Assembly: GCA_007694095.1 (NCBI GenBank)
Contig: RECI01000182.1
Span: 1-46,552 of the forward strand
DNA from: Balneolaceae bacterium
Lineage (GTDB): Bacteria; Bacteroidota; Rhodothermia; Balneolales; Balneolaceae
DNA: 46,552 bases
Direction of reading: 5' to 3'
The notes beneath the pieces are model-generated. The model did not search any database. It was not told the origin of the DNA and was given only the letters and a program-made list of their open reading frames with translations. Position 1 is the stretch's first letter, and each line of letters begins with the position of its first letter. Positions 1-46,552 of this stretch are shown here, piece by piece. Both the position numbers and the translations under genes were made by a program.

Positions 1-17
1 AGCAAGCTTTTACCAGT

Positions 18-1430
18 TTAACCCCGATTCCTGATTATTTTGTAACTCTCTTCCAGACCGATCATCGGCATGGGATAATCTTTCCCGATTTCTACCCCGA
101 AGAGAACCTGCTGGCCGGAATCCATCTGGTGGGGCTTGTGGATATATTCAGCAGGTACGTGTTTCAGTTTCGGAATCCAGTACCGGACAAATTCTCCTTT
201 GTTGTCATACTTTTCAGCCTGGTTAAGGATATTAAAATAACGGTTTCGCGGATCGTGCCCAACCGTGGCATTATATGCCCAGTTTCCCCAGTTGCTGCAC
301 ACATCGTAATCTATTAATTGTGATTCAAACCAGGCTGCTCCCCATCGCCAGTCAAAATCCAGGTTTTGTGAAAGAAAACTCGCTGCATTTTGCCTGCCCC
401 GGTTGCTCATAAATCCGGTCAGCTTTAATTCCTGCATGCAGGCATCAATAAACGGGATTCCTGTTTGCCCATCAGCCCATTTACGGAATATTGCTGCATC
501 TGTTTTTTTATTAAGCTTTTTTTTCTGGATACCGCCAAGCCTGAATATGTCATTGCCATACTTCATTGCTGAAAAACGGAAGTAATCACGCCAGATCAGC
601 TCAAATTTCATCCAGTAGGTGGATACATTTTTATGCACTTCCCGCTCATACCTCTCTGTCTGTTCATAAATGGTTCTGGCAGATATGCAGCCATGAGCCA
701 GCCAGGGAGAAAATTTTGATGAATAATTGGCTCCAATCAGGCCGTTCCTTGTAAATTTATAATTTCTGAGTGAATCTGAGTCAAAGAAATAGTAATTCAG
801 CCTCCTCGCAGCTTCATTTTCTCCGCCCTGAAAATTCAAAACGGCTCTGTTATCCGGTTTCTGGGGTTTTAATCCGAGGCCTTCAACTGGCGGTATTTCG
901 CCCGGGGAAACTTCAGTCACCGTTTTATTAATCTGGACCTTTTTTAAGGGGTTTCTGACAGAGCAATTCTTTTCAATCTGATTTCTGAAACTTGTAAAAA
1001 CTTCGGGAAGTTTAGAGATTGTAAAAGGAAGATCGTCAGGATGATACAATGTATGGCCCTGAAATGACTGCATCGGAATGTGAACGGAATTTCTTACTGC
1101 CCTTTCTACACGCAGCTCCTCATCAGTTGCCTCAGCATGATAGTAGATGGCATCGGGATTCAGCTGCTTCACCAACTCCGGAATCACAATTTCCGGTTTT
1201 CCGATTCTCACGATTAAAGAATCACCCATTTTCTGCCGTAATTCCGATACGCATTCAATCAGAAATTTTGCCCGCAATGCACCTGTTTTCGGAAAGCCAT
1301 ATTCTGTTTCTTCAAAATGGCGCGGATCAAAACAGTACAGTGGAATAACTTCTCCGAGCAAGCTTGCCCTGTAGAGCGGTTCGTGATCAGTTGTACGTAA
1401 ATCGTTTCTGAACCAGACTAAAGTTTTCAT
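18..1430 (-). CDS. DASH-family cryptochrome / photolyase
   Basis: This 470-residue flavoprotein belongs to the cryptochrome/photolyase superfamily. The N-terminal alpha/beta photolyase domain opens with WFRNDLRTTDHEPLY (residues 6-20), the antenna-domain signature. The C-terminal helical FAD-binding half runs from about 205 to 460 and contains the NYKFTRNGL stretch, WRDYFRFSAMKYG, and the run SNRGRQNAASFLSQNL followed by W-rich segments and GHDPRNRYFN. The RDYFRF segment and overall length fit the DASH subfamily, known to repair cyclobutane pyrimidine dimers mainly in single-stranded DNA. The stop codon (18-20) lies inside the window, so the gene is complete. It is 131 bp downstream of rnhA on the same strand. 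A conventional CPD photolyase is less likely but not excluded. Confidence 0.93.
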   Translation of the reverse strand: MKTLVWFRNDLRTTDHEPLYRASLLGEVIPLYCFDPRHFEETEYGFPKTGALRAKFLIECVSELRQKMGDSLIVRIGKPEIVIPELVKQLNPDAIYYHAEATDEELRVERAVRNSVHIPMQSFQGHTLYHPDDLPFTISKLPEVFTSFRNQIEKNCSVRNPLKKVQINKTVTEVSPGEIPPVEGLGLKPQKPDNRAVLNFQGGENEAARRLNYYFFDSDSLRNYKFTRNGLIGANYSSKFSPWLAHGCISARTIYEQTERYEREVHKNVSTYWMKFELIWRDYFRFSAMKYGNDIFRLGGIQKKKLNKKTDAAIFRKWADGQTGIPFIDACMQELKLTGFMSNRGRQNAASFLSQNLDFDWRWGAAWFESQLIDYDVCSNWGNWAYNATVGHDPRNRYFNILNQAEKYDNKGEFVRYWIPKLKHVPAEYIHKPHQMDSGQQVLFGVEIGKDYPMPMIGLEESYKIIRNRG

Positions 1431-1561
1431 TTTCTGTTCATGAATTCAAATGTAACAAAAATCATTCCAGGCCACTAAAGCGGAATTCACTTCGCGGGAA
1501 TCGCTGTGCCCGGAGCTCAACAGGCTCATTTTTTGAACGTACAGTGAAATCCAGGCTAAAT

Positions 1562-2011
1562 TTATTGAAACTGTTTGGAAGCCTCCACGGCAAGCCTGTC
1601 TACCCTGTTATTCAGTTTGTTGTTTGAGTGGCCTTTTACTTTTATCCACTTCACCGAGTGTGGACTCATGGCTTCGAGCATCTCTTCCCACAGGTCACGA
1701 TTTTCAACGGATTTTTTATCTGCTTTTATCCACCCTTTTTTTTGCCAGTTTTCAATCCAACCCTTTGTAAAGCTATTTACAATTAACGCGCTGTCGCTGT
1801 GAATTTTAACATAGCAAGGTTTTTTCAGGGCTTTCAGCCCTTCAATCACCGCCCTCATCTCCATCCGGTTGTTTGTGGTATACCGTTCGCCTCCGCTCAG
1901 TTCCTTCTCTTTTCCCTTGTGTATCAGTAGTGCCCCCCAACCACCTGGCCCGGGATTGCCGCTGCATGCGCCATCGGTGTACAAAATTACTTCAGGACGC
2001 TTTTCAGACAT
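1562..2011 (-). CDS. rnhA: Ribonuclease HI
   Basis: This 149-residue protein degrades the RNA strand of RNA-DNA hybrids. The motif YTDGACSGNPGPGGWG begins the fold. The metal-binding carboxylates are visible as D13, E51 (in NNRMEM), D73 (in HSDS) and D138 (in NRVDRLA), with the catalytic-loop histidine at H128 (KVKGHSNN). These match D10, E48, D70, D134 and H124 of the Escherichia coli enzyme. No extra N-terminal hybrid-binding domain is present, so this is the plain bacterial type I enzyme. Its start overlaps the end of pyrF by 8 bp, so the two genes are probably translationally coupled. Confidence 0.96.
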   Translation of the reverse strand: MSEKRPEVILYTDGACSGNPGPGGWGALLIHKGKEKELSGGERYTTNNRMEMRAVIEGLKALKKPCYVKIHSDSALIVNSFTKGWIENWQKKGWIKADKKSVENRDLWEEMLEAMSPHSVKWIKVKGHSNNKLNNRVDRLAVEASKQFQ

Positions 2012-2843
2012 ACTCTTTTGTAATAACGTTTAATGATTCCTTTAACAATGCGGCCTTAACCGATACTTTTTCCATCCAGTCTTCTGAATCACCCCCGGCG
2101 TATATTACCGACCGCGATGAATTGATGACAGGCAACCCTTTGTGGTCTTTCAGTATCTCCGCTAAATCTTCAATATTCCCGCCTTGTTTTCCCACACCGG
2201 GAATCAACAAATGCGCTTCCGGGAACGCCTTTAGAACAGGCCTGATCCAGTCTGTCTGCGTTGCCCCGGTCACGAGCCCAAGATGGGAAGAACTTTTGCT
2301 CATTTTTTTGGCAAGTTCCTCGGCTATATACTCACCAAGTGATAACCTGCCTTCAAACCTTCTCTGCAAGAGATCTGCTGCACCTCGGTTCGATGTCATT
2401 GCCAGCACAAAAACAGCCTTTTCCGGGTCATCAAGAAAAGGATCAATCGTTTCCATACCCATTAAAGGATTCAGTGTAATGGCATCAGCACTCATGTGTT
2501 CAAAAAAAGCAAGTTTGTATTGTAACGCTGTATGGCCAATATCACCCCTTTTTGCATCAATAATCAGGATTCTGTTCGATGGAACCATATCTGCAACCTT
2601 TTCCAGTACAGCCCATCCTTTACTCCCCATAGCCTCAAAGAAGGCGGTATTCGGCTTATAAGCGCAAGCATACGGTTTGGTTGCCTCGATAATTCGTCTG
2701 CAAAAATCCAGGATTAACTTATCATCTTCACGAAATGCTGCTTTTAATGGTTTAGGTATATATTCCGGCACCGGATCAAGCCCAACGCATAAAACGGATC
2801 CTGTTGAGGAAATCGCATTTTTTAGTTTTGTGGTGAAGCTCAT
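2004..2843 (-). CDS. pyrF: Orotidine 5'-phosphate decarboxylase (type 2)
   Basis: The 279-residue enzyme converts orotidine monophosphate to UMP, the last step of de novo pyrimidine synthesis. The catalytic signature DAKRGDIG lies at residues 96-103, with K98 as the catalytic lysine; GLDP (21-24) and AYKPNTAFFE (61-70) are the other substrate-site segments. At about 280 residues with an inserted central region it belongs to the longer type 2 group (TIGR02127) found in mycobacteria and many FCB bacteria, not the 230-residue Escherichia coli type. It is the first gene of a pyrF-rnhA pair that overlaps by 8 bp. The upstream region shows no strong Shine-Dalgarno sequence. Confidence 0.95.
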   Translation of the reverse strand: MSFTTKLKNAISSTGSVLCVGLDPVPEYIPKPLKAAFREDDKLILDFCRRIIEATKPYACAYKPNTAFFEAMGSKGWAVLEKVADMVPSNRILIIDAKRGDIGHTALQYKLAFFEHMSADAITLNPLMGMETIDPFLDDPEKAVFVLAMTSNRGAADLLQRRFEGRLSLGEYIAEELAKKMSKSSSHLGLVTGATQTDWIRPVLKAFPEAHLLIPGVGKQGGNIEDLAEILKDHKGLPVINSSRSVIYAGGDSEDWMEKVSVKAALLKESLNVITKEYV

Positions 2844-2956
2844 AAAGGTTTAACCTGTTCTTTTTTGCCAGTTAACTTAAAAAGCTAAGATAAGGCGAAC
2901 AAAATTGCCTTACATTTATTTATCATTTACACAGCAATGAAATTATCACAATTTTT

Positions 2957-3706
2957 ATGAGTTGGTTTGAAGAATGGTTCGACAGCCCGCTATATGAACA
3001 ATTATATTCGAACAGAAATGAGGTTGAAGCCGCTTTACTGGCTGATTTAATTGAAAAAAATATTCCCAGGTTTCGTTACCCGCAAATTCTCGATCTCGGC
3101 TGCGGGAGGGGGCGCCACTCCATCACTCTTGCCTTGCGTGGATACCGGGTTGCCGGGGTAGACCTTTCCGAAGAAGCCATTAAACTTGCGAAACAGAGGG
3201 CCCGTGAAAAAGGTGCTGAAGTAGATTTTATTATCGGGGATATGCGTGATTCGCTGAATTTACGCTTCGATGCTATTGTAAATCTCTTCACTACTTTCGG
3301 TTATTTCGCTGATGACAGTGAGAACGAAAAAGTTATTTCGAATGCAAGCTCCATGCTAAAGCCGGAAGGATTATTGATGATCGATTTTTTTAATTCAAAG
3401 GTGGTTGTGGAAAAACTGGTGCCCGGTGATGCAGGTTCTTTCAAGAACCTCAACTTTCACATAACACGCTATATTAAAGATGGAATGGTATTCAAAAAGA
3501 TTCTCTTTGAAGGCCCTCAAAACACAAAGCCGGTTCAGTACATTGAACGGGTGAAATTGTATGATCTCGACTGGTTCCGGGAAGTTTACAAAAATCATCA
3601 TCTTGAGCTGATTTCTGTATATGGCAATTATGAAGGAGATCCTTTTGATACCGAAACAAGCCCTCGCCTGATAATGCTATGCAGGAAAACAGGGCAACCT
3701 GAATAA
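2957..3706 (+). CDS. Class I SAM-dependent methyltransferase
   Basis: This 249-residue protein has a seven-strand Rossmann methyltransferase fold. Motif I is ILDLGCGRGRHS (residues 44-55). The acidic end of strand 2 is VAGVDLS (D69), and a post-motif GDMRD follows near residue 96. The sequence after motif III (LFTTFGYF) is typical of the broad Methyltransf_25 group, whose members act on small molecules or quinones. The substrate cannot be read from the sequence. The gene stands alone, divergent from pyrF with a 113-bp AT-rich spacer that presumably carries both promoters. Confidence 0.85.
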   Translation: MSWFEEWFDSPLYEQLYSNRNEVEAALLADLIEKNIPRFRYPQILDLGCGRGRHSITLALRGYRVAGVDLSEEAIKLAKQRAREKGAEVDFIIGDMRDSLNLRFDAIVNLFTTFGYFADDSENEKVISNASSMLKPEGLLMIDFFNSKVVVEKLVPGDAGSFKNLNFHITRYIKDGMVFKKILFEGPQNTKPVQYIERVKLYDLDWFREVYKNHHLELISVYGNYEGDPFDTETSPRLIMLCRKTGQPE

Positions 3707-3733
3707 GTGCCCCGTCAGGGTTATCGGGACTCA

Positions 3734-3924
3734 TTTCAGAGTTGGCAGTTGGCAGTTAAATAAAAAAAGAGTTTATACGCTATAACTCAAAACTTAAAAC
3801 AAATTTCATCTGCTGTATCTTTTAAAATTAATTGTTAGCAGGCTTTGTGATTGGCACCTTGCGCACAAAAAAATTGCGCTATACTGAAAATACTTCGCCT
3901 TATGGAAAGGCTGCCCTTGCTATA
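3734..3924. other. Intergenic segment between convergent genes
   Basis: This stretch separates the convergent methyltransferase and the 219-aa gene. It contains a short tandem heptamer (TTGGCAG twice within 3737-3757) and is otherwise AT-rich. No credible reading frame or strong terminator hairpin is visible. Confidence 0.5.
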
Positions 3925-4584
3925 TCATATTTGGGTTGAAGAAAATACTTCTTCAGCACCGTGCGGGGGACGGTCGAGCGTCCAGGTTTCGAAATAAAAC
4001 TGTCTTTCGGAGCGAATTCGCTTACCGTTGATGCTAAAAAAACGGAAATTGTGGCTTACCAGGTCACGAAGCGGATAAAAAAGTTTCGGGTAGATGTTTT
4101 CTCTTGAGAAAAGGTGCAGGTCAAAACCCTGGTGAGCCTGCTCTTTATACAGCACCAGGTCGCCGGATTCCAGCACTTTTGCAAGCTCTTCTTTTTTATG
4201 GCCTACGTTGCTGTTTTTATCTATTCTCAGTGATTCTGGATCCCATTGCAGGATGTTTCTTTCAGAAAGAATGATTGCCTCTCCGATCCCGGCTTTTTCA
4301 AAGATGGAGTGAAGCGGCCTGATGTTGCCTCCAAAAAAGAGGTTGTAATCACTCAAAGCCGAACCAATAGCCCGAACAATCAAATCATATTTATCTAAAC
4401 AATTTAAGCCAAATAAATTTTGTTCCAGTTTTGTACCACTGATATAGAATTTAGAATATGTGGGGTCTGGCTTCATAAAATCTTCGATGCTCATCGTAAC
4501 CTGCTGCACACTGCGATCGGTATGGCGTTCTCTTAGTGCATCGAGCCGGAGGTCGTTTTCAAAAATAAGTTTGAATATATCCAT
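3925..4584 (-). CDS. Hypothetical protein, family not recognised
   Basis: This 219-residue protein is not one I recognise. It has no signal peptide, no membrane segment and no familiar catalytic motif. It is soluble in character, rich in aromatic and charged residues, with a C-terminal stretch around RQFYFETWTLDRPPHGAEEVF (about residues 193-213) that looks like a conserved core. A segment near residues 80-115 (SDYNLFFGG, then AIILSERNILQWDP) is also well structured. It starts from an ATG, has codon use like its neighbours, and is flanked by unusual structured intergenic DNA (4629-4697) on its upstream side. It is probably a real, lineage-restricted gene; function unknown. Confidence 0.7.
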   Translation of the reverse strand: MDIFKLIFENDLRLDALRERHTDRSVQQVTMSIEDFMKPDPTYSKFYISGTKLEQNLFGLNCLDKYDLIVRAIGSALSDYNLFFGGNIRPLHSIFEKAGIGEAIILSERNILQWDPESLRIDKNSNVGHKKEELAKVLESGDLVLYKEQAHQGFDLHLFSRENIYPKLFYPLRDLVSHNFRFFSINGKRIRSERQFYFETWTLDRPPHGAEEVFSSTQI

Positions 4585-4628
4585 TTGTTGTCGGGAATTA
4601 TTGAGACAATGAAAAAATTTTTCCGTTT

Positions 4629-4697
4629 AGTTTAATCCGGATTAAGCGATAGACTTCGGAAGTCTTTTTCGTCTATTGCTTAATGTGGGTTTAAACC
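4629..4697. repeat. Long imperfect inverted repeat with nested hairpin
   Basis: The arms ATTAAGCGATAGAC (4641-4654) and GTCTATTGCTTAAT (4671-4684) pair over 14 positions with a single G-U. Further out, the perfect palindromes AATCCGGATT (4634-4643) and GGTTTAAACC (4688-4697) flank them. Inside, AGACTT (4651-4656) and AAGTCT (4660-4665) form a second stem followed by five T, like an intrinsic terminator on the plus strand. The inner and outer stems share bases 4651-4654, so they are alternatives. Function is unknown. Confidence 0.65.
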
Positions 4698-4840
4698 TGA
4701 ATTATGCAGCAGGAAATTGAGCCCTGATAACTACATTAACCTGCAATTTGCAGTGCGCTATGAGCCAAACCTTACTGCATTCATTCAAATCAGTTAACAA
4801 AATTATCAATAAAAATTGACCTGATTCATAATCCGGGATG

Positions 4841-4876
4841 AACAAAAAACCCCGTATGATTGCTCACCGGGGTTTT
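4841..4876 (-). terminator. Intrinsic terminator of the prs-rplY-pth-hppA run
   Basis: AAAACCCCG (4846-4854) and CGGGGTTTT (4868-4876) form a perfect 9-bp GC-rich stem with a 13-nt loop. Read on the minus strand the stem is followed by a T run. It begins 24 nt after the hppA stop codon. The A-rich flank on the other side means it could also work on the plus strand. Confidence 0.88.
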
Positions 4877-4900
4877 GAAAAAATTTGGTTTGATGGTACA

Positions 4901-7099
4901 TCAGATCATAGTCGCGATTACAAGAGCAACAACGGCCATCAGTTTAATCAGGATATTGAGAGAAGGACCGGATGTGTCCTTGAAAGGATCGCCTACGGTA
5001 TCGCCCACAACAGCTGCTTTGTGAGGATCTGAACCTTTGCCGTATTTCACACCGTTCACCTCAACACCCTCTTCAATCATTTTTTTGGCGTTATCCCATG
5101 CTCCGCCTGAGTTGGCCTGGAATAATGCCATCAGAACACCGGAAGCCGTTACACCGGCAAGCAGGCCGCCAAGCATCTCCGGACCTCCAATAAACCCGAA
5201 CAGAACAGGAACAGTTACTGCAAGCAGACCGGGCGCAACCATCTCCCGGATGGACGCTGTAGTTGAAATTTCAACACATTTTGCATACTCTGCTTTTCCG
5301 TCGGCAGCATCAAAGATTTTGCGGTCTTCATCACTCCACTCAGAAAGATTTTTACCTTCGTTGCGGGTCATAGCTTTCAGCGCTTCGGTAAGTTCAGGAA
5401 TGGTCTTGAACTGACGCCGTACTTCTTCGATCATGTGCATGGCTGCGCGTCCAACCGCCTGCATAGATAGTGCAGAAAAGAGAAATGGAAGCATTGCGCC
5501 AACGAAGAGAGAGGCCATTACATTAGGCATAGTAATGTCGATACCGGTAAGCATGTTATCGGGATTGGCCACATTGTAGGATGTGATAAACGCCGCAAAT
5601 AATGCAAGTGCGGTAAGTGCTGCAGAACCAATCGCAAAACCTTTACCGATTGCAGCTGTAGTGTTGCCAACAGCATCGAGTTTGTCGGTACGCTGACGAA
5701 CTTCCGGCGGAAGTTCACTCATTTCGGCAATACCACCCGCATTATCGGAGATGGGTCCGTATGCATCCACTCCAAGCTGAATACCGGTATTAGAGAGCAT
5801 CCCAACGGCCGCTATCGCGATTCCGTAGAGGCCTGCAAAGTGGTAAGCACCCAGAATTGCAGTAGCAATAATGATGATCGGGATGGTGGTTGAGATCATA
5901 CCTACGCCAAGACCTGCAATAATATTCGTAGCAGATCCTGTTACAGATTGCTTTACAATATCCCATACCGGTTTTTTTCCTGTGCCGGTATAATATTCTG
6001 TGATCAGGCCGATCAGAAGTCCGGCTGCCAAACCAAAAATGGTGGCCCAGAATACACCAGAAGCTGTGTAGGTGAAGTCATTGAATACCCATTCAGACGG
6101 CAGCATCCATTGAATAATAAACCAGCTGGCAATAAGCATAATTGCCGCGGATACAAATTCGCCGGTATTTAACGCTGTTTGTGGGTTGCCTCCCTCTTTT
6201 ACCTTTACAAAGAATGTTCCGATAATAGATGTGATGATTCCAACACCTGCGAGAACAAGCGGTAACAGAACCGCGTTAAGGCCACCAAACGAATTTACAA
6301 CCTCAAAACCAGCTAGACCCATGTACGCTGCGCCAAGTACCATGGTACCGATAATGGACCCAACATACGATTCAAAAAGGTCGGCGCCCATACCTGCAAC
6401 GTCGCCCACATTATCGCCTACGTTATCGGCAATTGTTGCCGGGTTCAGTGGATGGTCTTCAGGGATGCCGGCCTCCACTTTACCTACAAGGTCGGCTCCA
6501 ACGTCAGCAGCTTTGGTATAAATCCCACCGCCAACACGGGCAAAAAGGGCAATGGATGATGCACCGAATGAGAAACTTGTTATAACCGTAAGCACCTGCT
6601 GTATGTTTTCAACACCCATGCCAAACATGTTTGTATAGAGAAGAAAGAGCAGGCCAAGGCCTAAAACTCCAAGTCCAACCACTCCGAGTCCCATAACAGA
6701 ACCGCCGTTAAAGGCTACATTTAACCCTTCGGCCAGGCTGGTTCTCGCAGCATGAGTGGTTCTGACGTTCGCTTTGGTAGCAACCCGCATACCGATAAAA
6801 CCGGCTAATCCGGAACAGAATGCTCCAACTATAAATGAAAGTGCAATAAGGGGTGAAGATGTTTCGGGATTCAAGGAGCCTTGAATTCCAAGGAGAATTG
6901 CAACAAAGATCACGAATATACTTAGTACCCTGTACTCAGCCTTTAAAAATGCCATAGCTCCGTCAGCAATATAAGTACTGATTCGGGCCATTTTTTCGGT
7001 TCCGACATCCTGCCTGGATACCCACCTGGATTTTACATAGGTATACAACAAGGCAATAATTCCGGCTACCGGAATCAGAAGAATAATTGTATTAGCCAT
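4901..7099 (-). CDS. hppA: Membrane-bound ion-translocating pyrophosphatase, K+-dependent type
   Basis: This 732-residue integral membrane protein (about 16 membrane helices) couples pyrophosphate hydrolysis to pumping of H+ and/or Na+ across the inner membrane. Signature segments are [11 protein letters not shown] (199-209), [19 protein letters not shown] (225-243), [16 protein letters not shown] (445-460) and the C-terminal [15 protein letters not shown]. In [10 protein letters not shown] (478-487) the residue at 482 is Ala; K+-independent enzymes have Lys there, so K+ dependence is predicted. The gate glutamate falls at E243 (DLFES), the position used by Na+-pumping and related enzymes rather than one helical turn later as in plant H+ pumps. 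It closes the prs-rplY-pth-hppA run, 40 bp after pth. Ion specificity is not settled by sequence alone. Confidence 0.96.
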
Positions 7100-7139
7100 A
7101 ATTGATGTTATTAGTTTTCAGTTAGTGAAAGTATTTGTG

Positions 7140-7697
7140 TTAGTTAAATTTATTCATTGCCAGCTGAATGCCGCCACGAAGAAACGTTAAAATTGCCTCT
7201 GATGCAACATCGAGTGCTTCGTCGATGATTTTCCGTTCTTCTTTAGTAAATGGCGATAATACATAATCCGACTGTCTGCCACGGGGGAAATTGTTGCCAA
7301 TTCCGATTCTCAGCCGTGCGAAATCACTCGAGCCAACGTGTTCGATAATATCGGCAATACCGTTATGCCCGGCAGCGCTGCCGCCAGGCCTCAGCCGCAG
7401 TTTTCCGGTTTCAAGGTGAATATCATCATGACAGACAATGCAATCGGAAATTTCAAATCCGCCCTTATTCATTGCTCTTAACACTGCACTACCACTGCGA
7501 TTCATATACGTGAGCGGCTTCATCAGCGAAACTTTCCTACTTTTAAACTGCCCCTCCCCGATAAAGAAAAGACCATTGCCCGGTTTAAGAGTAATGGTCA
7601 GTTTTTCTGATAATGTATTAATCAGTTCGAAACCCACATTATGGCGCGTTCCCACATATTCTGTTCCGGGATTTCCCAGTCCAACTACTAATGCCAT
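7140..7697 (-). CDS. pth: Peptidyl-tRNA hydrolase
   Basis: This 185-residue esterase releases tRNA from prematurely dropped peptidyl-tRNAs. The N-terminal signature VVGLGNPGTEYVGTRHNVGF contains N9 and the catalytic H19. N66 (TYMNRSG), D91 (CHDDIHL) and H111-N112 (AAGHNGI) correspond to N68, D93 and H113-N114 of the Escherichia coli enzyme. Length is normal. It follows the L25 gene by 16 bp. The order prs-ctc/rplY-pth is conserved in many bacteria, including Bacillus, which supports a shared transcript. Confidence 0.96.
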   Translation of the reverse strand: MALVVGLGNPGTEYVGTRHNVGFELINTLSEKLTITLKPGNGLFFIGEGQFKSRKVSLMKPLTYMNRSGSAVLRAMNKGGFEISDCIVCHDDIHLETGKLRLRPGGSAAGHNGIADIIEHVGSSDFARLRIGIGNNFPRGRQSDYVLSPFTKEERKIIDEALDVASEAILTFLRGGIQLAMNKFN

Positions 7698-7713
7698 AAG
7701 TGCGATTCAAAAA

Positions 7714-8418
7714 TTATTTTTTTGGTTCGCCGGATCCTTCAGCTTCACCTGACCCGTCAGCTGCTTCTTCACCTTCTTCACCTTCAGCAGCTTGCTCCGC
7801 ATCTGCTATTGCCTCATCAAGCTCATCTTCTTCTTCAAGAGCAGATGTAAATACTTTATCTGATTTTGGCGGAGCAATAGTAACAATGGTACGGGTTGAT
7901 TCATCAAGCGGCTCAATCCCCTCAAGTTCCAGTTCACTAACATGGAGTGAGTCTCCGATTCCAAGATCGGAGATATCAAGCTCAAAAAGTGCGGGAATTT
8001 TATCAGGAACAACCTTGATTCGTACAATCCGAAGCGGTTGAAATATCCGTCCCCCACTGTCTCTCACACCCTTTGCAATACCAGTTAAACGAATAGGTAC
8101 ATTAAGTTTAACGGGAGTTTCCGGATCAAGAACATAAAAATCGGCATGATATGCACGATCGGTAATCGGATCGTACTCTACTTTCACGAGAAGGGTTTTA
8201 TATTCCTTTCCGTCGATAGTAAGCAATTGCAGTTTTGTCTGACTAACGGAAAGTATCTTTTCAAGATCAGCCTCACTTATTGAAAAGTGAACATTTTTCT
8301 CGATTTTTGGCCCGTAGAGAACTGCAGGAATTCGTAATTCAGCACGAAGTTGAGAGGAAGATTTGCTTCCGGGTTCTCTTAATTCGCCTTCAAGTATGTA
8401 AGGTTCTGGTTGCTTCAT
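7714..8418 (-). CDS. rplY: 50S ribosomal protein L25 / Ctc family
   Basis: This protein of 234 residues (from the ATG at 8418) binds 5S rRNA in the large subunit. It has the two-domain Ctc form: an L25-like beta-barrel (ELREPGSKSSSQLRAELRIPAVLYG at the start) followed by the TL5/Ctc C-terminal beta domain (about 95-185, PVKLNVPIRLTG and DISDLGIGDSLHVSELE). The last 45 residues are a very acidic Glu/Ala/Gly-rich tail, common in FCB homologues. The frame is open back to a TTG at 8436, directly after the prs stop. I prefer the ATG at 8418 because it leaves an 18-nt spacer and gives the usual N-terminus. Confidence 0.93.
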   Translation of the reverse strand: MKQPEPYILEGELREPGSKSSSQLRAELRIPAVLYGPKIEKNVHFSISEADLEKILSVSQTKLQLLTIDGKEYKTLLVKVEYDPITDRAYHADFYVLDPETPVKLNVPIRLTGIAKGVRDSGGRIFQPLRIVRIKVVPDKIPALFELDISDLGIGDSLHVSELELEGIEPLDESTRTIVTIAPPKSDKVFTSALEEEDELDEAIADAEQAAEGEEGEEAADGSGEAEGSGEPKK

Positions 8419-8436
8419 TGGTTTTTTGGTTATCAA

Positions 8437-9369
8437 TTAATCATCAAATAGTGCACTTATTGTATCATTCGTATGGATGCGCTGTATCGCCTCGGCAAAT
8501 ATTCCGGCTACGCTAAGTACTTTAATTTTATACGACGGTTTTCTCAGAGGTACTGTATCGGTTACAAGTAACTCATCGATTGGTGAATCTTCGATTCGCT
8601 GATAGGCAGGCCCCGACAAAATGGGGTGCGTACATGTTGCCATTACACTTAAAGCGCCACGCTCTTTTAATGCTACGGCTGCATTGGTGATAGTGCCCGC
8701 TGTATCAATCAGATCATCAACAATAAGCACATGCCTGTCCTGAACTTCACCGATAATATTCATCACTTCTGCCACATTCTGTTTTGGGCGGCGCTTGTCA
8801 ATAAATGCCAGTCCGGCACCCAGTTTTTTGGAATATGAACGTGCCATTTTCAGGCTCCCAACATCCGGTGCCACCACAACAAGGTTTTCGATGTGATTGT
8901 TCTTAAAATGTTCAATAAAAACCCTGCTGGCATAGAGATGGTCAAGCGGTATATCAAAAAAGCCCTGTATCTGTGATGCATGCAGGTCCATTGTAAGAAT
9001 TCTGTCCGCACCGGCCTCCACGAGCACATTTGCCATCAATTTGGATGCGATGGATACCCTCGGCTGATCTTTGCGGTCCTGCCGGGCATATCCGAAATAA
9101 GGTATCACTGCGGTAATTCTTTTTACTGATGCCCGTTTTGCGGCATCCAGAAGAAGAAGCAGCTCAATGATGTTATCTCCGGGGGGTGGTGTGGATTGAA
9201 TCACAAAAATATCCTCGCCGCGAATACTCTGTTCATACTTCACATACAGCTCTCCATCAGAGAAAGATTTGATGGTAACTTCTCCCAAATCAACACCATA
9301 GCTTTCTGCAATAGCACGCGACAGCGCGAGGTTGCTTCTCCCTGCAAATATGGCTAAAGGTGTATCCAA
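8437..9369 (-). CDS. prs: Ribose-phosphate pyrophosphokinase (PRPP synthetase)
   Basis: This 310-residue enzyme makes PRPP from ribose 5-phosphate and ATP for nucleotide, His and Trp synthesis. Visible motifs are the N-terminal IFAGRSN, FSDGE, the flexible region YARQDRKDQPR (ATP binding), the metal site MDLHASQIQGFF and the PRPP loop VDDLIDTAGTI. Length and layout are those of class I bacterial enzymes. The only usable start is the TTG at 9367-9369, because an in-frame TAG lies directly before it. It is the first protein gene of the prs-rplY-pth-hppA run and lies 70 bp downstream of tRNA-Gln on the same strand. Confidence 0.95.
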   Translation of the reverse strand: MDTPLAIFAGRSNLALSRAIAESYGVDLGEVTIKSFSDGELYVKYEQSIRGEDIFVIQSTPPPGDNIIELLLLLDAAKRASVKRITAVIPYFGYARQDRKDQPRVSIASKLMANVLVEAGADRILTMDLHASQIQGFFDIPLDHLYASRVFIEHFKNNHIENLVVVAPDVGSLKMARSYSKKLGAGLAFIDKRRPKQNVAEVMNIIGEVQDRHVLIVDDLIDTAGTITNAAVALKERGALSVMATCTHPILSGPAYQRIEDSPIDELLVTDTVPLRKPSYKIKVLSVAGIFAEAIQRIHTNDTISALFDD

Positions 9370-9391
9370 CTAAAGGTGCAGTAAAGTTTAT

Positions 9392-9428
9392 AAAAAAGAA
9401 AAAGGAGTACCTGCTTTGGTATCCTTTT
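9392..9428 (-). terminator. Likely intrinsic terminator after tRNA-Gln
   Basis: On the minus strand, AAAAGGATACC pairs with GGTACTCCTTTT (one bulged C) around the 6-nt loop AAAGCA, then runs into a T-rich tract (TTTTTCTTTTTT). It begins 12 nt after the tRNA 3' end and 23 nt before the prs start, so it would end the tRNA transcript. Confidence 0.7.
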
Positions 9429-9439
9429 CGACTAAAACG

Positions 9440-9510
9440 TTGCCCGGGGAGGATTCGAACCCCCACATACGGGACCAAAACCCGCTGTCCTGCCATTAGA
9501 CGACCGGGCA
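9440..9510 (-). tRNA. tRNA-Gln (anticodon TTG)
   Basis: The minus strand folds into a 71-nt cloverleaf. The acceptor stem TGCCCGG (9504-9510) pairs perfectly with CCGGGCA, followed by the discriminator A at 9440. The anticodon loop TTTTGGT gives anticodon TTG, which reads CAA (and CAG by wobble). The T loop is TTCGAAT on a 5-bp stem with one G-U. The CCA end is not encoded, so it must be added by nucleotidyltransferase. Confidence 0.96.
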
Positions 9511-9560
9511 ATATTCGGTTTATTGACAGACCCCAAAGATAGAGAGAGATACCAAATCAA

Positions 9561-10739
9561 TCAAGAACCAATTGCATTTTTAAATACTTCACAGCGATGG
9601 CAGTTGCGTGCCCTGCAATACCTTTTGAGTTGGTGCGCAAGGCCGGGTAAATTTTTTTCTTCTTTGAGATCGTATCCCGCATTGATAAATGGGTTTTTAA
9701 CCTCTGCCGGCATTGCAATTCCCGAAGTATCCCACTCTTCTTTTGCCCAATTTTTCAATGATGCAGAATGGAGCAGGTCACCAAGCAAATACAGGGCAGG
9801 AATCATAACTGTATGTCTGAGAATCCCCAGCATCGTTTGTCCGGGTTTGTATTCATCCGGAATCATATCCAGCAATGCGGGCCAGGCAGTTTCCGGATTG
9901 TCCAAAAACCGGCGAAACGGAAACAATTGCAAGGCATGATGCAGATACGCAGCCTGTTCAACCCGCACCACAGGGCGGCTTGCAGGCCTCATTCCCGTAT
10001 ATACCCATTCATCAGTATATATGCCATGAGTACCTGAAAAGGCAATTTTTCTGATGATACCCGCAAATTCATTCGCTGACATTTCTTCAGCGTTAATTTT
10101 TACAGCTTTGTGCGCCACATTCCACATCTGCTGACGGTTTGATGGCATCCCGAGAGTATGGTATAATCTCATTACCACACAAAATTTCCATGCTTTGGAA
10201 ACAGGTACCCCAACAGGATAATCTTTCAGAAGCTCTTCCACTTTGTAACCAAGATACTCACTGTTGGCTTTTTTTAGCTGAGCCCTGAAAGCATTCTGGT
10301 GAATGAACACTGGATTTCCCGCGCATGCTAACCCACTGTTTTCTTTTATTTCTGCAAGCCTGTACAGGCTTCTGTGCATGTACGGCTTGAGGCATAATGT
10401 ATATGGAACCAAACCTGAACAGGTTTTAACCGGACCCGGAACATCATGCTGAAAAACAACGTGCAGAAAAACCCGGTCATAACGGGGATCGTTTTGGTGA
10501 TCGTGTCGCTCCCAATCAGACGATTTCCGGTGTATTTCAACAGCGCCAAACCACCTTAATCCGTTGATATGGATAGCTGCTCCAAGAAAATCGGGGCCGG
10601 CACCGTGATTGATAATACCGTTATTGACGATTTGAACCGGCTTTCCGCATACTGTTTTAAGGTTTTGACAGTCGAATTCAAGGTTCTGCCAAATCCATTG
10701 GTAGAGATTTTCCTTGTATTCTGTTTGTTTAGCGGCCAT
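9561..10739 (-). CDS. DUF2851 family protein
   Basis: This 392-residue cytoplasmic protein matches the DUF2851 family known mainly from Bacteroidota and relatives. The diagnostic N-terminal block is visible: GKPVQIVNNGIINHGAGPDF, then GAVEIHRKSSDWERHDH and YDRVFLHVVFQHD (about residues 32-98). This region has nuclease-like spacing of acidic and basic residues (E68, H70, D75), but no activity is established. The C-terminus ends in a cysteine pair motif, CRARNCHRC (about 375-383), possibly metal binding. It is monocistronic on the minus strand, upstream of the tRNA. Function unknown. Confidence 0.88.
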   Translation of the reverse strand: MAAKQTEYKENLYQWIWQNLEFDCQNLKTVCGKPVQIVNNGIINHGAGPDFLGAAIHINGLRWFGAVEIHRKSSDWERHDHQNDPRYDRVFLHVVFQHDVPGPVKTCSGLVPYTLCLKPYMHRSLYRLAEIKENSGLACAGNPVFIHQNAFRAQLKKANSEYLGYKVEELLKDYPVGVPVSKAWKFCVVMRLYHTLGMPSNRQQMWNVAHKAVKINAEEMSANEFAGIIRKIAFSGTHGIYTDEWVYTGMRPASRPVVRVEQAAYLHHALQLFPFRRFLDNPETAWPALLDMIPDEYKPGQTMLGILRHTVMIPALYLLGDLLHSASLKNWAKEEWDTSGIAMPAEVKNPFINAGYDLKEEKNLPGLAHQLKRYCRARNCHRCEVFKNAIGS

Positions 10740-11198
10740 TTATTATCCGAAGATCGTTTTCGCAGGGTGCCGGGTTTTTGGCTGCCCTAAAATGATCGGG
10801 CACCTGATTTCAGAAACTTCAGGCTAAGTTATGATTCACTGCTTTAATATGCCGGATTTTCTCTCAATTTTTCAGATTTTTTTGATCGGTGAAACCTCAA
10901 CCTCCCTCAATGTTAGCGCCATATGACTATGTCATGAATACCCAATCCCTGATTATATAAATAGCCAGGCAAAAGATCGTGCAATCAAAGATTCGTGGTT
11001 TAGCGACATATATTTTTTTATCGCTGTCATCATCCTTTTTATCCCTGTTTCTTTCATTGGTTATTCCAATTATCTTAAATCACTGTTTCAGATAGGCAAT
11101 TAATTGAATAATTTTAATTTGATACAAAAAATTGTGATTACCATTTACTGCCTCCAATTTATACCTAATTTCACAATATTCAGCAAGTAAAAAAACTC
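10740..11198. other. 459-bp gap with a possible decayed coding fragment
   Basis: This divergent spacer between the DUF2851 gene and the phosphoribosyltransferase must contain both promoters. No clear TAnnTTTG box is seen. It contains one open frame lacking a start codon (10927-11103), listed separately. The rest is AT-rich and unremarkable. Confidence 0.6.
10927..11103 (+). pseudogene. Open frame without a start codon, one membrane helix
   Basis: The frame is open for 58 codons from just after a TGA (10924-10926) to a TAA (11101-11103). It has no ATG, GTG or TTG. The second half reads like a real protein end: charged residues (AKDRAIKDSWFSD), then a hydrophobic run of about 19 residues (IYFFIAVIILFIPVSFIGY) and a short polar tail. 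It may be the 3' remnant of a membrane-protein gene, or chance. Confidence 0.3.
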
Positions 11199-11684
11199 AT
11201 GATGATACTACTCGACAGCAAACACATGCATCGTACAATAAAACGGATGAGTTACCAGATTCTTGAAGAAGCAGGAGATTCATCTGTTTGCCTTGTTGGA
11301 ATTAATTCACGAGGATTTGCGCTTGCCGGCATCTTAAAAGAATCTCTTGATGAGGTGATGCCCAATCCTGCAGATATCTACCAGTTTCGGGAAAAATCAG
11401 ATGAAACAATTTTATTTAGAAATCCACCATCTGAAAGCCAGATACTTGTCATCGTTGATGATGTAATTTTCAGCGGTGAAACCATGTTCAACTGTTTTCA
11501 AAAAATCCCGGAACTTTTTCTTTATCAAAAGATTTGTGTTACAGTACTTGCCGACAGAGGACATCGTAAATTCCCGATCCTCGCTGGAATTGTCGGGTTA
11601 CATGTTCCCACTAAACTAAATGAACATGTAGAACTGCTCCTGGATGGTAACAAACCCGGGCAATTAGTTCTTATAAAAAGATAA
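11199..11684 (+). CDS. PyrR-like phosphoribosyltransferase
   Basis: This 161-residue type I phosphoribosyltransferase has the PRPP-binding loop VIVDDVIFSGET (about 87-98), matching the DDV-GxT signature of PyrR. The upstream LVGINSRGFALA is the PyrR substrate-loop segment, and the downstream VTVLADRGHRKFPI matches the conserved DRGHRELP-type motif of PyrR. The ending EHVELLLDG is typical of the Bacteroidota PyrR-like group. PyrR proteins are uracil phosphoribosyltransferases and, in Firmicutes, pyr mRNA-binding attenuators; whether this one regulates RNA is unknown. The ATG at 11202 is an equally good start. It is 17 bp upstream of the DUF3078 gene. Confidence 0.85.
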   Translation: MMILLDSKHMHRTIKRMSYQILEEAGDSSVCLVGINSRGFALAGILKESLDEVMPNPADIYQFREKSDETILFRNPPSESQILVIVDDVIFSGETMFNCFQKIPELFLYQKICVTVLADRGHRKFPILAGIVGLHVPTKLNEHVELLLDGNKPGQLVLIKR

Positions 11685-11701
11685 TTTTTGAACATTCATA
11701 C

Positions 11702-12577
11702 ATGAAAACCGCATTACTTTTTTTAGTTTTCTCTTTTTTTTTCTCTATATCAACTACAACATACATTTCTGCCCAGGATACTGTCTCTATTCCTGATACA
11801 CTACGTGGCTGGGATACATCCTGGGAATTGGGCCTTAATGGCTCACAGGCTTCTTATTCGAACTGGAGTCAGGGTGGTGTTAATAATATCGCGGCCACCG
11901 GAAGCACCACGTTCACTACTATCTTCAAAAAAGACCGATATTCTTACGGCTTCCTTGTAAATACAAGGTTTGGGAAAACCAAAATAGAAAATGAGGGAAT
12001 CAGAAAAATTGATGACAGGCTATATATCTTAAACAGGTTTCTCTACGACCTTGGTGAAGAAGATTCCGATTTCAAAATTTTCGCAAATATCCGGTTTCGC
12101 ACCCAGTTCGATAAAGGTTATAATTACGGGACCGAACCCAAAGAACTCATCTCAAATTTTTTAGCTCCTGCATATCTAACCCAAGACGCAGGTCTTGCAT
12201 ATATCCCCGGACCCATGTTTTCTTTTGAGGCAGGACTTGGTTTACAGCAAACTTTTGTTCGTGATACAAACCTCTCCGAAAAGTATGGCTTGTCGGAAGG
12301 TGAAACGTTCAGAAATGAAGCCGGTTTAACACTTGGTTCTTCATTTGATGCAAATATTGCTACGAATATCCGGTTTACTTCCAGCATCAACTCGTTTACA
12401 AGTTTCAATAAACCTGTTAAAAGTACCGATATCTATTTTTCAAATAAATTCGCGGCTAGGATCAATCGTTATCTTAACACTACATTTAGTGTGGATCTTG
12501 TTTATAACGATGATTTTTCGAGTGAAATTCAGGTTGCACAGGTTCTCTCCCTCGGCGTTTCATTCACCATAAGATAA
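11702..12577 (+). CDS. DUF3078 outer-membrane beta-barrel protein
   Basis: This 291-residue exported protein has a Sec signal peptide (K2, hydrophobic core 4-21, cleavage near SAQD at about 25). The mature part begins with the DUF3078 hallmark WELGLNGSQASYSNWSQGG, then alternating beta strands ending in the aromatic-rich C-terminus LGVSFTIR expected for an outer-membrane barrel. Segments such as RKIDDRLYILNRF and FRTQFDKGYNYG match the family. Function is unknown; members are widespread in Bacteroidota. It sits between the phosphoribosyltransferase and the decarboxylase, with only 10 bp before the next start, so the three probably form one transcript. Confidence 0.85.
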   Translation: MKTALLFLVFSFFFSISTTTYISAQDTVSIPDTLRGWDTSWELGLNGSQASYSNWSQGGVNNIAATGSTTFTTIFKKDRYSYGFLVNTRFGKTKIENEGIRKIDDRLYILNRFLYDLGEEDSDFKIFANIRFRTQFDKGYNYGTEPKELISNFLAPAYLTQDAGLAYIPGPMFSFEAGLGLQQTFVRDTNLSEKYGLSEGETFRNEAGLTLGSSFDANIATNIRFTSSINSFTSFNKPVKSTDIYFSNKFAARINRYLNTTFSVDLVYNDDFSSEIQVAQVLSLGVSFTIR

Positions 12578-12587
12578 ATTATTACTA

Positions 12588-13952
12588 TTGAACCGGTTCG
12601 GGCCATATCTTCCTGCACTAAAAAATGCACTCCAAAAACTGGATTTTTGGCGCAGTACTTATGGTGACGATGGTTTCGGATATGGCTTAAAGGACTTCGG
12701 TGAACTTACAAATATCCTCGAAGCTCTGGCTCTGAAACTTGAAGGAAATTATCCATTTCACCATCCCCAATATGCTGGGCAGATGCTGAAACCACCCCAT
12801 CCGGTTGCTTGGCTTGCTTATTCCCTGGCGATGACTATCAATCCGAACAACCACGCCCTTGACGGTGGCCCGCCAACTTCAGAAATGGAAAGGGAGTGCA
12901 TGGATTTACTCGCCGGAATGGTAGGTTATAAAGAAAATTATCTTGGCCATTTAACTTCCGGCGGTACAATCGCCAATCTCGAAGCCCTGTTTGTTGCCAG
13001 GGAAATACATCCCGGCAAAACCATCGCCGCCACAGCTAATGCCCATTACACACACAGCCGTATGTGCCGTGTACTGAATTGCGATTTTCTGGAAATACCA
13101 ACTGACGAAAAAGGTGCCCCCGATTTGGATTTTATCGTGGATCATGCCAACAAAATAGGGACTCTCGTGGCAACCATTGGTACAACCGGGCTGGGTATTG
13201 TAGAACCATTATCTGAAATGAAAGCACTTGCTGATACTTATGGATTCCGGATACATGCAGATGCAGCTTACGGTGGTTTCTTTTCACTAATTTCTGAAAC
13301 TTTACCATCAAAGAAACATTGGGCATTTCTGTCAGAATGCGACAGCATTGTGATTGACCCGCACAAGCACGGCCTTCAGCCTTATGGGTGCGGTAGTGTT
13401 CTATACAAAAATGCCGCTGTCGGAAGATTCTTCAAACACGATTCACCGTACACATACTTCACATCTGATGATCTCCATCTGGGTGAAATCAGCCTGGAGT
13501 GTTCGCGGGCCGGTGCCGCGGCCGCGGCGTTGTGGGCCACCACACAGCTCCTGCCATTAACAAGTGAAGGGCTTGGTAAAATTCTTCTGCAAGCGAGAAA
13601 TGCTGCCATACGTTTTTCAGATCTGTTACGGAAAAACAATCACTGGACGCTCTATATGCAGCCTGACCTTGATATAACATGTTATTTTAAAAAACCTGAC
13701 GATTTGAAACTAAGCGCACTTAACCGTTTAAACCAGTCAGTTTTTGAAAACGGCATGAAAGACAGGGAGAAAGGTTTTCATGTCAGCCTGTTTAAAATTC
13801 CTGCAATTCAGTTCACAAAATTATTCCCGGATTATGAGACTGATGCAACAAACGCAGTTATTCTCAGAAGTGTATTCATGAAGGAAGAACATTACGGATT
13901 TGTTGACGAACTGGCCGATCGCCTGTTTTCGGTTTCAGAGGAATATGAGTAA
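12588..13952 (+). CDS. Group II PLP-dependent amino-acid decarboxylase
   Basis: This 454-residue enzyme of the aromatic-L-amino-acid/glutamate decarboxylase fold uses pyridoxal phosphate. The Schiff-base lysine is K260 in DPHKHG. D225 in HADAAYGG contacts the pyridine nitrogen. TSGGT (123-127) and TIGTT (196-200) bind phosphate and cofactor. The N-terminal HHPQYAGQM (58-66) matches the substrate-entry segment of the family. The substrate (aromatic amino acid, glutamate, aspartate or diaminobutyrate) cannot be told. The start is a TTG at 12588, 10 bp after the DUF3078 stop; no better ATG exists before the conserved region. It is complete. Confidence 0.9.
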   Translation: MNRFGPYLPALKNALQKLDFWRSTYGDDGFGYGLKDFGELTNILEALALKLEGNYPFHHPQYAGQMLKPPHPVAWLAYSLAMTINPNNHALDGGPPTSEMERECMDLLAGMVGYKENYLGHLTSGGTIANLEALFVAREIHPGKTIAATANAHYTHSRMCRVLNCDFLEIPTDEKGAPDLDFIVDHANKIGTLVATIGTTGLGIVEPLSEMKALADTYGFRIHADAAYGGFFSLISETLPSKKHWAFLSECDSIVIDPHKHGLQPYGCGSVLYKNAAVGRFFKHDSPYTYFTSDDLHLGEISLECSRAGAAAAALWATTQLLPLTSEGLGKILLQARNAAIRFSDLLRKNNHWTLYMQPDLDITCYFKKPDDLKLSALNRLNQSVFENGMKDREKGFHVSLFKIPAIQFTKLFPDYETDATNAVILRSVFMKEEHYGFVDELADRLFSVSEEYE

Positions 13953-14010
13953 TTCCCATACCGAATCCCGCTATATCTTTTGTATTTTGTAATAAAGAGG
14001 ATATTAATCT

Positions 14011-14023
14011 AAAAGGAGATCCC
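14011..14023 (+). promoter_or_regulatory. Strong Shine-Dalgarno of the universal stress gene
   Basis: AAAAGGAG ends 5 nt before the ATG at 14024. Most genes in this window lack such a site, so high translation of this stress protein is likely. Confidence 0.75.
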
Positions 14024-14935
14024 ATGAAATCCACATTTGTTCATGCACTTGCAGCCCTCGACCTATCTGAAGCCAGCGACCTGATCGTTGATGCTATTCC
14101 GCAATTCAAAAAATTCGGTATAAAAAAGGTTACCCTCGTTACTGTGGTTTCTGTCTCATTTACCGGTGAGCGAACGGAATTCAATACCGAAAAACAGGCG
14201 AAAAAACTTGAAGAATATAAATCGGCACTTGAAAAACATGATCTTACCGTAGAAACTGACCTGAGATCCGGTACTTACTTTTATCCACCTACTGAAATTC
14301 TGACCTCAGCCAAAGAGAATGATGCCGATTTTGTGGTGATCGGAAGCAGAGGACAAAGCAAAGTCCAGGAAATGCTGCTTGGCAGCACTGCCGCGGAAGT
14401 TTTGCAACGTTCACAATTGCCCGTTTTCCTGATTAATATTGATATAAAATGGGCAGACGAGGATAACCAAAATCGAAAACTGTTTATTACGAAAACTGTT
14501 GATGAAGCCCTGAACCATGTTATGCACGCCACCGACTTTTCAGATACAGCCGACCGCGCTTTCGAGGTTGTGAAATCTCTTGACGAGGAAGGGAAGATTG
14601 GAAAAATTTCCCTGATTCATGTACAGGGCCACCATGCCATCGCACTGAAAGATCCGGCGAGCCATGAACACCTTAACCGTCAAAACCGGGAACTTCTTGA
14701 ATCAATGCGAAACGAACTCTCTGACCATACACGAAACAATGCCGAAATCATTATAACATTCGGAACCCCCGGAAAAGAAATTATACAGGCCATTCAGGAG
14801 AACAACGTAACCCTGATCGTTATGGGAAGCCAGGGGAAAGGTTTTGTACACGAATTCTTTCTTGGCGGGGTCAGTACACAGGTAACCAGGTTCAGTAAAA
14901 TCCCTGTACTGCTGGTTCCTGCGAAAAGGGATTGA
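14024..14935 (+). CDS. Universal stress protein with two UspA domains
   Basis: This 303-residue cytoplasmic protein has two tandem UspA folds (about 5-145 and 165-300). Domain 1 carries the ATP-binding pattern G-2x-G-9x-G-S as GSRGQSKVQEMLLGST. Domain 2 has GSQGKGFVHEFFLGG, where the final Ser/Thr is replaced by Gly, so nucleotide binding may differ between halves. Such two-domain proteins respond to starvation, oxidative or osmotic stress. It has its own strong ribosome-binding site and is separated from the decarboxylase by 71 bp, so it is probably transcribed alone. Confidence 0.9.
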   Translation: MKSTFVHALAALDLSEASDLIVDAIPQFKKFGIKKVTLVTVVSVSFTGERTEFNTEKQAKKLEEYKSALEKHDLTVETDLRSGTYFYPPTEILTSAKENDADFVVIGSRGQSKVQEMLLGSTAAEVLQRSQLPVFLINIDIKWADEDNQNRKLFITKTVDEALNHVMHATDFSDTADRAFEVVKSLDEEGKIGKISLIHVQGHHAIALKDPASHEHLNRQNRELLESMRNELSDHTRNNAEIIITFGTPGKEIIQAIQENNVTLIVMGSQGKGFVHEFFLGGVSTQVTRFSKIPVLLVPAKRD

Positions 14936-14985
14936 TTCGGGGGAATAGGTTTGAAATGTAAAAGATCTGAGTTCACGTCCTGAAT

Positions 14986-15062
14986 GGGAGTACAAACCCC
15001 ATCGGGGCAGGCGGGATGTTTGCGCCATCCAAGTCCTGTATCTATAATTGCTCAACTGGGAC
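14986..15062. repeat. Dispersed hairpin repeat, copy at 15.0 kb
   Basis: GGGAGTACAAACCCC (14986-15000) and the segment ending GTTTGCGCCATCC (15018-15030) form an imperfect hairpin. Bases 15018-15049 match 17649-17680 at 27 of 32 positions. The inner motif GGGGCAGGCGGGA, read on the minus strand, recurs at 34555-34567. This suggests a mobile or REP-like intergenic element. Confidence 0.7.
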
Positions 15063-15216
15063 ATGGGCACATTCCCGTTCGCTTGTTTGTGCTCTGTTCA
15101 GCATAAGGTTACGCGTATACCATGATACCGGCAATTAACCGAAAACCCATCATTTTATCTCAGAACACATTGTTTCTTATATATTTCTGATTTTTTTTCT
15201 GCTGGCCAAAAAAGGG

Positions 15217-15247
15217 TTGAAAGTTTCGTTTTTATATTCTACATTTG
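15217..15247 (+). promoter_or_regulatory. Bacteroidota-type promoter of the BlaI/M56 pair
   Basis: TTG (15217-15219) is followed after 20 nt by TACATTTG (15240-15247), an exact match to the -7 consensus TAnnTTTG of the Bacteroidota housekeeping sigma factor with normal spacing. The -7 box lies entirely within the first operator. Confidence 0.75.
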
Positions 15248-15251
15248 TAGA
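15238..15251. promoter_or_regulatory. BlaI-type operator 1
   Basis: TCTACATTTGTAGA is a perfect inverted repeat (arms TCTACA and TGTAGA, 2-nt centre) containing the TACA/TGTA half-sites recognised by BlaI/MecI-family repressors. It covers the -7 box, so binding would block RNA polymerase. Confidence 0.85.
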
Positions 15252-15257
15252 AAATGA

Positions 15258-15271
15258 TCTAAACTTGTAGA
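15258..15271. promoter_or_regulatory. BlaI-type operator 2
   Basis: TCTAAACTTGTAGA matches operator 1 at 12 of 14 positions. It is centred 20 bp downstream, two helical turns away, and ends 3 nt before the repressor's ATG. The right half-site is intact and the left is degenerate. Confidence 0.75.
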
Positions 15272-15274
15272 AGA

Positions 15275-15646
15275 ATGAAACTTTCAAAATCTGAAGAACA
15301 ATTAATGCAGTACATCTGGGAAAACGGCCAGGCTTTTATGAATGAATTGCTTGAAATGTATCCAGACCCTAAGCCCGCCAGTACAACAGTCGCTACTCTC
15401 TTAAAACGAATGACCGATAAAGGATATATCGGTTACAAGCAGCTTGGCCGTTCCCGCCGCTATTATCCGTTGGTTAAAAAGTCTGACTATTTTTCACGGC
15501 ACATCAACAACCTTATTCAAAAGTATTTTGACAATTCGCCGGCAAATTTCGCCTCATTTTTTACAACAGAAACCGATCTGACCGAAGAGCAGCTCAAAGA
15601 ACTTCAGCAGATTGTTGAACAGGAACTCAAAAGGAGACATCAATGA
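15275..15646 (+). CDS. BlaI/MecI/CopY-family transcriptional repressor
   Basis: This 123-residue winged-helix repressor has the N-terminal BlaI domain: LSKSEEQLMQYIWENG, then helix-turn-helix residues around PASTTVATLLKRMTDKGYI (about 34-52) and the wing QLGRSRRYYPL. The C-terminal dimerisation helices end in LKELQQIVEQELKRR. In the known BlaR1/BlaI and MecR1/MecI systems, the partner metallopeptidase triggers proteolysis of the repressor and so de-repression. Here the next gene encodes that type of partner, overlapping by 4 bp (ATGA). The two operators just upstream imply autoregulation. No beta-lactamase or PBP2a gene is nearby. Confidence 0.93.
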   Translation: MKLSKSEEQLMQYIWENGQAFMNELLEMYPDPKPASTTVATLLKRMTDKGYIGYKQLGRSRRYYPLVKKSDYFSRHINNLIQKYFDNSPANFASFFTTETDLTEEQLKELQQIVEQELKRRHQ

Positions 15647-17532
15647 TATCATACCTGATTTATTCCGCCATAAGTATGGGGATTTTAATACTCTTCTACT
15701 ATGCAATTCTGTTTAAAGAGAAGACATTTCATATAAACCGGGTTTTTCTGCTGTTCAGTTTGATTTTTTCTTTAATCATTCCGCTTATCCCTGTCGGGAT
15801 TTCAGGGCCTCAGATCACTTTTTTTCAAAATGATAAAACCGATGATATTCTGACATCAGATACGCCCTTTACCATTGTAACAGATGCTAACATGCCAGAA
15901 TTTGAGGAAAATCCGGTATATGAAAACGAAGAGAATTCAGCTTCCACATATGAACTTTTTATTCTGTTGCTAACAGGGTTTTATGCATCAGGAGTGTTAT
16001 TTCTTTTTATTCGCCTTCTACGGATTGAACACATGATCCAACTGAAAATCAGACGTAATCCAGGCATTTTGCATGAAGGTCATGAAGTTGTGCTATTAAA
16101 TGAGAATGTAGTACCCCATACTTTTCTCAATACGATCTTTGTAAGCAAAAAGCAGTATGTAAAAGGTGAAATTGACAACAGGGTATTTCTGCATGAACTT
16201 GCCCATGTAAAACAGAAGCATACAATAGATATTCTGTTTGTTGAGATTTTGAAAATATTTTATTGGTTCAATCCAGTCATTTATCTGTACAAAAAAGCTA
16301 TTCTTATAAACCATGAATTTTTGGCTGATGAGTCAGTCATCAGGGAAGGAATCAGCGTATCGGATTATCAGAAAATGATATTGAAAACCCTGCTGAACAG
16401 ACCATCTCACGCACTTGCGAGCAGCCTAACTTTCGGGCTTATCAAAAAAAGGTTTTTTATGATGACGCAATCCAACAACAAAACCCGGGCTATCATGAAA
16501 ATTGCATCATTAATACCGCTTTTTGTTGCACTCTCTCTGCTACTGGGATGTGAGTCTATTCCGGCTGATGGTGAGTCAACCTTCAAGGAATTAACCATTG
16601 AACTCACGAATTCTGAAATAATCAGATTGAATAGTGAAGAAATGGATATTTCCAACCTTGAAGAGAAGCTTGAAGAATACTCCCAGAAATACGACCTCCG
16701 TTTTGTGGTTAAAAACCATCCCGATACGAGATCGGAGTTGGTTTCAAAGTTGCACAGACTTATCCATGAATATGACACACAAGATAATATCAGTGAACAA
16801 TCTCAGTTGCAGATCTACATTAATAAAGAGAGTGAAATTATCGTGGATGGTGAAACTCATTCGCTTGACGAATTGAATGAAGTTCTTGCTGATCGAATGA
16901 AAGAAAGCTTAGAGATCATCAATTTTCGCGTGGATAGAAATGCAGAGTTTGGAACCATTACCGATGTTCAAAGACTACTTAGGATTCATGGAATACTGCG
17001 GATTATCTATTCTTCGGTAAGGGAAAGTAACGAAACCGGATCAATGCAGTACTCCGATCAGACACTGACCCTGCCGCCAGCACCGCCTTCTCCCGAAACA
17101 AGATTTGAGTCTTCAACTGAGGGTGCTCAGAACCGAACTGCTCCTGCGCCTCCGGTACTCACGGAATCAAAGAATCTGCTAACCATTCGCCTTAATGCTC
17201 AAGGCATGATGCTGGTAAATGATCAGCCGGAAAACGTTTCGGGAATAAAGTTGAGAGTGAAAGATTTTCTGGGAAATTATGGAGATGACCCAAATCTGTC
17301 TGTTAGCCCTCAAGAGGCTATTCTTGTCATCAGGCATGACAGACACCTTGCATACGAAAGCTATATCGAAATTCTGGATGAGATAATGTCCGCTTACAAT
17401 GAGCTTCGAAATGATTATGCTATGGAAAGATTTGGTGTATCGTACTCATCCATTAAAGAAGAGAGCGATCTATACCGCCAAATACAGAATGCGTACCCCA
17501 AACAAATCGCCATCGCAGAAACGGGTAATTAA
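15643..17532 (+). CDS. M56-family (BlaR1-type) metallopeptidase with three ExbD-like periplasmic modules
   Basis: This 629-residue membrane protein has the BlaR1/MecR1 topology: membrane helices at about 2-22, 33-53, 104-126 and 285-303, and a cytoplasmic zinc-peptidase site HELAH (184-188) with downstream NHEFLADE (223-230) as the third-ligand region. The periplasmic C-terminus is not a penicillin-binding domain. It holds three repeats resembling the periplasmic domain of ExbD: about 315-376, 387-458 (IYINKESEIIVDGETHSL, then INFRVDRNAEFGTITDV) and 511-620. The last contains SAYNELRNDYAMERFG and ends YPKQIAIAETGN, very like Bacteroidota ExbD C-termini (ending near YP, I-S-EAEP). A Pro-rich linker (478-505) separates repeats 2 and 3. 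A strong AAGGAG precedes the ATG, which overlaps the repressor stop. Confidence 0.9.
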   Translation: MISYLIYSAISMGILILFYYAILFKEKTFHINRVFLLFSLIFSLIIPLIPVGISGPQITFFQNDKTDDILTSDTPFTIVTDANMPEFEENPVYENEENSASTYELFILLLTGFYASGVLFLFIRLLRIEHMIQLKIRRNPGILHEGHEVVLLNENVVPHTFLNTIFVSKKQYVKGEIDNRVFLHELAHVKQKHTIDILFVEILKIFYWFNPVIYLYKKAILINHEFLADESVIREGISVSDYQKMILKTLLNRPSHALASSLTFGLIKKRFFMMTQSNNKTRAIMKIASLIPLFVALSLLLGCESIPADGESTFKELTIELTNSEIIRLNSEEMDISNLEEKLEEYSQKYDLRFVVKNHPDTRSELVSKLHRLIHEYDTQDNISEQSQLQIYINKESEIIVDGETHSLDELNEVLADRMKESLEIINFRVDRNAEFGTITDVQRLLRIHGILRIIYSSVRESNETGSMQYSDQTLTLPPAPPSPETRFESSTEGAQNRTAPAPPVLTESKNLLTIRLNAQGMMLVNDQPENVSGIKLRVKDFLGNYGDDPNLSVSPQEAILVIRHDRHLAYESYIEILDEIMSAYNELRNDYAMERFGVSYSSIKEESDLYRQIQNAYPKQIAIAETGN

Positions 17533-17587
17533 TGTTTTTACTGCCTTTTGATATTTAGGATAGTTCAATTGATTGACAGATCGAGCA

Positions 17588-17708
17588 TAAAATAGCAAAA
17601 ACAGAGATGTTTGCGGAATTCTAACCGTGGGATAGCACAAACGTGGACGTTTGCGCTATCCAGGTTCTGTATCCATAATAGCAAACCTGGACAATTCCGC
17701 TATCTTCC
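17588..17708. repeat. Three tandem hairpin-type repeat units
   Basis: Three related units lie side by side, each opening with a TAGCA core and most ending in a GCTATC-like core. The middle one is a near-perfect hairpin: GGATAGCACAAACG (17630-17643) and CGTTTGCGCTATCC (17648-17661) pair over 14 positions with one G-U around loop TGGA. Bases 17649-17680 match 15018-15049 at 27 of 32 positions. The array fills the space between the M56 gene and the convergent AbgT gene and may also stop transcription. Confidence 0.7.
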
Positions 17709-17734
17709 TCTAAAATTCACGAATTTATTACTAA

Positions 17735-19429
17735 CTACTCCCCAATAATATAATACGTCGGCGCTTCGGGACCTACCGGAAGGCCCAGCCCGAATACCCA
17801 TAAATAAAAAAGCGCAATCCAGCCAACAAGGAACACAATACTGTAGGGGAGCATCATCGCAATGATTGTGCCGATACCCAGGTCTTTGTCGTACTTATTC
17901 GCAAAGGCAAGGATCAAGCCGAAGTAACTCATCATGGGAGTAATGATGTTGGTGACAGAATCACCAATTCGGTACGCCGCCTGGATCACTTCCGGGCTGT
18001 ATCCAATAAGCATCAGCATGGGTACAAAAATGGGGGCTGTAACCGCCCATTGGGCAGATGCGGAGCCGAGCATCAAATTTACAGAACCTGATACAAAAAT
18101 AAATCCAATAAAAATAATCGGACCTGTCATCCCGATATCCTGCAGGAACTGGGCACCTTTAACAGCAAAGATCTGCCCCAGATTACTCCACCCAAAATAG
18201 GCTACAAATTGTGCTGCAAAGAATACGATCACGATGTAGAGCCCGAGGGTTGACATGGCCCCGGCCATTCCATTGATCACATCCCGGTCATTCTTCATGG
18301 TACCCACAACACGGCCATACACAAAACCCGGTATCAAAAAACAGACAAATATAAAAGTTACAATACCATTCAGAAACGGAGAATTCAGCATCTCACCCGT
18401 TTCAGGGTTTCTCAATACACCGTTCTCAGGAATGATGGTCATCGCAAGCGCTCCGAACATAATTAGGACGGATATACCGGTATATTTCAGGGCTTTAATT
18501 TCTCTGGCAGTCAGCGGATCCATGGATACTTCATCAGATAGGTCTTCCATAGCCATGCTTTCATCATATTTGCCAAGTTTTGGTTCCACAATCCGAAGGG
18601 TTACAAATGTGCCTGCGGCAGTTATAAAAAAAGTACTTATGAACATAAAGTACCAGTTAACAGCCGCGTGGATAGTGTATTCCGGGTCAATGAGGTTGGC
18701 GGCTTCCTGTGTGAGGCCGGCGAGCAGGGGATCAATGGTGCCAATAAGCAGGTTGGCACTGTAGCCACCAGACACACAAGCAAAGGCACAGGCAAGCCCT
18801 GCGAGCGGGTGCCTTCCCATCGAATGAAAGATGACAGCCGCAAGAGGCACCAGAACAACATAACCCATCTCGGAAGCGGTGTTGGATATCACCGCTGCAA
18901 AACAGATCGCGATCGTAACCAAATTTTTCGGGTTTAACACAAAATTGAATATGCGAACCGGAATAGATAACAATCCGGATGAACTGCTCTCTTTAGGCCG
19001 GAATGAGGCTGCTTTTAGAACAATTCCACGGATAACCGCACTTATTAAACCCGAATGTTCTGCAACACCCACACCCAATAGAGCCACCAACACCACTCCG
19101 AGCGGAGCAAAACCTGTAAAGTTTCGAACCATGTTTTCAACGATCATTCTGAATCCTTCACCGTTTAGCAGACTTACAGGCTCAATGATTCCTCCGGGGG
19201 CACGCCCTGCAGCTCCTTCTGGCCTTGGATCCGGAGCCGACCAATTCAACCATTCTGCCAGCCCACTCAACAGCACAACACCCAGGGCAAAAAGTGCAAA
19301 TAGTGTAACAGGATGGGGCAGCAGGTTACCAAGCCACTCTACAAAATCAAGAAACCGTGTAAAAAGTGTTTTTTGGGGAGATGGATTTTCCGGTACTTTC
19401 GGGTCATCGGTTTTTGGATATTCACTCAT
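17735..19429 (-). CDS. AbgT-family transporter
   Basis: This 564-residue inner-membrane transporter has about a dozen hydrophobic segments. Its N-terminus (LDFVEWLGNLLPHPVTLF) and the conserved NMVRNFTGFAPLGVVLVALLG region (about 109-130) identify the AbgT family. GSASAQWAVTAPIFVPM and GDSVTNIITPMMSYFG are the re-entrant/substrate-site segments in the C-terminal half. Characterised relatives import p-aminobenzoyl-glutamate (AbgT, MtrF) or export sulfonamides (YdaH), coupled to Na+ or H+. Which applies here is unknown. A 121-aa membrane protein gene lies 33 bp upstream on the same strand. Confidence 0.92.
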   Translation of the reverse strand: MSEYPKTDDPKVPENPSPQKTLFTRFLDFVEWLGNLLPHPVTLFALFALGVVLLSGLAEWLNWSAPDPRPEGAAGRAPGGIIEPVSLLNGEGFRMIVENMVRNFTGFAPLGVVLVALLGVGVAEHSGLISAVIRGIVLKAASFRPKESSSSGLLSIPVRIFNFVLNPKNLVTIAICFAAVISNTASEMGYVVLVPLAAVIFHSMGRHPLAGLACAFACVSGGYSANLLIGTIDPLLAGLTQEAANLIDPEYTIHAAVNWYFMFISTFFITAAGTFVTLRIVEPKLGKYDESMAMEDLSDEVSMDPLTAREIKALKYTGISVLIMFGALAMTIIPENGVLRNPETGEMLNSPFLNGIVTFIFVCFLIPGFVYGRVVGTMKNDRDVINGMAGAMSTLGLYIVIVFFAAQFVAYFGWSNLGQIFAVKGAQFLQDIGMTGPIIFIGFIFVSGSVNLMLGSASAQWAVTAPIFVPMLMLIGYSPEVIQAAYRIGDSVTNIITPMMSYFGLILAFANKYDKDLGIGTIIAMMLPYSIVFLVGWIALFYLWVFGLGLPVGPEAPTYYIIGE

Positions 19430-19462
19430 AAATAACGTTGTTTCGGTTGTTATACATCAATT

Positions 19463-19828
19463 TTAGTTGGTAGCAGTATCCGGAACAGCCCTCCGTTTCA
19501 GATTCATTTTGATAAGGCAGCCGGTAATCGCACCCAGTCCGCCCGGTATTCCTCCAATGATGAATGTCAAAAGCAGTACCACCCATGGAGATCCTGTACC
19601 TATCATATCGGCAATTCTTGTGGTGAGAATTCCATCATTTGAGAAATGTATGTAGAACGCATGTATAAACCATGCAAGCCCGGAGCCGAAAAACCCGATG
19701 ATGAAAGCCGGTAACCCCCGGTTTATCAGCCAGGCACCAATAAATAATGCCGGAATAAAAAGTGACCACCAGGGCATAAACAGTGTTAATACCCACGAGA
19801 AGATTAAAATGCTAAAAAATGCTTTCAT
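19463..19828 (-). CDS. Small hydrophobic membrane protein, family not recognised
   Basis: This 121-residue protein has about four hydrophobic segments (4-18, 23-37, 41-60, 82-106) separated by short loops with GG/PG turns (GGIPGGLGAITG near 91-102), and a basic C-terminal tail KMNLKRR. I do not recognise a named family. It lies directly upstream of the AbgT transporter gene with a 33-bp gap, so the two are probably one transcript. An accessory role for the transporter is possible, on context only. Confidence 0.72.
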   Translation of the reverse strand: MKAFFSILIFSWVLTLFMPWWSLFIPALFIGAWLINRGLPAFIIGFFGSGLAWFIHAFYIHFSNDGILTTRIADMIGTGSPWVVLLLTFIIGGIPGGLGAITGCLIKMNLKRRAVPDTATN

Positions 19829-20125
19829 GCAAAATGTTTGTTAATTACCGGAATTACAGAGTATATGAGTTTGGGGATAAAACTCAAACCAAAGTTCAAT
19901 GAGCTTTAGCCAAACATTTCTCAAATATCAATGATCTGTTAACCTGAACTGTTGAACTGTAACAATATTTGACAGAGACATAAAGTTTATGGTTTGTCCG
20001 ATGTTAATATCACGTAACTGCCTTCCCGCACCATTTTGATCTCATATTGAATATTCTGATCTTTATAGGTACGAATTTTCACTGAAAATTTTTTTATTAA
20101 ATCCTTATTTAAGAAAGAAAATCGC
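19829..20125. other. Divergent promoter region
   Basis: This 297-bp spacer separates the divergent AbgT operon and the E2 gene. It contains a small hairpin (GAGTTT and AAACTC around 19869-19887) and AT-rich sequence with several TTTG boxes (near 19971 and 19993), but no promoter could be assigned with confidence. AAGAAAG lies about 9 nt before the E2 ATG. Confidence 0.4.
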
Positions 20126-21877
20126 ATGGCAAAGGTAGAAGTAGTAATGCCCCAAATGGGGGAGTCGGTTATGGAAGGCACCATTATTGAATGGGCTAAA
20201 AAAGTTGGTGAAAGAGTAGAAGCTGATGAAACGCTGCTCGAGATCGCCACTGACAAAGTGGATACCGAAGTTCCTTCTCCCGAAGCCGGTGTTCTCATTG
20301 AAATTTTGGCGAAGGAAGACGAAACCGTAGAAGTGGGACAGCCAATTGCAATTATAGACACCGAAGGTGAAGAATTTACGGAAGATGAAGAACCGGCACC
20401 AGAAAAAGAGAAAAGTGCTGATAAATCATCAGTGAATGCTGAAAAATCAAAAGTAAAAGAGGAAGAGCCGGAGCCTGATATTTCAGCTGAAGAAGAGACT
20501 TTAGAAGATGGTGATAAAGGAGAGCGAATCGAAGTTGTGATGCCTCAAATGGGTGAATCGGTAATGGAAGGCACCATCATTGAATGGGCTAAAAAAGTTG
20601 GTGACTCTGTTGAAGCCGACGAAACCCTTCTCGAAATTGCCACCGATAAAGTGGATACCGAAGTTCCTTCTCCCGAATCGGGCATACTGGCTGAAATTTT
20701 GGCTGAAGAAGGTGAAACCGTTGAAGTGGGCCAGCCTATTGCCATTATTGCTACTGGGAAAGCGGCATCATCCGCACCTTTAAAAGAAGAGAAAAAAGAT
20801 TCTGCCGCTTCTTCAAATGGCTCACCTGAAACAGATCAAACTGATGCCGGTTCTGTTGCAAATTCAACTCCACAGCGCATCGGTTCCGACGGTCGCTTCT
20901 ACTCCCCTTTGGTTCGTTCGATTGCCAAAGAAGAGGGAATTACCATGCAGGAACTTGAAAGCATTGAGGGAAGCGGAAAAGACGGCCGTGTTTCAAAAAG
21001 CGACATCCTCTCTTATGTTGAAGAAAGAAAAGCAGGCAAAACAGAGGCTCCATCAGAGGAGAAAAGCAGCGGGCTGCAAAAGCCCGTTCCTGAATCAAAA
21101 ACTGCCGCTGGCAAGAAAACCATCTCTGCCGGTGAACTGAATGTATCGCGTCCGCATCAAAACATGGAAATCGTAAAGATGGACCGCATGCGCAAGATGA
21201 TTGCTGAACACATGGTACGATCAAAGCAAACCTCTGCACATGTTACCACATTCAGCGATGTGGATGTTACGAATATTGTAAAATGGCGGGAATCCAATAA
21301 GAATAAATTTTACGAACAAACCGGTATTAAACTTACCTATACCCCAATCTTTATCGAAGCATTTATTCAGGCTATCGGAGAATTTCCACTGATCAACAGT
21401 TCTGTTGACGGTGATGAAATCCACCTGAAGAAGGATATCAATTTCGGAATTGCTGTTGCCCTGGGCGAGGGAGGCAAGGGGGGGCTGATTGTTCCAGTGA
21501 TTAAACAGGCACAGGACAAAAACCTGATCGGCCTTGCAAATTCAGTAAGTGAACTGGCTCTTAAGGCAAGAAATAAAGATCTGAGTCCTGACGAACTCAT
21601 TGGCGGAACCATTACCCTCACAAACTATGGCAGCGTAGGCAACCTGATGGGAACCCCGATCATTCATCAGCCGCAGGTAGCCATACTGGGAACCGGTGTT
21701 ATTGAGAAACGCCCCGTGGTGCTTGAAACGGAACACGGCGATCTCATTGGCATTCGTCACAAAATGTACCTTTCCATGAGCTATGACCACAGAATTATTG
21801 ATGGTGCTCACGGTGGTGCTTTTATGGGCCGGGTTAAACAACTCCTCGAAAGTTTTGATCCAAAAAGGGCTATTTAA
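20126..21877 (+). CDS. 2-oxoacid dehydrogenase E2 (dihydrolipoamide acyltransferase), two lipoyl domains
   Basis: This 583-residue core subunit of a 2-oxoacid dehydrogenase complex transfers acyl groups to CoA. Two lipoyl domains (about 3-77 and 134-208) each contain TDKVDTEVPSP with lipoylated lysines K44 and K175. Acidic/Ala-rich linkers follow. The E1/E3-binding domain is at about 258-300 (YSPLVRSIAKEEGI, GSGKDGRVSKSDIL). The catalytic domain begins near 347 and ends with DHRIIDG, giving H555 and D559 of the HxxxDG site. The DKVDTEVPSP type of lipoyl domain is seen in branched-chain and succinyl-type E2s; pyruvate is also possible. No E1 or E3 gene is adjacent. panC starts 90 bp downstream. 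Confidence 0.92.
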   Translation: MAKVEVVMPQMGESVMEGTIIEWAKKVGERVEADETLLEIATDKVDTEVPSPEAGVLIEILAKEDETVEVGQPIAIIDTEGEEFTEDEEPAPEKEKSADKSSVNAEKSKVKEEEPEPDISAEEETLEDGDKGERIEVVMPQMGESVMEGTIIEWAKKVGDSVEADETLLEIATDKVDTEVPSPESGILAEILAEEGETVEVGQPIAIIATGKAASSAPLKEEKKDSAASSNGSPETDQTDAGSVANSTPQRIGSDGRFYSPLVRSIAKEEGITMQELESIEGSGKDGRVSKSDILSYVEERKAGKTEAPSEEKSSGLQKPVPESKTAAGKKTISAGELNVSRPHQNMEIVKMDRMRKMIAEHMVRSKQTSAHVTTFSDVDVTNIVKWRESNKNKFYEQTGIKLTYTPIFIEAFIQAIGEFPLINSSVDGDEIHLKKDINFGIAVALGEGGKGGLIVPVIKQAQDKNLIGLANSVSELALKARNKDLSPDELIGGTITLTNYGSVGNLMGTPIIHQPQVAILGTGVIEKRPVVLETEHGDLIGIRHKMYLSMSYDHRIIDGAHGGAFMGRVKQLLESFDPKRAI

Positions 21878-21967
21878 CCTGCAGCTATGATACATAAAAG
21901 GCGGGTAATGTACTTATGTTTACCACTTTTCTGTTCTCCGGAATAGTGAACCCCTAAACTCCCAGCT

Positions 21968-22816
21968 ATGATTGTAACCCATACCATCGAACATGCACGG
22001 GAGCAGATAGCCTTACTCCGGAAAAAAAGCAGGCGCCTGGCTCTTGTACCTACCATGGGAGCCTTACATGACGGGCACCTTTCACTGATCAAACTTGCAC
22101 GGCAACATGCCGATTATGTGGTTATATCCATATTTGTAAATCCGGAACAATTCGGGCCTTCCGAAGATTTTGACAACTATCCGCGCAACTTGGATAAAGA
22201 CCTGATGAAATGCAAAAACGAAAACGTTGACCTTGTTTTTGCACCCGATCTTTTCGAAGTTTATGACACACAACATTTTCTGTCCATCAAAATTGATTCT
22301 CTCAACAGGCACATGTGCGGCGGCAGCAGGCCCGGTTTTTTTGAAGGGGTTTTGCTCATTGTTAACAAGCTTTTCAATATTGTAACACCGGATGTCGCCG
22401 TTTTCGGCCAAAAAGATATTCAACAGTTCTTAATCATTAACCAAATGGTGAATGAGTTTAACCATAAAATTAAAATGGTAATGGCTCCGGTTGAACGTGC
22501 CAATGACGGATTAGCCCTCAGCAGCCGGAATGTTTATCTTTCAAAAGAAGAACGCGCAATTGCACCGGGTTTGTACAGGTCACTGAATTACATAAAAACC
22601 CAGGTCAGGCAGGGGGTAATCAATCCATCCCTTCTGATAGAACATCAAAAAAGTGAACTTGAAGCAAAAGGCTTCAAAATTGATTATCTTAATGTGTTTT
22701 CTTATAAAACGATAGAACCAGTTTTAACGTTAGATAAAGGTGTAGTATACATAATTGCCGGAGCTGTATGGCTTGGAAAAACACGGCTGATAGATAATAT
22801 TTTGATTGAATTGTAA
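21968..22816 (+). CDS. panC: Pantothenate synthetase
   Basis: This 282-residue ligase joins pantoate and beta-alanine using ATP, through a pantoyl-adenylate. The nucleotide-binding HIGH-like motif is [10 protein letters not shown] (residues 28-37, H34 and H37). [18 protein letters not shown] follows, and FGQKDIQQ plus [11 protein letters not shown] (the KMSKS-like region) complete the active site. Length is normal. It lies 11 bp upstream of panD, whose product supplies beta-alanine, so the two steps are co-expressed. No panB is present in the window. Confidence 0.96.
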
Positions 22817-22827
22817 GCGAATTTGCT

Positions 22828-23244
22828 ATGAAATTAACGATGTTTAAATCCAAACTGCATCAGATGAGAGTAACGGAAGCCAATCTGATGTACGAGGGAA
22901 GTATTACGATAGACCAGGATCTGCTCGATTTGGCTGGCATTCTTCCCTATGAAAAAGTGGCTGTGGTAAATATCACCAACGGTTCACGGCTTGAGACATA
23001 TACAATTCCCGGTGACAGGGCCAGCGGTATATGCTGCATGAACGGAGCGGCAGCACGGCTGACCCAGGTTGATGACCGCATTATCGTGATTGCCTACGCC
23101 CAAATGGAACCGGAAGAGGCAAGAAACCACAAACCCACTGTTGTGGTTGTAGATGAACATAATAAACCAAAAAAAATACTGGAGCAGACTGTCCCCGGAA
23201 CGTCATACAGCCTTGAAAATGGTCAAACTCAGGCACCCAATTGA
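22828..23244 (+). CDS. panD: Aspartate 1-decarboxylase (pyruvoyl enzyme)
   Basis: This 138-residue proenzyme makes beta-alanine from aspartate. It self-cleaves between G24 and S25 in MYEGSITID, leaving a pyruvoyl group on the new alpha chain. The N-terminus [11 protein letters not shown] aligns with that of the Escherichia coli enzyme, which fixes the start. Other conserved parts are [11 protein letters not shown] (R54 region), GAAARL and the IVIAYAQM strand. Bacteroidota-type bacteria often lack the PanM/PanZ maturation factor; none is visible here. It is the second gene of panCD, 11 bp after panC. Confidence 0.96.
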
Positions 23245-23358
23245 TTGACGATTGAATCGGTTTATTTAAGCCCGAATGGAGTTTGAAGACCACCGGTTTT
23301 GGCTACCGGCTTCATAATGTATTATCCCTGCATTAATGGATTAGAATGATATCGGGTA

Positions 23359-23420
23359 TGTGGAATTGTGTTGTTCTGGTGCAGATCACTTCTTCAACAA
23401 TTCAGTTCAACAATTCCACA
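23359..23420. repeat. Inverted repeat with tandem 11-mers between convergent genes
   Basis: TGTGGAATTGT (23359-23369) and ACAATTCCACA (23410-23420) are perfect inverted arms. Two exact copies of TTCAACAATTC lie at 23393-23403 and 23406-23416, the second overlapping the right arm. It sits between convergent panD and the histidine kinase gene. There is no T tract, so it is not a standard terminator. Confidence 0.55.
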
Positions 23421-23460
23421 CAGGCTGAACCTTATTTATTTGAGTAAAAATCTTTGCCTA

Positions 23461-25602
23461 TCAGACCTTAATATGATTTTCAACCTTTTCCGGTTCGGGC
23501 TGTTTGTTGAGGATAAGTGTAAATTTAGATCCTATTCCCGGTTTACTTTCAAATGTAAGATCACCACCCATTTTTAGCGCAAAATCTTTACATATCGACA
23601 GGCCTAACCCGGTTCCTATTTCACTGTCGTTAACGTCTGCGTGTACTTTTGAAAATGGCTTAAATAATGAAGGTTGTAGTTTATAAGGAATTCCTTTACC
23701 TGAATCTTCAACAGTTACATATATTTTTGTATCGCCCTGAGATATATGGATAATTACCTGACTGCCCCGGTCAACATACTTAACCGCATTGCTTAACAGG
23801 TTACGCATAATTACAGAAAACATATGTTCATCAACCGGTGCTTGCAAGTCTTTATCAGTGATAATTTTCAGGTATATCTCCTTATTTTCGGCGGCCTGCT
23901 TTATTTTCGAAACAGCCTTATGCATGAGTTCCGGTATGGATTTCATCTCCATTTTTACTTTAATACCGTCACGCTGTGTTTGAGCCCATTGCAGATAGTT
24001 AGTTAACGTGTTGATGTCCTGTTCAAGCTGAAAATCAATCTGACCAAGTACATTTTCAATATCTTCTTTATCGAGTAATTTTTTGCGAATCATATAGATA
24101 ACTCCCTGAATATTTGATATTGGTGCTCTCAAATCATGAGCCAAAACAGACAGGAGCCGGTCTTTCACGTCATTCACATTACTCAGCTCCTCTGATTGTT
24201 TTTTCAGAAGTATATTTGCTTTTTTCTTTTTTTGATAAAGCAGAATAGTGGTTAACAGTGCTAAAACGATCACCCCTAATAATATGAGGGAAATGATCGT
24301 GTTGATTCGTTGAGCTCGTAAGTTTTCCTGAAGAAGTTCGCTTCTCTCCCTTTCTGAACGAAGACCAAGCTGAATCTCCTGGCGGGCCAGTGCTTCAATT
24401 CTTTCAGTATGTGAAAGAGAGTCGGTAAGTTCTGTATACCGTTTTAACAATAAATATGCATTAGCTGTATCTCCTAAAGCAGCATAATTCTCATGTAAAC
24501 TCTTAAGGGTACCCCGGATCATATCTTTTGCATCTGCCATTTCAGCTATTTCCAATGCACTTTCGTAAAGTTCAATTGACCTGGCATAATCACCTATTTC
24601 AGCATATACACCCGCCATCCCGAATTGATTGTAATATGAACCGATCATCACGTTGTGATCACGGCTCAATTGCTGTGAGTCCTCAAAAAACTCTAAAGCA
24701 CGGTCATAATTTTGAATTTCCAAATTCAACATACCGAGATTATAGAGTGCCTGTATTTTGGAAAGAGTGTGTCCTAGCTCCTCTGAAAGCTGAAGTACCA
24801 TGCCATAACTTTCTTGAGCATCCTCATATCTACCCATACTTCTATATAAACCACCAAAACTCATGTAATTTGTTATCTGGTTCCTTTGATTCCCGATTTG
24901 CAGATTCATTTCGAGAGCACGATATAAATATTCTTCAGCAATATCATAATTTCCTTCATTTACGTTGACTGAAGCCAGGTTATCCAGAACAACTGCAATA
25001 ATGAGTGTATCATTGATTTCCTCCGCCATTTCGAGGCTATTTAAATACGCATCAATTGCAGCGGGTATGTCTCCCAGTGATTTGTAATTGTTTCCAATAT
25101 TTTGGGTAATGCCAATGGCCATCCGTTTTTCACCTCTTTCTTCAGCCAGCTCCTTCATCTGCAGATATATCTCCAACCCACTTTTAAAATTGCCCAGCAT
25201 GTTATGAGCATTCGCTAATAAATTACCAAGTTGAATTTCCCTGCCGGTACCGCGATATTTCATCATTTTGCCATCAAGAAGCCTGACCACAGAATCGGGT
25301 AAGCCTTGATCCATGTAATAAAATCCAAGATTATTTATTGCATAAGCCTCACCTTCAATATCATTCAGAACTTCAGTTAAATGAAGAGCCTCATCTATAT
25401 AAATCCTTGCACTATCGAACTGGTTCGATTCAAGTAACGTTTTACTTAATTCGTTAAGATGACGCAGGTAGGTGGTATCTCTTAATGCTGGTTCATCTTG
25501 TGTACCCGGAAGCCCTTGTTTTCCATGCGTAATCTGATTTGGCACAATCAATAAACTGATCACAAACAAGGTATATACAAATAATTTCAGGAAGATTTGC
25601 AT
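23461..25602 (-). CDS. TPR-repeat sensor histidine kinase
   Basis: This 713-residue membrane sensor has an N-terminal hydrophobic segment (5-20, probably a signal peptide), a periplasmic domain of about nine tetratricopeptide repeats (about 45-400; for example INNLGFYYMDQG, QNIGNNYKSLGD, DNLASVNVNEGNYDIA), a coiled region, one membrane helix (435-456) and a cytoplasmic kinase. The phospho-acceptor is H489 in LAHDLRAPISN. The ATPase domain shows NLLSNAVKYV (N box), VEDSGKGIP (G1) and GTGLGLSICK (G2). No response regulator is adjacent, so it is an orphan kinase. It is convergent with panD. Confidence 0.93.
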   Translation of the reverse strand: MQIFLKLFVYTLFVISLLIVPNQITHGKQGLPGTQDEPALRDTTYLRHLNELSKTLLESNQFDSARIYIDEALHLTEVLNDIEGEAYAINNLGFYYMDQGLPDSVVRLLDGKMMKYRGTGREIQLGNLLANAHNMLGNFKSGLEIYLQMKELAEERGEKRMAIGITQNIGNNYKSLGDIPAAIDAYLNSLEMAEEINDTLIIAVVLDNLASVNVNEGNYDIAEEYLYRALEMNLQIGNQRNQITNYMSFGGLYRSMGRYEDAQESYGMVLQLSEELGHTLSKIQALYNLGMLNLEIQNYDRALEFFEDSQQLSRDHNVMIGSYYNQFGMAGVYAEIGDYARSIELYESALEIAEMADAKDMIRGTLKSLHENYAALGDTANAYLLLKRYTELTDSLSHTERIEALARQEIQLGLRSERERSELLQENLRAQRINTIISLILLGVIVLALLTTILLYQKKKKANILLKKQSEELSNVNDVKDRLLSVLAHDLRAPISNIQGVIYMIRKKLLDKEDIENVLGQIDFQLEQDINTLTNYLQWAQTQRDGIKVKMEMKSIPELMHKAVSKIKQAAENKEIYLKIITDKDLQAPVDEHMFSVIMRNLLSNAVKYVDRGSQVIIHISQGDTKIYVTVEDSGKGIPYKLQPSLFKPFSKVHADVNDSEIGTGLGLSICKDFALKMGGDLTFESKPGIGSKFTLILNKQPEPEKVENHIKV

Positions 25603-25698
25603 TAATCTAGTTTAGGGTAAATTTTTAAAAATGTCATAATAAAATAATTTATTTAAGCTCATTTATTCTTGCCTATTTTGACATTTACAGTTATACAA

Positions 25699-26880
25699 TT
25701 AAAAACTTTGCATTTTAACTTCAGGAATAATTTTGATCAATTTGCCATTATTTTCCGCAGTTAAAAGGTATAGATAACCGTCGGGTCCCATCCGTACATC
25801 TCTGACACGATACCCTATAGTGAGCGATTCTTCTCCTATAACGGTTGTTCCATCTAAAATTATTCTCCTTAACTGTTCACCGCGCAGTCCGCCGCTGAAT
25901 AAATCCCCATTCCATTCTTTAAAAACACTACCATTATAAACTGTAAGGCCACTTGGCGCCTGGGCAGGTGTCCAGACGATCAAAGGGTCTTCCATTCCCG
26001 GCTTGCTTGTTTCGCGGGAAATCCGGGGTCCATAATATTCACGGCTGTATGTAACAGCAGGCCATCCATAATTCGACCCTGGTAAAATCAGGTTTAGTTC
26101 ATCTCCTCCTCGTGAACCATGTTCATTAGCCCATATATGACCGTTTTCCTCATCAAATGTCAAACCTTGAACATTCCGGTGGCCAAGTGTCCAAATTTCG
26201 GGCAATGCACTTTCTAGCCCAATAAACGGGTTGTTATCAGGTGCAGACCCGTCATCATGAATCCGGATGATTTTTCCGAGATGAGCATTCAACTTTTGAG
26301 CATATTCCCGGCTGAGTATCCCGTCTATCGACTTAGGACGGTTACCCCCGTCACCCACCGATATCAATAAGGTACCATCAGCAAGCCATACCATTCTTGA
26401 TCCAAAATGCTGATTACCGCTCTTTGCAGGCTCTGCCTTGAAAATGATTTCTGCATTCATCATCTCCGATCCATTCAGCTCAGCACGTGCCACAGCAGTT
26501 TGGTTATAATCCTCGTTGCCATCCGCAAATGTAAAAAAGATCAATCTGTTGTTTTCAAAACCGGGATGTAAAACAATATCAAGAAGGCCGCCTTGTCCGT
26601 CAGCATAAACCTCCGGTACTCCGTTTACATATTCAATTTCTCTTTCTCCTTCTTTGAATATTCTTATTCTGCCCGGTCTCTCTGTAATCAGTATTGATCC
26701 ATCAGGCAACCAGGCCATAGACCATGGTTGTTCTAGTCCGTCAAGCAGCACCTGGGTGGCCCAGCCTTCAGCTTCAGGAACATTACCGCTAAGCGAGACC
26801 GGGCCTTCCGGCATTTTGCAGCCCTTCAATACAAATATGAAGAAAAATAATGTAGACAAAAACAGTTTCTCTTTTTTCAT
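25699..26880 (-). CDS. PQQ-dependent sugar dehydrogenase-like lipoprotein
   Basis: This 393-residue six-bladed beta-propeller belongs to the soluble glucose/aldose-sugar dehydrogenase family (GSDH). A lipoprotein signal peptide ends in LKGC (C21), so the protein is membrane anchored outside the cytoplasm. Family motifs are LEQPWSMAWLPDGSILITER, GSRMVWLADGTLLISVGDGG (PQQ/Ca region) and GHRNVQGLTFD followed by NEHGSRGGDELN and GSNYGWP. These enzymes oxidise aldoses and pass electrons to a respiratory acceptor. PQQ synthesis genes are not in the window, so cofactor use is inferred from the family. It stands alone, 96 bp upstream of the histidine kinase gene on the same strand. Confidence 0.9.
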   Translation of the reverse strand: MKKEKLFLSTLFFFIFVLKGCKMPEGPVSLSGNVPEAEGWATQVLLDGLEQPWSMAWLPDGSILITERPGRIRIFKEGEREIEYVNGVPEVYADGQGGLLDIVLHPGFENNRLIFFTFADGNEDYNQTAVARAELNGSEMMNAEIIFKAEPAKSGNQHFGSRMVWLADGTLLISVGDGGNRPKSIDGILSREYAQKLNAHLGKIIRIHDDGSAPDNNPFIGLESALPEIWTLGHRNVQGLTFDEENGHIWANEHGSRGGDELNLILPGSNYGWPAVTYSREYYGPRISRETSKPGMEDPLIVWTPAQAPSGLTVYNGSVFKEWNGDLFSGGLRGEQLRRIILDGTTVIGEESLTIGYRVRDVRMGPDGYLYLLTAENNGKLIKIIPEVKMQSF

Positions 26881-26946
26881 TCCGGAAAAGATGTAGTTTT
26901 ATTACAATAATTCAATACTTATCTATTAAATTTAACAGCAAACCAG

Positions 26947-27354
26947 ATGAATATCACGGGAATAATTGAAACCTGCCTTTACGCTGAAGATCTGTTACCC
27001 TTAAAAAAATTTTATCAGCGTCTGCCGGGAATCTCATTAGTGTCGGAAGAAATCGGACGGCATGTATTTTTCAGATGTGGCAGCCAGATGCTGCTCATTT
27101 TCAATCCCGATCATACCTCACATGAACAAACATTGGTAAACGGAAAAAAGATCCCATTGCATGGATCTAAAGGGGTTTCACATATTGCCTTTACCATAGA
27201 AAAAAACAGTTCGAGTCGGTGGAAATCGATGCTGAAAAATAATAACATCGACATAGAATCTGAGGTAACCTGGCCAAATGGCACTGTTTCCATATATTTC
27301 AGAGACCCGGCAGGGAACAGCCTCGAAATTATGGAGCCAGGATTGTGGGAATAA
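26947..27354 (+). CDS. VOC-family (glyoxalase/bleomycin-resistance fold) protein
   Basis: This 135-residue protein has the paired beta-alpha-beta-beta-beta fold of the vicinal oxygen chelate superfamily: TCLYAEDLLPLKKFYQ at the start of module 1, GVSHIAFTIE (H79) at the start of module 2, and FRDPAGNSLEIMEP (E127) at its end. H79 and E127 are the likely metal ligands. Substrate unknown; relatives include dioxygenases, glyoxalases and antibiotic-resistance proteins. It is convergent with a MarR gene, with only one base between the two stop codons, and divergent from the PQQ lipoprotein gene. Confidence 0.87.
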   Translation: MNITGIIETCLYAEDLLPLKKFYQRLPGISLVSEEIGRHVFFRCGSQMLLIFNPDHTSHEQTLVNGKKIPLHGSKGVSHIAFTIEKNSSSRWKSMLKNNNIDIESEVTWPNGTVSIYFRDPAGNSLEIMEPGLWE

Positions 27355-27355
27355 A

Positions 27356-27757
27356 TCAGAGTTTTATCTTCAATTGTTCGGAACCATGCATTAAAAGCTG
27401 CCCGGTTGTGTGAACGAATTTCTCCCCAAGCTTTTTATGAAGCGTCTCTTCTGCCTTTTGGTATGTACTGATGAGGTCAGGAACCAGGTTTTTGCCTTTC
27501 TCAGTAAGGGTAATATAAGCCATTCGGCCATTCATTTTTTTTTCAACCAGTCCCCGTTTTTGCAGTTTATGGATAAACCTGGTGATGGTTGATGGTGCCA
27601 GATTCATTCGTTCCGAGAGTTCTTTTTGTGACAGTTTTTCATCCTCATGAATATGAACCAGTAATTCAACAAATGGCGTAGCAAGATTATACTCTCTGAA
27701 GAAATTGTCGAAAAGTTTGCTTACATCCCTGTTGAAAGAATTTAGAATTGCATGCAT
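27356..27757 (-). CDS. MarR-family transcriptional regulator
   Basis: This 133-residue winged-helix dimeric regulator has the DNA-binding core LSQKELSERMNLAPSTITRF (about 38-57), with the recognition helix in APSTITRFIHKLQKRGLV and the wing MNGRMAYITLTEKG. MarR proteins usually repress their own gene and are released by small phenolic or oxidant ligands. A perfect 12-bp palindrome 15 nt upstream of the start is the probable self-operator. The ATG at 27757 is used; another ATG lies two codons in. Target genes beyond itself are unknown; the neighbouring VOC gene is convergent, so it does not share this promoter. Confidence 0.92.
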   Translation of the reverse strand: MHAILNSFNRDVSKLFDNFFREYNLATPFVELLVHIHEDEKLSQKELSERMNLAPSTITRFIHKLQKRGLVEKKMNGRMAYITLTEKGKNLVPDLISTYQKAEETLHKKLGEKFVHTTGQLLMHGSEQLKIKL

Positions 27758-27772
27758 GATTTAAAATTTAGT

Positions 27773-27784
27773 TTGTACGTACAA
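27773..27784. promoter_or_regulatory. Probable MarR operator
   Basis: TTGTACGTACAA is a perfect 12-bp palindrome centred 21 nt upstream of the MarR-family start codon, where repressor binding would block transcription or promoter clearance. Size and symmetry fit MarR-family sites. Confidence 0.75.
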
Positions 27785-28039
27785 TAAAAAATTAATTATT
27801 CCTGAAAAAGTCAAATAAAAAAGGGTTGCAATGTTTTATCTATTACACCAGTTTCAGTATAACTCAGAATCAAACCATTACTGTTATCTTAATTTATGAG
27901 TGAGTTATTGTCTCATGCTGTAAATAGCAATGTGATTAAAAGTAAACTTACGATTGGCAAGATTTTATATGATTGATTGAACATAGTCATTTCTTTTTAA
28001 AAGTCTTTATCCCGATATTTCGAAATATTATTCAATTTT
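27785..28039. other. Divergent AT-rich promoter region
   Basis: This spacer between the MarR gene and scpA is strongly AT-rich. On the minus strand TTTGAC (27807-27812) could be an upstream promoter element for the MarR gene. No reading frame or stable structure stands out. Confidence 0.4.
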
Positions 28040-28807
28040 ATGTATAGAGTTCAGCTTAAAAATTTTGAAGGCCCGCTCGACCTGCTTCTCTTCTTCATCA
28101 AAAGGGATGAGCTGAATATTTATGACATACCTATTTCTCATATTACCGGGGAGTTTTTGGAATACATCCGGCTTATGGAAGAACTTGACCTCGATGTAGC
28201 CAGCGAGTTTATCTATATGGCAAGTATGCTGATGGCCATTAAAGCAAGGATGATGATTCCTTCCGATGGAGATGACAATGATCCCCTCGATGAAGACGAT
28301 CCCCGGTATGAACTCGTTCAAAAACTGCTGCAATACAAGCGATATAAAGAAATGGCCGAAAAGCTTGTAATTATTGATGAAGATGTTCAAAAAAAATACT
28401 ACCGGGGATACCCAACGGCTGATGAGGTCGACAAACAGGCCAGCGGCGAGGCATTGAAGGATGTCACACTCTTTGACCTGATCGCCGCATTTCGCAAGGT
28501 TCTGGCCGACATCAATCGCCAGCACGCCTATCATACCGTTGAAAAAGTTGCTTTTTCTGTTGAAGAGCAAACGGAATTTATCCTGACAACACTTCACCGG
28601 AGGGGCCGCAGTTCTTTTATTCAATTATGTATTGAATTAAAATCCCGTGCAGCCATTGTTGTCACATTTCTTGCCGTACTTGAAATGCTGAAAGAACAAC
28701 AGATAAACCTTTTTATTGAAAACGAAGACCCAATTCAATTTTATATAGACCTGAAACCAGTGGATGAAATCATCGGCACTGAAAAAGGTCCAACCCGATC
28801 ATCATGA
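28040..28807 (+). CDS. scpA: Segregation and condensation protein A
   Basis: This 255-residue kleisin bridges the SMC dimer in the bacterial condensin complex and is needed for chromosome compaction and segregation. The N-terminal SMC-neck-binding segment FEGPLDLLLFFIKRDELNIYDI and the conserved LDVASEFIYMASMLMAIKARMMIP helix are clear. The acidic central part (DGDDNDPLDEDD) and the C-terminal winged-helix region (from about 175) complete the protein. scpB is not adjacent. Its stop overlaps the start of the M28 peptidase gene by 4 bp (ATGA). Confidence 0.95.
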   Translation: MYRVQLKNFEGPLDLLLFFIKRDELNIYDIPISHITGEFLEYIRLMEELDLDVASEFIYMASMLMAIKARMMIPSDGDDNDPLDEDDPRYELVQKLLQYKRYKEMAEKLVIIDEDVQKKYYRGYPTADEVDKQASGEALKDVTLFDLIAAFRKVLADINRQHAYHTVEKVAFSVEEQTEFILTTLHRRGRSSFIQLCIELKSRAAIVVTFLAVLEMLKEQQINLFIENEDPIQFYIDLKPVDEIIGTEKGPTRSS

Positions 28808-30489
28808 TGAAATACCTGATTCCCCTCTTTTTTTTTATGACTGCATGTGCGAGCAGTACAATGATTACATACAACACCTCAACAGAAAACCTGCTCCACT
28901 ACACAGAACAGATTCAATCCTCTTTCCTGCAGCAACACCTTGAAGTGATTGCACACGACAGCCTTGAAGGGCGGGATACAGCATCACGCGGGCTGCGTGT
29001 GGCCGCCGGTTACCTATCCGATTTCTACACATCACTTGGCTTTATGCCAATGGGTGATGATGGCACATATTTTCAGTATTTTGAATTAAATGCCACAGTT
29101 ACTGACAGTATTGCATATACAACTTATCACATTAACCTTAGTGACACCACCAGGGTAAATCATTCTGTTATTACACCATCTTCTCACGGCGACTATTATA
29201 ATACTTTTGGCGGGTCGTCTTCAGCCAGCGGTAATATTGTTTTTGCAGGCTTTGGCGTGAATGATGAAAACCGGGGTGTTTATCATCTTGGCGACAAAAA
29301 CCTTGATAACACATGGGTGTTAATATTCGATGAAATCCCACACATTGTTGATGGAGATACCCTGATTCACCCTTCACTTAATGAAAATCTGCGGATGGGA
29401 AATATCCTCAGAAATACCGGGGTAAATGGCATTCTGCTTATTTCCGGTTTCTCTGATGAAGAATATTCTGAAAAAGCAGCCCTTCAATCACAGGCGGCAC
29501 TAAATCCACGAGGCTTCAGCCTGCCTTACCTGCAAAGTGGCAGAAGAACATTCGGACTGCCGCAGGGTGTACACACTATCAGTCCTGGTCTCGCAGCCGA
29601 AATTCTCGGGATTGGTGGGGCAGATGAACTGAAAACATTTCGCGATTCTTTGATCAGCAACATTCATGACTTCAGACCTGCTGAAACGGCACACTATCTT
29701 GATTTTGCACCTTATATTGGACCGGGAACCGTAATAACAGAAAATGTACTGGCCTATTTTGAAGGTGCCGATCCTGAGCTTAACCACGAAGCAATTGTAT
29801 TGATGGCACATTATGATCATGTCGGAGTAGGCAGGCCTGATGCCTCCGGGGATATGATTTATAACGGCGCAGATGATAACGGAAGTGGAACAGTTGCCCT
29901 TATGGCTATCGCCAATGCATTATATCATGCCAAAGAAGCCGGGTTCAAACCCAGGCGAAGCATCCTTTTTCTGCATGTATCTGCCGAAGAGGTGGGATTG
30001 CTTGGCTCCAGGTATTATTCTGATCATCCAGTCATTCCCATAGAAAACACCGTTGCCAGTTTTAATGCGGATATGATTGGCAGGAGTGACCCCGAAAATA
30101 TCCGTTCCGGTGATACCGATTATGTTTACCTTATAGGCGGAGAAATTATCTCATCAGTGCTCGATAGTCTTGTTGTATCTGCAAATATTGAAAGTGTTAA
30201 CATGCGACTGGACCGCAAATACAATGATCTCACCGACCCAAATCAGTTTTACCGGAGAAGTGATCACTGGAATTTTGGTCGCCTTGGGGTTCCATTCGTT
30301 TTCTTTTTCACCGGTGTACACGAAGACTATCACCAGCCCTCTGACACGGTTGATAAAATTGAATTTGACAAATACACCCGTGTTGTACAGCTTATTTATG
30401 CTTCTACAATAAAAACAGCCAACTACGATGGGCGCCCTGAAGTAGATAACCAGGAATTTATCGATATAACAAACCGTATACCGCGTTAA
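28804..30489 (+). CDS. M28-family zinc metallopeptidase lipoprotein
   Basis: This 561-residue secreted aminopeptidase-like enzyme has a lipoprotein signal ending in MTAC (C15 counting from 28804), so it is anchored to a membrane outside the cytoplasm. A protease-associated-type insert occupies about 140-290. The M28 zinc site is visible: H336 and D338 in AHYDHVG, D357 in NGADDNGSG, E395-E396 in SAEEVGLLGS, D423 in NADMIGR, and a final His in DYHQPSD. Substrates are likely peptides released in the periplasm. It overlaps scpA by 4 bp and precedes the HprK-like gene by 16 bp, so it is co-transcribed. ATG codons at 28804 and 28807 are both usable. Confidence 0.92.
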   Translation: MMKYLIPLFFFMTACASSTMITYNTSTENLLHYTEQIQSSFLQQHLEVIAHDSLEGRDTASRGLRVAAGYLSDFYTSLGFMPMGDDGTYFQYFELNATVTDSIAYTTYHINLSDTTRVNHSVITPSSHGDYYNTFGGSSSASGNIVFAGFGVNDENRGVYHLGDKNLDNTWVLIFDEIPHIVDGDTLIHPSLNENLRMGNILRNTGVNGILLISGFSDEEYSEKAALQSQAALNPRGFSLPYLQSGRRTFGLPQGVHTISPGLAAEILGIGGADELKTFRDSLISNIHDFRPAETAHYLDFAPYIGPGTVITENVLAYFEGADPELNHEAIVLMAHYDHVGVGRPDASGDMIYNGADDNGSGTVALMAIANALYHAKEAGFKPRRSILFLHVSAEEVGLLGSRYYSDHPVIPIENTVASFNADMIGRSDPENIRSGDTDYVYLIGGEIISSVLDSLVVSANIESVNMRLDRKYNDLTDPNQFYRRSDHWNFGRLGVPFVFFFTGVHEDYHQPSDTVDKIEFDKYTRVVQLIYASTIKTANYDGRPEVDNQEFIDITNRIPR

Positions 30490-30505
30490 GTAACCGGATA
30501 TATAT

Positions 30506-31348
30506 ATGGATCCCTATTTCCCATTAACAGATGTGCAAATAGAACGGGTATCTGAGACAAGAAAAGTGGATAATCCATCTTACGAAAATTCCTGGATGGC
30601 TATCAATGAAAGTGAATTTTATCTGGAAGTAGACCAGATTGCCACTTTTTATGCCTGCAATGGCAACTACATTGAATTTACACCATTTGATGGTGCTGCT
30701 CTTGCCTCAATTGAACTTTATTTAAATGGTTCCGTTTATGGTGCAATACTGCATCAAAGAAAAGTCCTGCCTCTGCATGGAAGTTCATTTGTATATAAAA
30801 ATATTGGGGTTATGATCTGTGGTGATTCAGGGGCGGGAAAATCGTCTCTCACTGTTTCATTTTGCGATGACGGGGCTGATTTTTTGACAGATGATGTGTC
30901 TCCGGTAATATTTGAAGAAGGAGTTCCCCATGTTATTTCAAAATCAGACCGGGTAAAATTATGGGGCGATTCTCTTCGTCAGCTCCAGAAAGAGAATAAA
31001 CGGCTGTCACAAATCCGTCCACAGGATAAAAAGTACTACGTTTCAATCTCAAATAGCAAATACCTTCAATACCCTCTCAAAATTATTTTTATCATCGAAA
31101 CATCAGATTTGGATCATGTTGAATTTGAGCCAGTAAAAGGAACAGCCTCTTTTCCCGCAATTCATGACCAGATTTACAGGCTCTATTACCTGCATGCAAT
31201 GCCGGTAACCCTTCACTCATATTTTCTTGAAGTATCATCAATTAGCAACCATTGTATATTGGTAAAAGTAAAACGCCCTTTAAATATCCCGATAGATTCA
31301 ATGAAAGCGGAACTTGAAAAGTATATCTCTTCACTTTCAGATACCTGA
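30506..31348 (+). CDS. HprK-like P-loop kinase domain protein
   Basis: This 280-residue protein resembles the C-terminal kinase domain of HPr kinase/phosphorylase. LPLHGSSF (88-95) and the P loop CGDSGAGKSS (105-114, K112) are followed by GADFLTDDVSPV (123-134, D129-D130), in the same order and spacing as the LHG, GDSGxGKS and ADD motifs of HprK. The N-terminal HPr-binding domain and the long phosphorylase C-terminus are not recognisable, and no ptsH gene is near. Related stand-alone kinases occur in peptide-modification and sugar gene clusters. The substrate is unknown. It is 16 bp downstream of the M28 peptidase. Confidence 0.78.
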   Translation: MDPYFPLTDVQIERVSETRKVDNPSYENSWMAINESEFYLEVDQIATFYACNGNYIEFTPFDGAALASIELYLNGSVYGAILHQRKVLPLHGSSFVYKNIGVMICGDSGAGKSSLTVSFCDDGADFLTDDVSPVIFEEGVPHVISKSDRVKLWGDSLRQLQKENKRLSQIRPQDKKYYVSISNSKYLQYPLKIIFIIETSDLDHVEFEPVKGTASFPAIHDQIYRLYYLHAMPVTLHSYFLEVSSISNHCILVKVKRPLNIPIDSMKAELEKYISSLSDT

Positions 31349-31419
31349 TATTCAACGGTTTTGTGAAGTATTATCTTTACTTTAAAAAACTATTTATAAA
31401 CCGCATAAATGTATTTTAG

Positions 31420-32388
31420 ATGAACAGAATTAAAATTGGCATATTAAGTACAGCAAAAATAGCGAGGGAAAAAGTGATTCCTGCCATGCAAAAGGCTGAA
31501 AACTGTGAAGTTGTTGCGATTGCTTCCAGAAACCTGGTTAAGGCAATGGAAGTTGCTAAAGATCTTGAAATCAGTACAGCGTACAGTTCTTATGAAGAGC
31601 TGCTTGCAGACCCTGAAATTGACGCTGTTTATATCCCATTGCCTAATCATTTGCATGTACAATGGTCAACTAAGTCGCTTCAGGCAGGCAAGCACGTATT
31701 ATGCGAAAAACCGATAGGAATGGATGCAGATGATGCCCGGGCACTTTTGGCTGAATCTCATAAATATCCCCATCTCAAAGTGATGGAGGCATTTATGTAC
31801 CGGTACCATCCAAGATGGAAACGGGTTGCTGAATTGGTACGGACCGGAAAAATTGGAGAAATCAAGGCAGTCCATTCGTTCTTTTCTTATTACAATGATG
31901 ATCCCGAAAATTACCGCAACAGCGCGTTGATGGGCGGGGGCGGCCTGATGGACGTAGGCTGTTATTCCATTTCTGTAGCCCGTCTTATTTTTGGACGTAA
32001 ACCATTTTTTGCAACCGGCGTCTCCGAACTAGACCCTGAATTTAACATAGACCGGCTCACTTCAGGCCTGATGCACTTTGGAACAGGTACTTCTGTCTTT
32101 ACCTGTTCTACTCAGTGCTATAAAGATCAGCATGTAAAAATTTTTGGTACAAAAGGTAAAATCGAACTCGATTGGCCATTCAATCCCGACTTCACCAAAC
32201 CGACATTTCTGAAAGCTGTAATTGATGATATTGAAATCACTGAGGAATTTGAACCGTGTGATCACTTTACACTACAAGCTGAAGCTTTTGCAAATTGCAT
32301 CCTCAATGACGAACCGGTTCCCATGCCCCTCGAAGATTCTATTGAAAACATGGAAGTGATTGACCAGATCAGAAACTCTGATATATAA
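31420..32388 (+). CDS. Gfo/Idh/MocA-family oxidoreductase
   Basis: This 322-residue NAD(P)-dependent oxidoreductase has an N-terminal Rossmann domain (KIGILSTAKIAREKVIPA, with the glycine-rich loop altered to GILSTAKIA) and the family signature CEKPIG (95-100), where K97 is the catalytic lysine. The C-terminal alpha/beta domain contains GGGGLMDVGCYSI (D-V-G-x-Y active-site region). Family members oxidise sugars, inositols or reduce related carbonyls; the DVGCYSI form is like dehydrogenases acting on glucose/xylose-type sugars. It follows the HprK-like gene by 71 bp and may be the last gene of that run. It is convergent with pgm. Confidence 0.9.
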   Translation: MNRIKIGILSTAKIAREKVIPAMQKAENCEVVAIASRNLVKAMEVAKDLEISTAYSSYEELLADPEIDAVYIPLPNHLHVQWSTKSLQAGKHVLCEKPIGMDADDARALLAESHKYPHLKVMEAFMYRYHPRWKRVAELVRTGKIGEIKAVHSFFSYYNDDPENYRNSALMGGGGLMDVGCYSISVARLIFGRKPFFATGVSELDPEFNIDRLTSGLMHFGTGTSVFTCSTQCYKDQHVKIFGTKGKIELDWPFNPDFTKPTFLKAVIDDIEITEEFEPCDHFTLQAEAFANCILNDEPVPMPLEDSIENMEVIDQIRNSDI

Positions 32389-32404
32389 ATGAATTCAATA
32401 TTTC

Positions 32405-32447
32405 TCTGTGCTTCAGTGGTAAATAAAAAATGCCGCAGAAACACAGA
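32405..32447. repeat. Inverted repeat between convergent genes
   Basis: Bases 32405-32420 (beginning TCTGTGCTTC) and 32432-32447 (ending AACACAGA) pair over 16 positions with four departures, two of them G-U. The arm resembles the widespread CTCTGTG-type intergenic repeat of many bacterial genomes. It may serve as a terminator for the two convergent genes. Confidence 0.5.
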
Positions 32448-32462
32448 TATACATATAAAACT

Positions 32463-34106
32463 CTAATCTTTTCCAAGTACCGAATTCACAATTGCCACTG
32501 CTTCTTCCTGGATTTGCTTAAGATGATCTTTACCTTTAAAACTTTCTGCGTAAATTTTGTAGATATCCTCCGTACCCGACGGACGTGCTGCAAACCACCC
32601 ATTTTCGGTTTCCACTTTCAAACCACCAATCGGTGCATCATTACCGGGTGCACGCGTCAGCTTTTTGGTAATGGTCTCCCCGGCCATGTGGCTGGCCTTC
32701 ACCTGTTCGGGTGACAGGTTTGACAAGATATTCTTTTCTTCGAGATTTGCCGGTGCATCGAGTCGTTCATAAACCGGGCTGCCAAATTCCTGTTCAAGTT
32801 CGCTGTAATGATCAGAAGGACTCTTGCCGGTTTTCGCTGTAATCTCTGCTGCAAGCAGGTTCATGATGATTCCGTCTTTGTCTGTTGACCAAACAGTACC
32901 GTCTTTTCTCAAAAATGAAGCACCAGCACTCTCTTCTCCGCCAAATCCGAAAGAACCATCCAACAGGCCATCCACAAACCACTTGAATCCAACAGGCACT
33001 TCCGAAAGTTTTCTGCCTATGGAATTTGCAACCCGGTCAATCATACTGCTCGAAACCAGTGTTTTGCCAACTGCTGCATCCACACTCCAGCCCGGCCGGT
33101 TTTGAAAAAGGTAATTTATCGCAACAGCCAAATAATGGTTGGGATTCATCAGGCCACTTTTGGTTACAATTCCATGGCGGTCAAAATCGGTGTCGTTTCC
33201 AAAAGCAATGTCATATTTATCCTTGAGGCCAATCAAACTGGCCATGGCATACGGAGAAGAGCAATCCATTCTTATTTTGCCATCTTTATCCACGGTCATA
33301 AAACTGAACGTTTGATCTACTCTCGGATTCACAACCTCCAGGTTCAGGCCATATTTTTCCGCGATTGGTTCCCAGTATGCTATCCCGGAACCACCCATGG
33401 GATCAGCGCCGATTTTTAGTCCCGAATCTCGAATCACTTCCAAATCCACCACGTTAATAAGGTCGTCGGTGAACGGATTCACGTAATCATAGGCTTTGGT
33501 AGAATTTTTCAGAAGCGCTTTATCGAATGAAATCCGCTGAATACCGCTCAATCCTTTCTTCAGGTAAAGATTGGCAGTGTTTTCAATTTCTTTGGTGATT
33601 TCGGTTCCGGCAGGTCCGCCGTGGGTAGCATTGTACTTAAAACCACCATCTGACGGCGGGTTATGCGAAGGAGTGATCACAACGCCATCAGCTTTCGGTT
33701 TATCGCCGGACTTATTCCACGTGAGAATAGCGTGCGAAATTGCAGGTGTGGGTGTATAACCAAAACCCTCCTGGTATCGTATTTCGACATCATTGGCCGC
33801 AAATACCTCGATTGCAGAAACCATCGCCGGCTCTGACAGGGCATGTGTATCAATTCCCAAAAAAAGAGGCCCTTTTACTCCCTTTTTTTGACGGTAATCC
33901 ACTACGGCCTGGCTGATTGCCAGAATATGATCTTCATTAAACGTATAATCCGAAGCTGTTCCCCTGTGCCCCGAAGTACCAAAACTTATGGCGTGCAGCG
34001 GATTGGATGGATCCGGGCTTTTAGAGTAGTAGGATGTAATCAGCCTTGGTATATTCTCAAGTATGGTATGCGGCGCTTTTTTGCCTGCAAGTTCGTGCGT
34101 TGCCAA
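32463..34106 (-). CDS. pgm: Alpha-D-glucose phosphate-specific phosphoglucomutase
   Basis: This enzyme of 547 residues interconverts glucose 1-phosphate and glucose 6-phosphate. Motifs: SFGTSGHRG (substrate entry), [12 protein letters not shown] with the phosphorylated serine at residue 147, [11 protein letters not shown] (metal site DxDxDR), GGEESAG (sugar ring) and [10 protein letters not shown] (phosphate). The frame is open to an ATG at 34196, but an AGGAGG site (34114-34119) lies 7 nt before a TTG at 34106. Starting there gives [10 protein letters not shown], the normal N-terminus, 547 residues (546 in Escherichia coli) and S147 (S146 in Escherichia coli). The longer reading would add 30 unrelated residues. 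Confidence 0.95.
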
Positions 34107-34113
34107 TGGTAGT

Positions 34114-34119
34114 CCTCCT
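34114..34119 (-). promoter_or_regulatory. Shine-Dalgarno that fixes the pgm start
   Basis: On the minus strand AGGAGG lies 7 nt before the TTG at 34104-34106. It is the strongest ribosome-binding site in the window and decides the pgm start. Confidence 0.85.
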
Positions 34120-34291
34120 GTTTGGTTGTGTTTTTCTATAGAATAAAAATGGTTGATAATGCAGTAAATGGCAAGTAATCCCTGTTTACTTTGCATAAAA
34201 TATGTACGGGTTACTTCCGGTATTGTGAAATGTATGACTGTTTTCAGGCATCATTATACATTATTTTCTCAAAAAACTCTTCTTGCATGGC

Positions 34292-34423
34292 TTAATTTGA
34301 TTTTCTTATGGTATCTATATGTGTGATGATGTCATGTCTTTCATCCGAAAAAAATGTAACACGAAACCGGTGATCACCAAATGTTCCTCTGGAACATACT
34401 TGTGGTGCGCGGGGCCTACTATT
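34292..34423 (-). pseudogene. Start-less open frame, possible gene remnant
   Basis: On the minus strand, 43 codons are open between a TAG (34424-34426) and a TAA (34292-34294). The C-terminal half reads GDHRFRVTFFSDERHDIITH, a regular amphipathic pattern that looks protein-like. No start codon is present and no family is recognised. It is possibly the 3' end of a lost gene. Confidence 0.3.
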
Positions 34424-34540
34424 CTACCCACCAGATCTGGAAGGTATAGGCCTGCAGGATACCAATAAAAGCTTTTTCCCGAGCCTCGATTGGAAATCGT
34501 CATTCAGTATATCGGTGATTCGGTCTTTCGGTTACCCATG

Positions 34541-34579
34541 ATGGCGCATGAGCGTCCCGCCTGCCCCTTTGGGTTTAAC
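34541..34579. repeat. Dispersed repeat, copy at 34.55 kb
   Basis: ATGGCGCA, then TCCCGCCTGCCCC (34555-34567) and GGGTTT (34571-34576) appear in the same order and nearly the same spacing as on the minus strand at 14990-15027. This indicates a copy of the same element in opposite orientation. Confidence 0.6.
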
Positions 34580-34698
34580 TGCGGGGCTTGTGACCCCCGC
34601 TACCGTTGACAGATTTGTGGAAAATGTGATCTTGGTTAAAAAAAATGCTTCCGGGAACCCCTCGGCAACGTTTCTTATATTTCCCTTAAATCCCCCAA

Positions 34699-34717
34699 CC
34701 CCCTTTACAAAAGGGGG
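34699..34717. repeat. C/G-run hairpin
   Basis: CCCCCTTT (34699-34706) and AAAGGGGG (34710-34717) form a perfect 8-bp stem around ACA. Such hairpins are common short interspersed palindromes in many bacterial genomes. There is no T tract of terminator type beyond TTATTT. Confidence 0.6.
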
Positions 34718-34842
34718 AGTTATTTGCTGAGCTTTTTGAATCCGTCAGCTAAATCAGACGGCAAAGTATTGTTTTCAACCTATACTCAAGGATCCGATAC
34801 CACACACCCCATGTCATCCCTGGTGAGGCAAAACCAGATCGG

Positions 34843-37800
34843 TCAATTCGGAGGAAGGCTTACCTGAGTATCCGTTTGCAGGTATTTTATCAAATCTTTC
34901 ACTTCATCATCAGTCAGCGTATCGAAAAGCCGGGGCGGCATTAACGATACCCCGGTATCTTCCCTTGTCTGGATATCGGACTTATTGATTACAACTTCAT
35001 CCAGTCCTACGGTACGAAGTGTAATCTGACGTTCACTTTCGGAAACAATATTGCCCGAATATGTCCTGCCGTCTCTTGTGGATATAACCACAAGCTTGTA
35101 GGCATCCGCAACCATCTCGTTTGGATCAATGACCATTCTCAGGATATAATCGATGTTTTGCCTGTTCGAGCCGGTAAGATCAGGCCCGATGGTTCCTCCC
35201 TCATCATACATCACATGGCATGGCCCGCAAGTGCTCTGAAAAACAAGCCTGCCCCGGCGTGCATCAGCTTGTGCTAGAGCCGGCTCAGTGAGCATAGCCC
35301 TGAACCTGGCATAAGCCATTTCATTTGCTGTTTGTTCATCACCAATCGGTCCCCACACATCAACAAAACCGACACCCACAACACGCTGCAGCTGCCGGGC
35401 AACATCAACAGGGATGTCTCTTTTCGGGATTTTTCCATCTTTTAAGGCCTGCGTGAGAAGCCTGCCGTAAACCGGCCTTGAGGCCAGTGCCCGGACTGTT
35501 TCAGATTTTTCGCGGTTGTCAAAATCGGGATACTTTTCCAGGAGCAGGCGGCCAAGGTTTGCATCATTGAATGAGGCAATGGCCCTTATGGCCTCAACCC
35601 GCAATCGCGAGGCGAGCAGTGCCGGGATTTTATTTTTAAGGTCATCACTCTGCTCTTCGGCAAGTGCCCGGAGTGCTTCCCGGCGCTGATCAATTGGCGC
35701 ATTATCATTTATCAGCGTGGCTAAAAATTGCATGGATGCTTCCCTGTCGCCAAATTGTTGTGCCACATCCAATGCCAGCTCAGATACCCTGCCTGGCACA
35801 TTCCTCAACTGTCCATAAACCTGCTCCCAGTTTGGTGGCACAACAAGATCGGAACGCCTTCCTTCCAGCCCATCGCGCAATCCTTCCAGCAGCGGGATTT
35901 GTTGTTCAGGACGAGTCCCGATCTCAGCAACCAATTCCTCAAATGCATCTGAATCAGCAGCACGGCGGGATGCATATCGGGCAATAACAGGAATCCAGCT
36001 TTTCCCGGCAATAGCAAGTGCACGGCCAGGGTTATCAGCAACCAAGGGTTCAAACCCGAACCAAAGCATACCGGGGATGTTATGGTCACCTGCATCTTCT
36101 CCCCGCTGCATCAAGCCTTCCGCAATACCCCAGCGGTGTTCCAAATTAAGCCGGTGAAGCAAACTGGCAAGGTATAAGCGAACTACGGGAGAGTTATCGG
36201 TACGGGACATGCGTTCAAAAGCTGCCAGAATATGTGATGATGGCGCACGAACTTCAGATGGGCGGTTTAAAGCCCAGTTTGAAAATATGGTGGCTCCTGT
36301 GTTAATTGGTGATGTGATTGCATAATCTTCAGAAAGCATCTGGACAGCCCAGGCCCTGATATATTCGTCGCTGTGATTCAGTGCGGCTACCAAATCATTT
36401 TCACTTAAACCGCCGGTGATGTGCAATGCCCACATTGCCCTCAGCCTCCAATCGGGATTTTGTTCTGACCGGAACATGTTTCTCAATTTTTCGTGAGTAT
36501 CAGCAGCCAGTGCACCTTTCGAAGCCCGATACTGCAGGTTAACCCTGGCACGGCGGGCATGCCATGCACTATTTTTTGTCTGAAGGATAACCAGTTGTTC
36601 ATCGGTCATGCCGGATACATCGTCATAACGCCCCTCCCATTGTTCAGCCCGCGACTCTTCCGGCATCACTTTAAAAACCCGCCCCGTGTCCTGGTTCAAA
36701 ACGGCTGTGCCGCAAATATCACGATCGTGCCAGTCTAATATGTAGAGCCCTCCATCCGGGCCTATTTCTGTGCTGAAGCCAACCCATGCCGCATTATTTG
36801 CGAGAAGGAAATCGTCACCGTGGCTTGCCCTAAAACTGGAACCATCCCTTTCAAGAATATCTGACAATACTGCATGCTCGTGAATATTGGCCATAAAAAT
36901 ACGGCCGAAGTGAGTTTCCGGGAAGGCATCAGAAAGGTACACACTTGCACCGCCGTGGGCTGAACGGTGCCGATGGTCAGCAATGGTTTTGATATCATTA
37001 TATATGTAAGGATTAAAATGCGACCCGCCCTGGCGGTGATATACTCCACCGGGTACGATATGCCAGAGATGCGGAATTACACACGCGGTCACAAAAAGCT
37101 GACCTTTGGCATCATGATCTATTCCCCAGGGATTGCTGAGCCCGTGCGCCACCACCTCGAACCGGTCTTTCACAGGATGATAGCGCCAGATGCCGCCGTT
37201 AATTCTTACACCTTCGCCATCGAGCAAATCCCCAAGCGATTCGGGGAAAGGATCGTTGTGAGTGTAGAGACGTTTGGCTCCGGGTTTGGGTTTGCCCACA
37301 TTGGAGTGTGTGAAAAGGCCTTGCAATCCATAGAGCCATCCATCAGGCCCCCAGTGAAGACTGTTGATGGTTTCGTGCCGGTCATCTATCCCCCAGCCGG
37401 TCAGCAATACCTCGATATTTTCAATATCTGCCTTATCATCCCGGTTTGGGACAAACAGCAGGTTAGGCGGTGCACCCAGGTAAAGCCCTCCAAAACCAAT
37501 GGCCATGGCTGCGGGGAAAGCGATTCCTTCAAGAAAAACCTTCCGGCTGTCGGCATAACCATCGCCGTTGGTGTCTTCCAGTATCAGGATCCGGCTGTTT
37601 CCGGCCGCCGAGAATCCTGTTCCGCGGCTTTCATAATCGTTATTTTCGGCAACCCACAGGCGGCCCCGGTCGTCCCACGCAAAAGCCATAGGGGTAGTGA
37701 TATCGGGTTCACCAGCCCAGGCAGTAACTTTAAAACCGTCTATCAGTGTCATGTTGGCAGCTGCTTCCCTTGGTGTAAGGAATTCTGCCTCAAAACCAGC

Positions 37801-38856
37801 CTCGCGTGCAATCCCCCACATAGCAGCTGTGGAGTAGGTACCCCGGTTATCAACATAATCTTCCCAGGCTGAGGTGATTTCTACATCATTCATTTCACCG
37901 GTATGCACTAACATTCTGTATCGGATCACTTCGGTATCACCTTCTTCAATAAACCACTCTTCCATAATCGTACGGGATGGACCCACTCCGAACTGCCCGT
38001 CCACGCGCCAGGGCGTCGGGTATCCGTTGTTTCCGGAATGATCAAAAATTGCGATGTTTGCAAAATTTTCACGTCCCGGAACCTGCATCGCTACATTCAA
38101 CCACATGGCACGCTGACCTTCTGCACGTTCGTTGCGGTCGCGAACGGCATTCACAACTTCTGCCTGTATACCCTCCTGCCACGGCATACGAAGAAACAGC
38201 CCTCCATAATCAAATTTCCCTATAGTAATATCCGTTTTTGCCTCTCCCCTCCACTCAAGGTCCAGGGTGAATTTCCCATCGGCAACCTGCATGGTCCAGT
38301 TTTGTGTTTCTGTTAAAATCGGGTGACCATTCTCATCGAGTAAATCATAAACCGTTTGCCATTGTACTACACCATTATCGGCGCCGGGGATATCTCCGTG
38401 GTGGTGATGATGTCCATGATCATGATCATGGTTGTGGCTTTCGTGCTGGTGAAAACGGCTTGCGGGGCCTTGCGCCTCCCTGATACCAGCGGAAATCTTT
38501 CTCCAGTAATCACTCCCGGTGTTGTGGAAATAGTCCCTGCCATTTACCCGGGTAAACCCCCAATACAAACCGGTCTGGTGAGGATGATGACCCGGGCTGT
38601 ATTCTGTTAGCACCCCATTGCCGTCAGGAGCAACAATCGGGTGTATGTATGGCCGAAATCCGTTTTTCGCATTTTGAACAAGTACAGGTGTATCAGAGCC
38701 GGCTATAAAAACCGAAATAGTTTCAGCAGCTTCATCGTATTTTATCTCTAAATCGATTCTTTCTACAGCAGCATCACCCGGAGATTCCCTTTTGGCACAT
38801 CCTGTTAAAATCAGGAAAATTAAAATTGCGGTTACAGCAGACCGTATCATGGACAT
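34843..38856 (-). CDS. DUF6807 / membrane-bound dehydrogenase / HEAT / cytochrome c fusion lipoprotein
   Basis: This 1337-residue secreted protein has a lipoprotein signal ending in LTGC (C20). Residues about 30-340 are a DUF6807 (PmoA-like) domain (FRPYIHPIVAPDG, YSPGHHPHQTGLYWGF), interrupted by a His-rich loop at 136-153. Residues about 365-760 form a PQQ-type beta-propeller of the membrane-bound dehydrogenase family (TIGR02604; FAWDDRGRLWVAENNDYE, RINGGIWRY, GLSNPWGIDHD). HEAT-like helices fill about 780-1180. The end is a cytochrome c domain (TIGR02603) with CGPCH (1210-1214) and axial Met in SLMPP (M1306). Such propeller/heme proteins are frequent in Planctomycetes, Verrucomicrobia and Bacteroidota and are linked to glycan use. 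Substrate unknown. Confidence 0.9.
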   Translation of the reverse strand: MSMIRSAVTAILIFLILTGCAKRESPGDAAVERIDLEIKYDEAAETISVFIAGSDTPVLVQNAKNGFRPYIHPIVAPDGNGVLTEYSPGHHPHQTGLYWGFTRVNGRDYFHNTGSDYWRKISAGIREAQGPASRFHQHESHNHDHDHGHHHHHGDIPGADNGVVQWQTVYDLLDENGHPILTETQNWTMQVADGKFTLDLEWRGEAKTDITIGKFDYGGLFLRMPWQEGIQAEVVNAVRDRNERAEGQRAMWLNVAMQVPGRENFANIAIFDHSGNNGYPTPWRVDGQFGVGPSRTIMEEWFIEEGDTEVIRYRMLVHTGEMNDVEITSAWEDYVDNRGTYSTAAMWGIAREAGFEAEFLTPREAAANMTLIDGFKVTAWAGEPDITTPMAFAWDDRGRLWVAENNDYESRGTGFSAAGNSRILILEDTNGDGYADSRKVFLEGIAFPAAMAIGFGGLYLGAPPNLLFVPNRDDKADIENIEVLLTGWGIDDRHETINSLHWGPDGWLYGLQGLFTHSNVGKPKPGAKRLYTHNDPFPESLGDLLDGEGVRINGGIWRYHPVKDRFEVVAHGLSNPWGIDHDAKGQLFVTACVIPHLWHIVPGGVYHRQGGSHFNPYIYNDIKTIADHRHRSAHGGASVYLSDAFPETHFGRIFMANIHEHAVLSDILERDGSSFRASHGDDFLLANNAAWVGFSTEIGPDGGLYILDWHDRDICGTAVLNQDTGRVFKVMPEESRAEQWEGRYDDVSGMTDEQLVILQTKNSAWHARRARVNLQYRASKGALAADTHEKLRNMFRSEQNPDWRLRAMWALHITGGLSENDLVAALNHSDEYIRAWAVQMLSEDYAITSPINTGATIFSNWALNRPSEVRAPSSHILAAFERMSRTDNSPVVRLYLASLLHRLNLEHRWGIAEGLMQRGEDAGDHNIPGMLWFGFEPLVADNPGRALAIAGKSWIPVIARYASRRAADSDAFEELVAEIGTRPEQQIPLLEGLRDGLEGRRSDLVVPPNWEQVYGQLRNVPGRVSELALDVAQQFGDREASMQFLATLINDNAPIDQRREALRALAEEQSDDLKNKIPALLASRLRVEAIRAIASFNDANLGRLLLEKYPDFDNREKSETVRALASRPVYGRLLTQALKDGKIPKRDIPVDVARQLQRVVGVGFVDVWGPIGDEQTANEMAYARFRAMLTEPALAQADARRGRLVFQSTCGPCHVMYDEGGTIGPDLTGSNRQNIDYILRMVIDPNEMVADAYKLVVISTRDGRTYSGNIVSESERQITLRTVGLDEVVINKSDIQTREDTGVSLMPPRLFDTLTDDEVKDLIKYLQTDTQVSLPPN

Positions 38857-39172
38857 TCCAACTATTTAAATTTTTTTTAATTCTGACATTCCCAAAACCC
38901 TCCTCAACAAGCAATCAAAATGAAAATGGTACACTTTTCAATTTATTCTTTTCAAAAACTCAGCATTATTATAAAACTTTCTGCCTATAAATGTATTATT
39001 TCTGTCGGGGTTTAAAAATGAGCTGGTTTATCCGGGTTAGGTATCATTGTATGTGAACCGTCTGAAATACTTTCTCATCTTTTCTTTTAAGAACCGTATC
39101 TTTACCCTATATCAATGCAGGCCTAAAACGGTGATTTAAAATTCCAACCACAAACTTTAAATCAACTTATTC
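38857..39172. other. 316-bp gene-free AT-rich spacer
   Basis: This divergent spacer precedes the 1337-aa gene and the antiporter fragment. It is AT-rich with no stable hairpin, no clear promoter box and no coding frame. Confidence 0.6.
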
Positions 39173-39364
39173 TTGGCTGTTTCGATTAATCTGCAAATTG
39201 CTGCTCTGCTTTTAATCTTGAGTATTTATTCGAGTAAGCTCTCTTTGAAATTTGGCATCCCAACCCTGCTGATCTTTTTTGGGATTGGTATGTTGTTCGG
39301 ATCGAATGGATTAGAAGAACAAAGCCCTGTTTTTGTGACCCACTCAATTAACGGATTAAAGTAA
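39173..39364 (+). pseudogene. Truncated CPA1-type cation/proton antiporter N-terminus
   Basis: This 63-codon frame starts from a TTG. Residues about 8-46 (LQIAALLLILSIYSSKLSLKFGIP, then LLIFFGIGMLFGSNGLE) match the first two membrane helices of NhaP2/CvrA-type K+ or Na+/H+ antiporters, which are normally over 400 residues. Similarity stops abruptly after GSNGLE; the remaining tail EQSPVFVTHSINGLK does not fit the family and ends at a stop. It is a 5' gene remnant. The APC permease gene begins 27 bp later, so a deletion or insertion event probably joined the two. It may still be translated and coupled to the permease. Confidence 0.7.
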
Positions 39365-39391
39365 ACCAAACAAAAAAAACACAACATCATT

Positions 39392-41593
39392 TTGGAATCA
39401 AAAAGACACATTGGTTTCTGGGGCGCAACAGGAATTGGAGTTGGTGCAATGATAGGTGGTGGGATTTTGGCACTTGCAGGTGTTGCTTTTGCAGTAAGTG
39501 GACCGTCAACAATTTTTGCATTTCTAATAAACGGATTTATTGCTTTTCTCACTGTTTTTAGCTTTTCGGAAATGGCTGTAGCTCATCCCCAAAATGGTGG
39601 CATTTACACTTTTTCGAAAAAAGCGTTGTCGGTTCAGGCTGCTTTTGGGGTTGGATGGGTTGTTTGGTTCGCATCAATTGTAGCGACTGTTTTGTATGCG
39701 TTGGGATTTGGTTCGTTTGTACTTATAGCATTACAGCAAATGTACCCTGCAATTCAGGAAATGGGTTTTAGTCCACGGTTTATAACTGCAGCACTTGCCT
39801 TACTTGCATTAACATTTTACACCTGGCGATTAAGTAGAGTTGGTGGTGGTAGTGGAGTGGTTGCAAATATTGGTAAACTGATAGTTTTCGCAATTATTAT
39901 TGCATCCGGATTGGCAATGACCGTTAAAATTTCATTTTCTGAAATAACCTCCAGTTTCCAACCCTTTTTTACCGGCGGTGTGACCGGAGTTTTGGCTGCA
40001 ATGGGGTATACATTTATAACCGTGCAGGGATTTGGACTCATAACAAATGTGGGCGGAGAAATCAAAAATCCTGAGAAGAACATACCCAAGGCCATGATGG
40101 CTACGGTTTTAATCGGATTGTCAGTGTATATCCCTATACTATTTGTTATAGCAACAGTTGGCGTACCCGATGGTGAAACGATTACCTCCATAAGTACCCA
40201 AAACCCTGAGGCTGCAGTAGCGATTGCTGTGCAACAATTTATGGGTCCTTTTGGATTTTGGCTGGTGATTGTTGCCGGTATTTTTTCGATGTTATCTGCA
40301 CTTGAAGCCAATATTTTTGCCGCATCACGAGTGGCGATGGTTATGGCAAAAGACGGCACGCTGAACCATCAACTGGCTCATGTTGATAAGAAAACCGGGC
40401 TTCCGACAACCTCAATTTATGTTACCGCTGTTTTGGTTGGTTTGCTGATCATTTTACTTCCGAATGTGGCTGCAGCCGGTGCCGCTTCCGGTTTGATTTT
40501 TCTCGTTTCCTACGCATTGGCGCACGCCATCAGTATGCTCATGCGAAATCGAAATTTCGAAAGCACGAAAAACTTCCGAACACCGCTCTATCCTTTTCTT
40601 CCGATTCTTGGAATGTTAGCCTGTTTTGGTTTGGCAACATTTCAAGCATTTGTTGAACCTGCCGCCGGACTCATCTCCCTATTTTGGCTTGTTTTTGGCA
40701 GTGCCATTTTTATCATTTTTTTCGTTCAAAAAGCTCGGGTTATAGATGCTTCCGAGGAAGCACTGCATCCTGAGTTAGTAAAACTTAGAGGATTAAACCC
40801 GCTGGTTTTGGTTCCTATAGTGAATCCTGACAATGCGGAATCAAAAATTTTCCTTGCGAACTCTTTGGCTCCTCCCCGTTATGGCAGAGTGCTTTTATTG
40901 GCGATTGTATTGAAAGAACAGGAGAATATCAAATTTGAAAAAGCACTTGAAAATAATCAAAAAGCGATGTCTAAAGCCATTAAGACATCTGTAATGTCGG
41001 GATTACAACCTGACACTTTAATAACCATAGCCGATGAACCATGGAACGAAATGGCACGAGTGGCGAAACTCCACCGCTGCAAGAGTATTTTGATTGGCCT
41101 TAGTAACATCACAGAACTTCAAACCCAAAAAGACATTGATAATCTGGTTAAAGCAGTGGAATGTGATGTCGTTATTTTCAGGCAACCATTTAGCGGTTGG
41201 AAAATATCTGATGTTAAAAAAATTCTTGTTCCGGTTGCCGGGTTTGCAGAACATGATTTGTTACGTGCGCGGATATTAGCGAGTTTATGGCGAGAAAACC
41301 AACCGATGGTTTCATTTGTTCAAATTTTGCCAACAAATACCCCAACTGATGTTGTTGCTAAAAGTCGCAAAAAATTACATTCTTTCGCTTCTCAAATCAT
41401 CCCGGGAAAGAAACGTAGTCGTATTTATTTGGATGATAATCCGAAAGAATTACTGATTTCATTATCCAATAAATCCGATTTGGTCATTTTAGGATTGACA
41501 GCACCCGGTCCGAATCGACCTGTTTTAGGGAATTTACCGATTGCTTTAGCAACGGATACCTCGTGTGGATTGATTTTTATCAACAGGAAATAA
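39392..41593 (+). CDS. APC-family amino-acid permease with C-terminal USP region
   Basis: This 733-residue inner-membrane transporter has about 12 helices in residues 8-440. The first helix has the APC hallmark ATGIGVGAMIGGGILALAG. GYTFITVQGFGLITNVGGEIKNPEKNIPKAM (helix 6 region and loop) is characteristic. Residues about 455-733 are cytoplasmic, with two universal-stress-like modules (LVPIVNPDNAESKIFL; KILVPVAGFAEHD and SDLVILGLTAPG). Such permease-USP fusions are thought to sense nucleotides or energy state. The start is a TTG at 39392. By eye the gene is more A/T-rich at third positions than its neighbours, which would fit horizontal acquisition. Confidence 0.9.
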   Translation: MESKRHIGFWGATGIGVGAMIGGGILALAGVAFAVSGPSTIFAFLINGFIAFLTVFSFSEMAVAHPQNGGIYTFSKKALSVQAAFGVGWVVWFASIVATVLYALGFGSFVLIALQQMYPAIQEMGFSPRFITAALALLALTFYTWRLSRVGGGSGVVANIGKLIVFAIIIASGLAMTVKISFSEITSSFQPFFTGGVTGVLAAMGYTFITVQGFGLITNVGGEIKNPEKNIPKAMMATVLIGLSVYIPILFVIATVGVPDGETITSISTQNPEAAVAIAVQQFMGPFGFWLVIVAGIFSMLSALEANIFAASRVAMVMAKDGTLNHQLAHVDKKTGLPTTSIYVTAVLVGLLIILLPNVAAAGAASGLIFLVSYALAHAISMLMRNRNFESTKNFRTPLYPFLPILGMLACFGLATFQAFVEPAAGLISLFWLVFGSAIFIIFFVQKARVIDASEEALHPELVKLRGLNPLVLVPIVNPDNAESKIFLANSLAPPRYGRVLLLAIVLKEQENIKFEKALENNQKAMSKAIKTSVMSGLQPDTLITIADEPWNEMARVAKLHRCKSILIGLSNITELQTQKDIDNLVKAVECDVVIFRQPFSGWKISDVKKILVPVAGFAEHDLLRARILASLWRENQPMVSFVQILPTNTPTDVVAKSRKKLHSFASQIIPGKKRSRIYLDDNPKELLISLSNKSDLVILGLTAPGPNRPVLGNLPIALATDTSCGLIFINRK

Positions 41594-41715
41594 TCTCAGA
41601 TAATGAAATATGTGAATACATCAATAAAATGTAATGCTACAATTGAAAAGTATCTGAATTACTATCTACCCTGAAACTTGCTTCCTTGGGATGGCTAATA
41701 TGACAAAAGTGCTGA

Positions 41716-41743
41716 CAGGTAAGTGCTTTGTTGTACTTACCTG
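41716..41743. terminator. Hairpin between convergent genes, possible terminator
   Basis: CAGGTAAGT (41716-41724) and ACTTACCTG (41735-41743) are perfect 9-bp arms with a 10-nt loop. It lies between the convergent permease and lipoprotein genes. Read on the minus strand, CACTTTTG follows a few bases later, so it may end the lipoprotein transcript. Confidence 0.5.
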
Positions 41744-41766
41744 CCTGCCATACAATTCACAAATTT

Positions 41767-42597
41767 TTAACTGCAATCAACCGTTTCCAGGTTTTGATTC
41801 CAGCAGCTTTTTATGCCATCTTCAACAATGTACCCTGTTAAAGATGTGGTATTCCAATAAATATCTTTCTCCCAGCTCGATTCCCGGTTTATGTAGTTTA
41901 TCATATAATCAGGAGTATTGGACTGATAATTCACCTCAAAAATGGGTACAAGGCTGTTGCTCCCTTCAGCAAATATTTTGAACATCATATCCATTTCGGA
42001 TTCATTTTTGATATTCCAGCTAAATTCCAGAATAGGTGTGGTACCCCCCTGATATGCAGGAAATAAACTCCAATTTCCACTGTTTCCGTCGTTGCTTGTA
42101 AAACCTTGAATGATTTTCTGGTTGTTTATGGACTCACCGCCAGTAATATCGACGGTAAGAAACAAGTTCCAGTCATACCCGCCATTTGCCGGCTTTGATG
42201 TGAGTTTCATTTCAGTAAAAACACCCGGAGTCTGATAGGAATATGTCCAGTTCCACATATTATCTGCGAATTGAGGCTGCGCGAGTTCTGCCAGGCCAAA
42301 ATAGGCAAATCCAGTTGCGCCATATGCATTTAGAAGATTTGCTGCATTAACCGCATATGTATAAGCTTCGGAATAGGCTTTATCATTGAGGGTATTATTA
42401 CCATCAATTTTGAATGGCTGGCGCTGCAAAAAATAGGAAACATCCATCTGAATTAGATCAAAATCGGGGAAAGCCGGCTTATCATCCTGCTTGTTGGATG
42501 TTGGACTGTCACTGCAACCGGCAAGAATGAACAGAAAAATTCCTAAAAGAAGAGTTCTTTTAACATGTTTCATAGATTTATTATTGTTGGCGATCAT
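41767..42597 (-). CDS. Hypothetical lipoprotein
   Basis: This 276-residue protein has a lipoprotein signal: basic residues, hydrophobic core LLLGIFLFI and lipobox LAGC (C28 from this start), then a Ser/Thr/Asn-rich linker. The mature part is rich in Trp, Tyr, Asn and alternating beta strands (for example MWNWTYSYQTPGVFTEMKL and WNIKNESEMDMMFKIF), with one C-terminal Cys pair (SCWNQNLETVDC), perhaps a disulfide. I do not recognise a family. An alternative start is the ATG at 42573 (MKHVKRTLLL), giving a more usual signal length. It is divergent from the ECF sigma factor gene with a 267-bp spacer and could be one of its targets, on position only. Confidence 0.78.
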   Translation of the reverse strand: MIANNNKSMKHVKRTLLLGIFLFILAGCSDSPTSNKQDDKPAFPDFDLIQMDVSYFLQRQPFKIDGNNTLNDKAYSEAYTYAVNAANLLNAYGATGFAYFGLAELAQPQFADNMWNWTYSYQTPGVFTEMKLTSKPANGGYDWNLFLTVDITGGESINNQKIIQGFTSNDGNSGNWSLFPAYQGGTTPILEFSWNIKNESEMDMMFKIFAEGSNSLVPIFEVNYQSNTPDYMINYINRESSWEKDIYWNTTSLTGYIVEDGIKSCWNQNLETVDCS

Positions 42598-42864
42598 AAT
42601 CTGATACCTTAGTTTGATGGATATTTAATTAGAATTTCCCGGTTCATACCGGTTTTTCATCACTAGCGCAAAACAAGTTCCGTTCGGGTCATTGCATTCA
42701 AATATTTTTAATGTATTGAACTGATTAATTGCTTATTCTCCTGCTGGAGTTGTACACCTGTGCTTACCGCAAATATTTAGTGACAACTCCTTTGTTTTAA
42801 GCTTTCCCTCTTTTTTTTCAGAATCCTATGCTTTCCATTGAATTGAAATCAGCAGCATCACTAC
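42598..42864. other. Divergent spacer upstream of the ECF sigma gene
   Basis: This 267-bp spacer carries promoters for the lipoprotein and sigma factor genes. TTTG (42791-42794) could be an upstream element for the sigma gene, but no matching -7 box at standard spacing is clear. No coding frame is seen. Confidence 0.4.
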
Positions 42865-43425
42865 ATGAATCATGATATCACTGAACTTTTGCATGAAGTA
42901 AAGCAAGGTTCTGATGCTGCTTATAATAAACTTTTTGCACTTGTCTACAGCCAGTTAAAGGAGCTTGCGAATAAACAAATGGTAAAGGAGCAGGTTGGAC
43001 ACACCTATTCTCAAACTGATCTTGTTCATGAGTTGTTTATCGATTTGGCAAATAAAAAAAGCGTTGACTGGAAAAACCGTGCCCATTTTTTCAGTCTTGC
43101 CTCTATTTGCATGAGACAGTTATTGATTGATTACGCCCGGAAAAAATTCGCGTTGAAACGGGGTGGAAAAGCATCAAAAAACACATTTATTGAAGAGTTA
43201 TTCAGCACAGAAGAACAGGCAGAAGAGCTGATAAGTCTCGATGACGCCCTAAAAAAACTGGAGAAACTGAATAAACGATTGTCAGACGTTGTGCAATACC
43301 GTTTTTTTGGAAACATGGCACTCGAGGAGATTGCTGAGGTTATTGGAGTGTCGGAGGCAACTGTAAAACGCGACTGGGCGAAAGCCAGGGGATGGCTGTA
43401 TCATGAACTTCATATAAAAATTTAA
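42865..43425 (+). CDS. ECF sigma factor of the kinase-linked TIGR02999 type
   Basis: This 186-residue extracytoplasmic-function sigma factor has region 2 (LHEVKQGSDAAYNKLFALVY, then DLVHELFIDL with the -10 recognition helix and HFFSLASICMRQLLIDYAR) and region 4 (LSDVVQYRFFGNMALEEIAEVIGVSEATVKRDWAKARGWLY), the helix-turn-helix for the -35 element. The YSQTDLVHE and KNRAHFFSLAS motifs match the TIGR02999 group common in Planctomycetes, Acidobacteria and FCB bacteria, which lacks a typical anti-sigma factor and is usually next to a Ser/Thr kinase. That is the case here: the kinase gene starts 79 bp downstream. Control by phosphorylation is inferred. Confidence 0.92.
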   Translation: MNHDITELLHEVKQGSDAAYNKLFALVYSQLKELANKQMVKEQVGHTYSQTDLVHELFIDLANKKSVDWKNRAHFFSLASICMRQLLIDYARKKFALKRGGKASKNTFIEELFSTEEQAEELISLDDALKKLEKLNKRLSDVVQYRFFGNMALEEIAEVIGVSEATVKRDWAKARGWLYHELHIKI

Positions 43426-43504
43426 CCGTTTCTGAGCTTTATGATCGTCCAAATACGCTTGGTTATTCAGAAAACATAATCTCTCACTATTCCAAAATCG
43501 GATC

Positions 43505-46036
43505 ATGACCCAAAGAGAATATTGGGACAGAATTGAAAAATTGATAGATCAGGCCCTCCTTTTAGACGGGGATGACCGAATTTCTTTTTTAAAGAACGAA
43601 TGTTCCGGCCGCGATGACTTATTCCGCGATGTTTGCGACTATCTTGCCTCAATCGAAATGGCAGAAGAGAACCGGTTCCTTGAAGGCGGCCTTCAGCAAC
43701 ACCTCGATATCATCAATGAGGTTGCCGTCAGTGAAATGCCGGAAGGCTTCCAAAATTTTTTGAATCGTACTATAGGTCCATACCGTCTTGAAGAGATCAT
43801 CGGTGAGGGGGGAATGGGTGCTGTGTACCGTGCAAGACGAACTGATGGCGAATTTGATCAACAGGTTGCATTTAAGTTTCTGAAAAACGGACTTTATTCT
43901 CCGCAGATGCGTGAACGGTTCAGAATCGAAAAAATCATCCTCTCACGGCTTGATCATCCAAATATTGCCCGCCTGATTGATGGCGGTGTTACGGATGATG
44001 GCATACCCTATTTGGTAATGGAATATGTGGAAGGAGTTCCGGTAGATGACTATTGTAAACAGTCTCGTTTGTCCATTGAAGACAGGCTTAAACTTTTTCG
44101 AACGATATGTGAAACAGTTCAGTATGCCCATTCGCAGCTTGTAATTCACCGGGACCTGAAACCCCAAAATATTTATGTTACCAGGGATGGAAATGTTAAA
44201 ATACTTGATTTCGGAATTGCAAAGCTTATTGATGAAGACCCCGATGGTCTTGCGCATCTGCAAACCCGGCAAGGCCAGTTTCTGCTCAGTCTTCAATATG
44301 CTGCACCCGAGCAGATTTCAGGTGACGATATCTCCACCACCACCGATGTTTATGTACTTGGGATTCTGCTCTATGACATGCTTACCGGCCGTTTTCCGTA
44401 CGATTTTAAAAATAAAACCCTCAGCCAGGCCCGGGAGATTATCCGGAATCAGGAACCGGTTAGGCCTTCCAGGAATCAAAATTCTTACATCGGAAACATA
44501 GCTGATGACCTGAATGCCATTATTCTGAAAGCACTCAGAAAAGATCCCGAAGGACGCTATCAATCTGTGTTTGAGTTTGTAGAGGATATCAACCGCTTTG
44601 AAGAAAAATTGCCGGTATATGCAAAAAAAGGCGGGCTTCGTTATCGATCAAAAAAATTCCTTGAGCGAAACAGGTATTCACTCGCATCCGGTCTGCTAAT
44701 CCTGCTGACTATCGGTATTATGGTAACCTATCATATCCATACGCTTGATGAACAGGTAAAACGGGCTGAACAAGAAGCTGAAACCGCCACTGCAGTTACG
44801 GATTTTCTGGTATCCCTGTTCGAATCTTCAGATCCTGCTGAAAATGTTGAGAACGATATTACCGCACGCGATTTGCTTAATCGAGGAACCGAGCGTTTCG
44901 GGGCTGAAAACATGAATCCCGAAACTAAAATCAAACTTCTCCTGGCACTCGGCGAAGCTACCACAAAACTCGGCGATTATGAAAAAGCCGGGGAGATTTT
45001 CATGCAGGCCGATTCGATTTCAAACCATTTTTTTGAACATGGCAGCTATCAAACAGCTTACACCTCACTTAGATTAGGTATTTTTTTCGCTTCCCGGAAT
45101 TCTTTTGAACGTGCGGTACTTCAGCTGAAATCCATTCTTCCCTATTTCGAAGCGAATGCTGCAACATACCCGATTGATTATGCCCGCCTTTTATTCAATC
45201 TCGGATCCAGTTATGCGGCCACGGGAAGACCAGATTCTTCATTAGTCTATTTAACTCACAGTTATGAAATTTTCAAAAGGGAAAAACCGGAAGAATCATA
45301 CTTATCCATTCAAAGTAAAATTGGTCAGGCATACCGCAATATGGATATGCTTGATGAAGCAGAAGAAATCTTCTTGAATATCATTTCTGAAATCGAAAAC
45401 CTGCCTGAGCCCGATTATGCAATATATCCGCCGCTGCTGAATAGTCTCGCACTTCTTTATGTATCAAAAAATAATTTTTCCTTGGCTGAAGAATATTACT
45501 ACAAATCTCTTGAGATCACCCGGCGGGTGTATGGGGAGGAACATCCTAATACCATTATGGTGTACGGAAATTTACTTTCCATCCTTGGGCGGCAGGAAAA
45601 ACATGATGAGATATACACAATCGGAGAAGAATATTTGCAATTGAACCGTGTAATTTATGGCGATGAAAGCTGGCGTGTAGCTATTGTTCTCAGGGTAATG
45701 GGCAATATTTTATTTTCTTTGAACCAAGTTGAAATAGCAAGTAATTATGTACAACAATCGCTTGCAATGTTTGAACGGGTGCTGGGAGCTGAACATAATT
45801 GGACAACAAATACTCGACTAAATTACGCCTTCATCCTTTTAAATGAGGATAAAACAGAGGAAGGCTTGCTCCATTTTCATACAGCACTTGAATTGTTGGC
45901 AAATAACATTCAAACTTTTGGTTACTATGAAATGGATCATCTCAAAAATATAATTGAGCGTGTAGAAACCTATAGCAAGATTCCTGTCGCTGATAAATTG
46001 GAACAGGTGAAATTACTGATTGCAGAAAAATCCTGA
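43505..46036 (+). CDS. Membrane Ser/Thr protein kinase with TPR sensor domain
   Basis: This 843-residue PknB-like kinase has a cytoplasmic N-terminus (1-90, helical, typical of the sigma-linked group) and a kinase domain at about 93-370: glycine loop GEGGMGAVYRA (100-110), ATP lysine K124, catalytic HRDLKPQN (215-222, D217), DFG (235-237) and APE (268-270 region). One membrane helix at about 391-411 is followed by an extracytoplasmic domain of TPR repeats (about 470-800; for example LALLYVSKNNFSLAEEYYYK). The topology suggests that the TPR domain reads an envelope signal and the kinase passes it to the sigma factor. All catalytic residues are present. Confidence 0.94.
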   Translation: MTQREYWDRIEKLIDQALLLDGDDRISFLKNECSGRDDLFRDVCDYLASIEMAEENRFLEGGLQQHLDIINEVAVSEMPEGFQNFLNRTIGPYRLEEIIGEGGMGAVYRARRTDGEFDQQVAFKFLKNGLYSPQMRERFRIEKIILSRLDHPNIARLIDGGVTDDGIPYLVMEYVEGVPVDDYCKQSRLSIEDRLKLFRTICETVQYAHSQLVIHRDLKPQNIYVTRDGNVKILDFGIAKLIDEDPDGLAHLQTRQGQFLLSLQYAAPEQISGDDISTTTDVYVLGILLYDMLTGRFPYDFKNKTLSQAREIIRNQEPVRPSRNQNSYIGNIADDLNAIILKALRKDPEGRYQSVFEFVEDINRFEEKLPVYAKKGGLRYRSKKFLERNRYSLASGLLILLTIGIMVTYHIHTLDEQVKRAEQEAETATAVTDFLVSLFESSDPAENVENDITARDLLNRGTERFGAENMNPETKIKLLLALGEATTKLGDYEKAGEIFMQADSISNHFFEHGSYQTAYTSLRLGIFFASRNSFERAVLQLKSILPYFEANAATYPIDYARLLFNLGSSYAATGRPDSSLVYLTHSYEIFKREKPEESYLSIQSKIGQAYRNMDMLDEAEEIFLNIISEIENLPEPDYAIYPPLLNSLALLYVSKNNFSLAEEYYYKSLEITRRVYGEEHPNTIMVYGNLLSILGRQEKHDEIYTIGEEYLQLNRVIYGDESWRVAIVLRVMGNILFSLNQVEIASNYVQQSLAMFERVLGAEHNWTTNTRLNYAFILLNEDKTEEGLLHFHTALELLANNIQTFGYYEMDHLKNIIERVETYSKIPVADKLEQVKLLIAEKS

Positions 46037-46048
46037 CGTATTAATTCT

Positions 46049-46071
46049 GATCGATAATGATGGTATCGATC
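46049..46071 (+). terminator. Hairpin after the kinase gene
   Basis: GATCGATA (46049-46056) and TATCGATC (46064-46071) are perfect 8-bp arms with a 7-nt loop, 12 nt after the kinase stop. Only a short TTTT follows, 5 nt downstream, so termination would be partial. Confidence 0.4.
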
Positions 46072-46126
46072 CTGAATTTTCCGTAAATAACAGAAACATC
46101 AGGATTAAAATATCATCCCGGAATCG

Positions 46127-46552
46127 ATGGCAAAAGCAATCAGGATTTTCAGTTACATACTACTTTCAATTCTTGCACTTCTGTTGATTTTGTTTATCTG
46201 GTTTTACCTGAGCCGTGCAATACCAATCTGGTCGGCTCAGTCCAAAATGGGTCCGCCTGCTGATACACTTTACGCTGATGGAATGGCTTTCAGGGATTTA
46301 AACAAAAACGGCATTCTCGATCCCTACGAAGACCGGCGCCTTTCTGTTGAAATAAGGGTTGAAGATCTGATAAGCCAAATGACCCTGGAAGAAAAAGCAG
46401 GACTGATGTACCATACCTTTATTTTTCCCGGAAAGGATGGACAAATAGCCGGAGCTCTAAACCCGATGAACCTGCTGCCCGTGGAAGATGCACTGTTTAA
46501 CAAACACATGCACTTCGTTAACCTCTATATGATTCCGGACGGTAAACTGGCG
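46127..46552 (+). CDS. Glycoside hydrolase family 3 protein, 5' part only
   Basis: The first 142 codons are present and the gene runs off the window. An N-terminal hydrophobic segment (about 7-28) looks like an uncleaved membrane anchor or signal. Then comes FRDLNKNGILDPYEDRRLS (55-73), followed by VEDLISQMTLEEKAGLM, the standard opening of GH3 beta-glucosidase-like enzymes. The segment D57, N59, N61, D65, E68 is a canonical EF-hand-type calcium loop. GH3 enzymes remove terminal sugars from beta-glucans, xylans or related glycans; substrate cannot be told from this part. It follows the kinase gene by 90 bp on the same strand. Confidence 0.88.
   Translation, partial: MAKAIRIFSYILLSILALLLILFIWFYLSRAIPIWSAQSKMGPPADTLYADGMAFRDLNKNGILDPYEDRRLSVEIRVEDLISQMTLEEKAGLMYHTFIFPGKDGQIAGALNPMNLLPVEDALFNKHMHFVNLYMIPDGKLA

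Follow-up and report, generated by a model that had tools for sequence, protein, structure and literature searches.

A BlaR1-type protease of Balneolaceae carries a periplasmic tail derived from both ExbD subunits of the Ton motor

The staphylococcal BlaR1/BlaI and MecR1/MecI systems (MEROPS family M56) consist of a repressor and a membrane protease with a four-helix core, and act on a TACANNTGTA-type operator. Antibiotic sensing is the main known role of BlaR1-type proteases. For S. aureus, the BlaI cleavage site and the BlaR1 mechanism have been described and were used here as the reference for residue comparison; signal peptidase cuts BlaR1 directly after the last transmembrane helix, shedding the sensor (PMC9834060). 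ExbD, a subunit of the Ton motor, binds the TonB D-box through strand region 130–134 in E. coli (PMC10907165), and the glycan chains of peptidoglycan are bound by its periplasmic domain (PMC10771500).

The window analyzed here is a stretch of 46,552 nucleotides (contig RECI01000182.1) from a Balneolaceae bacterium. It encodes a repressor-protease pair of this kind, in which the protease, hereafter M56-ExbD, ends in ExbD-like modules. The pair and the residues of its core are located as follows.

15275–15646, + strand: blaI repressor, 123 aa (Pfam Penicillinase_R, 103 bits, above the curated cut-off)
15560–15562, + strand: codon of F96 in the FASFF motif of blaI, at the position where S. aureus BlaI is cleaved; motif present in 23/23 relatives
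15643–17532, + strand: M56-ExbD fusion protein, 629 aa (open reading frame, Pfam, alignment, AlphaFold, Foldseek)
15643–16551, + strand: BlaR1/M56 core (residues 1–303), crossing the membrane with four helices (alignment; Foldseek match to BlaR1 8exq, E 1.1e-6)
16192–16206, + strand: HELAH motif of the core
16309–16329, + strand: NHEFLAD motif of the core
16432–16434, + strand: F264, the aromatic residue of the autocleavage loop

The first 4 nt of the M56-ExbD reading frame overlap the 3' end of blaI, and the protein scores 55.5 bits against Peptidase_M56 (Pfam cut-off 31). As in BlaR1 and MecR1, the core combines HExxH with NHExxAD, an aromatic P1' residue in both the autocleavage loop and BlaI, and a candidate processing site after the fourth helix (TM4). 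Specifically, residues H184, E185, H188, N223, H224, E225, A228, and D229 are invariant in the alignment of 19 M56-ExbD proteins, giving the HExxH plus downstream Glu in a four-helix core that defines BlaR1/MecR1-type gluzincins, and the P1' position of BlaR1 autocleavage is Phe or Tyr in all 19. The second Phe of FASFF, a motif found in every one of the 23 BlaI sequences, aligns with the Phe at which S. aureus BlaI is cleaved (PMC9834060). Judged from these residues, the BlaR1 protease in M56-ExbD is intact. The adjoining BlaI/MecI-type repressor and its operator complete the likeness, and M56-ExbD belongs to the BlaR1/M56-BlaI kind. In all, the window genome contains three genes for BlaI and, for M56, four matches, this pair among them.

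Unlike BlaR1 and MecR1, M56-ExbD has in the sensor position an ExbD2-like and an ExbD1-like module and no penicillin-binding domain; in the Pfam, AlphaFold, and Foldseek results only ExbD matches were found past the core. No beta-lactamase or PBP target was seen, again unlike BlaR1 and MecR1, and the protein reaches 41.8 bits in the NCBIfam blaR1_generic model against a cut-off of 400. A literature search covering few subscription papers and no preprints returned no paper describing the ExbD-tailed form. Because both domains pass their Pfam cut-offs, the architecture may already stand uncommented in databases. The tail is divided as follows.

16579–16782, + strand: module 1, residues 313–380, an optional, degenerate ExbD2-type copy (in 5/19 relatives)
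16795–17025, + strand: module 2, residues 385–461, an ExbD2-derived periplasmic domain
17026–17163, + strand: low-complexity Pro-rich linker, residues 462–507 (PPAPPSPE; pLDDT under 50)
17164–17520, + strand: module 3, residues 508–626, a periplasmic domain derived from ExbD1, C-terminal tail included

ExbD (PF02472) matches M56-ExbD over three stretches with 59 bits and an E-value of 6.5e-16 (Pfam cut-off 25.4), and the same Pfam match occurs in all 19 aligned members. The window genome has its own exbB-exbD1-exbD2 cluster on contig C189, a further, separate exbD on contig C229, and several TonB_C proteins. In a whole-genome search, residues 498–627 align with its own ExbD1 at 49% identity over 128 residues (E 8e-34), and module 3 keeps the ExbD1-like ending YPK-I-I-AE. 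Module 2 is 40% identical to its own ExbD2 over 63 residues. Profile-profile comparison with hhalign separates the two modules by subgroup: module 3 matches ExbD1 with probability 100 (E 3.6e-55) and ExbD2 with 0.7, and module 2 matches ExbD2 with probability 98.6 (E 5e-16) and ExbD1 with 20. Module 1 matches module 2 with probability 96.9 (E 1e-10). Chance similarity to ExbD is ruled out by the E-values and the subgroup-specific matches; a generic ExbD or TolR origin is likewise ruled out, as the modules match ExbD1 and ExbD2, not the C229 ExbD.

The tail thus consists, as judged by these alignments, of the periplasmic parts of both Ton-motor exbD products, with module 1 as an additional copy of module 2 in degenerate form. 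It lacks the ExbD transmembrane helix with its proton-carrying Asp: TM4 (IMKIASLIPLFVALSLLLGC) contains no acidic residue, and the conserved Asp is present in the membrane helix of the genome's own ExbD1 (SSLADIAFLLLVFFL) and ExbD2 (SAMPDVVFMLLIFFM). Compared with the motor subunits, the modules share the periplasmic fold and the subgroup-specific sequence (module 3 with ExbD1, module 2 with ExbD2); unlike them, M56-ExbD has no transmembrane Asp helix and carries the domains of both subunits on one chain. The gene context also differs from that of ExbD and TolR, the neighbors being blaI, USP, and an AbgT transporter with no exbB or tolQ adjoining. A preliminary description of this DNA had proposed a BlaR1/MecR1 core with three ExbD-like modules, the third from a Bacteroidota-type ExbD; both proposals agree with the sequence, profile, and structure data. 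Its three-repeat tail holds for this protein and does not generalize: among the relatives the core tail is an ExbD2-like module, a Pro-rich linker, and an ExbD1-like module, into which module 1 is inserted in some. That the modules pair with two distinct subunits of the motor goes beyond that description.

The predicted structure agrees with this division. The AlphaFold model, built with 19 sequences, contains the M56 helices and three beta-beta-beta-alpha-beta-alpha(-beta) units. In a Foldseek search of the PDB, the full model returned S. aureus BlaR1 (8exq) first and after it the ExbD periplasmic domain, ExbD-TonB and ExbD-D-box complexes, and TolR. Modeled alone, modules 2 and 3 reach a pLDDT of about 90 over most of both and return ExbD with an E-value of 2e-5. 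Module 2 superimposes on ExbD 8p9r with a VIA Z of 11.4 and an r.m.s.d. of 2.0 Å over 73 residues, and it shares the periplasmic fold of TolR from Tol-Pal (5by4, VIA Z 11.0); unlike TolR, the modules belong by sequence to the ExbD1 and ExbD2 subgroups of the same bacterial family. The periplasmic ExbD/TolR fold is therefore found in the tail by Pfam and hhalign as well as by structure comparison. Absence of such similarity, which the preliminary description had named as refuting its reading, was checked for and is not what the data show. In the models the linker is disordered and the pTM is 0.41–0.47, and they fix neither the orientation of module 2 relative to module 3 nor the pairing of the two.

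The ExbD2-ExbD1 architecture occurs in a single open reading frame in at least 19 of 92 Balneolaceae genomes, the window genome counted. Some relatives have an ExbD2-like module only. Additionally, three copies (L022, L082, and L029 in genomes G011, G012, and G018) keep the ExbD2 module, whereas module 3 is absent or is preceded or interrupted by an in-frame stop; these genomes form one genus group with Fodinibius, their neighbor G010 being Fodinibius halophilus. A groove formed by two modules is therefore not always needed. The comparison set of 92 other M56 proteins was drawn from Bacteroidota and from those family genomes that lack the module pair; TonB_C is carried by 40 of them, MORN_2 by six, Amidase_3 by five, and a weaker ExbD match by four. 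This M56 group therefore repeatedly recruits Ton and cell-wall domains, and the ExbD2 plus ExbD1 pair is, among the genomes sampled, the Balneolaceae version of such recruitment. The M56-TonB_C proteins of Bacteroidota resemble M56-ExbD in having an M56 core, a Pro-rich linker, and a tail from the Ton system; in those the tail is the C-terminal domain of TonB, in M56-ExbD it is ExbD.

Several single proteins were noted in this comparison. Outside Balneolaceae, a Flavobacteriaceae M56 protein of 868 aa (L166:4959-7562) has an ExbD match at residues 575–653 (E 6e-6). Two proteins from Flavobacteriaceae or other Bacteroidota (L146:5391-7403 and L190:2444-4447) join a BlaR1-type protease with a periplasmic cell-wall amidase (Amidase_3, E 2e-47 and 7e-48). 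In the G054 copy (L065:2242-4308), the ExbD1 module is 69% identical to the real ExbD1 of the window genome, far above the other modules, possibly through fresh capture or gene conversion. A free tree places this module beside the own-genome ExbD1, but a single origin of module 3 is not rejected (AU p 0.38), and repeated capture was set aside.

Upstream of blaI, the following elements were predicted.

15217–15247, + strand: predicted Bacteroidota-type promoter, with TTG at 15217–15219, 20 nt, and TACATTTG at 15240–15247 inside the operator
15237–15252, + strand: predicted BlaI operator 1, perfect dyad TTCTACATTTGTAGAA
15257–15272, + strand: predicted BlaI operator 2 (ATCTAAACTTGTAGAA), 20 bp downstream and ending 2 bp short of the start codon of blaI

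The TACANNTGTA dyad lies just before blaI in 23/23 loci, mostly within a perfect TTCTACANNTGTAGAA, and is followed 20 bp downstream by a weaker second site. Bacteroidota promoters have the form TTG-N19-TAnnTTTG. A TTG stands 19–21 nt upstream of TACANNTG in all 23 relatives (background of TTG 2.4% per position), a spacing that fits this form; the operator overlaps the predicted promoter, so that bound BlaI would block transcription of its own gene.

The preliminary description had also spoken of a BlaI-controlled protease; a wider regulon under BlaI is not borne out by the operator scan. The window genome has one perfect operator copy and none with one mismatch, and sites with two mismatches number 23, operators included, against 20 in the reversed control; no operator-like site was found in the stretch scanned around exbB-exbD1-exbD2. 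Among the perfect copies listed for relatives, the site lies about 390–410 bp before the M56 start, that is, before blaI, with distances read by eye; the few copies that deviate are at contig edges or belong to partial matches. A wider regulon was rejected on these counts, for a scan that sees strong sites only, and weaker targets could exist. Since the strong operator sits only before blaI-M56-ExbD, the strong-site regulon is the operon itself, and the switch appears, from these predicted sites, to control its own operon only. Autoregulation as the only operator pattern would also be expected if the protease had targets other than BlaI, with BlaI setting its level and the modules bringing it to the Ton motor or to clients of that motor; we consider this very unlikely, as the BlaI Phe at the known cleavage position is kept in 23/23 relatives.

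Gene neighbors of blaI and M56-ExbD vary between genera, and across genera no conserved partner gene was found beside the operon beyond blaI and, in some relatives, tandem M56 genes. In four loci (L071:7102-8604, L074:7209-8657, L077:10451-11947, and L069:6980-8497) a further M56 gene with a different tail lies directly downstream of M56-ExbD. This tail ends WHPNGQLAWEF...GELIEKIK, and related M56 proteins match MORN_2 weakly. One BlaI operon may therefore encode several sensors.

The make-up of the tail suggests a built-in monitor of the Ton motor or the adjoining cell wall. We tentatively favor, with somewhat less than even confidence, an autoregulated sensor of the partners of ExbD, blaI and M56-ExbD forming a two-gene proteolytic switch. 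The ExbD2-like and ExbD1-like modules would pair as the motor ExbD dimer does, and the paired tail would capture partners of real ExbD, most likely the TonB D-box strand and/or a peptidoglycan glycan strand. A changed partner supply would shift the tail relative to the membrane and, as happens in BlaR1, free the active site of the protease; BlaI would then be cut at the conserved Phe, and expression of the operon would rise.

The Ton parts present in the window genome (exbB-exbD1-exbD2 and TonB_C proteins) count for the partner-sensing reading. In E. coli ExbD the strands that bind the D-box come last in the domain, and in modules 2 and 3 these strands are among the best-conserved parts: among the M56 modules, I454 is conserved at 95%, Y456 at 100%, and S457 at 89%, and in module 3, Y618 and P619 at 95% each and position 623 at 89%. 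This conservation may reflect fold rather than ligand, which counts against the reading, as do the relatives in which the ExbD1-like module is lacking or cut short. The preliminary description had named the TonB-ExbD state, peptidoglycan, and energy status as possible signals. The first two are plausible, because the D-box edge strands are conserved in the modules (PMC10907165) and ExbD binds peptidoglycan (PMC10771500), with TonB availability the favored signal and peptidoglycan second; energy status is a less likely direct signal, because the proton-carrying Asp is absent and TM4 of M56 replaces its helix. A sensor of peptidoglycan or cell-wall stress only, whose modules bind glycan strands with the Ton motor uninvolved, would draw on that same peptidoglycan binding, on the triggering of BlaR1-type systems by cell-wall drugs, and on the amidase domain of 5/92 other Bacteroidota M56 proteins. 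We hold it to be somewhat unlikely, for module 3 is ExbD1-specific throughout, its C-terminal tail included, and each of the two modules corresponds to a particular gene of the motor, not to TolR or a generic ExbD, which speaks for motor-specific contacts. The origin of the tail in both ExbD subunits names the TonB D-box, ExbD, and peptidoglycan as candidate ligands that are testable with purified domains, and if motor state is sensed, the protein would be a direct route from the inner-membrane Ton system to transcription.

The end of TM4 offers a possible processing site.

16501–16551, + strand: TM4, ending in the lipobox-like L-L-G-C303-E (C303 codon 16549–16551)

TM4 starts from a Lys-rich cytoplasmic side and ends, in all 19 M56-ExbD proteins, in [LIVMFTA]-x-[GA]-C followed by Asp or Glu, with Leu at –3 in most. 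This is the loose pattern of lipoprotein signal peptidase (SPII) substrates, though internal and not N-terminal. The same pattern occurs in 11 of 85 other M56 proteins, with the Cys inside the helix in eight and at the helix end in three. In E. coli, an acidic residue at +2, Asp above all, retains lipoproteins in the inner membrane. Of 20 ordinary lipoproteins chosen in the same loci by a simple rule, none has an acidic +2. Since the lipobox occupies the position where BlaR1 sheds its sensor, a lipoprotein-type shedding step, with SPII-type processing and lipidation at C303, is plausible; the pattern also fits an unprocessed Cys. The putative site is SPII-like, unlike the SPI-like site after TM4 of BlaR1. 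Within the favored partner-sensing switch, lipoprotein signal peptidase would cut at the lipobox and lipidate the tail, much as signal peptidase I acts on BlaR1, and the cut would either reset the sensor or free the ExbD tail as an inner-membrane lipoprotein. If used, the lipobox would be a new processing mode for a BlaR1-type sensor.

The tail might instead be an effector: perhaps set free as an inner-membrane lipoprotein, it would serve as a decoy, capturing TonB or pairing with real ExbD, and would damp the Ton motor. With the strong operator at blaI-M56-ExbD only and no conserved third gene except further M56 genes, the sole product of the switch would be more M56-ExbD; the tail, having no proton-carrying helix, would be able to bind and not to drive, and the acidic +2 follows the lipobox Cys in 19/19. 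Set against this, the tail of BlaR1-type proteins is as a rule a sensor, autoregulation alone is common, and use of the lipobox is putative, so we regard a decoy as quite unlikely. Equally improbable in our judgment is its more specific form, in which TM4 doubles as a lipoprotein signal peptide and the released, lipidated ExbD1/ExbD2 mimic titrates TonB or ExbD, braking the motor. Were this form true, the BlaR1-type system would be a feedback brake on the Ton motor, not a reporter to other genes.

In many Flavobacterium M56 proteins (A2 alignment, e.g., L126, L137, and L148), TM4 ends in LCTK-VAQ, a sequence resembling a signal peptidase I site that follows an internal signal helix.
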